A stretch of DNA of 38,542 nucleotides from the IMG/VR virus record IMGVR_UViG_3300042898_001537, positions 1 through 38,542 of that record. The stretch is one strand, 5' to 3'. Of the stretch, positions 1 to 38,542 are shown in pieces (the first letter of the stretch is position 1; each line of letters starts with the position of its first letter). This stretch comes from a virus. The notes under the pieces were generated by a model. It was not told the origin of the DNA. It searched no databases and saw only the letters and a program-made list of their open reading frames with translations. A program made the position numbers and the translations under genes.

Positions 1-127
1 GGGGGGGTGGGGCCGCCGCTGTTTATATATATTGCACCGTAGCCAATGTGTGAACTTTTTAGAACCAGGCGTCCTGAGTGGGGGCAGCCAGTTTCTGCTG
101 TGAGTCAGTGTTTGGGCAAAAAGAATG
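1..127. repeat. Terminal direct repeat, left copy (circular contig overlap)
   Basis: These 127 bases are identical to positions 38416-38542. The perfect match, and the fact that the second copy ends exactly at the contig end, show that the assembly closes on itself. A length of 127 equals a k-mer size commonly used by assemblers, so this is most simply an assembly overlap rather than a biological terminal repeat. The unit genome would then be 38,415 bp, circular or circularly permuted. Confidence 0.95.
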
Positions 128-153
128 CAACCCATCGGAAGGATGGATTGCAT
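125..153 (+). other. Imperfect 12-bp hairpin in the leader
   Basis: The arms are ATGCAACCCATC (125-136) and GATGGATTGCAT (142-153) around a 5-base loop, with a single C/A mismatch. There is no T-run after it, so it does not look like an intrinsic terminator. It may be an RNA structure in the late 5' leader or a protein-binding site. Confidence 0.5.
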
Positions 154-346
154 ATTTAGGTGTACTGGTAAGACTGTCTGTTGTGTCTGGTGGAACCTTC
201 GCTGTTTGCTTCGGTTCCTGTGTCTGGTGAATCTGTTCACTGTGACCGCTCGTTGCACTCGCGGTGTAAAAGTGCCTTTACTAGCCGTGTCGCTTAGTCC
301 CGCCTAAGGGGGATGTCCTGATGCGGGACAGTTGCGGGTTGTTTGT

Positions 347-811
347 ATGAGTGCAAACGAAGCGGTTTCTTGGAAGGGCAGTAACGGCGGCGGTAAAGGT
401 TGGAACTGGGATAACCAGAGCAACTCTTGGATGATGCCTGATCTCCAGTCACAGTTTTTGGATTGGTTGTTGACTGATCCGAAAGATCCTGCGACTCGGG
501 TTGCGTGGGCGCAGGAGAATGGGGTTCATCCTGATTCTCCGAAACGGTGGAAGCGGGATAAACGGTTTCAGGAGGAGTGGGATCGTCGGGCCCGTGAGAA
601 AAACATCAGTGTTGACCGTGTCCAAAGTGTCGTAGACAGTCTGCACAAGGCGGCGGTTAACGGCGACGTTAAGGCAGCGAATTTGTATTTGCAGTACATC
701 GACCGTTTTACGCCGAAGCGGATTGTTCGCAATGAGGATGCGGAAACCAAGTCGTTGTCGGATGAGGATTTGTTGGCTGAACTTCAGTCGCTCACTAAGG
801 ATTGGGTTTGA
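347..811 (+). CDS. Putative terminase small subunit
   Basis: This 154-residue protein lies immediately ahead of the large terminase, the usual place for the DNA-recognition subunit of the packaging motor. The middle (about 45-85) is helical and basic, with a segment reading like a helix-turn-helix (VAWAQENGVHPDSPKRWKRD). A second helical region follows (about 90-125), and the C-terminus has the acidic SLSDEDLLAELQSL pattern often seen in small terminases, thought to contact the large subunit. An in-frame TTG at 332 would add five residues; ATG 347 is preferred, although neither has a strong ribosome site. The assignment rests on position and general features, not a diagnostic motif. Confidence 0.68.
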   Translation: MSANEAVSWKGSNGGGKGWNWDNQSNSWMMPDLQSQFLDWLLTDPKDPATRVAWAQENGVHPDSPKRWKRDKRFQEEWDRRAREKNISVDRVQSVVDSLHKAAVNGDVKAANLYLQYIDRFTPKRIVRNEDAETKSLSDEDLLAELQSLTKDWV

Positions 812-1044
812 GTGAACAGTCGTGGTGGCTAGTACTGCTGGCTTTTGAGGCTATTGGCCTGTGGGGTCAGTGGGTTGTGGGAACGAACCGATGGTGGGGG
901 TGGGGTGTGGTGATGCTGCACTCTGTCCCTTGGTTTGTTTTCTCCCTGGTTTACGGAAACTGGGGGGCGGCTTTGATGCCGCCTTTGTGGTGGTCGGTAA
1001 ACGGATGGAATCTCAGGAAGTGGCGTCGTAATGACAACTCGTGA
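808..1044 (+). CDS. Small Trp-rich membrane protein (PnuC-like fold possible)
   Basis: This 78-residue, very tryptophan-rich hydrophobic protein has about three membrane segments (roughly 7-24, 28-48 and 50-65) and a basic end (RKWRRND). The start is taken as TTG 808, whose TTGA overlaps the stop of the upstream gene. The end overlaps the large terminase start by 14 bases, so the three genes look translationally coupled. Many actinophages carry a similar small membrane protein near terminase that resembles half of a PnuC-type transporter; the GQWVVG and YGNWGAALMPPLWWSVNGWNLRKW pattern recalls that, but this is inference. A holin is another possibility, though a dedicated holin candidate sits at 21856. 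Confidence 0.7.
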   Translation: MSEQSWWLVLLAFEAIGLWGQWVVGTNRWWGWGVVMLHSVPWFVFSLVYGNWGAALMPPLWWSVNGWNLRKWRRNDNS

Positions 1045-2623
1045 ACGTCTGGTGGAGTTGAAACGGGAGTTGGAGTGGCGTAAATGCGTCAAAGACGAAG
1101 CCTATTTTCTGGAGAACTATTGGTATATCCAGAATCCTCGTGACGGTCGTGTCCTGTTTAGTTTGCGCCAGGCACAGCGGGAGGCGTTGGTTGAGTGGTC
1201 GAAGGAACGGTATTCGCTGACCCTGAAGGCCCGTCAGATTGGCTGGACAACCCTTGTGGCTGGACATCAGTTCTGGTTGGCGTATTTCACTGCCGATCAA
1301 AACATCATTGATATTTCCCGTACCGAACGGGAAGCAGTGCTACTGCTGAAGAAAACGAAATACGGCTTCAGGAATATGCCGAAGTGGATGCTGGAGCGTG
1401 GCCCTCAGTCCACGGTGGAGCATCAGCAGAAAATGGTGTTTGATAATGGTTCGCAGATCACATCAATGCCATCGGCCAGTGATCCTGCCCGTGGCGAGTC
1501 TGCCACGTTGATTGTTGTGGATGAGTGGGCGTTTCTTCCGAACCCTGAGGAAGCGTGGGCTTCTATCGAGCCTGTTGCCGATGTTGGTGGACGTATTATC
1601 GGGTTGTCTACTGCTAATGGCAGTGGCAACTTTTTTCATTCCATGTGGGTTGGGGCGGAAACCCGTACCAACCAGTTCTCACCAATGTTTTATCCGTGGT
1701 CCGCTAATGAAGACCGTGATGATGCTTGGTATGAGAACAAGAAACGGTCAATGACGAGTTGGCAGTTGGCGCAGGAATATCCGTCTGACCCTGAGTCTGC
1801 GTTTATCAAGTCTGGTCGAACCGTTTTTGATGTGGATGATCTGTTGCAAAAGATCATTCCCGAGGAACCGATGGTGGGTACGTTGGTTCAGAGGGGGGCG
1901 TTAAACAACTTTGATTGGCTACCGAACCATGACCGCAACGCCCTAGATCCTGTGTTGGTGTGGCAACTTCCCGATCCTCACAAGGCTTATGTGGTTGGCG
2001 CTGACGTTGCTGAAGGTTTGGACTGGGGCGACTACTCGGCTGCTCATGTGATCGAAGTTCAGTCGGGGGATGTTGTGGCCGAATGGCATGGGCATGTCCC
2101 TGCCGATTTGTTTGGTGAAGAAATATATAAACTTGCGACCTGGTACAACACTGCGTTGGTGGGGATTGAGTCAAACAATCATGGTTTAACGACCATCACA
2201 TCCCTTAGGCGGGCAGGGTATAAACGTATTTTCCGTCGCCGTCGTGTGAACTCCACCAAAGGCAATACTCCTACGACTGAGTACGGCTGGCATACCAACA
2301 AGTCTACGAAACCGTTGATGATTGATGAACTTGGTCGGGCGATCCGTGAGCAAGACATTTTTTTGCGGTGTGCGGGGACGTTGGGGGAGTTGCGGACTTA
2401 TGTTCGTGACGAGAAAGGGTCGATGGGAGGTTCACCTCACGATGACCGTGTGATGTCGCTGGCTATTGCAAACCAGATGCTTGGGTATGCGTTTGCTCCC
2501 GAGTACAAGGAGAAAAGCAATAACTACATGACGGTGGATTGGTGGGCTGGACTGAAACCTGAGGGGGATACTCCAGACACGGGTTGGAAGATCGGTGCCA
2601 GTTCTGTCCGTTCTCAACGCTAG
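1031..2623 (+). CDS. terL: Terminase large subunit
   Basis: This 530-residue protein is the ATP-driven DNA-packaging motor with nuclease. The ATPase domain shows a Walker A-like KARQIGWTT (66-74), a Walker B LIVVDEW with D164-E165 (160-166), and the coupling-motif region GLSTANGSG (191-199). The C-terminal RNase H-like nuclease shows GADVAEG with D325, VGIESNNHG with E380 and SPHDDRVMSLAIA with D471/D472, a normal acidic set. Length and domain order match the family. Translation starts at ATG 1031, inside the end of the upstream membrane gene, implying coupling. It is followed by a gap with paired hairpins (2604-2658). Confidence 0.96.
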   Translation: MTTRERLVELKRELEWRKCVKDEAYFLENYWYIQNPRDGRVLFSLRQAQREALVEWSKERYSLTLKARQIGWTTLVAGHQFWLAYFTADQNIIDISRTEREAVLLLKKTKYGFRNMPKWMLERGPQSTVEHQQKMVFDNGSQITSMPSASDPARGESATLIVVDEWAFLPNPEEAWASIEPVADVGGRIIGLSTANGSGNFFHSMWVGAETRTNQFSPMFYPWSANEDRDDAWYENKKRSMTSWQLAQEYPSDPESAFIKSGRTVFDVDDLLQKIIPEEPMVGTLVQRGALNNFDWLPNHDRNALDPVLVWQLPDPHKAYVVGADVAEGLDWGDYSAAHVIEVQSGDVVAEWHGHVPADLFGEEIYKLATWYNTALVGIESNNHGLTTITSLRRAGYKRIFRRRRVNSTKGNTPTTEYGWHTNKSTKPLMIDELGRAIREQDIFLRCAGTLGELRTYVRDEKGSMGGSPHDDRVMSLAIANQMLGYAFAPEYKEKSNNYMTVDWWAGLKPEGDTPDTGWKIGASSVRSQR

Positions 2624-2658
2624 GGCGGGACAGTTAAATCTTCTTACTAGGACTGTCC
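2604..2658 (+). other. Competing stem-loops after terL
   Basis: GGACAGT (2628-2634) can pair with ACTGTCC (2652-2658), giving a 7-bp stem, or with CTGTCC at 2604-2609 in the end of terL. The two hairpins exclude each other. No T-run follows, so an ordinary terminator is unlikely. A control point between packaging genes and the next cistron, or an RNase processing site, is possible. Confidence 0.45.
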
Positions 2659-2677
2659 TACGATTTTGGAGTTTTAA

Positions 2678-2908
2678 ATGGCTAAGGGTTCTTACAACAG
2701 TGTCGGCGCGGGTGAAACCCCGAAACTCGGTATGTGCAAGTCAATCGAGATGGAGTCACGTCCTGGTGGCGCACAGGACTTCAAGTCTGTGAAGGTGACC
2801 TCTGATCTTCCCAAGGTTGCTCGTTCGGGCGGCTACGGCAAAGACATGGGCAAAGTTCCTGCTTCAGCCCCCAAGGCTGCACGTCCAGGTGGAGCGCAAG
2901 GAATCTAG
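2678..2908 (+). CDS. Small hypothetical protein with repeated (A/S)R-x-GG motifs
   Basis: This 76-residue protein is of unknown function. It is Gly/Ser/Lys-rich and low in hydrophobics, so it is probably largely unstructured. The motif SRPGGAQ (about 29-35) recurs as ARSGGYG and ARPGGAQ (about 49 and 69). The start ATG 2678 follows TTTTGGAG with good spacing. Its stop overlaps the GTG of the next gene, so the two are coupled. The position between terminase and portal suggests a small virion or assembly protein, but no family was recognised. Confidence 0.72.
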   Translation: MAKGSYNSVGAGETPKLGMCKSIEMESRPGGAQDFKSVKVTSDLPKVARSGGYGKDMGKVPASAPKAARPGGAQGI

Positions 2909-3108
2909 TGTCAACGCACTCCTATGGGGGGTGCATTGCTCAACCGCATCCTTGTTTCGCCTGCAAGATGAAGTATTGGCGTGAGGACGGTATCCCTGGG
3001 CTTGCGCTTCCAGACCACGATCACTGGAACGGTCCAACCCTCAGGGAACGGATCGACGCAACGCTGACTTCAGCGCGTGCCAACGGCTACGAACCAGAAC
3101 GTTGTTAG
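2908..3108 (+). CDS. Small Cys-containing protein, possibly zinc-binding
   Basis: This 66-residue protein starts at GTG 2908, which shares a base with the stop of the preceding gene; AAGGA sits just upstream. Near the N-terminus it has C9 and an HPCFACK segment (C16, C19), which with nearby histidines could bind a metal. The C-terminal half (about 42-60) reads as a helix (LRERIDATLTSARANG). The portal start follows five bases later. The function is unknown. Confidence 0.68.
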   Translation: MSTHSYGGCIAQPHPCFACKMKYWREDGIPGLALPDHDHWNGPTLRERIDATLTSARANGYEPERC

Positions 3109-3112
3109 TTTG

Positions 3113-5170
3113 ATGGCAAAACTCAGTAAAGCCGAACGCCTTAAGCGTTACCGTAACCGTCTAAATCATGCGAAACGTTGGCGTGAAGAACAGGGTTACG
3201 ACCAGACGTGGAATCGGATGCTGGACCTGTACAAAGGCAAGCATTTTCCCCCAGGCATGGATGACGAAGATCGCATTGCGATCAATATTGCGTTTTCTAC
3301 TATCAACGTAATCTTTCCTTCAATTACGGTGAATCATCCTGGCATTGAAGTTATGGCTAATCGAGTTGAGGACGAGGATCGTGCGATTATTTCGCAGGCC
3401 GTCATCAACTATTGGTGGCGTCACTATGATTTTCGTGCGCCGTTCCGCCGAGCCGCCAAGGACTTCCTTACGGTCGGTCATGGTTGGATCAAAGTTGGTT
3501 ACAAGTTTGAGGAAAAGTCTGCTGAACTGAGTTATGACGAAAAGTCTGCTCAGGAGCAGGAGATGATTGCTCAAGCGGACAGTTATGCAATGTTGAATCC
3601 TGATATGGCGGCGGAAACGCCGACTGATGAGGAAATCTCTGCAAACATTCCTGCCACAAAATCTGTTGTTGTTGAAGATCGTCCCACGTTGGAACGTGTC
3701 AGCCCGTTCGACATGTACGTTGACCCCGAAGCGACGTGTATGGACGATGCCCGTTGGATTGCCCAACGCATTATCCGTCCGATTGAAGATGTTCGCAGTG
3801 ATCCACGGTACAACTACAAGGCACGTCGATCCACGAAGGCTGATGCTGTCATTTCTTCTGACTGGCTGAGTCCAGATCAGAAACGCAAAATGGATGGTGA
3901 CATTGATCGTGTCACCGTCTGGGAATATTACGATCTAGTTCACGACTGCATGTGCGTGTTCGCTGAGGGCGCAGACGACTTTCTGATTGATCCTCGCAGT
4001 ATGCCCTATGCGTTTGGGCATCCCTACGAGTTCATTGCGAACTATGACGTTCCTGATGAGTTTTACCCAATCGGTGATTTGGAGATGGTTGAGGCTCCTC
4101 AGCAGGAACTCAACAAGACTCGTTCACAGATGATGAACCATCGTAAAAAGTATGGTCGCAAATATCTGTATCGTGCGTCTGCATTGGGCCCTGAAGGTCG
4201 TCAAGGCTTGGAGTCCAACGAGGACAACATTGCTATTGAGGTAATTGACGACAATCAGCCGTTGCAGGATGTGATTATGCCTGTACCGATCACGCCGATG
4301 GCGGGGGATCTGTACCAGTACAGCCAAATCATTGAAGCCGACATGGACAAAGTTTCGGGTGTAAACGAATATGCCCGAGGTTCAACCCCTGAGGTGCGTC
4401 GTACCGCCACTGAAGCGGCGATGATTCAGGATGCTTCTAACGCCAGGTCCACGGACAAGTTGGCGTTGATTGAACTTGCGATTGGCAGTATCGCCCGCAA
4501 GGTGTTGCAACTTGCTCAGCAGTACATGACAGGCCAGCAGGCTGCACGCATTGTAGGGGCTGAAGGTCAGCAGTTCTGGTTTGAGTACACCCATGAGGAC
4601 ATTGAAGGCGAATTCGATTTCATTGTTGAGGGTGGTTCAACTCAGCCGAACAACGAAACGCAACGTCGCCAGCAGGCTGTAGCGATGATGAACTCACTGG
4701 CCCCGTTGGTGGGAACAGTCATTGACCCCGCCGCATTGGCTAAACATGTGTTGCAACACGGTTTTGGTGTCAAGTCTCCTGGCAAGTTCCTTATGCAACA
4801 GCAACCCCCCGCTCCTGTGCCTGGTGATCCAAACGCAATGCCACCTCAGGGCGGTGAACCGCCGATGCAAGGTAACCCTGGTGTTGGTGTTGATGCGCCA
4901 CAAGCGAATCCGCAAGACATCTTGGCTGCACAGCAGGCAGGTGGAATGGACGCTGCTGGTTTAGGTGGCCCTCAGTCGCCAATGCCGATGGGCGGTGGTG
5001 GAATGCAAATGCCACCAGAGCAAATGCCTATTCCTATGGGTGGTGACCCAATGAGCGCAGGATCTATGCCGATGGGTGGAGCGCCGACTGGTTTGGAAGA
5101 TGTTCCTCTTGAAGTGTTGATGCAGTTACAACAGCAGATGGCTGGTCAGCAACAGCAGCAGCCCGTCTAG
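3113..5170 (+). CDS. Portal protein
   Basis: At 685 residues this is the dodecameric DNA gate at the capsid vertex. Its order after terminase, and segments such as RVSPFDMYVDPEA followed by DARWIAQR and IIRPIEDV, are characteristic of portals of podovirus/P22-like type. A helical stem/crown region (about 335-480) contains ARGSTPEVRRTATEA, a conserved-looking portal segment. The last 120 or so residues are a Gln/Met/Gly/Pro-rich low-complexity tail ending in glutamine runs; this is unusual and probably disordered. ATG 3113 is chosen because it lies five bases after the upstream stop; a GTG at 3077 would add 12 residues inside the previous gene. Confidence 0.92.
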   Translation: MAKLSKAERLKRYRNRLNHAKRWREEQGYDQTWNRMLDLYKGKHFPPGMDDEDRIAINIAFSTINVIFPSITVNHPGIEVMANRVEDEDRAIISQAVINYWWRHYDFRAPFRRAAKDFLTVGHGWIKVGYKFEEKSAELSYDEKSAQEQEMIAQADSYAMLNPDMAAETPTDEEISANIPATKSVVVEDRPTLERVSPFDMYVDPEATCMDDARWIAQRIIRPIEDVRSDPRYNYKARRSTKADAVISSDWLSPDQKRKMDGDIDRVTVWEYYDLVHDCMCVFAEGADDFLIDPRSMPYAFGHPYEFIANYDVPDEFYPIGDLEMVEAPQQELNKTRSQMMNHRKKYGRKYLYRASALGPEGRQGLESNEDNIAIEVIDDNQPLQDVIMPVPITPMAGDLYQYSQIIEADMDKVSGVNEYARGSTPEVRRTATEAAMIQDASNARSTDKLALIELAIGSIARKVLQLAQQYMTGQQAARIVGAEGQQFWFEYTHEDIEGEFDFIVEGGSTQPNNETQRRQQAVAMMNSLAPLVGTVIDPAALAKHVLQHGFGVKSPGKFLMQQQPPAPVPGDPNAMPPQGGEPPMQGNPGVGVDAPQANPQDILAAQQAGGMDAAGLGGPQSPMPMGGGGMQMPPEQMPIPMGGDPMSAGSMPMGGAPTGLEDVPLEVLMQLQQQMAGQQQQQPV

Positions 5171-5192
5171 GCGGGACACACATATCTAACTC

Positions 5193-5231
5193 TTAGGGAA
5201 CAACCTGCGAGATACGCACGACTCCCTAGGA
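5193..5231 (+). other. Hairpin covering the scaffold ribosome site
   Basis: The left arm TCTTAGGGA (5191-5199) can pair with TCCCTAGGA (5223-5231), 9 bp with one G-U pair and a 23-base loop. The right arm contains the TAGGA ribosome site immediately before ATG 5232/5235. Folding would hide that site, suggesting control of scaffold translation. Confidence 0.45.
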
Positions 5232-6032
5232 ATGATGACTGATACATCTGACGCCGATTATTCGGCGGTAGGGGAATCGGACTTTGTTTCTGAAGGACTG
5301 GGAGACGCTACGAGTTTCGACTCGGAAGTAACCAGCACACCTGATGAGGCATTTGATTCGGTTCCTGACGGTTCTTTCACGGAATCGGCTGAGCCCATTG
5401 AGTCCATTTTTGAACTTGATGGAACACCGATCACCCTTGATGAAGCCCGAAACGGTTACCTACGTCAAGCGGACTATACCCGCAAGACACAGGAACTGGC
5501 CGAAATGCGGACTCGCCTAGCGGAAGCAGAAGCGATCACCGCAGCGTTACAACAAGATCCAACTGGAACACTGCAAGCACTTCAAGAAGCGTTTGGTGTG
5601 AACCAGAACCATGAGGCAGACCCGTTTGCCGACATGGACCCTGATCTTGCTCGCATCGCTGTGTTGGAGCAGAAGTTTGCCGCTCAGGAGCAGGCCGCAA
5701 CCCAGGCGCAAATCGAAAACGAACTGGATTCACTGCACAGCGACTTCGGGGATTTCGATAACCAAATTTTGTTTGCTCACGCAATCAAAGGTGGTTTCCC
5801 TAATCTTCGGGCTGCTTATGCAGACATGAATTTCACTTCGCTGCAAACACAGTTGGAGTCTCTGCGGAGTCAACAGCAGCAGGAGCAGCAACGGATCGAC
5901 GCTAAGCGTCAAGCCGCAAGTGTTGTTCATTCAGGTTCTAGTCGTGCTGGAACAACTGTCCCTGCACAACCTGAACAATACGGTTCCCTTCGTGACGCTT
6001 ACCTGGCCGCAAAGAAAGCGTTGGGCGTTTAA
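5232..6032 (+). CDS. Capsid scaffolding protein
   Basis: This 266-residue acidic protein lies directly upstream of the major capsid gene, the usual place for the scaffold that shapes the procapsid and is then released. The N-terminal 60 residues are Asp/Glu/Ser/Thr-rich and likely disordered. The segment LDEARNGYLRQADYTRKTQE (about 74-93) is typical of phage scaffold/assembly proteins, and long coiled-coil helices follow (about 88-110 and 150-230, Gln-rich). The C-terminus (YGSLRDAYLAAKKALG) is a short basic helix, as expected for the coat-binding end. ATG 5232 or 5235 could be used; both follow TAGGA closely. Confidence 0.85.
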   Translation: MMTDTSDADYSAVGESDFVSEGLGDATSFDSEVTSTPDEAFDSVPDGSFTESAEPIESIFELDGTPITLDEARNGYLRQADYTRKTQELAEMRTRLAEAEAITAALQQDPTGTLQALQEAFGVNQNHEADPFADMDPDLARIAVLEQKFAAQEQAATQAQIENELDSLHSDFGDFDNQILFAHAIKGGFPNLRAAYADMNFTSLQTQLESLRSQQQQEQQRIDAKRQAASVVHSGSSRAGTTVPAQPEQYGSLRDAYLAAKKALGV

Positions 6033-6059
6033 GCCCATTTAACCTAGGAGATTCCCGAA

Positions 6060-7004
6060 ATGCCTAATGTCAATTACGACACAATCCTGAGTACCACTTT
6101 GGCGAACCACATGCCAAAGTTGGTCGATAACGTGTTTTCAGCACGTCCGTTTGTTTACTTCCTGAAGCAAGCAGGACAGGTTCGTACCATCTCTGGTGGT
6201 TCGAAGATTGTTCTTCCGCTTCTTTACGGACAGAACGGTACTGCTGCGTCTTACTCAGCGTATGACACGATCACCACGACTCCGCAGACTGGTATCACCG
6301 CTGCCGAGTACAACTGGAAGCAGTATGCCGCTTCGATCACCATTTCTGGTATTGAAGAAGCACAGAACAACAGCGAAGAACAGATCATTGATCTTCTTGA
6401 AGCCAAGACGTTCCAGGCTGAAGAAACCATCACTGAAAAGTTTGACCAAATGTTCATCACTGGTGATGGCACTGGCAACAGTGGCAAGGATTGGCTTGGT
6501 CTTGCCAAGTTGGTCAAGGATTCGTCCTCAACCAACATCGGTGGCATCGATCAGACGACCGATACTTGGTGGGCCCCTGGCCACAAGAACACGACTGCTG
6601 GCGCTCTTACGCTCGCTCAGATGCGTACTGCGTACAACACCGTTTCAGTTGGCAACGACCAGCCAAACGTGATCCTTACGACCCGTACCCTCTTTGAGAA
6701 GTATGAGGATCTTCTTCAGCCACAGGAGCGTTTCATGGACTCCAAGACCGCTGATGGTGGATTCCAGAACCTTCTGTTCAAGGGTGCGCCAATCGTTTAT
6801 GACAACTACGTCACGGCTGGCGACATGTTCTTCCTTAACACGAAGTACATCCGTCTTGTCGGTCACTCGGACACTTGGTTCAAGCCAACCCCGTTTGTTC
6901 GTCCCAACAACCAGGATGCTCGTTACGCACAGATCCTGTGTTACGGCGAACTCACAATCAGCAACCGCGCACGCCAAGGTGTTCTTACCGCTAAGACCGC
7001 CTGA
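6060..7004 (+). CDS. Major capsid protein
   Basis: This 314-residue protein follows the scaffold and is preceded by a strong ribosome site (TAGGAG, nine bases before ATG). The sequence shows the pattern of HK97-fold coats: an N-terminal arm (about 1-40), a beta-rich E-loop region (TISGGSKIVLPLLYG, about 44-58), a spine helix rich in Glu (NNSEEQIIDLLEAKTF, about 104-119), the FDQMFITGDGTGNSG segment (about 128-142), and a C-terminal beta domain with YVTAGDMFFLNTKYIRLV. It is not fused to a protease. A hairpin terminator follows 23 bases after the stop. Confidence 0.93.
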   Translation: MPNVNYDTILSTTLANHMPKLVDNVFSARPFVYFLKQAGQVRTISGGSKIVLPLLYGQNGTAASYSAYDTITTTPQTGITAAEYNWKQYAASITISGIEEAQNNSEEQIIDLLEAKTFQAEETITEKFDQMFITGDGTGNSGKDWLGLAKLVKDSSSTNIGGIDQTTDTWWAPGHKNTTAGALTLAQMRTAYNTVSVGNDQPNVILTTRTLFEKYEDLLQPQERFMDSKTADGGFQNLLFKGAPIVYDNYVTAGDMFFLNTKYIRLVGHSDTWFKPTPFVRPNNQDARYAQILCYGELTISNRARQGVLTAKTA

Positions 7005-7027
7005 TAGCAGCGCAATCAGCATGAGTT

Positions 7028-7057
7028 ACGGGGCGGGGGTTTCGGCCCTCGCCCCGT
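7028..7057 (+). terminator. Hairpin terminator after the major capsid gene
   Basis: ACGGGGCGGGGG (7028-7039) pairs with CCCTCGCCCCGT (7046-7057) over 12 bp with one G-T pair and a TTTCGG loop, followed by TTCGTT. This is a strong GC-rich stem with a weak T-tract. It probably causes partial termination so that capsid mRNA is more abundant than downstream tail mRNA. Confidence 0.75.
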
Positions 7058-7087
7058 TTCGTTCCACAAACCTTTTCGGGAGTTTCT

Positions 7088-7336
7088 GTGAGTCAATTAG
7101 CAGTCAGTTACGGTGCAAATGCTGTACCAGCAATGGGCGGCACAACTGACTCGTCCCGAGTCAAATTCCAAAACGCTGCTGTCCCCGCAATCGGCTCAGG
7201 GTCATCGCTGCCGACAGTTGTGCAGGTAGTCGGTGGCTGTGCAGACACCAACAAGGCGGGCGATCCCTGTGGGGCACGACCCGCCAAAGGCACTGAATGG
7301 TGTGTCGGGCATCTTCGTTCTCGGGGTGAACTGTAA
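7088..7336 (+). CDS. Small protein with a C-terminal zinc-knuckle-like motif
   Basis: This 82-residue protein has a GTG start at 7088 after GGGAG. The N-terminal half is Ala/Val/Gly/Ser-rich. The C-terminal half carries the pattern GGCADTNKAGDPCGA then WCVGH, that is Cys-x8-Cys-x10ish-Cys-x2-His. This spacing occurs in small zinc-binding modules of phage and bacterial proteins, so metal binding is likely. Its stop shares a base with the ATG of the adaptor gene. Placement after the capsid suggests a head decoration or completion protein, but that is inference. Confidence 0.7.
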   Translation: MSQLAVSYGANAVPAMGGTTDSSRVKFQNAAVPAIGSGSSLPTVVQVVGGCADTNKAGDPCGARPAKGTEWCVGHLRSRGEL

Positions 7337-8010
7337 TGGCATACACGTTGGATCAAATGCGAATCTATGTGCGTCAGCACTTGGATTTGGATGAATCTGA
7401 AATCCCCAACGAGTTACTTGACGTGTGGGCCAGAGACGCTTCAATTAAAATTTCTCGCACCCGCAAACGCTGGCCGTTTTTTGAAACCTCATGGGTTCTT
7501 ACGACAGTTGCGGGGCAACAGGACTACAGCCTTTCGGCTCTTAGCCCAACTCCCGACGAAATTGTTTCTGTTGTTCGTGATGATCGCCGTCTGGCCTTTA
7601 TGGGTCGTGACGAAGCCGAGGCTGCGTATCTCCCGTACCAAACCTCAACAGGGTTTGTGACTTTCTACAACGTTTGGGGTGACAATCTGCGTCTGTACCC
7701 AACACCCGACATGGCTGACACGCTGCATTTGCGTGGCTATCGCAAAGTCAATGATTGGGTTGCTGGAGGCGCTGGTGCATACCCTGACTTCCCGACCGAT
7801 TTCCATGACGCTATCCGTCTGTATCTGGTCGGTATGGCGTATTTGCAGCAGGAAGATCCTGAGATGGCAGGACAGTTCATTAATGCGTTCAGCGCTGAAA
7901 TGGACCTGTTGAAAAAGCAGTATGGCGATGCGCCTGGGGCTTATCCCCTTGTGCTTGGTGGGGGACCGCGTGTTCATCAAACAGGCCGCTTGCGTTTCCC
8001 GTTTGATTGA
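7336..8010 (+). CDS. Head-tail adaptor (P22 gp4 / tail tubular A-like)
   Basis: This 224-residue protein sits between capsid and nozzle genes. It opens with helices (TLDQMRIYVRQHLDLDE, then NELLDVWARDASIKISR) followed by KRWPFFETSW, a pattern common in podovirus adaptor proteins. A beta-rich middle (about 50-130, including NLRLYPTPDMADTLHLRGYRK) and C-terminal helices (about 145-195, with FHDAIRLYLVGMAYL) complete the usual architecture. The ring it forms would sit under the portal. ATG 7336 overlaps the preceding TAA (TAATG). Confidence 0.78.
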   Translation: MAYTLDQMRIYVRQHLDLDESEIPNELLDVWARDASIKISRTRKRWPFFETSWVLTTVAGQQDYSLSALSPTPDEIVSVVRDDRRLAFMGRDEAEAAYLPYQTSTGFVTFYNVWGDNLRLYPTPDMADTLHLRGYRKVNDWVAGGAGAYPDFPTDFHDAIRLYLVGMAYLQQEDPEMAGQFINAFSAEMDLLKKQYGDAPGAYPLVLGGGPRVHQTGRLRFPFD

Positions 8011-9662
8011 TGGCTATGAGAACCTCCCCCAAGCGAACCCAACTTCATACTCTCCGTGATTTCACTGGTGGGCTTAATCTTGTGGCCGACACCTTTCGGT
8101 TACAAGACAACGAATCCCCTGAATTGTTGAATGTCGATATTGACAGACGTGGCGGCTTCCAAGTCCGCCGTGGTGTTTACCCTTACTCTGCTTCGGCGTT
8201 GTCTGCTGCTCCAAATGCTATTTGGAGTTACAACGATGTTGGAACCGTTTACACAATGGCGCAGGTAGGCACTGGTGTTCGTTACAGCACAGGTAGTGCG
8301 TGGACAAATCTAACCAGACTTGTTTCTGGTGTTGCTATTGATGATCTTGGCACTACGACTGGGACTGATGTTTGTCCTGTCACATTCAACAACACTTGTT
8401 ATTGGGCGAGAGGCGACCGTGACGTTGTTAAATGGGATGGTGGCGCAAACGCCACCGTTTTAACGTCAAGTTTCAACAACACCATTGTTCCCACGTCTGG
8501 AAACATTCCTAGAGCCGACCACATGGCAGTCCATAGCGGCTACATGTGGGTTGCAGGAACATGGGAGGGTGGCACACACTACGCCAACCGTGTCCGCTGG
8601 TCATGGGCAAACACCTTTAACGACTCTGGTGAAAACTGGCGCACAGACGATTACATCGACATTGATGACGGCAAAGATTCCGATTCGATCACGGCAATTA
8701 TCCCTTACGGGGATCAACTCATTGTTTTTAAACGTGACGCTGTTTACGCTGTTTACGGATATTCGGGTGAATCATTTTCAGTCGTTAACATCTCCAACAC
8801 TGTTGGTGCTGTTTCGCATCAGGCTGCTATTGCCACACCTGCTGGACTGTTTTTCTTTGACCATCAAACAGGTTTGAACGTTTACAACGGCAAGGATGTT
8901 TCTTGGTCGTTTGAACAGATTTGGCCTGCGATGCGTGACGGATCTATCCCGTCATCGTTTATAGACAATGTTGAGTTGGGTTGGGTCGAAAACCGTTTGT
9001 GGGTCAGTGTCCCTTGGGATGAACTTCCTAGTGTGCCCCGTGGTTACACTTTTGTTTTTGATCCACGTTTGAAATCTGGCGGTTCTTGGACAAAGTATTC
9101 GTTGCAGGCTGGACCGTATGCCCGTGGACATCGCAGCGAAAACTATCTTGGGTATCTACATAACACCAACAGGATTTATCGGCTGGATGTTCAAGATCAG
9201 TACTACGACTATCTGAATGCAACCGCTGGACCTACTGCTATTAATGCTTATTACCGCACCAAATGGATTGACCTGGATCAGCCAGCGGTTAAAAAGCGTT
9301 GGCGTCGTGCGGAAGCAGTTATGCAGGTCGATCAGGCATACAACCTTCCAGTTGTTTCATACGCCAACTACAACCCAACTTTTGCTGTAAAGAACTTTAT
9401 CTTTCGTTCATCTGAAGATGAAACTTCAACTGGTGTTGACGTTTGGGATGACCCTGGCGTTGAGTGGGACGAAGCGACATGGGCGAGATCAGGTAACTAT
9501 GGGTTTGTTGACCGTGGAGCCAACCTCGGTGTTGCTCGATCTGTCTCGTTGAGAGTCGGTGGAGAAGTTTTGTCTTTACCGACTGTCGGTGGAGTTCAAG
9601 CCCCCGTTTTCTGGGGTGTTGATGCGTTAATTCTTAAGTTTGTGCCTAGGAGGGTACGATGA
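8010..9662 (+). CDS. Tail nozzle / stabilisation-like protein (P22 gp10-like)
   Basis: This 550-residue protein is beta-rich. The N-terminal region DFTGGLNLVADTFRLQDNES followed by PELLNVDIDRRGGFQVRRG matches the start of phage tail nozzle/stabilisation proteins of podoviruses and related proteins. Repeats such as YGDQLIVFKRDAVYAVYG and TPAGLFFFDHQTGLNVYNG read like beta-propeller blades. It would follow the adaptor ring and plug or extend the short tail. ATG 8010 overlaps the preceding stop (TGATG); a TTG at 8007 is in frame. The final codons overlap the next gene by ATGA. Confidence 0.8.
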   Translation: MAMRTSPKRTQLHTLRDFTGGLNLVADTFRLQDNESPELLNVDIDRRGGFQVRRGVYPYSASALSAAPNAIWSYNDVGTVYTMAQVGTGVRYSTGSAWTNLTRLVSGVAIDDLGTTTGTDVCPVTFNNTCYWARGDRDVVKWDGGANATVLTSSFNNTIVPTSGNIPRADHMAVHSGYMWVAGTWEGGTHYANRVRWSWANTFNDSGENWRTDDYIDIDDGKDSDSITAIIPYGDQLIVFKRDAVYAVYGYSGESFSVVNISNTVGAVSHQAAIATPAGLFFFDHQTGLNVYNGKDVSWSFEQIWPAMRDGSIPSSFIDNVELGWVENRLWVSVPWDELPSVPRGYTFVFDPRLKSGGSWTKYSLQAGPYARGHRSENYLGYLHNTNRIYRLDVQDQYYDYLNATAGPTAINAYYRTKWIDLDQPAVKKRWRRAEAVMQVDQAYNLPVVSYANYNPTFAVKNFIFRSSEDETSTGVDVWDDPGVEWDEATWARSGNYGFVDRGANLGVARSVSLRVGGEVLSLPTVGGVQAPVFWGVDALILKFVPRRVR

Positions 9663-10285
9663 CTGCTGTTTCTAAAACCTATACGTTTGTTCCTGGTACT
9701 CCCATTGAGTCCGATCAGGCAAACCAAAACTTTGATGATCTAGTTAATTACACTAATGGTGAGGTTATTGTCCGTGACGCATCGAAAGCGTTTACGGCTA
9801 TTCCATCTGGACCTGGAACCGATCCGAGTTCTCCTAATCAGTTTGCTCGGAAACAGTATGTAGACAATAAAGATGCTGTTGTTGCTGGAACGGTGACGGC
9901 ACTTACAACTACGGTCACAAACCTTACGACTACGGTCACGAACAACAAGACAGCGCAAGACGCTGGTTTTGTTGCACGTCCAACGGTGTCGGATGTTGCC
10001 ACAAACCCGATTATTAAGGCTGATGCCGCTTTCACGCCTTCAACAAATGCAGGTGGTGAAGCAACCTTCAATTTTGTTACGGCATTTCCTAATGGAATCA
10101 AGTCGGTGACTGTTACTGCTGATAACGGTGCTGGACCGTGTTTTGTTTCGATCACATCAAAATCAAACACTGGTTTTGTCGCACGCATCTATACGGCTGA
10201 AGTTGTCGCAAATGCATTTGGTGGTTTTAGTTTGCAGCGTTACGTCGGTGCAGCGATTGTTTATTACACGGCCGTTGGCTGGTAA
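9659..10285 (+). CDS. Tail fibre protein
   Basis: The 208-residue product starts at ATG 9659 after a strong AGGAGG site and overlaps the nozzle stop (ATGA). The N-terminal part (about 1-70: SKTYTFVPGTPIESDQANQN, FDDLV, SPNQFARKQYVDN) is typical of the virion-anchoring part of phage fibres. It is followed by a Thr/Val-rich heptad-like stretch (about 78-100, TALTTTVTNLTTTVTNN) suited to a trimeric coil. The beta-rich C-terminal knob (about 120-208) ends AIVYYTAVGW, a common fibre-tip style. It is probably one of the receptor-binding appendages. Confidence 0.78.
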   Translation: MTAVSKTYTFVPGTPIESDQANQNFDDLVNYTNGEVIVRDASKAFTAIPSGPGTDPSSPNQFARKQYVDNKDAVVAGTVTALTTTVTNLTTTVTNNKTAQDAGFVARPTVSDVATNPIIKADAAFTPSTNAGGEATFNFVTAFPNGIKSVTVTADNGAGPCFVSITSKSNTGFVARIYTAEVVANAFGGFSLQRYVGAAIVYYTAVGW

Positions 10286-10671
10286 TGGCTGAGTGGAAGA
10301 ACCCTGTACCTAGTGTTGCCCCGCTGGATTCAAACATCCTGCGGGTCATCTTCACGTCTATTGAAGAATGGACAGGGAACGTTGGCGGTGTCGGCACACC
10401 AACCACACTGCTGTACGGGGCAGGTCCACCGTCAGCAGGAACAGGTGTCAATAGCAACTGGTATATCGACTCTGCGGCGATGGTGATTTACGGGCCGAAA
10501 ACTTCAGGCTCATGGCCTGCTGGCGTTTCGATGATTGGATCTACTGGGCCTGCTGGGCCGCAAGGCACTTCTGGTCCTCAGGGACCAACGGGCGGTACTT
10601 ACAACGTGGATGGTGGAGATCCGAATTCGATTTATGGCGGCATTTTGCCGTTGGATGCAGGCGGTATTTGA
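10285..10671 (+). CDS. Short fibre-associated protein with a collagen-like segment
   Basis: This 128-residue protein starts at ATG 10285, overlapping the TAA of the fibre gene. It has a mixed N-terminal domain (1-80), then a short Gly-X-Y stretch (STGPAGPQGTSGPQGPTGG, about 86-104) and a C-terminal tail ending GGILPLDAGGI. It directly precedes the long collagen-like fibre and ends one base before its ATG. It may form a heteromeric or adapter part of the same fibre; that is inference. Confidence 0.72.
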   Translation: MAEWKNPVPSVAPLDSNILRVIFTSIEEWTGNVGGVGTPTTLLYGAGPPSAGTGVNSNWYIDSAAMVIYGPKTSGSWPAGVSMIGSTGPAGPQGTSGPQGPTGGTYNVDGGDPNSIYGGILPLDAGGI

Positions 10672-11847
10672 ATGGCTACACAGATTCAATTTCGACGGGG
10701 CACTGCTTCTGCATGGACGGCTGCAAATCCAATTCTCGCTGTAGGCGAGATGGGGTTGGAAACTGATACTGGCAAGTTCAAGGTTGGTAACGGTGTAAAC
10801 GTTTGGTCTGCGCTGCCATATTCGTCGGGCCCTCAAGGAACCCAGGGATCAACAGGTCCGCAGGGAACCCAAGGATCAACGGGCCCGCAAGGGCCAACAG
10901 GAACCCAAGGATCTACTGGACCGCAAGGCGTTGTAGGCCCGCAGGGAACTCAAGGCCCCCAAGGTAGTCAAGGTTCTGTTGGAGCAACAGGTTCGCAGGG
11001 TGTAACGGGACCTCAGGGAAGCACGGGTAGTCAAGGTGCCGTAGGTCCCCAAGGCGCTCAGGGCGATGTTGGGCCACAGGGCCTTCAAGGGGATGTAGGC
11101 CCGCTCGGCTATCAAGGTCCGCAAGGTGCGGTTGGCCCTCAAGGTGCCCAAGGAAGTGTTGGACCTCAAGGTCTGCAAGGTGATCCAGGGGCTCAAGGGC
11201 CTCAAGGGTTTGACGGTACACAGGGCTTTACTGGTGCCCAAGGCCCGCAAGGTTCCCAAGGGGTTGCAGGGCCACAAGGTAGTCAAGGCCCTCAAGGGGT
11301 CGTAGGCATGAGCGGTGTTCAAGGTTCGCAAGGAGCGCAAGGTGCAACTGGTAACCCTGGGCCTCTTGGCATTCAAGGCCCTCAAGGGGATAACGGGCCC
11401 CAAGGGCCCCAAGGTCCACAAGGCAGTCAAGGTGCCCAAGGATTTACAGGCCCCCAAGGTAGCCAAGGCTCTCAAGGTTCTCAGGGTGCGGTGGGTTCTC
11501 AAGGCCCTCAAGGTGATGTCGGTTCCCAAGGTGTCGCTGGTCCTCAGGGAGCCGTTGGTTCGCAAGGTGTTGTAGGTCCACAAGGATCTGTAGGTAGCCA
11601 AGGACCACAAGGCGATGTTGGACCGCAAGGTGTTGCAGGCCCTCAAGGATCTCAGGGTGCAGCGTCAACAGTTGCAGGCCCGCAAGGCGCAGTTGGTTCT
11701 CAAGGACCGCAAGGCACATCAGTTACTGGAGCCCAAGGCGCTCAAGGCCCGCAGGGCGCTCAAGGTGTTGCAGGCACTAGCGGTGCAGCAGACATCACTG
11801 TTTCGACCCTTAGTGCAGCAATTTTAATTATGGAGATTGGACCCTGA
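10672..11847 (+). CDS. Collagen-like tail fibre
   Basis: The 391-residue product has an N-terminal module (about 3-45: [37 protein letters not shown]) of the type found at the base of the Bordetella phage major tropism determinant and many phage fibres. About 100 Gly-X-Y triplets follow (residues 53 to about 370), dominated by GPQ, GSQ and GAQ, with two breaks (near GAASTVAG and GTSVTG) close to the end. A short C-terminal segment ends ILIMEIGP. The rod should form a collagen triple helix. Proline in X but hardly ever in Y, with Gln in Y, fits bacterial and phage collagens, which lack hydroxyproline. The DNA repeats at codon level without long exact copies. Confidence 0.9.
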
Positions 11848-11848
11848 T

Positions 11849-12181
11849 ATGGCTGTTGGAGATCGTGTAGAAAAGCGGCTGGTTGGCCCGTCTGTGATTG
11901 GCACATCAAATGCGACTGTGGGCACTGTGCCTGCTAGTCGTGTGTGGGTGACTAAGCAGATCACGTTTACGAATACAAATGGTTTGGATGCGTGGATCAA
12001 GTTTGCTGTCGGTACAACGGCGACTGCTGGTAACTGTGTGTTTTTTCAGTTGCCGATTGCAGCGTATGACACAGTGGTTTTTGATACTGCAATGGTGTTG
12101 ACTGCTTCTGAAACATTCCAGGCAATCAGTGATCGTGGTGCTGTGAATGTTTTGGTGACTGGTTGGGAGAAGGAAGTCTGA
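11849..12181 (+). CDS. Hypothetical virion-associated protein
   Basis: This 110-residue, beta-rich protein starts at ATG 11849, one base after the stop of the collagen fibre gene. Segments such as TKQITFTNTNGLDAWIKFAV, CVFFQLPIAAYDTVVFDTAM and INVLVTGWEKEV-like ends are seen in small phage tail or minor capsid proteins with a jelly-roll look. No named family is recognised. Its stop overlaps the next ATG (TGATG). It could be a fibre cap or a decoration protein. Confidence 0.72.
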   Translation: MAVGDRVEKRLVGPSVIGTSNATVGTVPASRVWVTKQITFTNTNGLDAWIKFAVGTTATAGNCVFFQLPIAAYDTVVFDTAMVLTASETFQAISDRGAVNVLVTGWEKEV

Positions 12182-12867
12182 TGCCTATTGATTCGGCGTT
12201 GACTAAGTATGGGGCGTATCGGCCTGCGGTTTGTACGTCTACAACACGTCCAACGTCCCCCTATGTGGGCCAGATGGTGTACGAAACTGACACCTATTCG
12301 GTTCGTATTTGGGATGGCACCGCATGGGTCGGGACGACTCCTGCGGGTGCGATTGAAACCTATGCGGGTGCGACTGCACCGAACGGTTGGCTGTTGTGTT
12401 TCGGTCAGGCTGTGTCACGCACAACGTATGCAGATTTGTTTGCTGCATTATCTACTACGCACGGTGTTGGTAATGGGTCTACGACATTTAATTTGCCTGA
12501 TTTGCGTGGCCGTGTCCCTGCGGGCAAAGACAACATGGGTGGCACTTCGGCCTCACGTCTAATTACCAACGTGACGGGCGGAACTTTGGGTGCTGCTGGC
12601 GGCAGCGAGTCTCACACACTTTCTCAAGCGCAAATGCCATCCCACACACATACGCAAAATTCTCACACGCATAGCGGTTCGGGAACTGGTGGACTAATTC
12701 TTCAGAACGGTTCAGGAGGTACTGCTGCCAACCTTACGGTAGGCGGTGGCGGATACATTCAGCACACTCTTACATCTACTGCTCCTTCAATTCAAAGTAC
12801 TGGTTCCGATCAATCGCACAACAACACACAGCCCACCATCATCCTCAACTACATCATCAAGGTTTGA
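12181..12867 (+). CDS. Tail-collar-domain fibre protein
   Basis: The 228-residue product is a fibre or collar protein. Residues about 13-50 form a short module (PAVCTSTTRPTSPYVGQM, VYETDT) shared with the next two genes. Residues about 58-110 match a phage tail collar domain (APNGWLLCFGQAVSRTTYAD, then NLPDLRGRVPAG). A Gly/Ser/His-rich part follows (SHTHTQNSHTHSGSG), and the end NNTQPTIILNYIIKV is the classical C-terminus of collar proteins. It starts at ATG 12181 with GAAGGAAG upstream. It is likely a receptor-binding or baseplate-like tip. Confidence 0.85.
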   Translation: MPIDSALTKYGAYRPAVCTSTTRPTSPYVGQMVYETDTYSVRIWDGTAWVGTTPAGAIETYAGATAPNGWLLCFGQAVSRTTYADLFAALSTTHGVGNGSTTFNLPDLRGRVPAGKDNMGGTSASRLITNVTGGTLGAAGGSESHTLSQAQMPSHTHTQNSHTHSGSGTGGLILQNGSGGTAANLTVGGGGYIQHTLTSTAPSIQSTGSDQSHNNTQPTIILNYIIKV

Positions 12868-12870
12868 ATT

Positions 12871-13413
12871 ATGGGTATTTCAGGTTCATCTCAAGTCGGA
12901 CTTAAACCAGGCGTGTGTACATCAACTACACGCCCGTCATCACCGTATGCAGGCCAAGTTGTTTACGAAACAGATACGGGATTGGCAAAGGTGTGGACGG
13001 GTTCTGCATGGAACACGTTAAATTACAAATCTAAAGTTTCCGCATCAGGCACAACCCGTGTAGATGGACCGTTCAGCGGAAATGTTATTTACACGCCCGC
13101 CACCCTCACTGTCGGGGCAGGAACATACGAAATCGTGGCTTATGGTTCTGCATACAATATTTCCACCACTGACTCTCACACATGTGCCATTTACAATATA
13201 ACAACAAGCGCCGAGGTGGGCAGTACCAGAGGTCCTGTAACAACTGGATCTACTAGCAGTTTTGGATTTTCTGTTTCCCGTCCCGTGGAAATTACAGTCA
13301 CGGGTTCTACTTCATTTTGCCCGTTCTTTGTTCGCAATGGTGCTTCCACTTTGCGTGTTGAAGGTGCTGCTGGCGCTCCTGCTGCGGTAATAGAGGCTCG
13401 GAGGATTGGCTGA
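12871..13413 (+). CDS. Fibre-tip protein with shared N-terminal module (copy 2)
   Basis: This 180-residue protein begins with the same module as its neighbours (PGVCTSTTRPSSPYAGQV, VYETDTGLAKVWTG, about 13-45). A beta-sandwich-like domain follows (about 50-180: TYEIVAYGSAY, TCAIYNITTSAEVGS, TLRVEGAAGAP). The shared N-terminus probably docks to the virion while the C-terminal part differs. It overlaps the next gene by TGATG. Alternatives are a host-range determinant or a decoration protein; neither is shown. Confidence 0.75.
   Translation: MGISGSSQVGLKPGVCTSTTRPSSPYAGQVVYETDTGLAKVWTGSAWNTLNYKSKVSASGTTRVDGPFSGNVIYTPATLTVGAGTYEIVAYGSAYNISTTDSHTCAIYNITTSAEVGSTRGPVTTGSTSSFGFSVSRPVEITVTGSTSFCPFFVRNGASTLRVEGAAGAPAAVIEARRIG
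12905..12932 (+). repeat. 28-bp exact repeat, copy 1
   Basis: This is identical to 13450-13477. It lies in the codons of the shared CTSTTRP module, while flanking DNA has diverged, and could serve as a recombination point for swapping fibre tips. Confidence 0.85.
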
Positions 13414-14003
13414 TGGGACTTAGTACTTCAATACCAAACTCTATTGTGCAACCAGGCGTGTGTACATCAACTACACGACCCACCAGCCCGTATCAGGGGC
13501 AGACTATTTATGAGACTGATACGGGTGCGTTCCTCGTGTATTACGGAACTACGACTGGTTGGAAGCCACCGTGGAACCAAGCATGGGGTTACGAAAATCA
13601 AACAACGCTTGCAACCTCGTTCACTCAAAATTCCACTTCAACTTTCGATGTAACAGGAATGTCAGTCACTTTTACTGCAACAAGCAATCGACGTTATAAA
13701 ATTTCAGCATTTATGCCAGCAATTGAACGGGTTAACGGAGTAGCAACTGCGTTTTGCCTTTTCAATGGAGCATCCGAGTTACAACTTTGCATTGTTGATG
13801 GCTCTAACCCAGGAACATTTAATGTTCTTGCGCCAGCGCATCTTGTGAAAATACAGACGTTTACGGCGGGATCAGTGACTTTAAAGTGTTCCGTTCGGTC
13901 TGTTGGTGGTTCTGGATCTATGAGTGTCCACGCTAGAGGTGGTACTCCAAGCCTGATCGTTGAGGACATTGGCCCGTCAACCTCAACAGCCCCAACAGCA
14001 TGA
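13413..14003 (+). CDS. Fibre-tip protein with shared N-terminal module (copy 3)
   Basis: This 196-residue protein starts at ATG 13413 overlapping the upstream TGA. Residues about 14-45 are the third copy of the module (PGVCTSTTRPTSPYQGQT, IYETDTGAFLVYYG). The C-terminal domain (about 65-190) is beta-rich (STFDVTGMSVTFTATSNRR, YKISAFMPAIERVNGVATAF, SVTLKCSVRSVGGSGSMSV) and unlike the tip of copy 2 apart from the general fold style. It probably forms another tail tip or virion surface protein. Confidence 0.75.
   Translation: MGLSTSIPNSIVQPGVCTSTTRPTSPYQGQTIYETDTGAFLVYYGTTTGWKPPWNQAWGYENQTTLATSFTQNSTSTFDVTGMSVTFTATSNRRYKISAFMPAIERVNGVATAFCLFNGASELQLCIVDGSNPGTFNVLAPAHLVKIQTFTAGSVTLKCSVRSVGGSGSMSVHARGGTPSLIVEDIGPSTSTAPTA
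13450..13477 (+). repeat. 28-bp exact repeat, copy 2
   Basis: This is identical to 12905-12932, and encodes the same residues in the same reading frame of the neighbouring fibre gene. Confidence 0.85.
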
Positions 14004-14016
14004 TCTGAATAACCCT

Positions 14017-14805
14017 GTGATCTCGGTTATAACCCCAACACACAACACACCCCCTGAAGTTCTGGCACGGACTTTCGCATCGCTGAAAGGCCAGTCACAC
14101 ACTGATTGGGAATGGATTGTTTGGGATGATTCCACCAACGACAACGTGTGGAACCAGTTGTGGGGAATGTGCGCTGACGAACGATATGTGATTCGACCGT
14201 ACCGATCAATGACACCATCAGGCCGTATCGGCCAGGTGAAACGCCAAGCCTTCATGGTTGCTAACGGTGACATTCTGGTGGAACTGGATCATGACGACGA
14301 ACTATTGCCTGATGCTCTGGCAGAGATCGCAGAAGCATTCACGGACCCTGATGTGGGGTTTGTGTATTCAGACTGGTCAGAAGTTCTGTCCGATGGACAG
14401 ACAGGTCGCTACCCCTCGGGTTGGGCTTTCGGATACGGCTCCGACTATGAGGATGAGCATGGATGGGTGATGTCAGCACCACCCTTAAATCGCATCACGC
14501 TCGGTCATATCGTGTCGGCCCCGAACCATGTGCGTGCTTGGAGGGCTGGGGTGTATCGCCAGTTGGGTGGGCATGATGCTGGTTTGCGGGTTGCAGACGA
14601 TTACGAGTTGGTGGTTCGTACAGCGTTGGCGACGGAATGTCGCCATATTCCGAAGCATCTGTATCGGCAACATATTGGGCCGTGGACGGCTCAGCGAGTC
14701 CATAACGATGAGATTCAACAGACAGTGGCGGATATATCGGATCGTTATTCGGCCTGTTTGGATGCGCTGTTTGATATGGCGGGACATTCTTGCCCTAATA
14801 GTTGA
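14017..14805 (+). CDS. Family 2 glycosyltransferase
   Basis: The product of 262 residues has a GT-A fold: ISVITPTHN at the N-terminus (nucleotide-binding strand), WDD at 36-38, and a DxD-type metal site at 91-94 (LVELDHDDELL). An acceptor-side region follows (HDAGLRVADDYELVVRTAL). It would transfer a sugar from a nucleotide-sugar to an acceptor in the cytoplasm. The start is uncertain: GTG 14017 begins exactly at the domain, while TTG 13960 would add 19 residues and overlap the upstream gene. Neither has a clear ribosome site. Its location among fibre and internal virion genes suggests virion protein glycosylation, or host-surface modification; both are inference. Confidence 0.85.
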   Translation: MISVITPTHNTPPEVLARTFASLKGQSHTDWEWIVWDDSTNDNVWNQLWGMCADERYVIRPYRSMTPSGRIGQVKRQAFMVANGDILVELDHDDELLPDALAEIAEAFTDPDVGFVYSDWSEVLSDGQTGRYPSGWAFGYGSDYEDEHGWVMSAPPLNRITLGHIVSAPNHVRAWRAGVYRQLGGHDAGLRVADDYELVVRTALATECRHIPKHLYRQHIGPWTAQRVHNDEIQQTVADISDRYSACLDALFDMAGHSCPNS

Positions 14806-15239
14806 TGAGCAACGTCACGAACTATCTGACCCCTGAAGAAATCAACGCCTATCAGCAGCGCATTGATACTGCCGATATGGGCTCTAAGCGTGCCCTGGAA
14901 AAGTTGGGTACTCGTCGCCAAGAAGCGACAACTGATTACAACATTGCCCGTGGCCGTATGGGTACTCAGTGGGATAACTATCAGCGGACGTTGCCTAGCC
15001 AGTTTGCCCGCCGCAATGTGTTGCGTTCGGGTCTCATGGGTCGTGCCGTCGATGATTATGCGATGAATCGGCAGAACGCCGATTTTGATTTGCAGCGCTC
15101 ATATAACCGTCAGTTGGGTGGTTTGACTGAGAACCAGGGCGATATTGAGATGGCGTTGAATTTCAATCGTACTCAGGTTGATCGTGAACGGCAGGCTCGT
15201 CAACAGACGTTGGCTTCTCAAGTACAGGCGGTTCAGTAG
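14805..15239 (+). CDS. Putative internal virion protein (small)
   Basis: This 144-residue, highly helical and Gln/Arg/Asp-rich protein shows coiled-coil character across about 8-50 and 85-144 (NAYQQRIDTADMGSKRALEK, LNFNRTQVDRERQARQQTLA). The LRSGLMGRAVDDYAMN stretch recalls small ejection proteins encoded before the large internal proteins. It starts at ATG 14805, overlapping the stop of the glycosyltransferase (TGATG). It would be packed inside the head and leave with the DNA; this is inferred from position and composition. Confidence 0.65.
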   Translation: MSNVTNYLTPEEINAYQQRIDTADMGSKRALEKLGTRRQEATTDYNIARGRMGTQWDNYQRTLPSQFARRNVLRSGLMGRAVDDYAMNRQNADFDLQRSYNRQLGGLTENQGDIEMALNFNRTQVDRERQARQQTLASQVQAVQ

Positions 15240-15241
15240 TA

Positions 15242-16420
15242 ATGGCTCCACCACGCAATGCACGCGTTCCAATCAATTTTGATGTTTACTATCGCACTCC
15301 TGGTATTGATAAAGAGTCAATCAGTGGTGCAAACAATTACAGCAATGATCTTGATTACTACCAGACACAGGACAAAGAGGCCTTTCGGCAGTGGTACGAC
15401 AGCACTGTTGCTAAGGATTACAACAAGTACGATTGGAAGAATCTTCAGAGCAGGAAGTGGATGCTCAATGATGATTTTGAGAAGATTTGGTCGCAGGTAA
15501 ACGCTGCTGGCAATGAATACAGAGGTGCTGGTGACAAGGCAGAGGCGGATCAGGCCAACAAACTTGACTGGTTGAAGAACTATCTTGACGGTGGAAATGA
15601 TGGTGGCGATGGTGGTGCTGGTGCCCGTCAAGCCGCTTACATCAAATCGTTGATGAGTAGCATTGATGAGTCGTATAACCGTCAACGTGGTGCTGTTGAT
15701 GCAAACAAGGTTTCTGCTGCGGCGAACATTCAAAAAAATGCTGACTCCTTCAAACAGGGTTTAGCGGGCAATCAGGCCTTGTATCAGCAGGGTTCTGCTG
15801 CTATTCAGGCGGAGATCACACGCCGTATGGCGGAGTCTGCTGCCCGTAACACCGAGTCCAGCAATCAGGTTGCTGCTGCTGTCGGCGGTATTGGTGGCAG
15901 TGCTTCTGCTGCCAGCGCTCAGGCTGCTGCAAACCAGGCATCGTTGGCTTCCTCTCAGGGTTATCAGCAGGATCTGGCGAGTCGTATGGATCAGATTGTT
16001 GCTGCTAACCAGCGGTCTGCTGAGAACAGTGGTGAACTTGTTCGTCAGGGTGCGTCAGGAAATTTGGAGAACAATTACAACGCAATGATTAATGCGTTGT
16101 TGGCGCAGCGTGAACAGAGCATGATGCAAGCCCAAATGGGCGGAATGTCCTCTGGTGGCGGCGGTGGTGGTGGTAGTAAATCTAAGCCGAGAACGATGGC
16201 TGATGCTCAGAAGGAACTTGACGCACAAACTGGTATTGAAGAATGGATTTATGGAGTCCCGTGGAGTTCATACTTCGGGAATAATGCAACCACTCAAGGC
16301 GCACAGCAAGGCGCACAATTCCTGGCTTTGATGGAGGGTGACCAAAGGCAGCAGGATCAAGCACGCGCCTTGTACGGCGATGGGATGGCTGATGAATACA
16401 TGCGAAGAATGGCCCAGTAG
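15242..16420 (+). CDS. Putative internal virion / ejection protein
   Basis: This 392-residue protein starts one base after the previous stop (TAGTAATG). It has an N-terminal domain (about 1-110), a Gly/Asp linker (GGNDGGDGGAGARQ, about 117-130), a long Ala/Gln/Ser-rich helical region (about 135-300, coiled-coil or amphipathic), a glycine run (about 304-312) and a C-terminal domain with EEWIYGVPWSSYFG. Ala-rich helical proteins in this position commonly form part of the ejection apparatus of short-tailed phages. No catalytic motif is visible. Confidence 0.65.
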   Translation: MAPPRNARVPINFDVYYRTPGIDKESISGANNYSNDLDYYQTQDKEAFRQWYDSTVAKDYNKYDWKNLQSRKWMLNDDFEKIWSQVNAAGNEYRGAGDKAEADQANKLDWLKNYLDGGNDGGDGGAGARQAAYIKSLMSSIDESYNRQRGAVDANKVSAAANIQKNADSFKQGLAGNQALYQQGSAAIQAEITRRMAESAARNTESSNQVAAAVGGIGGSASAASAQAAANQASLASSQGYQQDLASRMDQIVAANQRSAENSGELVRQGASGNLENNYNAMINALLAQREQSMMQAQMGGMSSGGGGGGGSKSKPRTMADAQKELDAQTGIEEWIYGVPWSSYFGNNATTQGAQQGAQFLALMEGDQRQQDQARALYGDGMADEYMRRMAQ

Positions 16421-16426
16421 TTTGCC

Positions 16427-19400
16427 GTGGCAACTTCACAAGATTTCATAAACTATCTTGCCTCCAAACCTAAGACGGGTGGGAGTTCTCGTGGAACTTC
16501 TCGTTCCTCAAGTCCGCTAACTAAATCTCAGATTGACAATTTCAATAAGAAGAAGTCGTCATCTGGTTCAAACAAGTCGTTAGAGGCGTCAAAGAAGAAA
16601 CTTGCTGATTCGATTCTTGCTATTCAAGGATCGAATGCTCCTGAGTGGGCGAAAGCGGATGCTGCAAAGTATTCGACTAAGCCAAAGAAGTCTGATGATT
16701 CACTCCTTGACACAATCAAGGGGGGTCTGGGCACTGGTGTGGCAGGTCTCGGTCAAATCTTGGCAATTCCTCAAACGTTGTTGACTCAACCTATTCGTCG
16801 GGTCATTGATCCGAAACGCAATCTGTTGAAAGACATCATCAGTGGTGAGACAACATCGTCTGCACTTGCTGGTGCCGACTGGTTTAAAGGTTTGCCTGCC
16901 CCAGCGAGGATTGCTATTGGCATTTCCTCAGATATCGCTACCGACCCTTTGACATACCTGTTGGGTGCGGGTTTGATTTCCAAAATTGGTCAGGCTCCTG
17001 GGATTATCCAGAAGATTGATAAAGCGGCTGATGTGCTGCGTGCTGCTGGACGTGTTGACGATGCCACACGTCTGGTGACGTTCGGTGGCAACCTTGCCCG
17101 TAAAGGCAAGGGTGGTATTGGTGGCATTAAGAATGCTGACCTCACTTGGATCGGCAAGACACTAGAGGAAACTGGTGTTGTCGATTTGGGTGGCAAAGCG
17201 TTGAAGGGTGGTTTGTATTTCCAGCCTCCAGGCACAGGTCGGGTTGCGAACTTTGCTTCAAAGAAACTTGGTGGGTCGGGTATCGACTCGGCTAAGTATC
17301 AGGTGTATTTGGGTCGTGGTCCTGTAGTTGAAAAGATTTCTGCTGGTGCATCTAACACGATGAACCGTTTTAAGACTTCAAAGTTGATGTCAACTTTGGG
17401 CGACGCTTACGGTGGCGGCGAAGGCCAGTTGAAGCGCAAGATTTTGAATGCTGAGTCTCCGCAGGAAGCATTGAATCTGAGACGTAATCTTGTTAGTGAT
17501 CGTGTTGAGAATGGTGTTAATGCCACGATCATGAAGATGCACACTCGTAAGGCTTTGACAGTTGACAAGATTGCAGAGAAGGCGGGTGTTGATCGCACGA
17601 TCATTGTTGGCGCTTTGGACGGCAATAAAGATGACATCCTTGAACTGGATTCTTTGATGCCAGGTGGCTCTGCTCTTGTTCGTCGGTTTGATGATGAACT
17701 GATTACTGATACGACCGCGCAGATTACGCGTGTTGTTGAAAGTTTCGGTGGGGATTTGAACGATGTTGCACCGTTGGTTGAGCGTGCGAAAGATCATTTG
17801 CATGGTGTTCTAACCGATGAGGCCCTTGAGGGCATGAACGTATCGAAGAAAGCCAAGTACGCCAATAAGGGTGTTGATGGTTTTGCTATGCCTTCTAAGT
17901 TTGTGCCTGGTGCAAACCATTTAGGTGCACCTATTGGTGATGTTGAGGACCAACTGACTCGTGCTTTCATTATTGGGGAGGACGGTCGTCAATACATTCT
18001 TCTTGGTGAAGTGAATAAGCCTGCTGTTGCGATGGCGGCTGAGCATGGAACTGGCGAAACTGCTGAGCAGTTTCTCAGGTCCAAAATCGGTGAGACTTTG
18101 GAAGGTAACGCTAGGGCTTCAAAAGAAGTTGGCACTGATGGTCCCGTCACACTGGTCCGTTATCTGGATGAGAACGACAAGATTGTTTCGGCAAAGGTCG
18201 CTACGGATGACATCAAATTTCAACAAGTCGATCCGACAGGTCTTGGTGCTAAAACTCAGGTCAATGCTATTAATCGGGCCAAGTATGGGCACGATCTATT
18301 TAGTACTGATTATCGCAAGATTGTTCAAAATCAGATTTATGATTTTGCGAAGGCTGCTGGCGAAGAGGTTCGTGGTCTGTATCTGAAGAAGTATGGGCTT
18401 GCTGTTTCTAAGGGTGAGGATCAGTCGGTTGCTTCTGCGATTGCCGCTCAGCGTGGCATCGTGGTCTCTGCTGATGCTGCTGCTGACCCCGCCTTTAAGA
18501 CGGCTGTTGTTGCGAATGTTGATGATCCTGCGAAGGTCCAGGTTGCTGCTATTGCGGCGAATGGTGCTGCTGATGCACGCACTTCGCTGCCTACGGAACC
18601 AGCGGATTTTTCTGTTCTGTCGTTGACTCCTGAGGAGGCGAAAGCCCATTTCACGGGAGCGGTGGAGGACGCAAAGATTCAAGCGGAAGTTCTTGCTAGT
18701 CGAACTTCTAAAACAAAGTCTGGTCAGGTTCAAAATCTTGAGGATTCTATTGGCAGGACTGAAGCAAGAATTTCTCTTGCTGATGAGCAGATCGACAGGA
18801 TTGACACTTTAATCAACGAGGCTGGGCAGTCGAGTGTGGGCGGTGTGGCTTCAGGCGTTGACTCTTTGGAGGTCAGCGAATTGAAGTCGATTCGTGAATC
18901 AATCTTGGTGAACAAGCAGTCTGATGCTGATTCGCTGAGGATGCTCACTGGTCGCAGTGTCGATGAAGCAAAGTATCTGGCATGGACAAAATCTGGTGAC
19001 GCTCAGCAAGGTTTTGCTGATGCAGTTCTTGACGGTTGGGTCAGTATCTCCCGACACACTCAAGCCCCTGAGCAAGTAGCCGAAGTCATGACAATGCTTG
19101 CGAAAGCAACTGGCCCTGACGAGTTGCCTGGACTGTTTCGTTACTTTGACAAACTCACAAACCTGTTTAAGTCGTGGGCTATTGCCAGCCCTGGTTTCGT
19201 TATGCGAAACGGCATGGGCGGCATGTTCAACAACTATCTGATCGGTGTTGATGCTGGCAGATATTGGGAGTTCATCAAGGCTGATCGTGCGTTCACTACG
19301 GCTTTGAAACGTACTGGTGATGTTGAGCAGGCTTTGGCTGCTGTGCCGAAACGATTCAATAGGCAATATCGTTTGCTGCATTCGTCTGGTGTGTTGGCTG

Positions 19401-20542
19401 AGACGGATCGTGCCAGTGATGCTGTGTTTGGTCTGAACAAATCTTTGGGTCAGGGTGACAGCACTCGGGATGCGTTTGGCTGGTTGGGTAACAACTTTGC
19501 TACCCGTGGCGTTTACGATGTGAACTCTCGTATGGAACGTGTGTTGCGTGGTGCAGCAGGCATGGATGCTGCTGCCAAAACTGATTCGTTGGACGGTATT
19601 TACGAATCCGTGTTTAAGGCTCACTTTGATTACTCGGATCTCAACAGGTTTGAGGTCAATAGGATGAAGCGTGTGTCGCCTTTCTACACTTGGACTCGAA
19701 AGAATCTGCCGTTGCAGATGGAGATGCTGTTCAAAAATCCGAAGGCGTACAACCGTTACAACATTTTCAAGAAGAACATTGAGTCGGTTACTCCTGAGGA
19801 AGATTTGGTTCCGACTTGGATGAAGGATCGTTTGAACATTCGTCTACCGTTCACCAGTAAAGACGGTCAGATGTATATTCTTCCTGATCTGCCTTTCACA
19901 TCATTGAACATGTTTACGAATGTTGATGAGTTGGCTGGTCAGATCAACCCTGTCATTAAGACTCCTGTTGAACTGTTGATGAACCGTAAAATGTATTTCG
20001 GTAAATCAGCACCGTTTAAGGAGGGGTATGTTCAGATGCCTGACATGCTCACTAAGACGGGTATTGCTCAGGCGATGTATTTGGTTGGTCTTGCTGAGCG
20101 GGATATTGACGGCAAGTTTTTGACTCGTGATAAGACGTTGTATGCGGCTGAACAGTTTTTGCCGTTCTTTGGTCGGATGCGGCGTCTGTTGCCGTCTGAA
20201 AAGAAATATGATGAGCGTGCGGTTACGACTTGGATCAACTTCCTGTTTGGTACAGGTTTGCGTACGAACACGATGACGGACAGGTCCTCGGAGATTTATT
20301 ATCGTCAGCGCAGTGTTGATGACATTGCGAAGGATTTGAACTCGCTGGGCTATGGGGGTTACACCTATTGGGATAAGCGTGTTGAGACTTCTCGTAAGCC
20401 GAAGGATACGGACAAGCGTCCGTATCTGACGTTGAACCAACCTAAGGGTGGTTTGCCGTACGACTCTCCTTACACAAACGTTTCGGGTTCTAATGCTGCG
20501 GCTGTTGCTGCGATTACTCGCATGAAAGACAGTCAAAAGTAA
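16427..20542 (+). CDS. Very large internal virion protein
   Basis: At 1371 residues this is by far the longest gene. It starts at GTG 16427, six bases after the previous stop, with no clear ribosome site. The N-terminal 70 residues are Ser/Lys-rich. Glycine-rich hydrophobic stretches suited to membrane insertion follow (about 94-125 GTGVAGLGQILAIPQTL, and 150-190). A long mixed helical region comes next, then a conserved-looking C-terminal half with SWAIASPGFVMRNGMGGMFN (about 905-925) and SPFYTWTRKNLPLQMEML (about 1085-1103), sequence styles seen in large structural proteins of uncultured phages. It probably acts like T7 gp15/gp16, extending the tail through the envelope. I see no lytic transglycosylase motif. 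Confidence 0.75.
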   Translation: MATSQDFINYLASKPKTGGSSRGTSRSSSPLTKSQIDNFNKKKSSSGSNKSLEASKKKLADSILAIQGSNAPEWAKADAAKYSTKPKKSDDSLLDTIKGGLGTGVAGLGQILAIPQTLLTQPIRRVIDPKRNLLKDIISGETTSSALAGADWFKGLPAPARIAIGISSDIATDPLTYLLGAGLISKIGQAPGIIQKIDKAADVLRAAGRVDDATRLVTFGGNLARKGKGGIGGIKNADLTWIGKTLEETGVVDLGGKALKGGLYFQPPGTGRVANFASKKLGGSGIDSAKYQVYLGRGPVVEKISAGASNTMNRFKTSKLMSTLGDAYGGGEGQLKRKILNAESPQEALNLRRNLVSDRVENGVNATIMKMHTRKALTVDKIAEKAGVDRTIIVGALDGNKDDILELDSLMPGGSALVRRFDDELITDTTAQITRVVESFGGDLNDVAPLVERAKDHLHGVLTDEALEGMNVSKKAKYANKGVDGFAMPSKFVPGANHLGAPIGDVEDQLTRAFIIGEDGRQYILLGEVNKPAVAMAAEHGTGETAEQFLRSKIGETLEGNARASKEVGTDGPVTLVRYLDENDKIVSAKVATDDIKFQQVDPTGLGAKTQVNAINRAKYGHDLFSTDYRKIVQNQIYDFAKAAGEEVRGLYLKKYGLAVSKGEDQSVASAIAAQRGIVVSADAAADPAFKTAVVANVDDPAKVQVAAIAANGAADARTSLPTEPADFSVLSLTPEEAKAHFTGAVEDAKIQAEVLASRTSKTKSGQVQNLEDSIGRTEARISLADEQIDRIDTLINEAGQSSVGGVASGVDSLEVSELKSIRESILVNKQSDADSLRMLTGRSVDEAKYLAWTKSGDAQQGFADAVLDGWVSISRHTQAPEQVAEVMTMLAKATGPDELPGLFRYFDKLTNLFKSWAIASPGFVMRNGMGGMFNNYLIGVDAGRYWEFIKADRAFTTALKRTGDVEQALAAVPKRFNRQYRLLHSSGVLAETDRASDAVFGLNKSLGQGDSTRDAFGWLGNNFATRGVYDVNSRMERVLRGAAGMDAAAKTDSLDGIYESVFKAHFDYSDLNRFEVNRMKRVSPFYTWTRKNLPLQMEMLFKNPKAYNRYNIFKKNIESVTPEEDLVPTWMKDRLNIRLPFTSKDGQMYILPDLPFTSLNMFTNVDELAGQINPVIKTPVELLMNRKMYFGKSAPFKEGYVQMPDMLTKTGIAQAMYLVGLAERDIDGKFLTRDKTLYAAEQFLPFFGRMRRLLPSEKKYDERAVTTWINFLFGTGLRTNTMTDRSSEIYYRQRSVDDIAKDLNSLGYGGYTYWDKRVETSRKPKDTDKRPYLTLNQPKGGLPYDSPYTNVSGSNAAAVAAITRMKDSQK

Positions 20543-20835
20543 TGGATGTGGTGTTGCGGTTTGTTGAAACCGCCATTGTCCCCATTGTTGTGGCTGGTGT
20601 CACAGCGGGGGTGGGGGCTTGGGCGTTGATCCGTTCTCATCGTAAAGATGTGCAGGGGTTGGATGATCGCAACACTGAGCAGCATCATCAGAATGCTGCG
20701 TTACTGACCCACCTCAGCAATCAGGTTGGTGGGATTGACTCCAAGGTTGATCGGTTGGATCAGCGGCTGGATTATGTCCAGCAGTGGGCTAGTGAGCATG
20801 AAATCACCCATTTGATTGAGGATTCTGCCCCGTAG
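20542..20835 (+). CDS. Membrane-anchored coiled-coil protein (lysis or tail associated)
   Basis: This 97-residue protein has one N-terminal membrane helix (about 8-29, VETAIVPIVVAGVTAGVGAWAL), then basic residues and a heptad-containing cytoplasmic or periplasmic segment (about 45-85, LLTHLSNQVGGIDSKVDRLD, QRLDYVQQW). This layout resembles small proteins encoded beside endolysins in actinophages (DUF2746-like) and could be a second holin or a spanin-like partner. It overlaps the upstream TAA (TAATG) and is followed by a 116-base gap before the endolysin. Confidence 0.7.
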   Translation: MDVVLRFVETAIVPIVVAGVTAGVGAWALIRSHRKDVQGLDDRNTEQHHQNAALLTHLSNQVGGIDSKVDRLDQRLDYVQQWASEHEITHLIEDSAP

Positions 20836-20892
20836 ACCCCGTTCTGTTCGTACGGGTGTTCTATAGGTCGTACAGTCGTTCGATGGGGTTTG

Positions 20893-20908
20893 GGGTGTAA
20901 TCACCCCA
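20893..20908 (+). other. Small hairpin in the gap before the endolysin gene
   Basis: GGGGTG and CACCCC form a 6-bp stem with a TAAT loop within the 116-base gap after the coiled-coil protein gene. No T-run follows, so it is at best a weak terminator or pause site. Confidence 0.4.
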
Positions 20909-20951
20909 CCCGACAGGCTGAAATCGCTTAGAACGCATTCTGGAGGCTGGT

Positions 20952-21845
20952 TTGGGCGGGACATTTCGCCTAAATGGTGTGACTGACTACTTCCTGCTGA
21001 ATAACCCTCCTGCTTCCCGCCAATTCTGGGAATCCCGCAATGCCCCCCTGACTGGGGGTGTCGTTCTCCACACTACTGAAGGTGTCGGTGGCGATGACTC
21101 GGCTGAGAACACCGCCCGCTACATAAGCACAAGGTCGAACCCTGGCTCGTATCACTGCATTGTTGATTGGAACTCCACCGTGTTCCTGATGCCAGACGAT
21201 TACACAGCGTTCGGTGTGGCGACGAGTGGCTACAACAGTCGCTGCTGGAACATTGCACTCGCGTGCAAGGGCTCAGAACTGGGTGTCGATGATTGGGCAA
21301 CAAACGTCATGATTGATCGTGCCGCCAAAGAGATGGTGGAGTTTTGGCGACGCCACGGTATTGACCCTATTGAAGCAAACCGTTCGATTGGTGCTGGCGT
21401 TCTTGAAGGTCCAGGTTGGGCGCAACATGGTGAAGTCCAGCCACAAGATCGTAGCGACGCTTGGGTGCATCATCCTCAGGCGTGGGGTTTGGGCATCACG
21501 CTGGCGGTGGCGATCAGCCGTCACGCAGGCCAATACGAGGCTGCACCACCTCCCGCTGAGATTCCTGCACCGATCCCTGATCTTGGTTGGATTGCTGAAG
21601 CAATCAACCATGCACGTTCACAGGTGCTGCGTCGTGGTTCCAAAGGTGACGCCGTGAAGTGGCTGCAAGCATTCCTGAATCAGCGTTCTCAGGAAAATCT
21701 TGTTGTTGACGGAGTGTTCGGTCCAGCGACAGATGCTGCTGTACGGAAGTTTCAGAAAAACGCTAAAGCGTTCTTTAATCTGCCAGCAAAGTTTCAGGTA
21801 GATGGAATTGTTGGACCGCAAACCTGGTTCATTTTAACTGCTTAG
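20952..21845 (+). CDS. Endolysin: N-acetylmuramoyl-L-alanine amidase with peptidoglycan-binding domain
   Basis: The 297-residue enzyme cuts the bond between muramic acid and the stem peptide. Residues about 30-190 are an amidase_2/PGRP-type domain: GGVVLHTTEG with H40, SYHCIVDWNSTVFLMPDD with H68, WNIALACKG, and QHGEVQPQDRSDAWVHHP with H159, a likely set of zinc and catalytic residues. A Pro/Ala linker (198-210) joins a peptidoglycan-binding domain of PG_binding_1 type (about 226-295: VLRRGSKGDAVKWLQAFL, DGVFGPATDAAVRKFQ, DGIVGPQTW). There is no signal peptide, so release depends on a holin. The TTG start is supported by a GGAGG site five bases upstream. Confidence 0.93.
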   Translation: MGGTFRLNGVTDYFLLNNPPASRQFWESRNAPLTGGVVLHTTEGVGGDDSAENTARYISTRSNPGSYHCIVDWNSTVFLMPDDYTAFGVATSGYNSRCWNIALACKGSELGVDDWATNVMIDRAAKEMVEFWRRHGIDPIEANRSIGAGVLEGPGWAQHGEVQPQDRSDAWVHHPQAWGLGITLAVAISRHAGQYEAAPPPAEIPAPIPDLGWIAEAINHARSQVLRRGSKGDAVKWLQAFLNQRSQENLVVDGVFGPATDAAVRKFQKNAKAFFNLPAKFQVDGIVGPQTWFILTA

Positions 21846-21855
21846 GAGAATGAAA

Positions 21856-22089
21856 ATGACGAGTCGTACAACGGGTATTGCAGGTGCAGTTATTGGTCTT
21901 GTTCAGGCTGTGATCCTGCTGGTAAACGCTTTTGGTTGGGCAGAGGTTACGGGTGAGCAGTCTGCTGCTATTACCGCAGTCGTTACTGCGGTTGTGACTG
22001 TTGTTGCCAGTCGCAAGGTAAACGATCAGATTGGTGTCGCCTTGCACACAGAAGTCCCTACTGATGACGCTGGCACCGCCTCGGCCTGA
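21856..22089 (+). CDS. Holin
   Basis: This 77-residue protein has two hydrophobic segments (about 7-26 GIAGAVIGLVQAVILLVNAF and 36-54 AAITAVVTAVVTVVAS), a short turn between them and a charged C-terminus, the layout of small class II holins. It follows the endolysin directly. ATG 21856 is preferred over ATG 21850, because AGGAG is seven bases from the former but only one from the latter. Two nearby starts recall dual-start holins, in which the longer form acts as an inhibitor; here the longer form adds Met-Lys only. Confidence 0.85.
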   Translation: MTSRTTGIAGAVIGLVQAVILLVNAFGWAEVTGEQSAAITAVVTAVVTVVASRKVNDQIGVALHTEVPTDDAGTASA

Positions 22090-22228
22090 CTGGGATCTGG
22101 ACGATCCCGACCACGCCAAACCCGAGTCAGATGACGACTATGAGTATGTTGAACCTGATGCGGTTCCTGCTAGGCGGGTAGATCCTTCCGAGGATCAACC
22201 GTTTCAGATTCCTGTAGGCCCGATTTAA
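22064..22228 (+). CDS. Possible small acidic protein after the holin
   Basis: This 54-residue reading frame overlaps the holin end by 26 bases and the end of a minus-strand gene by 59 bases. The product is very acidic and proline-rich (DWDLDDPDHAKPESDDDYEY). Start choice is unsure and no ribosome site is visible. The acidic codons could be real, but the double overlap makes it doubtful. Confidence 0.38.
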   Translation: MTLAPPRPDWDLDDPDHAKPESDDDYEYVEPDAVPARRVDPSEDQPFQIPVGPI

Positions 22229-22382
22229 CGTCGTACTCATCCCATAGTGCGTGACGCATGGCGGATCGAACTTGTTCCGCTTCGTCTTGTTTGACCAGAT
22301 GCCACGGTTTCACCATTTTTCGGATCAAGCCGACAGGCATGGTTACAGTGACTACTTGTTCATCAGGCATTCGATAAGTCAT
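22170..22382 (-). CDS. Small beta-helix-helix protein, paralog A
   Basis: This 70-residue protein starts at ATG 22382, nine bases after AAAGG; an ATG at 22391 is too close to that site. It has a strand-like VVTVTMP (about 10-16), then two helices (LIRKMVKPW and DEAEQVRSAMRHALWDE). The same order occurs in the next two genes upstream (22363-22524 and 22514-22744), so the three look like tandem paralogs. A ribbon-helix-helix-like DNA-binding role is possible but not shown. It is the last gene of the leftward operon. Confidence 0.65.
   Translation of the reverse strand: MTYRMPDEQVVTVTMPVGLIRKMVKPWHLVKQDEAEQVRSAMRHALWDEYDVKSGLQESETVDPRKDLPA
22181..22196. other. Small inverted repeat at the operon convergence
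   Basis: GATCCT (22181-22186) and AGGATC (22191-22196) flank a TCCG loop where the late (plus) and early (minus) operons meet. It lies inside both coding ends. It could act as a bidirectional terminator, but there is no T-run on either strand. Confidence 0.35.
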
Positions 22383-22524
22383 TAGTTTCATCCTTTACAA
22401 GACTTTGTTGGCACGCAAGTTCAAAGACATCTCTTGGGTATCGGGTGAGTCGAAGTCGGTCGGCTGCCGCCTTGACGATCCAACGAGGCAGAAACACGGC
22501 GATCATTTCATCTTCATTGTCCAT
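22363..22524 (-). CDS. Very small protein, paralog B
   Basis: This 53-residue frame runs from ATG 22524, which overlaps the preceding stop by 11 bases, to TGA at 22363, overlapping the next gene. It has a strand-like MIAVFLP (about 7-13), helix WIVKAAADRL and helix PRDVFELACQQSLVKDE, the same layout as its neighbours. That shared pattern supports it being real despite its small size. Confidence 0.62.
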   Translation of the reverse strand: MDNEDEMIAVFLPRWIVKAAADRLRLTRYPRDVFELACQQSLVKDETNDLSNA

Positions 22525-22744
22525 TAGTTGACTCCCAATCAATCGCTTTGCGGAATGCCGTCATAACAGCATCCTTGGGATTCAGGTACACGATCTGATC
22601 TTTAGAGAAGTTCGCCCATCGCTGCACCAGGGACAACGGCAACTCAACCATCACTGTTGCCTCAGGTTTGATTTCAGGCATCGCTTCTTCTAGTCCATGC
22701 AGCGCACTGATGCTGGCAACTGATTGTGAACCATAACTACCCAT
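22514..22744 (-). CDS. Small beta-helix-helix protein, paralog C
   Basis: This 76-residue protein starts at ATG 22744, sharing a base with the TAA of the upstream gene. The motif ATVMVELPLSLVQRWANF followed by PKDAVMTAFRKAIDWE aligns in layout with paralogs A and B. The N-terminal 20 residues are extra; an internal ATG at 22681 after AGAAGAAG would remove them. The function is unknown, possibly a DNA-binding or anti-host small protein. Confidence 0.66.
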   Translation of the reverse strand: MGSYGSQSVASISALHGLEEAMPEIKPEATVMVELPLSLVQRWANFSKDQIVYLNPKDAVMTAFRKAIDWESTNGQ

Positions 22745-22920
22745 TACAAATCAACCATCTTTTCTTTAGTATTTTGGCGTACCGAATGTCGATACAACTC
22801 CAACTGCCCTGACAGAGATTCAATGGCACCCGCAGCAGCAAGCAGTAGAGCAACGTGCTCACTGATCCCTGCGGGGGAGGCTGCATACCGCAACCGTTCA
22901 GCAATGTCCTGATTGTTCAT
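22744..22920 (-). CDS. Small hypothetical protein
   Basis: This 58-residue frame starts at ATG 22920, overlapping the upstream stop as ATGA, and ends with a TAA that overlaps the next ATG (TAATG). Coupling on both sides and AAGGTAAAG upstream support it. The product is mostly helical (IAERLRYAASPAGISEHVAL, then LLAAAGAIESLSGQLELYRH). No family was recognised. Confidence 0.68.
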   Translation of the reverse strand: MNNQDIAERLRYAASPAGISEHVALLLAAAGAIESLSGQLELYRHSVRQNTKEKMVDL

Positions 22921-23141
22921 TGCTTTACCTTGTGTTTGGTGACGCTATTTAAACGTTGGATGTCGGCCAGTAGCAGTTCATTCTGATCCCGCAAATAGCG
23001 GATCTCTACCGCTGCCTCTGCAACATCATCTTCACACCAGTCGGCACCGCATCCGCAGTGTTCACGGCAACTTGCATAGCAAGTGCAGTCTCTACCAGCG
23101 TTTTCCAGTCGAACAAGAATGTCTTCTTCAGTTCTACTCAT
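22917..23141 (-). CDS. Small cysteine-rich coiled-coil protein
   Basis: The 74-residue product has a compact cysteine cluster, CTCYASCREHCGCGADWC (about 19-36, six Cys and one His), which probably binds metal. A helix follows (about 40-68, VAEAAVEIRYLRDQNELLLA, DIQRL) able to form a coiled coil. ATG 23141 lies within the last codons of the upstream gene (ATGAGTAG). The function is unknown. Confidence 0.72.
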   Translation of the reverse strand: MSRTEEDILVRLENAGRDCTCYASCREHCGCGADWCEDDVAEAAVEIRYLRDQNELLLADIQRLNSVTKHKVKQ

Positions 23142-23328
23142 AATCTTCTTCGTCTGTGTCGGGCAACTCATAGGCGTCTAGTTCCCATTGCAAAGCGACT
23201 TTGAGCATTCCAATGACTTCCCACGGATGAACCTCATCATCCGTGTTCACCTCTAGGGACATGGAACCGTCTGCTTCAATGATGCGGACGATGTGGACTC
23301 CGCCAAGTTCAATGCGTTCATCGGGCAT
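23134..23328 (-). CDS. Small conserved-type phage protein
   Basis: This 64-residue protein starts at ATG 23328, five bases after TTGGAGG. A beta hairpin (VHIVRIIEADGSMSLEVNTD) is followed by a helix (WEVIGMLKVALQWELDA) and an acidic tail. Small proteins of this design occur widely in actinophage early regions, with no known function. It overlaps its upstream neighbour by 11 bases and its downstream neighbour by 8. Confidence 0.75.
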   Translation of the reverse strand: MPDERIELGGVHIVRIIEADGSMSLEVNTDDEVHPWEVIGMLKVALQWELDAYELPDTDEEDYE

Positions 23329-23563
23329 GGTTGCCTCCAAGGAATCTGTTCAGCAGAACGTCTACTTCTGCGACTTTGGATTCGTTGACGTGAACCCATT
23401 CGCTAAGTAGCCAGTGCGCCAGTTCCCGACATTCCGCATCAAGTAATTCGATGCGGTCTTCTAACCGTTGATTACGTCCTGCCGTTGTGGTCCATCGTTC
23501 CACCCACCACAAACGGTCATCTTCAACTTTCCGCAACCGTCGCTTCAGTTCTTTCTTTTTCAC
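23318..23563 (-). CDS. Basic coiled-coil protein
   Basis: This 81-residue helical protein begins MKKKELKRRLRKVEDD and continues with long heptad-rich helices (NQRLEDRIELLDAECRELAH). GTG 23563 overlaps the stop of the upstream transglycosylase (GTGA). A longer in-frame extension upstream would run antisense-like through that gene and was rejected. It may partner the hydrolase or bind nucleic acid; neither is shown. Confidence 0.7.
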   Translation of the reverse strand: MKKKELKRRLRKVEDDRLWWVERWTTTAGRNQRLEDRIELLDAECRELAHWLLSEWVHVNESKVAEVDVLLNRFLGGNHAR

Positions 23564-24051
23564 TGACAGGCCCCGTTCCACGGTTTCGCACCCAGTTCGT
23601 TGTACGCACCTAGGGCTACAGCGTCCTGGTCGGCGGGGGCAGCAAGGTTTGGTTTGACACCAATCAGGTCGTGTCGTCCAATCCGTCCAGCGAAGGTGTC
23701 CCATCCGCCTTGATAAAACTGGTAGGCACCCATGAAGGTTCCTGTTGAGTTCACTGCCTGATAGTTGCCTCGGGATTCACGCCAGCGAATGCACTCAAAG
23801 AACGCTTCGGTTGTTCGACTTGATTTGGGTGGGTGTGTTGCCGCTGGTTTTGGTTTGGTGGTGGTCGTGGTGTTCATCCAACTGAGGTCAACGGTCGTGG
23901 TCGTCGTTTCGATTGGGGTGACCATGACTGCTGGTTCCACCACGATCTCGTTTGTGACTGGTCGATCTGTTTGATCCCAAATCAGCAGCATTATCAATGC
24001 TGTGAGGATCGCTAGAAGAATGAAGCCGTGTTTCCATGTTGGGTTTCTCAT
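23560..24051 (-). CDS. Membrane-anchored Rpf-like transglycosylase
   Basis: The 163-residue protein has a cytoplasmic start, one membrane helix (about 9-25, GFILLAILTALIMLLIW), a Thr-rich outer linker (49-66), and a C-terminal domain (82-163) of the transglycosylase-like, resuscitation-promoting-factor type: FFECIRWRESRGNYQAVNST with catalytic candidate E92, GTFMGAYQFYQGGWDTFAG, then Cys162 near the end, likely disulfide-bonded with Cys87. It would cut glycan strands outside the membrane. It lies in the early-strand operon rather than beside the endolysin. ATG 24051 overlaps the upstream stop (ATGA), with GGAG upstream. The domain points to an actinobacterial host. Confidence 0.85.
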   Translation of the reverse strand: MRNPTWKHGFILLAILTALIMLLIWDQTDRPVTNEIVVEPAVMVTPIETTTTTVDLSWMNTTTTTKPKPAATHPPKSSRTTEAFFECIRWRESRGNYQAVNSTGTFMGAYQFYQGGWDTFAGRIGRHDLIGVKPNLAAPADQDAVALGAYNELGAKPWNGACQ

Positions 24052-24233
24052 TGCACTTGCTCCAGTCCATAGACCCGCACTGCGGGTACACAAAAATCAG
24101 ATCCGTCTTGCCATTCCAAAGACTCGGCTTCGGTCCACGGCAAACCCTCATGGGTTTCACAAACCACTTCACTGATCCAGCCTTGAGTTATGCCGTGGCT
24201 GATCCAGTCCTCGAAATCATCTCTATTGCTCAT
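24048..24233 (-). CDS. Small acidic conserved-type protein
   Basis: This 61-residue protein starts at ATG 24233, overlapping the upstream TGA (ATGA). It contains VVCETHEGLPWTEAESLEW and DGSDFCVPAVRVY, a pattern seen in small actinophage proteins where Cys and His could hold a metal. The function is unknown. It is coupled at both ends. Confidence 0.75.
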   Translation of the reverse strand: MSNRDDFEDWISHGITQGWISEVVCETHEGLPWTEAESLEWQDGSDFCVPAVRVYGLEQVQ

Positions 24234-24535
24234 GTGAATTCGATTCCGTGAACATCAACAATGGTGTTCCAAATAGAAGCGATCAGGTTTGCTGCGAAGT
24301 TGTCAATCATTTCTTGACAGTCGTCACACTCATAGTCTGCGGAGTGAAACAACGCACCTATCAAACCGACTGCGTATTCGCCTGAGACGGGCATGAGGAT
24401 GTGGTAGTCGTAATCAATGACCTGATCGAACTGCTCATCAGTGAGATCACCGAACTGTTTGGTTGCTGTATGTCTGCTTAGTTCTTCGTACAGTTCGTCA
24501 CCGAGAACGTCTTTAAGTTCATCGGGTTCATCCAT
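24230..24535 (-). CDS. Acidic hypothetical protein
   Basis: This 101-residue, strongly acidic protein starts at ATG 24535, after GGAAGGA. It is mostly helical (DELKDVLGDELYEELSRHTA and EQFDQVIDYD), with a CDDC pair (about 69-72). Acidic small proteins of early phage regions often act on host DNA-binding proteins, but nothing here proves that. It overlaps both neighbours. Confidence 0.72.
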   Translation of the reverse strand: MDEPDELKDVLGDELYEELSRHTATKQFGDLTDEQFDQVIDYDYHILMPVSGEYAVGLIGALFHSADYECDDCQEMIDNFAANLIASIWNTIVDVHGIEFT

Positions 24536-24800
24536 GACCTGTTCCTTCCACCCACACATACTCGTAATATGGGGTGTTGTCTTTGTTGAACCTCAGGTCG
24601 CCTGCACTGTGATCGCCGCTGCTGGAACGCCATTTGGCGTGCTGTCTGCGATAGACCACGCCAGTGGGGTAGCGGATCTCATCATCAAGGGGGATGCGTT
24701 CCCCGCTGGGAAGCATCCATCCGATACGCAATTCGTGGCCCTCGTAGGGTCCGCCTTTCAGCGGAAACATCCAGCCTTTGCGTTTCGTAAACGCTTTCAC
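24528..24800 (-). CDS. Small hypothetical protein
   Basis: The 90-residue product is basic at the N-terminus (MKAFTKRKGWMFPLKGG) and beta-rich. The motif GGPYEGHELRIG and the ending TPYYEYVWVEGTG resemble small conserved actinophage proteins. GTG 24800 overlaps the upstream stop (GTGA). The function is unknown. Confidence 0.72.
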   Translation of the reverse strand: MKAFTKRKGWMFPLKGGPYEGHELRIGWMLPSGERIPLDDEIRYPTGVVYRRQHAKWRSSSGDHSAGDLRFNKDNTPYYEYVWVEGTGHG

Positions 24801-25138
24801 TGATCTGCGACCCATTCTTGGGTCATCAAGTATCCGATCACGCAGTAGACGGCAGCGTCCAGCCACGCATCTTCCAAAGATTCGTTGCTCAGATTCACTT
24901 TGCCGTAGTCAAGCCACTGGTTAGTTGCTGTCATCAGACGTCGAAACTTGTCGTTGGTGCGGATTGCACACCCGATCCAAGCGGGAATACCAAAATCTTC
25001 TGATGCCCTAACATTGGAAAACGGGGACTCCTTAGTCCCGTAGTCTTTCTGCTTACGATCATGCAGTAGCAACATCGCATCCAAAGTGTCTTTGAACGCC
25101 TGTGACTCGGGATGTCGTTGTGTTTCTAAATCAGCCAT
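24797..25138 (-). CDS. Nmad1-like protein (DUF1599 family)
   Basis: The product of 113 residues matches the look of nucleotide-modification-associated domain 1 proteins: LLLHDRKQKDYGTKESPFSN, VRASEDFGIPAWIGCAIRTN, DKFRRLM, and the ending LEDAWLDAAVYCVIGYL. These small helical proteins are common in actinophages and are suggested to act with nucleotide metabolism or base modification; their exact role is not established. ATG 25138 lies in the last codons of the upstream gene. Confidence 0.8.
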   Translation of the reverse strand: MADLETQRHPESQAFKDTLDAMLLLHDRKQKDYGTKESPFSNVRASEDFGIPAWIGCAIRTNDKFRRLMTATNQWLDYGKVNLSNESLEDAWLDAAVYCVIGYLMTQEWVADQ

Positions 25139-25538
25139 TGCGTTCCAATCGTTCAAGTTGCATAACTACTGCTGGATGGTTTCGTAAAGCGTGTTGAAGT
25201 TTCCGTCCCGCACGTTTCTTGGTCCGAAATATTGAGGACTTTGAAGCATTCAGTTGTCGTGCAAGCGTTCGGTAACTCAGACCTTCACTGACGACGCCAT
25301 TCCACACCCATGTTTCTTCTTCTGTCAGCACTTCAAAGGCGTCTGCGATTGCTTCTTTCAATGCAAACAACTCCACTTGCGACTGCTCAGGTTCGTTCCC
25401 TGGAGCGCAAGACATCAACGCCCCATAAGGTGTTTCCGCCCGCTTCTTATCGGGCAACCAGTTCTCATCAGGTAGCCCTGATGTTTCCCATTTCGGTCGA
25501 ACAAACAGTTCGTACACGGGGGCGAGATGGTCAGACAT
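25131..25538 (-). CDS. Sigma-factor region-4-like HTH protein
   Basis: This 135-residue protein has a C-terminal half (about 68-125: EVLTEEETWVWNGVVSEGLS, YRTLARQLNASKSSIFRTKK, RAGRKLQHAL) typical of the region 4 helix-turn-helix of sigma-70 factors, which binds the -35 element. The N-terminal half (1-65, Pro/Trp-rich) is unlike region 2, so it is not a complete sigma factor. It may redirect host RNA polymerase to late promoters, which would fit the lack of clear sigma-70 promoters for the late genes; that is inference. ATG 25538 overlaps the upstream gene end. Confidence 0.72.
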   Translation of the reverse strand: MSDHLAPVYELFVRPKWETSGLPDENWLPDKKRAETPYGALMSCAPGNEPEQSQVELFALKEAIADAFEVLTEEETWVWNGVVSEGLSYRTLARQLNASKSSIFRTKKRAGRKLQHALRNHPAVVMQLERLERNG

Positions 25539-25974
25539 CACCACCCACAAACAGATGATCGTCAACGTTGATCGCCCAATACGCTTTCCCTTCAGGGAAA
25601 TGCTGCACAGGCATTGTTGGCAGCAACTTCCACAGATCAACCCACGGCCAGTCTGCGAAACGATTGTTTGTGGAGTCCCAAACCCACATTGACAAATCAA
25701 ACATGGAATGCCACTGCTGCAATGCCAGCGCTTTTTCGATCTTCACTTTCAGGATGCGGTCTTTGCCGACACCCTGACATTCCACAAGCCCGTTGCTGGT
25801 TAGATAGTCGGGCTGGTAGCGAATGAACGGGGGAAGTTTCTTCATTGACACTGGCGGTCGGTTCAAACCGAACCGCACATGAGCGACCCCACACAGTTCC
25901 TCGTACTTGCCTTCAGCCTCGTCGCCCATTGCGGAGAAGCGGGATGCAAACGACTGGTCACGGAACTGACTCAT
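25531..25974 (-). CDS. PD-(D/E)XK-like nuclease family protein
   Basis: The 147-residue product carries IRYQPDYLTSNGLVECQGVG then KDRILKVKIEKALAL, resembling the PD...ExQ core of a nuclease-like family common in actinophages, in which the usual catalytic Lys is replaced by Gln. It ends with a conserved-looking Trp-rich part (WVWDSTNNRF, WPWVDLWKLL). It sits beside RusA in the operon, suggesting a role in DNA processing. ATG 25974 overlaps the RusA stop (ATGA). Confidence 0.68.
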   Translation of the reverse strand: MSQFRDQSFASRFSAMGDEAEGKYEELCGVAHVRFGLNRPPVSMKKLPPFIRYQPDYLTSNGLVECQGVGKDRILKVKIEKALALQQWHSMFDLSMWVWDSTNNRFADWPWVDLWKLLPTMPVQHFPEGKAYWAINVDDHLFVGGDV

Positions 25975-26333
25975 GTTGTCACTGTTCCATTGACAGCCGT
26001 GTCAAAGTAAGCGTAAATCGACTTGATTTGTCGATCATCAACCCAAGCGACACCGTTCAAACCGTCCGCAACCATTTTGACGTAATTGTCTAGGTCGCCT
26101 CGTAAACCTTTGATCGGTTCGTAATCCAGGTCGGTGACGTGGATGGCGATGTGGTCTAGTGAGAACCGCATTTCAACAGCGACAGGCCCTTCAAACAGTG
26201 GTCCTGCGTATTGGGCTGCAACAGCCTGCTCGGCCAGCAGTGTGCGTTCGGGAGTGAACACACGCCCTCGCCTTGTCATCCTCGGTCGTTGCTTGACCTG
26301 AGGTTTTCCTTCAGCGATAAACGAATAGTTCAC
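25971..26333 (-). CDS. rusA: RusA-family Holliday junction resolvase
   Basis: The 120-residue protein has the normal RusA size and pattern: IAEGKPQVKQRPRMTRRGRV near the N-terminus, a central EGPVAVEMRFS strand, and the metal-binding segment RGDLDNYVKMVADGLNGV (D80, D82) followed by AWVDDRQI (D99, D100). It resolves four-way DNA junctions arising in replication and recombination. GTG 26333 overlaps the primase stop (GTGA). Confidence 0.9.
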   Translation of the reverse strand: MNYSFIAEGKPQVKQRPRMTRRGRVFTPERTLLAEQAVAAQYAGPLFEGPVAVEMRFSLDHIAIHVTDLDYEPIKGLRGDLDNYVKMVADGLNGVAWVDDRQIKSIYAYFDTAVNGTVTT

Positions 26334-27262
26334 TTGTACACCTTGGAGACGATTTTTTCTATTTCGTGGAGGTCGCCACGTTCGATAAATTTTCCCCATC
26401 GTTCATCTGCATTGCAGAGCAACGCCAACGCTTCGTTTGGCGTGAAACCATCGTCGGCTAGATACAACCCCAGCCTGAATAGGAAGCCTGAGCGGTCGGT
26501 GTCTTCAAACGGCCCGTAAGAAAACGCATGATGCGTTCGTTTCGACATGCGATAAATGGACGGTAAATCCCCATCAAGTTCATCGGCAGTGATTGTCAAC
26601 GATTGTGACTGGACTGCTTTGCGTGGCGGTTTCCACAGCGACTGATACTGCTCAAACAGTGCGGGATTGGCACGCTGCTGATGGGCAGTTTCAACAAAGT
26701 CTGCATAACGGATAGGGAAACCATCTTCGCTGACCATGACTCTACGATCAGACATTTCAGAATCGGTTAGAGCATGAGGATAGGGGAGTCGCACATAGTT
26801 CCCCAGTTGACCTTCAGCCATTTCGGACTGTTTCGGATTGATCTCTTTTGTTGAAGCCTTAGCGATTTGTGTAGCCCCAAGCAATGTTTTCCTCATGTGT
26901 TCCGCTCTGGTTGGAGCGGATGTGAACACCCACACATGAAATCCTTTGGAACGTGAACGTTCTACCCAACCCGTGATTCCGAGTTCACCAAGCACAACCC
27001 TCAGGTTTTGGGCTTCAATCCATGCGGTTTCTTCACCTTCATCGAAGTCAACGCAACCCCAGTTGACCTGCCAGAAATCTCCAACATGAACCATCGGGTA
27101 CACACCCATTGGTTCCCCGTCACCTAGATGTTGTTTGATGCGGTCCACATAGTTGACCCACAGCGAGTCGGTGGTTCGTTCGCATCCGCCTTCTTCTGTT
27201 CCGAACGCATCCATGCGTCCGAGGAACAGTTCAGCAAACTGATTGACAGTCTCACTGCTCAT
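26330..27262 (-). CDS. Archaeo-eukaryotic-type (AEP) primase
   Basis: The 310-residue protein shows the AEP active-site pattern: GCVDFDEGEE with D72 and D74 (metal binding), SRSKGFHVWVF with H109 (the S-x-H type motif), and a later basic patch (GNYVRLPYPHAL, about 165-176). A C-terminal helical region (about 250-310) is consistent with a primase-associated domain (GFLFRLGLYLADDGFTPNEA). It would lay primers for the adjacent helicase and the host polymerase. ATG 27262 overlaps the upstream stop by 11 bases. Confidence 0.82.
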   Translation of the reverse strand: MSSETVNQFAELFLGRMDAFGTEEGGCERTTDSLWVNYVDRIKQHLGDGEPMGVYPMVHVGDFWQVNWGCVDFDEGEETAWIEAQNLRVVLGELGITGWVERSRSKGFHVWVFTSAPTRAEHMRKTLLGATQIAKASTKEINPKQSEMAEGQLGNYVRLPYPHALTDSEMSDRRVMVSEDGFPIRYADFVETAHQQRANPALFEQYQSLWKPPRKAVQSQSLTITADELDGDLPSIYRMSKRTHHAFSYGPFEDTDRSGFLFRLGLYLADDGFTPNEALALLCNADERWGKFIERGDLHEIEKIVSKVYK

Positions 27263-27440
27263 GATCCTGTTTCCGATGATGGATGTCGGATTCAATGTCT
27301 TCTAATTCGATCCACAGTTGGCGAATGAATTGGAGTGCAGCGTCTTTGCCGTCAGGAGCGTGAATGTCGAATGCCCTGCCCCACAAGGTTGAGCCTCTGG
27401 TGTCCAGATAGTCTGTGATTGCAGAGTCCATTGCGTTCAT
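27252..27440 (-). CDS. Small protein between helicase and primase
   Basis: This 62-residue acidic helical protein starts at ATG 27440, overlapping the helicase TGA (ATGA). It contains TLWGRAFDIHAPDGKDAALQ and FIRQLWIELEDIESDI. No family was recognised. Its fixed place suggests a replisome accessory factor. Confidence 0.7.
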   Translation of the reverse strand: MNAMDSAITDYLDTRGSTLWGRAFDIHAPDGKDAALQFIRQLWIELEDIESDIHHRKQDHEQ

Positions 27441-28453
27441 CGCATTGCTACTTTCATTGCTTGTTCCGCTGATTGCAGTGGCATACCTACAGTCAAGGAA
27501 TCGTCATCTCGTAAAGTTCGTATTGATCCCGTGTTGGGATCAAGGTGTACGTCGAAGCATCCCAACTTGGATGGTGGACGTTTGTTTTTTGCCAAATTGA
27601 TGCTGAGTGTGTGCTGGTGGCGGCGACGTTCAAACGGATCTAGTGAGTCATCTTCACGTTTGCGGAATGCTTCAATAACAAAGGTTGCTTCGGCTTCGCC
27701 GCCGTAACGCATACCGTTCATTCCTGCTGCTTGACCTCGGGAACCTGAGGATCGTGATGACTGATGGACAACGGCTACAGGAACCGCTGCGCTGCGGGTC
27801 CAACGTTTCATTGCTTGCGCTTTTGCTGCGACACCTTCGGCACCTTCCACACCGTTGATCGGTATGAGTTCCAGATAATCGAAAATGGCTAGGTCGGCTT
27901 CTGCCTGCCAGTAATCCTGCGCTTCTTTCAAAGCGTCAGTGCATTGACGCAACGTCAAAGATTCATCAAACACAATCAGGTTTCGGAAGTCATGTGATGC
28001 TGCACGACGAACCAGACGGGTGGTGTCGTCGTCGCCTTGTTTGATTTTGCGTTCAATTTCCTCTGCGTTGATCCCGTATTTGATGGAAGTCAACTTGGCG
28101 AGAATCAGTTCAGACACTTCATCGGGGGAGAACATGACGACATGTGCCAGAGGATTGTTCACAATGGCATTGAGCAGGATCTGTGTTTTCCCTGATCCCG
28201 CTCTGCCACAAAACATTGCAAGGTCGCCAGTCCCTAACCCTCGGGTCATGAGATCCAACTCGGGGATACCTGTCATGAAACGACCGTCAACATTGGTCAT
28301 TGCTTCAATCAAACCGTCTGCTGCCAAAGTCAGCGGCTTCACATACTGATAGACACGTTCTACTTCTTGAGCGTGGTCTTGATGTTCTTGTGTCTGGCGA
28401 ACCTGGATTTCCTTGCGGATTTCCTCTAGGTCCAACAGTTGAACGTCTGTCAC
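27437..28453 (-). CDS. DnaB/RecA-fold replicative helicase
   Basis: The 338-residue protein is a hexameric-type motor. It has Walker A GRAGSGKT (83-90), SPDE with E112 (catalytic Glu candidate), Walker B LAIFDYLEL with D192 (188-196), VAVVHQSSR with H230/Q231 and a basic segment RRHQHTLSINLAKNKRPPSK near the C-terminus. It lacks the N-terminal helical-bundle domain of bacterial DnaB, so it is shorter than the family norm. GTG 28453 overlaps the stop of the upstream Acb2-like gene. Confidence 0.88.
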   Translation of the reverse strand: MTDVQLLDLEEIRKEIQVRQTQEHQDHAQEVERVYQYVKPLTLAADGLIEAMTNVDGRFMTGIPELDLMTRGLGTGDLAMFCGRAGSGKTQILLNAIVNNPLAHVVMFSPDEVSELILAKLTSIKYGINAEEIERKIKQGDDDTTRLVRRAASHDFRNLIVFDESLTLRQCTDALKEAQDYWQAEADLAIFDYLELIPINGVEGAEGVAAKAQAMKRWTRSAAVPVAVVHQSSRSSGSRGQAAGMNGMRYGGEAEATFVIEAFRKREDDSLDPFERRRHQHTLSINLAKNKRPPSKLGCFDVHLDPNTGSIRTLRDDDSLTVGMPLQSAEQAMKVAMR

Positions 28454-28668
28454 GGATTCTCCGACATTGCTTCGGCCAGCCAGAACGTTGTTTCCATAAA
28501 ACGCTGTGTAGCGATCTGGCGTGCTGCTGACTGTGGGAACAGTTCGATGGTTTGCAGAAACGATTTCTCGAATCGTTCAATGGCTATGACTTGTCCGATG
28601 ATGTCGGCAGCAACATCAGTAGGGGGATCTGATGTTGCTGCCGAATCACCGTTGCTGGGGGAAGTCAC
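28450..28668 (-). CDS. Possible Acb2-type anti-CBASS protein
   Basis: This 72-residue protein has a disordered N-terminal 20 residues and two helices: IIGQVIAIERFEKSFLQTIE and SAARQIATQRFMETTFWLAE. The second helix, ending FWLAEAMSENP, resembles the last helix of Acb2/Tad1-hairpin proteins, where a pattern like S-x-E...L-x-x-A-x-x-W-A-x-x-A-I is seen. Acb2 binds the cyclic nucleotides made by CBASS defence and so blocks it. The match is by eye, and key ligand residues were not confirmed. GTG 28668 overlaps the SSB stop (GTGA). It could instead be an unrelated helicase partner. Confidence 0.5.
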   Translation of the reverse strand: MTSPSNGDSAATSDPPTDVAADIIGQVIAIERFEKSFLQTIELFPQSAARQIATQRFMETTFWLAEAMSENP

Positions 28669-29225
28669 AACCAGAAACCAACGCCCGAAGACTTGTGCTT
28701 GAAATCGGGCCCGACCCTTTCGGCACCGCCAGCCTTCTTCTCAGCGTTAGAGGCGGTGTTGTCGTAGAACTCGTCAGGGTTAGTGGCGTAGCGTGCAATC
28801 GCCCACTTCTTGTTGAGTGCCTTCTCGTTTGTGTCCTTCGTCATTGACGCAAACGGGGGAGCGTCACTGGAAGATGATGCTGCTGGTGTACTAGCGGCCA
28901 CTGGAGCGGCCTTGGGTGCAGTGCTGGGTGCGTTGCTGGTTACCTCGGTGACGTTGCCGAACTGTGCGGTCAAGATTTCCCGAACAACCGATCCTTCGGT
29001 GACCTCAAACTCCAGTCCAAGTTCAGAAAACACCAGTGATTTGCATAACAGCATGGCCTGACGAATGTTCGCCATCGTTGCTTCATTGTCATTCAAATCA
29101 ACTTCGGTCTGCATAAAGATTGATGCCTCCGCCGATTCATACGGACGGACACTGATCTTTCGATTGAATCCGACAGTCGCTGTCAGTGGTGTGATGATTG
29201 GTTGGTCAGTCTTGGCGGTTGCCAT
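28665..29225 (-). CDS. Putative single-stranded DNA-binding protein
   Basis: The 186-residue product starts at ATG 29225 after AGGAGATAAC, a strong ribosome site. The N-terminal domain (about 5-85) is beta-rich (NRKISVRPYESAEASIFMQT, then SELGLEFEV), and an Ala/Ser/Pro linker follows (about 97-125). The C-terminal 40 residues have a conserved-looking pattern (NPDEFYDNTASNAEKKAGG, VGPDFKHKSSGVGFWL). Such proteins are annotated as ssDNA-binding in actinophages; the evidence here is position beside helicase, primase and nuclease, plus this tail. It begins a new transcript section after a palindrome. Confidence 0.62.
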   Translation of the reverse strand: MATAKTDQPIITPLTATVGFNRKISVRPYESAEASIFMQTEVDLNDNEATMANIRQAMLLCKSLVFSELGLEFEVTEGSVVREILTAQFGNVTEVTSNAPSTAPKAAPVAASTPAASSSSDAPPFASMTKDTNEKALNKKWAIARYATNPDEFYDNTASNAEKKAGGAERVGPDFKHKSSGVGFWL

Positions 29226-29285
29226 TGTTATCTCCTAAAAGGGTTCTCGGTTGGAGGTTGTGAACACATAAAACATGACGACTTC

Positions 29286-29305
29286 GACGTGTGTCAGCAC
29301 ACGTC
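29286..29305 (-). promoter_or_regulatory. 8-bp perfect palindrome between nuclease and SSB genes
   Basis: GACGTGTG (29286-29293) and CACACGTC (29298-29305) flank a 4-base spacer, in the 78-base gap between the Cas4-like gene and the SSB-like gene. The right arm touches the stop of the nuclease gene. It may be an operator or a weak terminator; no T-run follows directly and no clear promoter is visible in the gap. Confidence 0.5.
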
Positions 29306-30101
29306 ACAAATGCTTTCCTTTGCAATCGTCCCAGCACGTCGCCCACTTCGGGGAACACAGAAACGAGTTGTCAAACAAAGGCCACGAATCAAGGTCAGCA
29401 CGAATCAACTTCGCAATAGAAGTCAACTGCTCAATCAGCCATGTGAAATGACCGTCGCCACGTTTCGTGGACAAAACCAAATGTTCTTGCTTCTGCTTGT
29501 TCATGATGATGAAGTCAAACGACGCCGCCTCGTAATCCCATTCAGGATCGCTGAGCATCAGCCCAAGAAAATAGAAGGTTGGTTGAATCTTTTTCTCAAC
29601 CTCATGCTGTTTCCACGCATGAAACCCGTTGGCGGTTTTCCAGTCTTTGACATCACCAAGTTCGTCTCTCATGTCCGTAGAACCTTTGATGCGAATTTTG
29701 CCGTACTCGGTATCAGCAACTTGCACATCAAACGGTTCTTCAATGCTCACTGGGCTGGGTAGAGATGGGTACACCTCGTTCGCCCATGTCCAATACACAC
29801 GCTGCACCGTGGCAATCAAAGTGTCTTTCGTTTTCACTTGGACAAACTCAAACTCGGGTAGCGACATCAGTCGTTCCAACTCGGCATAAGCGGCATCCTC
29901 ACCTTCAGTGAGACTGCCTAAACCGTTGAGAACAAACTCGGCTCCCGTGTGCAAAGCGTTGCCTGCTGCTGTTGCATCAGTTTCTTTGCGTGGCAAACGC
30001 CCCTTCATTTCAAGGAACGCTTGTTGCGGGCAGTTTTGAAACGTGTTGGTCCACGACTGGGAGAACGTGATGGTGTCGTCTGTTACGTCGATTCCTGGCA
30101 T
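29304..30101 (-). CDS. Cas4/RecB-like PD-(D/E)XK exonuclease with Fe-S cysteines
   Basis: The 265-residue protein has SQSWTNTFQNCPQQAFLEMK at the N-terminus (C24), H51 in the helix NALHTGAEF, the nuclease core KIRIKGSTDMRDELGDVKDW with D143 and D153-x-K155, QPTFYF (Q173), and a C-terminal cysteine set C249, C256, C260. Four cysteines split between the two ends are the pattern of Cas4/AddB-type iron-sulfur nucleases. It probably resects DNA ends for recombination. ATG 30101 shares a base with the TAA of a 30-residue gene. Confidence 0.85.
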   Translation of the reverse strand: MPGIDVTDDTITFSQSWTNTFQNCPQQAFLEMKGRLPRKETDATAAGNALHTGAEFVLNGLGSLTEGEDAAYAELERLMSLPEFEFVQVKTKDTLIATVQRVYWTWANEVYPSLPSPVSIEEPFDVQVADTEYGKIRIKGSTDMRDELGDVKDWKTANGFHAWKQHEVEKKIQPTFYFLGLMLSDPEWDYEAASFDFIIMNKQKQEHLVLSTKRGDGHFTWLIEQLTSIAKLIRADLDSWPLFDNSFLCSPKWATCWDDCKGKHL

Positions 30102-30193
30102 TAGAAGATCACCCAGCACACAAAGGTGGCGCACAGGGTAACGATGCCGATGACTGCTGCCAGTGCAAGGAAGTCTTCAGTGTCACTATTCAT
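30101..30193 (-). CDS. 30-residue membrane microprotein
   Basis: The frame runs from ATG 30193 (overlapping the upstream TGA as ATGA) to TAA at 30101 (overlapping the nuclease ATG as TAATG). The product is an acidic start (MNSDTEDF) plus one hydrophobic helix (LALAAVIGIVTLCATFVCWV, about 9-28) ending in IF. Coupling at both ends strongly supports translation. A membrane or signalling role, or lysis timing, is possible but unknown. Confidence 0.68.
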   Translation of the reverse strand: MNSDTEDFLALAAVIGIVTLCATFVCWVIF

Positions 30194-30864
30194 GACGCCT
30201 GCTTCCCATAGCGATGCCACCACTGCGAGATCGTGTCGGTTGAAACATCGTGACCATCAGCCATCAGTGCCAGACGAATCTGCACGTTCGACTTCCCGTC
30301 ATGACGCATCCGCAATGCACGCTCACGAAGATCCAACGGTTTCGCTGTCAGGTGCGGAAGTTCCAGCCCCAACATTTTCCGTAGCGACAATGCCTGAGAC
30401 TTCGACAACCCTGTTGCCTGCATCACCGACGTAAGGGGTAGTTCACGTCGCATCAGTGCTTCAGCATCTAATCGCTGTTGGATTCCTGCGTCGTCCAGTG
30501 TTTGATCGCAGTACAACCAGCGGACAATTTCTGTTGGCGTAGAAGAAACCAATAGTGATGTCTGTGAAATCGTCAGCCCTGTTTGGACAATGTGACGGAC
30601 AACAGACCGCACCTTAGAACGGTCAGCGGGGGAGTTGGAGTTCAGCGCCACCTGCTGCTGAAACATTGCTTCCAAGAACAAAAGCAAGGTCCGAGACTCC
30701 TTACTAAGCCCTGTTTCAAAGGCTTTTTGGTCGGTTTCAACAACTTCATCCCACCACTCGAATAGTGACGAAGCATTATTCAAACTGCGAGGGATAGCCC
30801 ACCTATCAGGGTCATCACTCACCAAATCTTTGCCTTGCAAGATCACATCTTCAAAAGATTCCAC
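30190..30864 (-). CDS. HTH DNA-binding protein
   Basis: This 224-residue protein has at least two helix-turn-helix-like segments in its C-terminal half: LPLTSVMQATGLSKSQALSL (about 148-167) and LRERALRMRHDGKSNVQIRL with HDVSTDTISQWWHRYG at the end. The start is GTG 30864, because AAGGAG stands six bases upstream; the longer TTG-start version (31008) would begin in a hairpin loop. It may be a regulator or replication initiator of the early operon. The ribosome site is part of a hairpin (30868-30889), suggesting translational control. Confidence 0.72.
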   Translation of the reverse strand: MESFEDVILQGKDLVSDDPDRWAIPRSLNNASSLFEWWDEVVETDQKAFETGLSKESRTLLLFLEAMFQQQVALNSNSPADRSKVRSVVRHIVQTGLTISQTSLLVSSTPTEIVRWLYCDQTLDDAGIQQRLDAEALMRRELPLTSVMQATGLSKSQALSLRKMLGLELPHLTAKPLDLRERALRMRHDGKSNVQIRLALMADGHDVSTDTISQWWHRYGKQAS

Positions 30865-30867
30865 TTG

Positions 30868-30889
30868 TTGCTCCTTGGTTGCGGAGCAA
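30868..30889 (-). promoter_or_regulatory. Hairpin hiding the ribosome site of the HTH gene
   Basis: TTGCTCC (30868-30874) and GGAGCAA (30883-30889) form a 7-bp stem with an 8-base loop. On the minus strand the last arm includes GGAG of the AAGGAG ribosome site at 30871-30876. Opening the hairpin would be needed for translation. Confidence 0.55.
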
Positions 30890-30982
30890 GCAAAAACAGC
30901 GATTTCCGTCACATTTGGTGGTCGGACACTGTTGGCTGATGTAACCTCAGAATTGCTTGGTTCTGGTGGTTTTCCATCAGTT

Positions 30983-31159
30983 TCAGTGCCACGGCTCGGA
31001 CGCTTCAACGTCCGGGCCGTGTGCTTTTTCTGCTTGCAGTCTTATTTTTTTCTCCTGCCACAGCCTCCCGACTGTGACTGGTGGAACTGTTGCTATTTGG
31101 AACCGCTGGAGGCGGTTCCTACTGCACTGTTTCTGTGGCCTCCGCTTACGCTTCGGCAT
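30983..31159 (-). CDS. Possible 58-residue basic protein
   Basis: An open frame from ATG 31159 to TGA at 30983 encodes a very basic start (MPKRKRRPQKQCSRNRLQRF) and an ending HGPDVEASEPWH. There is GGAG 12 bases upstream, which is long. Two strong hairpins (30990-31021 and 31099-31119) lie inside it, which is unusual for coding DNA, so this stretch may instead be untranslated RNA. If real, it could bind nucleic acid. Confidence 0.35.
   Translation of the reverse strand: MPKRKRRPQKQCSRNRLQRFQIATVPPVTVGRLWQEKKIRLQAEKAHGPDVEASEPWH
30990..31021. terminator. GC-rich hairpin
   Basis: On the plus strand CACGGC-T-CGGACG (30990-31002) pairs with CGTCCG-G-GCCGTG (31009-31021) around CTTCAA, with one T-G wobble. 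It is followed on the plus strand by TGCTTTTTC, so it looks like an intrinsic terminator for plus-strand RNA, although no plus-strand gene is near. It resembles the hairpins at 34051 and 37463. Confidence 0.5.
31099..31119. other. 8-bp perfect hairpin
   Basis: GGAACCGC (31099-31106) and GCGGTTCC (31112-31119) enclose TGGAG. It lies in the 319-base gap between the two HTH genes (30865-31183), which apart from a doubtful 58-codon frame holds only hairpins. A promoter was not identified there. Confidence 0.5.
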
Positions 31160-31183
31160 TGTAAATACCGACTCCGACTTCTG

Positions 31184-31528
31184 TCAGTGTCTACGTTTCT
31201 TGAGTCGCTCAATTTCTTCGTAAGCGATCTCCAACCTTGCTTGCAGCCGACCGATTTCTTGATTGGCTTCAGCAAGTTGTTCCATCACGTCACGCGTGTG
31301 AACTGGTTTCGTTTTTGTTGCCCTCGCTGGCGTGTATCCCGCATCTTTTATGTAGGTGTAGATCGTTGGACGGGAAACTCCAGTTGCAGATTCGATGACA
31401 GTAATTTTGTCGCCCGCCAAATAGCGTTCGATGATCTGTTGTCTCACCGACTCGGGATGCGATTGAGTCACGATGCGACTGTGCTGTTCTTCGACATAGA
31501 CAGACTGTAGAGGTTGGGTGTGACTCAT
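31184..31528 (-). CDS. HTH protein with C-terminal coiled coil
   Basis: This 114-residue protein has a resolvase-style helix-turn-helix (about 27-62: RQQIIERYLAGDKITVIESA, TGVSRPTIYTYIKDAG), a basic linker (ARATKTKPVH) and a coiled coil (about 78-112, EQLAEANQEIGRLQARLEIA, YEEIERLKKRR). ATG 31528 overlaps the integrase stop (ATGA). Its coupling to the integrase suggests a recombination directionality factor or regulator; both are inference. Confidence 0.72.
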   Translation of the reverse strand: MSHTQPLQSVYVEEQHSRIVTQSHPESVRQQIIERYLAGDKITVIESATGVSRPTIYTYIKDAGYTPARATKTKPVHTRDVMEQLAEANQEIGRLQARLEIAYEEIERLKKRRH

Positions 31529-32523
31529 GCTTGCGTCAGCCATTCGTTGAGTTCCCTGCCACCCGCCTGGACATACCGCATCGTCGTGTTCATATTCGTG
31601 TGATTCATCAACCGACTGACCAAAGCCAGCGGCAAACCAGCCCTGAGGAGGTTCGTGGCACACGAATGACGAAGCGAGTGAACGTCATGGCAGGGGATAC
31701 CTGCCTTGTTGCACCACTGCTTCATCTTCTTGTTGAACTGCGACTCATAGATATTCCATTTCAACAATGGATCATCAAGTGACCTGTCGGTAACAAGATC
31801 CCGTAACGCAGCAACAAACAACTGTGGGTCGGGCAGTAGGTGAGGAAGTTTCTTTGCGTACACGCCAACCATGTCCATCCACGGCAAATCCATTCGCATC
31901 CCACCCTTGCGTTGGAAATCAACGATGGTCTGAGGGTTCACGTTTCTCACCAGCAGCGAATACACCTCCGCCTTCCTTAGCCCACAGAAAAACCCCAAAC
32001 CCAATGCAGCACGATCCGAGGGCACCAAATCCAGCGCCCACACTGCTTGGAAATGGTCGTCATTCCACGGTTTTGGTTGGACGTTGTGGACGGTAGGGCC
32101 ATGCAGGTGCTTAGCAATGTTCCCACTGGGGGTGACATTGGTCTCATAAGCCCACTGGAAATGTGACCTGAGGATCGCAGCATCCAGTTTCTGAGTCCCA
32201 GGAGCGCCCTGATTGCCGTAGCAGCGCCTCTGACGTGGACGCTTCAGGAACGCCATCATCTGCTCCACATTCACTGTGTAAATCGACTGAGGAGACACAA
32301 ACTCTACGAACGCTTCAATGACAGGAACATACGTCTCAATCGTCCGCTCACTACGCAAACGATCATCTCGTAAATAACATTCCCATTTACGAACGCTGAT
32401 TAGATCCCCCGACAAACCCCCAAAATCTTCAGTAAAAGACTGGGGTTTTTGACCGAACGGGTATTCCGAACCAAAGTCATGACCCCAGTTGGATGTTTCG
32501 ATTCTGTTTGGTATTCCCTGCAT
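31525..32523 (-). CDS. int: Tyrosine-type integrase
   Basis: The 332-residue recombinase has an N-terminal SAM-like core-binding domain (about 40-130, ERTIETYVPVIEAFVEFVSP) and a catalytic domain with the R...H-x-x-R...H...Y set: GFFCGLRKAEVYSL (first Arg), CHDVHSLRHSCATNLLRAGL (HxxR), LMNHTNMNTTMRYVQ (H and nucleophile Tyr). It would insert the phage at a tRNA gene. ATG 32523 follows GGGAG; longer frames run into the att region and were rejected. It lies 37 bases from the tRNA-like repeats, the usual integrase-attP arrangement. Confidence 0.92.
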   Translation of the reverse strand: MQGIPNRIETSNWGHDFGSEYPFGQKPQSFTEDFGGLSGDLISVRKWECYLRDDRLRSERTIETYVPVIEAFVEFVSPQSIYTVNVEQMMAFLKRPRQRRCYGNQGAPGTQKLDAAILRSHFQWAYETNVTPSGNIAKHLHGPTVHNVQPKPWNDDHFQAVWALDLVPSDRAALGLGFFCGLRKAEVYSLLVRNVNPQTIVDFQRKGGMRMDLPWMDMVGVYAKKLPHLLPDPQLFVAALRDLVTDRSLDDPLLKWNIYESQFNKKMKQWCNKAGIPCHDVHSLRHSCATNLLRAGLPLALVSRLMNHTNMNTTMRYVQAGGRELNEWLTQA

Positions 32524-32559
32524 AGCAATCTCCCTAGTTGGGAGGTTGCGACTGGCGGT

Positions 32560-32631
32560 TGGAGCGGGTGAAGGTAATCGAAACCTCACTGCATGGAGCG
32601 GGTGGAGGGAATCGAACCCTCGCTCGCTCCA
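32560..32631 (-). other. Probable attP: two tandem tRNA 3'-end mimics
   Basis: Read on the minus strand, 32594-32621 is a tRNA T-arm (GAGGG, TTCGATT loop, CCCTC) followed by CACCCGC and TCCA, as in the 3' end of a tRNA with CCA. A second, diverged copy is at 32560-32587 (TTCGATT conserved, stem partly changed), 34 bases away. No 5' half of a tRNA is seen, so neither copy is a functional tRNA. Such 3' ends form the attP core of phages that integrate into tRNA genes. Confidence 0.72.
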
Positions 32632-32767
32632 ACCTCGTCGGAACCTCGGTGTGTTGCAGTGGCACAACTGACGTTGTGGTGCGCCGACTTGTCTATCACG
32701 ACAGTCCTGTGTCAATACGGATACTCATTGGTATCCCGACAGTTTGATTCCCCCACAAGACCGCCAA

Positions 32768-33238
32768 CTAGCCCCCAGAATCGTCTGTACGGGCCTGCCA
32801 CTGATCCTGTGGGGCAATGCCCCCAGATCCTCCCAGCCACACCAGTAGGGCCTCTAAGGATCGTTGGGTCAGTCCTTGTGTGAGTTTGCCTCGGACCATG
32901 CGTCTGATCGACTGCTCACTGATACCTGTCTCATCCCCCGCTCGCTCATAGGGGATGTTTCTGCGGACCCGTTCAGACTCAAACAGTGTCCCGAGATTCC
33001 GTAACACTTCCAAACAGTTCGTAATGTCCCCAGTGTCGAACTGGCGTGTCAAAGGCTGAGTCTGGTGGGGGATTGCTCCCCGATACGGATTCGGGATCGC
33101 CAGTTTTGCTGCTGCTTGCTGCTCCACACGAACCTGATGTTTCGGACGATCACTGCCCGAACAGATCCCACATAAACAATCATTGCGTCCGCCACATTTG
33201 ACGTGACGCCCCTCCCAACACAAATCACAAGTAACCAT
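32768..33238 (-). CDS. Zinc-finger/XRE regulator, candidate repressor
   Basis: This 156-residue protein joins an N-terminal cysteine cluster (CDLCWEGRHVKCGGRNDCLC, GIC; about 4-27) to a C-terminal helix-turn-helix (about 85-140: ESERVRRNIPYERAGDETGI, SEQSIRRMVRGKLTQGLTQR) of XRE/Cro type. It lies between the att site and the early accessory genes, where an immunity repressor or excision control could sit. ATG 33238 follows the upstream TAA by three bases. The role as repressor is inference. Confidence 0.72.
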   Translation of the reverse strand: MVTCDLCWEGRHVKCGGRNDCLCGICSGSDRPKHQVRVEQQAAAKLAIPNPYRGAIPHQTQPLTRQFDTGDITNCLEVLRNLGTLFESERVRRNIPYERAGDETGISEQSIRRMVRGKLTQGLTQRSLEALLVWLGGSGGIAPQDQWQARTDDSGG

Positions 33239-33241
33239 CTC

Positions 33242-33466
33242 TTAGGCCACTTCCTGATCGGCGCAGTCCATGAGCGCCACGGCCAGCCATTTTGCTTGTT
33301 GTACCTGTAGTTCTAGGGCGATTCGGTACTGATTGGGTGGGGGTGTGACCATTGTGAGAGTCACCCATCCATTTCGATTGTTGACCCAACAGTGCGACTC
33401 GGCGTTCCCTGTTTGTCGGTCACGATCTTTGTCAACACTGACGTACACGTCTTGTAGACGTTGCAT
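33242..33466 (-). CDS. Small hypothetical protein
   Basis: This 74-residue beta-rich protein contains VYVSVDKDRDRQTGNAESHC and WVTLTMVTPPPNQYRIAL, with a helix at the C-terminus (QQAKWLAVALMDCADQ). ATG 33466 is preferred because GGAG stands six bases upstream; ATG 33478 is also in frame. One copy of the ACCTACC leader element (33485-33492) precedes it. The function is unknown. Confidence 0.7.
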   Translation of the reverse strand: MQRLQDVYVSVDKDRDRQTGNAESHCWVNNRNGWVTLTMVTPPPNQYRIALELQVQQAKWLAVALMDCADQEVA

Positions 33467-33484
33467 TAGATACTCCATTGTTGT

Positions 33485-33492
33485 GGTAGGTG
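33485..33492 (-). promoter_or_regulatory. Leader element copy 1 (CACCTACC)
   Basis: Minus-strand CACCTACCACAACAATGGAG stands before the start at 33466. This copy has a longer gap between ACCTACC and GGAG than the standard copies. Confidence 0.65.
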
Positions 33493-33527
33493 AAAGATAG
33501 AAAGCGGGTTGACCCTGTGTCAGCCCG

Positions 33528-33800
33528 TTATGACTTGGCGATCATGTCGATACGAGCCCGACTGAGACCCAGTTCCGCTGCGATCTCCGCCAACGTGAAA
33601 CCCTCCATCCGCAACTGACGGACAGCAGCAACACGAACAGCAGACACATGCGGAATCAACTCAGACTGAATCGAATCCAACAGCCAAGACATAGCCAACG
33701 CCCTCAGCATCGGATCATCCATAGTCGCAATCCAGTCATCGCAAACCTGCTGCAACTGAGCCTGCAACTTCATGTTTGTTACTGAATGAGTTGTTCTCAC
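33528..33800 (-). CDS. Helix-turn-helix DNA-binding protein
   Basis: The 90-residue product has a helical first half and ends with VAAVRQLRMEGFTLAEIAAE followed by LGLSRARIDMIAKS, a clear helix-turn-helix like those in sigma region 4 and small regulators. GTG 33800 overlaps the stop of a 28-residue gene (GTGA), with GAGGAG just upstream. It may regulate the neighbouring lysogeny genes. Confidence 0.78.
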   Translation of the reverse strand: MRTTHSVTNMKLQAQLQQVCDDWIATMDDPMLRALAMSWLLDSIQSELIPHVSAVRVAAVRQLRMEGFTLAEIAAELGLSRARIDMIAKS

Positions 33801-33883
33801 GGGTTCTTCTCCTCATCACGAATACCGAGATACGCGAACAACACTAGGACGGCGATAAGTACCAGACTGAAGATCGGTCCCAT
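33797..33883 (-). CDS. 28-residue membrane microprotein
   Basis: ATG 33883 to TGA at 33797. The product is one membrane helix (IFSLVLIAVLVLFAYLGI, about 4-21) with a charged end (RDEEKNP). The stop overlaps the GTG of the HTH gene, and the start lies four bases after the stop of the 26-residue gene. The three look like one coupled unit. Confidence 0.6.
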   Translation of the reverse strand: MGPIFSLVLIAVLVLFAYLGIRDEEKNP

Positions 33884-33887
33884 AATG

Positions 33888-33968
33888 TCACGCCCACTTC
33901 GATAGCCAGTAAAGCACCACGCAAACCACTGGTGCGATGAACAGCATTGTCAATCCGTTGATAACCAT
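33888..33968 (-). CDS. 26-residue membrane microprotein
   Basis: ATG 33968 to TGA at 33888, preceded by GGAGAGAAATACA and, further up, by the leader element at 33988-33995. The product is MVINGLTML plus a hydrophobic helix (FIAPVVCVVLYWL) and SKWA. A longer GTG start at 34033 is in frame but would translate the leader element. Leader and ribosome site support translation. Confidence 0.6.
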   Translation of the reverse strand: MVINGLTMLFIAPVVCVVLYWLSKWA

Positions 33969-33987
33969 TGTATTTCTCTCCATTTTT

Positions 33988-33995
33988 GGTAGGTG
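33988..33995 (-). promoter_or_regulatory. Leader element copy 2 (CACCTACC)
   Basis: CACCTACCAAAAATGGAG on the minus strand, before the 26-residue membrane gene. Together with the copy at 34035 it is separated by 47 bases. Confidence 0.65.
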
Positions 33996-34034
33996 TTTGT
34001 TTGTGTTGCGATAGAATGTGTGTTGCTTCACTTT

Positions 34035-34042
34035 GGTAGGTG
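34035..34042 (-). promoter_or_regulatory. Leader element copy 3 (CACCTACC)
   Basis: TCACCTACCAAAGTGAAG on the minus strand. There is no GGAG here, and a GTG follows three bases later. It may be a decayed copy that lost its gene. Confidence 0.6.
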
Positions 34043-34050
34043 AGCAACCG

Positions 34051-34080
34051 AACGGATCGGGCTTCACGGCCCGGTCCGTT
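34051..34080 (-). terminator. 12-bp hairpin after the zinc-ribbon gene
   Basis: AACGGATCGGGC (34051-34062) pairs with GCCCGGTCCGTT (34069-34080) around TTCACG, with one T-G pair. It lies 28 bases past the stop of the last gene in the 36233-34109 operon. There is no T-run, so termination is inferred from place and stability. Confidence 0.6.
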
Positions 34081-34108
34081 CACTATTTACGGCTAGGGCC
34101 TGGGATCG

Positions 34109-34453
34109 TTATGCGGTCAGCCAGTATTCGGGATCGTCAGTGAACTGATACCACTCAGGCTTCACGCATTCCTCATGCAAATACAGTTCACCCAATTCAG
34201 GATGATCCACATGACAATCCTCATCAAACGGAATGTCCCGATCACACCCGTCGCATTCTCTGGTGTATTCGGTGTACAAACAGTCGGGACACATCCAACC
34301 ATCAACGTTCACAGTGATCTTCTTACTGCTGCATGACGATTCAATAGTCCACTCAGTATCGGCGCCCATGCGGTTCACGAACCGTCCGCTACCCATCCCA
34401 GTGTCTTCACCGCAACTGACGCAGTGATCTCCAATGTTGATCTCAATAGTCAT
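34109..34453 (-). CDS. Zinc-ribbon protein
   Basis: This 114-residue acidic protein has three or more Cys pairs: CVSCGED (about 12-18), CPDC (about 55-58) and CDGC (about 67-70), plus HVDHPELGELYLHEEC. It probably folds around zinc ions. ATG 34453 overlaps the upstream stop (ATGA), with TGGAGG 10 bases upstream. It could bind nucleic acid or a host protein; the role is unknown. Confidence 0.75.
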   Translation of the reverse strand: MTIEINIGDHCVSCGEDTGMGSGRFVNRMGADTEWTIESSCSSKKITVNVDGWMCPDCLYTEYTRECDGCDRDIPFDEDCHVDHPELGELYLHEECVKPEWYQFTDDPEYWLTA

Positions 34454-34647
34454 GACTCGTCCAACCTCCACTTATTCAGTGCTGCACGCGTCATCGTGTC
34501 CAAATAATCCAGACCATCAACATCCAAATAAATGCTGGACATCGGATCGTTGTCGTCGTCATCAAACTCACGGAACGTCAGTAGCCATCGCTCGTCTCCG
34601 TCACGTTCCAGACGTGGAATCATTTCATCGCTAAAAAAAGTTGTCAT
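34450..34647 (-). CDS. Small acidic protein
   Basis: This 65-residue protein starts at ATG 34647 overlapping the upstream TGA. It contains an acidic stretch (REFDDDDNDPMSSIYLDVDG) and a C-terminal helix (YLDTMTRAALNKWRLDES). Acidic small early proteins often mimic DNA, but no evidence beyond charge exists here. Confidence 0.72.
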   Translation of the reverse strand: MTTFFSDEMIPRLERDGDERWLLTFREFDDDDNDPMSSIYLDVDGLDYLDTMTRAALNKWRLDES

Positions 34648-34934
34648 AGCAAACCTCCCGCATTGGGAATGGCATACGTTCGTTCGATGCCATTTTCATC
34701 AAAGACAATCGAAAGGTCTTGCACAAACTCGGTCCCAGTCCACACTGCCCACACATGGGCACGATCACTCGGCTCGTCAGGATCAAACCTGATGACTGTC
34801 GTACGAAGACCTGATTGTGCGTCTTTCAGTTTTCCGACTGGCTTGCAAACTGTTGTCCAGTCGGGGCTTCCGTCATGCCAGATCAACCGATAGTTGTACT
34901 TGAATGCTTGTGGTGCGCTGTTGCCATAACTCAT
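34644..34934 (-). CDS. Hypothetical early protein
   Basis: This 96-residue beta-rich protein contains YNYRLIWHDGSPDWTTVCKP and HVWAVWTGTEFVQDLSIVFD. ATG 34934 follows the standard leader CACCTACCAACAGGAG with seven bases to the start. The upstream gene ends as ATGA at this start, so the leader lies inside that gene's last codons. The function is unknown. Confidence 0.73.
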   Translation of the reverse strand: MSYGNSAPQAFKYNYRLIWHDGSPDWTTVCKPVGKLKDAQSGLRTTVIRFDPDEPSDRAHVWAVWTGTEFVQDLSIVFDENGIERTYAIPNAGGLL

Positions 34935-35161
34935 CGTTCTGCTCCTGTTGGTAGGTGATTGTTCCCATATAAAAGGGTTTTGGTAACGGTGTGATGGAAC
35001 TCACTGTTCCGCATTTCCAACAACAAATCATTTGCCATCGCAATCTTGTTGTGCCAACAATCATCCGTTGCTTCCCAGTCGGACAGTTCACACTCGCAAG
35101 GCTGATCTTCCATTACGGATAGCAGAAGGTTTCTGGCGTCCCGTAGGTTCGTATTCATCAT
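34931..35161 (-). CDS. Small hypothetical protein
   Basis: This 76-residue protein starts at ATG 35161 or 35158, overlapping the upstream stop. It is helical with two cysteines close together (PCECELSDW). Its last codons read HLPTGAER through the leader element of the next gene, so the end of the protein is fixed by the regulatory sequence rather than by protein function. Confidence 0.65.
   Translation of the reverse strand: MMNTNLRDARNLLLSVMEDQPCECELSDWEATDDCWHNKIAMANDLLLEMRNSEFHHTVTKTLLYGNNHLPTGAER
34942..34957 (-). promoter_or_regulatory. Leader element copy 4 (standard 16-mer)
   Basis: CACCTACCAACAGGAG on the minus strand, seven bases before ATG 34934. It is identical to copies 5 and 6. 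It lies within the end of the upstream coding frame. Confidence 0.85.
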
Positions 35162-35700
35162 GCCGTCACCATCGCTAGGTTCTGAACTGCTTCCCAGTCG
35201 TGATTAACGTTCCAGTCGAATAGCCCAACTACACGATCGTCCTGCTTGTAGGGGGTCTCAATAACAAGTAGCCCACTAATTGTCAGGACATAGACCCACT
35301 CGGTCCAGTTGTCGGGGTCTGGCATGAACCAGTCCTCGCTGCCTGACTGACCATCCTTAGTCGTGTAGGCGATGCCGTAGTTCGGCACGTTGGCGAATCG
35401 ACCATCGGCATAACTACCCCGCTGACCACTGTCACCAGAGAACTGACTGGCAAGGTATTCGGGAGTTCCGTACTTGGCATCTCTGTTTGGAGTCACGCCA
35501 GCAATGTCAGGTTGTTCGGCATACAGATAACTCCACCCGTAGTGCTGCTGAGTCAGAACGTCGATAACTGTTTCCAGTCGGTCACGCTGAACCATTGCAA
35601 ACAGTTCACGCCCCATGTGTGTCGGGTAGCCATCGCTGTGGACGTACCGACCTCGCCACACATCCCCGTAAGGGGTGGCAACTACCGAACGCGTACTCAT
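35158..35700 (-). CDS. Hypothetical protein of actinobacterial type
   Basis: The 180-residue product begins MSTRSVVATPYGDVWRGRYV and continues HSDGYPTHMGRELFAMVQRD and LTQQHYGWSYL, a pattern like a family of uncharacterised proteins in Streptomyces-type genomes and their mobile elements. It has a beta-rich C-terminal half (WVYVLTISGLLVIETPYKQD). ATG 35700 overlaps the preceding stop (ATGA). Confidence 0.75.
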   Translation of the reverse strand: MSTRSVVATPYGDVWRGRYVHSDGYPTHMGRELFAMVQRDRLETVIDVLTQQHYGWSYLYAEQPDIAGVTPNRDAKYGTPEYLASQFSGDSGQRGSYADGRFANVPNYGIAYTTKDGQSGSEDWFMPDPDNWTEWVYVLTISGLLVIETPYKQDDRVVGLFDWNVNHDWEAVQNLAMVTA

Positions 35701-36233
35701 ACCATCACCTCTGATGCGTTCACCCGATAGGCAATCGTCGTCCATCCTCGCAACTTCACGAGTAATCCGTCATGGCTACCGCCAACACACTGGAACACGC
35801 TGGATCGTTCCGTCATCCGAAACGTCTTGGTGTCAATGCCAACGAACTCGCCATTGAACGTCACAACATCTCCAACCTTCGGACGTTTCTTCGGTTCGTA
35901 GCAGTAAGTCTGATTCCACCATTCCAGCGAATACCCCTCACGCTTACGGGGGTGACGTGCTAACGCCTCACCAACTTTGCGGGGGATTGCGTAGTAGCAA
36001 GGTGCGACTGTTTCGTCCATGATCTTGTACGTCCACTCCGAACGTCCACGGGCGTAGAGAACACACAACGCATACGCCCCATCCTCATCGGGAGCGTCAA
36101 TCGCTGCCCACCAGATCGAACGACCCGACTCTTTCGTCGTGCCACTGGCGAGAATTGTTATTCCATGCATTTCTTCCCGCATCCACCGATCCACTGTCAG
36201 ACCAGTACGCGGTGCCATTCCTGTTGTACCCAT
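35697..36233 (-). CDS. DUF6927-like early protein
   Basis: This 178-residue protein starts at ATG 36233 after the standard leader CACCTACCAACAGGAG. It has SIWWAAIDAPDEDGAYALCV, then YKIMDETVAPCYYAIPRKVG, which resembles a family (DUF6927) found near antirestriction genes in Actinobacteria. The C-terminal part includes RPKVGDVVTFNGEF. It is the first gene after the promoter at 36297-36325 and probably one of the first products made. The family name is by eye. Confidence 0.65.
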   Translation of the reverse strand: MGTTGMAPRTGLTVDRWMREEMHGITILASGTTKESGRSIWWAAIDAPDEDGAYALCVLYARGRSEWTYKIMDETVAPCYYAIPRKVGEALARHPRKREGYSLEWWNQTYCYEPKKRPKVGDVVTFNGEFVGIDTKTFRMTERSSVFQCVGGSHDGLLVKLRGWTTIAYRVNASEVMV

Positions 36234-36240
36234 TGTCTTG

Positions 36241-36256
36241 CTCCTGTTGGTAGGTG
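36241..36256 (-). promoter_or_regulatory. Leader element copy 5 (standard 16-mer)
   Basis: CACCTACCAACAGGAG on the minus strand, seven bases before ATG 36233. It lies about 41 bases downstream of the -10 box at 36297-36302, so it is in the transcribed leader. Confidence 0.85.
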
Positions 36257-36296
36257 TTGGGAGCGGGCCACGATGGCACGATCCCGATTAGTTGTA

Positions 36297-36325
36297 ACTG
36301 TAACAGAATCCACTAGCGTTGTCAA
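36297..36325 (-). promoter_or_regulatory. Early promoter with flanking operator
   Basis: On the minus strand TTGACA (36320-36325) and TACAGT (36297-36302) are 17 bases apart, a good sigma-70 match. CACTAG (36311-36316) and CTAGTG (36330-36335) form an inverted repeat around the -35 box, as expected for a repressor site. It drives the operon 36233 to 34109. Confidence 0.75.
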
Positions 36326-36339
36326 GTGTCTAGTGACAG

Positions 36340-36663
36340 TTATTCGGAAATTGTTGTCAGAACCTCAGTCTGTTCGATAGCGAACACTGTGAACCCTCGG
36401 CGTGGCTTACCCGAAACAGTCTCGGAACCATCCTCACGTTTCGTAATCGTCGGCAACAAACACGATGTCCCACGCTCGCCCTGTCGGACTATGCGGCCCG
36501 CGTTCTTCCATTGCACGAACGTCGCAAACTCGCCGCTAGTGAACCCTCGTTCGTTCATCATCTCAATCAACCGTGACGCGTTGCCCTTCAGGAACTCGCG
36601 CCCCGTTGTCGGGTTGTGTGGCCATTGCACTGTTCTCGGATCAACAACTATCTCAATACTCAT
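36340..36663 (-). CDS. ArdC-N-like antirestriction domain protein
   Basis: The 107-residue product matches the N-terminal, DNA-binding domain of ArdC-type proteins: WPHNPTTGREFLKGNASRLI, MMNERGFTSGEFATFVQWKN, then AGRIVRQGERGTSCLLP. The metallopeptidase-like C-terminal domain of full ArdC is absent. ArdC proteins protect incoming DNA against host restriction. ATG 36663 is chosen over 36669, since it stands seven bases from AGGAG of the standard leader. Confidence 0.78.
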   Translation of the reverse strand: MSIEIVVDPRTVQWPHNPTTGREFLKGNASRLIEMMNERGFTSGEFATFVQWKNAGRIVRQGERGTSCLLPTITKREDGSETVSGKPRRGFTVFAIEQTEVLTTISE

Positions 36664-36670
36664 TCTCATA

Positions 36671-36686
36671 CTCCTGTTGGTAGGTG
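36671..36686 (-). promoter_or_regulatory. Leader element copy 6 (standard 16-mer)
   Basis: CACCTACCAACAGGAG on the minus strand, seven bases before ATG 36663 of the ArdC-N-like gene. It lies in a 53-base gap after the upstream stop. Confidence 0.85.
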
Positions 36687-36716
36687 AATCTGATTAGTAG
36701 GACCTGTCCACACTTG

Positions 36717-36917
36717 TCAGTCAGTTACAAACTCGAAACCCATCTCCGACACATGATCCATGAAGGAATCCCTGGCCTCGTCCTCGTCGTATCCGTAGAA
36801 CGTCCGAGACTCATAAAAGTGCTGCCCATGGTCATCAACTAGGGCGGAGACAACTAGCGCACCCGAATGGCGCACAACTTCCACCCCAAGCGACTCTTGG
36901 ACCTGTGGCGTCGTCAT
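36717..36917 (-). CDS. Small hypothetical protein
   Basis: This 66-residue acidic protein starts at ATG 36917, overlapping the upstream TGA (ATGA). A beta hairpin (VEVVRHSGALVVSALVDDHG) is followed by an acidic helix (YDEDEARDSFMDHVSEMG). No family was recognised. Confidence 0.7.
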   Translation of the reverse strand: MTTPQVQESLGVEVVRHSGALVVSALVDDHGQHFYESRTFYGYDEDEARDSFMDHVSEMGFEFVTD

Positions 36918-37123
36918 CGGTCCACTACTCCTTGCTTCACAAGATCAGACATCCGCATACGCAACACATCAACCGACACGCCCGACATCTCCGACACCTC
37001 CGACAACGTGACCGAACGATCGGCGCGCATTGCCTCGTGAATTAGGTAGTAGGTCTTCCACTTCTCCACCGCACCGCACGCCCATGCCTCGCACGCCTCA
37101 CGGATCTTCGCTCTACTGTTCAT
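36914..37123 (-). CDS. Winged-helix-like DNA-binding protein
   Basis: This 69-residue protein has a helical first half and a helix-turn-helix near its end (SVTLSEVSEMSGVSVDVLRM, RMSDLVKQGVVDR), the latter like a winged helix. ATG 37123 follows leader copy 7 (CACCTACCAAACAGGAG). It may regulate early transcription. Confidence 0.73.
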   Translation of the reverse strand: MNSRAKIREACEAWACGAVEKWKTYYLIHEAMRADRSVTLSEVSEMSGVSVDVLRMRMSDLVKQGVVDR

Positions 37124-37130
37124 TGTCTTG

Positions 37131-37147
37131 CTCCTGTTTGGTAGGTG
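37131..37147 (-). promoter_or_regulatory. Leader element copy 7
   Basis: CACCTACCAAACAGGAG on the minus strand, one base longer than the standard 16-mer, seven bases before ATG 37123. It sits in a 31-base gap between genes, too short for a separate promoter. Confidence 0.82.
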
Positions 37148-37154
37148 AATCGCT

Positions 37155-37373
37155 CTAGCGGTAGTGCCAGTAATCGGAATCGGAAGGGATACGGCTTTCG
37201 GCGTCATCGGAATGACTGGCCCAAAGTGCCCCCAACTCGTTCGACAGTTCGGCGTACTCCTTCCAATCGCGCTCAGTGACGCAACGCTCAAGCCGACGCA
37301 ACATTTCCCGCGTGTACGTCATGTCCCTACGCATCGTCCCAATCGTGAAGGATGTTTCGTTGTTTCTGCCCAT
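37155..37373 (-). CDS. Small helical protein
   Basis: This 72-residue protein begins MGRNNETSFTIGTMRRDMTY, then a long helix (REMLRRLERCVTERDWKEYA, ELSNELGALW) and an acidic end. ATG 37373 follows leader copy 8. No family was recognised. A longer in-frame extension to 37478 crosses the leader and was rejected. Confidence 0.68.
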   Translation of the reverse strand: MGRNNETSFTIGTMRRDMTYTREMLRRLERCVTERDWKEYAELSNELGALWASHSDDAESRIPSDSDYWHYR

Positions 37374-37381
37374 CGTCTGCA

Positions 37382-37397
37382 CTCCTTGTGGTAGGTG
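37382..37397 (-). promoter_or_regulatory. Leader element copy 8
   Basis: CACCTACCACAAGGAG on the minus strand, eight bases before ATG 37373. Same length as the standard element, with two differences in the middle. Confidence 0.8.
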
Positions 37398-37422
37398 AAT
37401 CGGTACCCAATCGGCACCACAC

Positions 37423-37439
37423 AACACGCCGCGCGTGTT
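37423..37439. promoter_or_regulatory. 7-bp perfect inverted repeat
   Basis: AACACGC (37423-37429) and GCGTGTT (37433-37439) are separated by three bases, between the hairpin after ardA and the next gene. It could be an operator. No clear promoter was found near it. Confidence 0.45.
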
Positions 37440-37462
37440 CTGCGCTACTGACTGGGGGAGTA

Positions 37463-37491
37463 TCGGACCGGGCCGCACTGGCCCGGTCCGA
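37463..37491 (-). terminator. 12-bp perfect hairpin after ardA
   Basis: TCGGACCGGGCC (37463-37474) and GGCCCGGTCCGA (37480-37491) enclose GCACT, 8 bases past the ardA stop on the minus strand. It is very stable and lacks a T-run. It likely separates ardA from the next genes. Confidence 0.7.
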
Positions 37492-37499
37492 CTGTCGTC

Positions 37500-38078
37500 C
37501 TAGTGGTTGTAGAACACGAACCCATCCACCTCAGACAGATCACCACCTAGAACAAGGTCACGGGCGAATGCTTCCGTGTCGATGTAATAGCGGAGACTCT
37601 CGGGAACCTCAGCAAGTAGCCCCGACTCCTCTAAATAGTTCTCCGCGTACTCCGTGACAGTTGCGTAGCCTGTGTACCGTTCCTGCGCTTGTTCGATCAG
37701 TTCCGCCACGTTGTCAGCGGTGACAGTCTCGCCAACATTGCCAAGATACGCGGCGAACATTTCGGGATCGTCTACCGATTCCCACGCCGTCGCCACCTCG
37801 GCAAACTGGGAGGGCGAACACTCACCCGAAAGAACAGACGAGGGGAGTCCATCGTGATCCATCACCCAGAACTCATCAGACCCGCAACGCGGGCAGAACT
37901 CGGCAGGGTTTCCGCTGTCATAAGCACCCGAACGGGCCAGACCTGCGCCGACAAGATCGGCGCACTCGTCAGCCTCTAGCCATTTGCCGACAAGTGCGCC
38001 GCCGTTGTAGCACCCGAGACAACCGACCCACGCTCTCGGGGTTTCGGTTTCCGTTGTTGTCGCCGTTGCTGTTTCCAT
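37500..38078 (-). CDS. ardA: ArdA antirestriction protein
   Basis: The 192-residue product is an ArdA: RAWVGCLGCYNGGALVGKWL at the N-terminus and the hallmark C-terminal part LLAEVPESLRYYIDTEAFAR, DLVLGGDLSEVDGFVF. ArdA mimics B-form DNA and blocks type I restriction and modification enzymes; its acidic composition fits. Cys20, Cys23, Cys62 and Cys65 are paired (C-x2-C ... C-x2-C), suggesting a zinc site. It is the first early gene, after the promoter at 38114-38142 and leader copy 9. Confidence 0.9.
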   Translation of the reverse strand: METATATTTETETPRAWVGCLGCYNGGALVGKWLEADECADLVGAGLARSGAYDSGNPAEFCPRCGSDEFWVMDHDGLPSSVLSGECSPSQFAEVATAWESVDDPEMFAAYLGNVGETVTADNVAELIEQAQERYTGYATVTEYAENYLEESGLLAEVPESLRYYIDTEAFARDLVLGGDLSEVDGFVFYNH

Positions 38079-38087
38079 TGTCTGTTT

Positions 38088-38103
38088 CTCCTGTTGGTAG
38101 GTT
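38088..38103 (-). promoter_or_regulatory. Leader element copy 9
   Basis: AACCTACCAACAGGAG on the minus strand (first base differs from standard), nine bases before ardA ATG 38078. Confidence 0.8.
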
Positions 38104-38113
38104 GCTAGGGATG

Positions 38114-38142
38114 ACAATAACGGAACCCCGAAGAGTTGTCAA
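38114..38142 (-). promoter_or_regulatory. ardA promoter
   Basis: On the minus strand TTGACA (38137-38142) and TATTGT (38114-38119) are 17 bases apart, a good sigma-70 promoter. It shares CTTGACAAC with the promoter at 36297. The plus strand also reads TTGTCA here, so weak divergent firing is possible. Confidence 0.75.
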
Positions 38143-38150
38143 GGGGCTAT

Positions 38151-38170
38151 GGTGTGAAATATGTCACACC
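38151..38170. promoter_or_regulatory. 7-bp inverted repeat upstream of the ardA promoter
   Basis: GGTGTGA (38151-38157) and TCACACC (38164-38170) are perfect arms around six bases, eight bases upstream of the -35 box. It is a likely regulator binding site. Confidence 0.6.
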
Positions 38171-38415
38171 CCCGAACAAGGCCGAACAGTAGCCCCGACC
38201 CCGACCCCCTGCGGCTCCCCTCGGGTTAGGTTCCTCACTGCTCTAGCCGTCGCTCGCTCGGTGCCATCGTCCACCCATCCGACCCGACACGACAGGGGAA
38301 CCACATCAGCGCAGACCCCCACCCTCAACAGGAAAGCACCCCCGCCCAATTGGTAGGGAATAGAACTACGATTCCATTCCCATCACCACGCCCGCCCCGT
38401 GTGGCGGGAGGGGTA
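38171..38415. other. Non-coding control region, right part
   Basis: This stretch continues through the circle into 1-346. It is C-rich then G-rich on the plus strand, and no gene was recognised. It holds an imperfect 10-bp inverted repeat (38356-38381), a CCCGCC/GGCGGG hairpin (38391-38408) and the start of a G-run. An origin or packaging signal may be here, but none was identified. Confidence 0.55.
38356..38381. other. Imperfect 10-bp inverted repeat
   Basis: GGGAATAGAA (38356-38365) and TTCCATTCCC (38372-38381) match with one mismatch around CTACGA. It could be an operator or hairpin in the control region. Confidence 0.45.
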
Positions 38416-38427
38416 GGGGGGGTGGGG
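38406..38427 (+). other. G-quadruplex-type motif
   Basis: Four G-tracts (GGG 38406-38408, GGGG 38410-38413, GGGGGGG 38416-38422, GGGG 38424-38427) are separated by loops of one or two bases, fitting a stable parallel quadruplex. The contig joins exactly at the G7 tract, which may have stopped the assembly. Confidence 0.7.
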
Positions 38428-38542
38428 CCGCCGCTGTTTATATATATTGCACCGTAGCCAATGTGTGAACTTTTTAGAACCAGGCGTCCTGAGTGGGGGC
38501 AGCCAGTTTCTGCTGTGAGTCAGTGTTTGGGCAAAAAGAATG
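38416..38542. repeat. Terminal direct repeat, right copy
   Basis: Identical to 1-127. See the left copy; the duplicate should be removed when the genome is circularised. Confidence 0.95.

Follow-up and report, generated by a model that had tools for sequence, protein, structure and literature searches.

Nearly all independently started genes of a putatively early anti-restriction cluster in an uncultured phage share one short leader, TCACCTACCA, immediately ahead of the ribosome site; this element marks the cistrons that open a translational unit. The cluster lies in a 38.5-kb stretch, hereafter the window, which is a whole IMG/VR virus record. Two related genomes have different genes behind the same leaders, which suggests that the leader is a standardized start module for host-takeover genes that can be exchanged. 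Start-associated repeats in phages have been known since 2011, with a function never assigned to them. Here, two questions that had been mixed can be separated: the repeat tracks position (the first cistron of a unit) rather than gene identity, and its slots coincide with exchange boundaries.

The window phage encodes an SU10/P22-type portal, an SU10-type capsid, a DnaB-like helicase and a TOTE-type primase, together with a PD-(D/E)XK nuclease and a tyrosine integrase, and is probably podovirus-like and temperate. The element-bearing cluster runs leftward upstream of the integrase and contains ArdA, an ArdC N-terminal domain protein, HTH proteins and small genes of no assigned function (Table 1). 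Known phages contained no DNA match to this early region. The nearest terminase (46%) belongs to MW202803, which has a similar gene set and lacks a comparable repeat among its top start-associated 7-mers. PADLOC gave 0 hits. Assignment of a host through an attP-like tRNA-Gly half was rejected: the exact 30-mer occurs only in two MAGs, titled Gammaproteobacteria and Klebsiella, and their family held no related prophage, no start-associated use of the motif and protein matches of only 26–29%, from 469–495-aa frames resembling host DnaB.

ACCTACC occurs nine times in the window as an exact match, always on the minus strand (33485–38102) and never on the plus strand, compared with 2.3 ± 1.4 expected on both strands; 0 of 100 dinucleotide shuffles attained nine, and all nine copies of the original prediction therefore exist. 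Its coordinates mixed two conventions, being 7-mer starts for 33485, 33988 and 34035 and starts of a longer match for 34942, 36241, 36671, 37131, 37382 and 38088. Its other counts were accurate: the 16-mer CACCTACCAACAGGAG is exact at 34942, 36241 and 36671 (with near copies at 38088, one mismatch, and 37382, two mismatches), six copies have AGGAG 7–9 nt before an ATG, one copy lies in a 31-base gap (37140) and one lies inside upstream codons (34950). Two further copies have GGAG 6 and 9 nt before ATG, and the copy at 34035 has GTGAAG only, with no ATG at the normal distance. In an unbiased count of 7-mers upstream of starts bearing a Shine–Dalgarno (SD) site, CCTACCA/ACCTACC ranked top in the window and TCACCTA/CCTACCA/ACCTACC ranked top in a relative (L024), so the motif is not merely an artefact of having been sought.

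The layout can be written as TCACCTACCA-N(1–7)-AGGAG or a variant SD, with TC-ACCTACC-A as the consensus and the SD usually 6–9 nt before the start; the heptamer ends 2–8 nt before the SD, which lies outside it. Flank conservation was assessed in 29 copies from the window and two relatives, corresponding to 20 distinct contexts with the heptamer itself as search key: position −1 is C in 19/20, −2 is T in 17/20 and +1 is A in 19/20. The core is constant in the 29 copies, whereas SD site, spacing and flanks vary.

Table 1 Element copies, genes, predicted promoters and hairpins of the cluster (window coordinates)
Feature	Coordinates	Strand	Remark
Predicted sigma70-type promoter TTGACA-17-TATTGT	38114–38142	−	Consensus match only; equivalent in both relatives
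Element copy 1	38096–38102	−	Before ardA-like gene; 11 nt after predicted −10
ardA-like antirestriction gene	37500–38078	−	Main anti-restriction gene of the window
GC-rich hairpin	37464–37490	−	Just after ardA-like gene, on upstream side of slot 2
Element copy 2	37390–37396	−	Before 72-aa gene
Element copy 3	37140–37146	−	Within 31-nt gap, before winged-HTH gene
Winged-HTH gene	36914–37123	−	HTH_24, slightly below curated cutoff
Element copy 4	36679–36685	−	Before ArdC-N domain gene
ArdC N-terminal domain gene	36340–36663	−	
Predicted sigma70-type promoter TTGACA-17-TACAGT	36297–36325	−	Consensus match only; 41 nt before copy 5
Element copy 5	36249–36255	−	Before 178-aa gene
Two coupled genes, no assigned function	35158–36233 (35697–36233, 35158–35700)	−	Other genes in relatives
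Element copy 6	34950–34956	−	Within final codons of upstream gene (34931–35158); before 96-aa gene
Three coupled genes, no assigned function	34109–34934 (34644–34934, 34450–34647, 34109–34453)	−	Replaced in relatives
Hairpin	34050–34081	−	Ends 8 nt before copy 7; in relatives stem sequence replaced, pairing kept
Element copy 7	34035–34041	−	Directly after strong hairpin; GTGAAG replaces SD
Element copy 8	33988–33994	−	Before 26-aa hydrophobic protein gene
HTH gene	33528–33800	−	Kept in the window and both relatives (89/90 residues identical in each)
Element copy 9	33485–33491	−	Before 74-aa gene

Pattern and protein searches yielded two further distinct genomes with the cluster, L024 (the same as L034; contig 3300042304_000524) and L033 (the same as L006; contig 3300042396_000644); L016, from another sample, is identical to L024 across the shared 4,011 nt. 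Both relatives carry ten start-associated copies on one strand and 0 on the opposite strand, which answers whether the element is present and tied to starts in close relatives, the check proposed originally. At orthologous slots, 0 of 56 ACCTACC positions differ in each genome pair, and the 30 nt upstream of the element differ at 23/240, 58/240 and 47/240 positions (10–24%). Decayed copies with one mismatch were absent before the SD at cluster gene starts in the three genomes; the only one-mismatch hits before an SD were in the integrase leader and well ahead of the first gene. All of these comparisons draw on only three distinct genomes, whose close relationship makes the pairwise tests non-independent. 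Similar leaders were also seen in unrelated contigs, with five start-associated ACCTACC copies in one (L145) and TACCAAGGAG at six starts in another (G006). A general phage motif was rejected, as TCACCTACCAAGGAG followed by a start was found in 13 IMG/VR stretches versus 10 for a scrambled control; with no general enrichment of the motif among viral contigs, the L145 and G006 leaders may be convergent.

What distinguishes genes with the element from those lacking it is how they start. Across the three genomes the element lies 22–26 nt before the start of 26 genes. Of these, 22 either open the cluster or are separated from the preceding stop by at least 31 nt, and the other four overlap or abut the previous gene. 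All 18 element-less genes start within 4 nt (on either side) of the previous stop. The association is strong over the three non-independent genomes (Fisher, P = 1.4 × 10−8) and in the window alone (P = 0.0014), with start codons having been assigned with the element in view and element-less starts mostly fixed by ATGA/GTGA overlaps. In L024, one 172-aa gene ('M(N)DLEQYV...'; 2544–3062) takes second place in its unit and is without the element; in L033 the gene opens its unit, directly behind the element, indicating that the element goes with the position rather than with the gene. Within the window the element is restricted to the cluster, and it was upstream of none of the nine replication-region genes inspected outside it.

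These patterns are probably best explained by a 5′-leader or translation-initiation element of an anti-restriction gene array, with slots doubling as exchange boundaries. Under this explanation, the element would head the opening cistron of every translational unit in a leftward, putatively early cluster of anti-restriction and putative host-takeover genes. Its action would probably be at the mRNA level, where it could let each unit start autonomously and/or provide a site for a phage or host factor, which would read it on all units simultaneously. Since the leader is common to every slot, reading frames could be swapped behind it with expression signals retained, and relatives would differ through exchanges with one end at or near an element. 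A translation-initiation leader fits the single orientation, the pre-SD position, the presence in codons, the absence from coupled genes and the invariance. The shared translational control site put forward originally is supported by the unit-start rule and by the copy inside codons, its biochemical effect being presumed. More tentatively, the leaders might form a phage-specific translational regulon, in which one trans-acting factor reads ACCUACC in every unit's leader and switches the units together, resulting in a plug-and-play array; if this were true, the tag would predict anti-defence genes. Candidate readers for such a regulon are the conserved HTH protein at 33528–33800, a candidate regulator by position only, or a host factor.

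The same slots are where the three genomes diverge. Pairwise blocks of homology (≥100 bp) end 10–40 nt after an element start in 3/4 cases between the window and L024, 4/5 between the window and L033, and 4/5 between L024 and L033 (circular-shift P = 0.002–0.01). Breaks fall mostly near the start codon, such that slots persist and reading frames are replaced, with no detectable homology between the swapped frames of the relatives. The switch at the element is mostly an exit from homology; where homology returns, it does so at or beyond stop codons, at hairpins or at coupled starts, with no fixed distance to the element. One copy in L033 (616, early-region coordinates) appears hybrid, with a left flank resembling slot 438 of L024 and a right side resembling the gene of slot 761, as would be expected of a product of recombination between two element-bearing leaders. 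The exchange boundaries suggest either that the slots have a second role as homology or that exchanges persist only when a working leader is retained. The original proposal of homology for swapping gene cassettes is supported by the placement of the breaks, recombination being the presumed event.

It is unlikely that the element is primarily a recombination boundary sequence, a short homology at the slots kept mainly because homologous or relaxed recombination there spreads cassettes, with any translation effect secondary. The clustered exits, the unrelated swapped frames and the single element-to-element hybrid would all be expected from such a sequence, and the phage's PD-(D/E)XK nuclease could be part of a recombination system. 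However, 7–10 invariant bases are too short for homology, the shared stretch usually being the longer upstream slot, and this explanation accounts neither for invariance where both flanks differ, nor for the element-less genes being exactly the coupled ones, nor for the variable distance at which homology resumes.

Promoters bear on a further alternative. In 3/3 genomes the first copy starts 9–11 nt after a −10-like hexamer placed 17 nt from TTGACA, so the element should stand almost at the very beginning of the early mRNA, and the first copy is predicted to mark the 5′ end of the early transcript. Separate promoters for each copy were rejected, as promoter-like matches across the cluster (5) were not above the shuffled expectation (4.3 ± 2.0). 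A −35/−10 pair at fixed distance was convincing only at the first slot of each genome, with a weaker candidate at slot 761 of L024; the window has another good promoter match 41 nt before copy 5. Given matches at the shuffled level, copies that follow hairpins and one that lies in codons, most copies appear to be internal leaders. The original statement that the copies are not separate promoters consequently holds for most of them, but not for the first, which follows a sigma70-like −10 at 11 nt in the window, in a promoter with equivalents in both relatives. GC-rich hairpins before some slots differ in sequence; integron-like cassettes, raised because hairpins follow some genes, were dropped because their stems are not alike and show no attachment-site consensus.

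A site acting at the level of transcription is quite improbable, whether as the start of the transcripts from many small promoters or as an operator for a phage DNA-binding protein, an asymmetric repeat in small gaps comparable to cluster A stoperators. The well-placed promoter of the first slot, the weaker one in L024 and the HTH genes within the cluster speak for it, but the number of promoter-like matches is that of shuffled sequence, and copies behind hairpins or coding sequence leave no room for a promoter. An operator, moreover, would need neither a near-fixed place before the SD nor avoidance of coupled genes.

Base pairing offered little further. Complementarity to 16S rRNA beyond the anti-SD, which the original prediction had proposed to check, was rejected: 37% of shuffled elements equalled or beat the best duplex with E. 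coli 16S rRNA. Very doubtful, too, is weak masking of the SD by a cis-acting anti-SD-like sequence (CCU with AGG, CCA with UGG, UCAC with GUGA), which would keep basal translation low until a factor opens it: a 3–4-bp element–SD hairpin is possible in nearly every natural leader, pairing slightly exceeds that of shuffled elements (paired test, P = 0.006) and ATCACCT is present also at the 16S 3′ end, but the gain in pairs is slight (3.1 versus 2.8 expected), energies reach only −0.8 to −2.5 kcal/mol, copies are non-independent, several hypotheses were tried and SD accessibility in a 90-nt context is no different from that of shuffles. With 16S pairing at the shuffle level and SD pairing barely above it, no specific biochemical mechanism is supported for the leader element that we favor.

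The genes behind the leader give it practical value. In the relatives, the anti-restriction module is a gene matching phrog_2568 'ocr-like' (E = 3 × 10−6 and 4 × 10−6), whose acidic product (pI ~4.1) falls below the Pfam ocr cutoff and has a predicted structure with a pLDDT of 42, too low for use; by sequence it is probably an Ocr-like gene in place of ArdA. It lies behind the first slot in L033 and in the second slot in L024, where a 61-aa gene occupies the first. The element also tags genes without functional annotation, and because these lie with ArdA, ArdC-N and Ocr-like genes, they are testable anti-defence candidates.

Among known systems, Start-Associated Sequences (SAS) have been described in cluster K mycobacteriophages (PMC3203893) and Microbacterium cluster EF (PMC7302621). 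The cluster K consensus, GGGATAGGAGCCC, includes the SD and lies 3–7 nt before the start (PMC3203893). A role in translation initiation was proposed and is functionally untested (PMC3203893, PMC7302621), and a 2025 survey of 188 cluster K phages still called for verification (PMC12699233). Like SAS, the present element is an asymmetric conserved repeat at start codons, found in one orientation in the non-structural part of the genome and before various gene families. Unlike cluster K SAS, it consists of an invariant ACCTACC upstream of the SD, with the SD excluded, and follows a unit-start rule with exchange boundaries. It does not match GGGATAGGAGCCC with up to two mismatches, it is associated with starts without overlapping the SD, and its upstream flanks have no inverted repeat in common, unlike the 17-bp inverted repeats (ESAS) linked to about half of cluster K sites. 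As consensus and relation to the SD differ, the element is not a SAS member but something of the same kind, much as originally described (like cluster K SAS, with a different sequence), and the window phage, podovirus-like with an SU10-type portal, is unrelated to SAS phages.

Cluster A stoperators are asymmetric sites bound by the phage repressor and located in short intergenic gaps; unlike them, the present element is placed tightly before the SD and avoids coupled genes. It also resembles the conserved boundary sequences at mosaic junctions cited in PMC3029335 in being a short conserved sequence between genes at junctions but, as far as that citation describes them, differs in being repeated within one genome, at a near-fixed pre-SD place and at unit starts only.

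Two systems are similar in the genes they precede. In pLS20-family plasmids, the establishment-gene regulatory sequences EGeRS1/2 stand before ardC and establishment operons (PMC8708921). There, as here, one conserved upstream sequence accompanies clustered, variable anti-restriction genes and genes without annotated function, and the ArdA, ArdC-N and Ocr-like genes all carry the present element; the plasmid sequences are regions of 400–750 bp (EGeRS1) or promoters with Reg operators (EGeRS2), whereas the element spans ~10 bp by the SD. In archaeal viruses (SIRV2 and others), a conserved early-gene regulatory sequence has been used to find anti-defence genes (PMC11065993). That sequence is a promoter (TATA box and BRE) with its flanks, whereas most copies here are without a promoter, but both represent a common upstream tag on variable early genes of small size, known anti-defence genes among them.

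Across a stretch of about 120 nt encompassing element copies 7 and 8, no differences separate the window from its relatives L024 (contig 3300042304_000524) and L033 (contig 3300042396_000644). This stretch contains two ACCTACC elements at a spacing of 47 nt, together with the start of the 26-aa hydrophobic protein gene, and the identity extends over sequence without an ordinary start codon in the three genomes. The hairpin upstream of copy 7 has a different stem in both relatives with pairing retained, revealing covariation, and is possibly a terminator.

Coordinates of features in the window
Feature	Position	Strand	Remark
Protein with long collagen-like GPQG repeats	10672-11847	+	among structural genes
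Primase	26330-27295	-	match to AEP domain of TOTE conflict systems
Near-element in integrase leader	about 32525-32546	-	ACCTCCCAACTAGGGAG
tRNA-Gly 3' half, two tandem copies	32559-32624	-	adjoins integrase gene
Invariant stretch	33935-34054	-
Hairpin	34050-34081	-	equivalent place in L024 and L033

The tandem tRNA-Gly 3' halves are likely to be attP, with L033 carrying a single half versus two in the window. Among the genomes searched, only two, both MAGs with Gammaproteobacteria/Klebsiella titles, contain an exact 30-mer from the first copy within their tRNA-Gly(CCC) gene. Ahead of the ATG in the integrase leader lies ACCTCCCAACTAGGGAG, which has one mismatch to the element core and could be a chance occurrence or a relic.

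Two unrelated phage-like contigs, L145 (contig 3300041403_001141) and G006 (contig 3300044247_000057), contain several start-site leaders of the type ACCTACC..GGAG or TACCAAGGAG. The element repeat was not found among the top start-associated 7-mers of the circular, 42-kb Manatee Spring podovirus (MW202803.1), whose terminase is 46% identical and whose replication and packaging gene set is similar.
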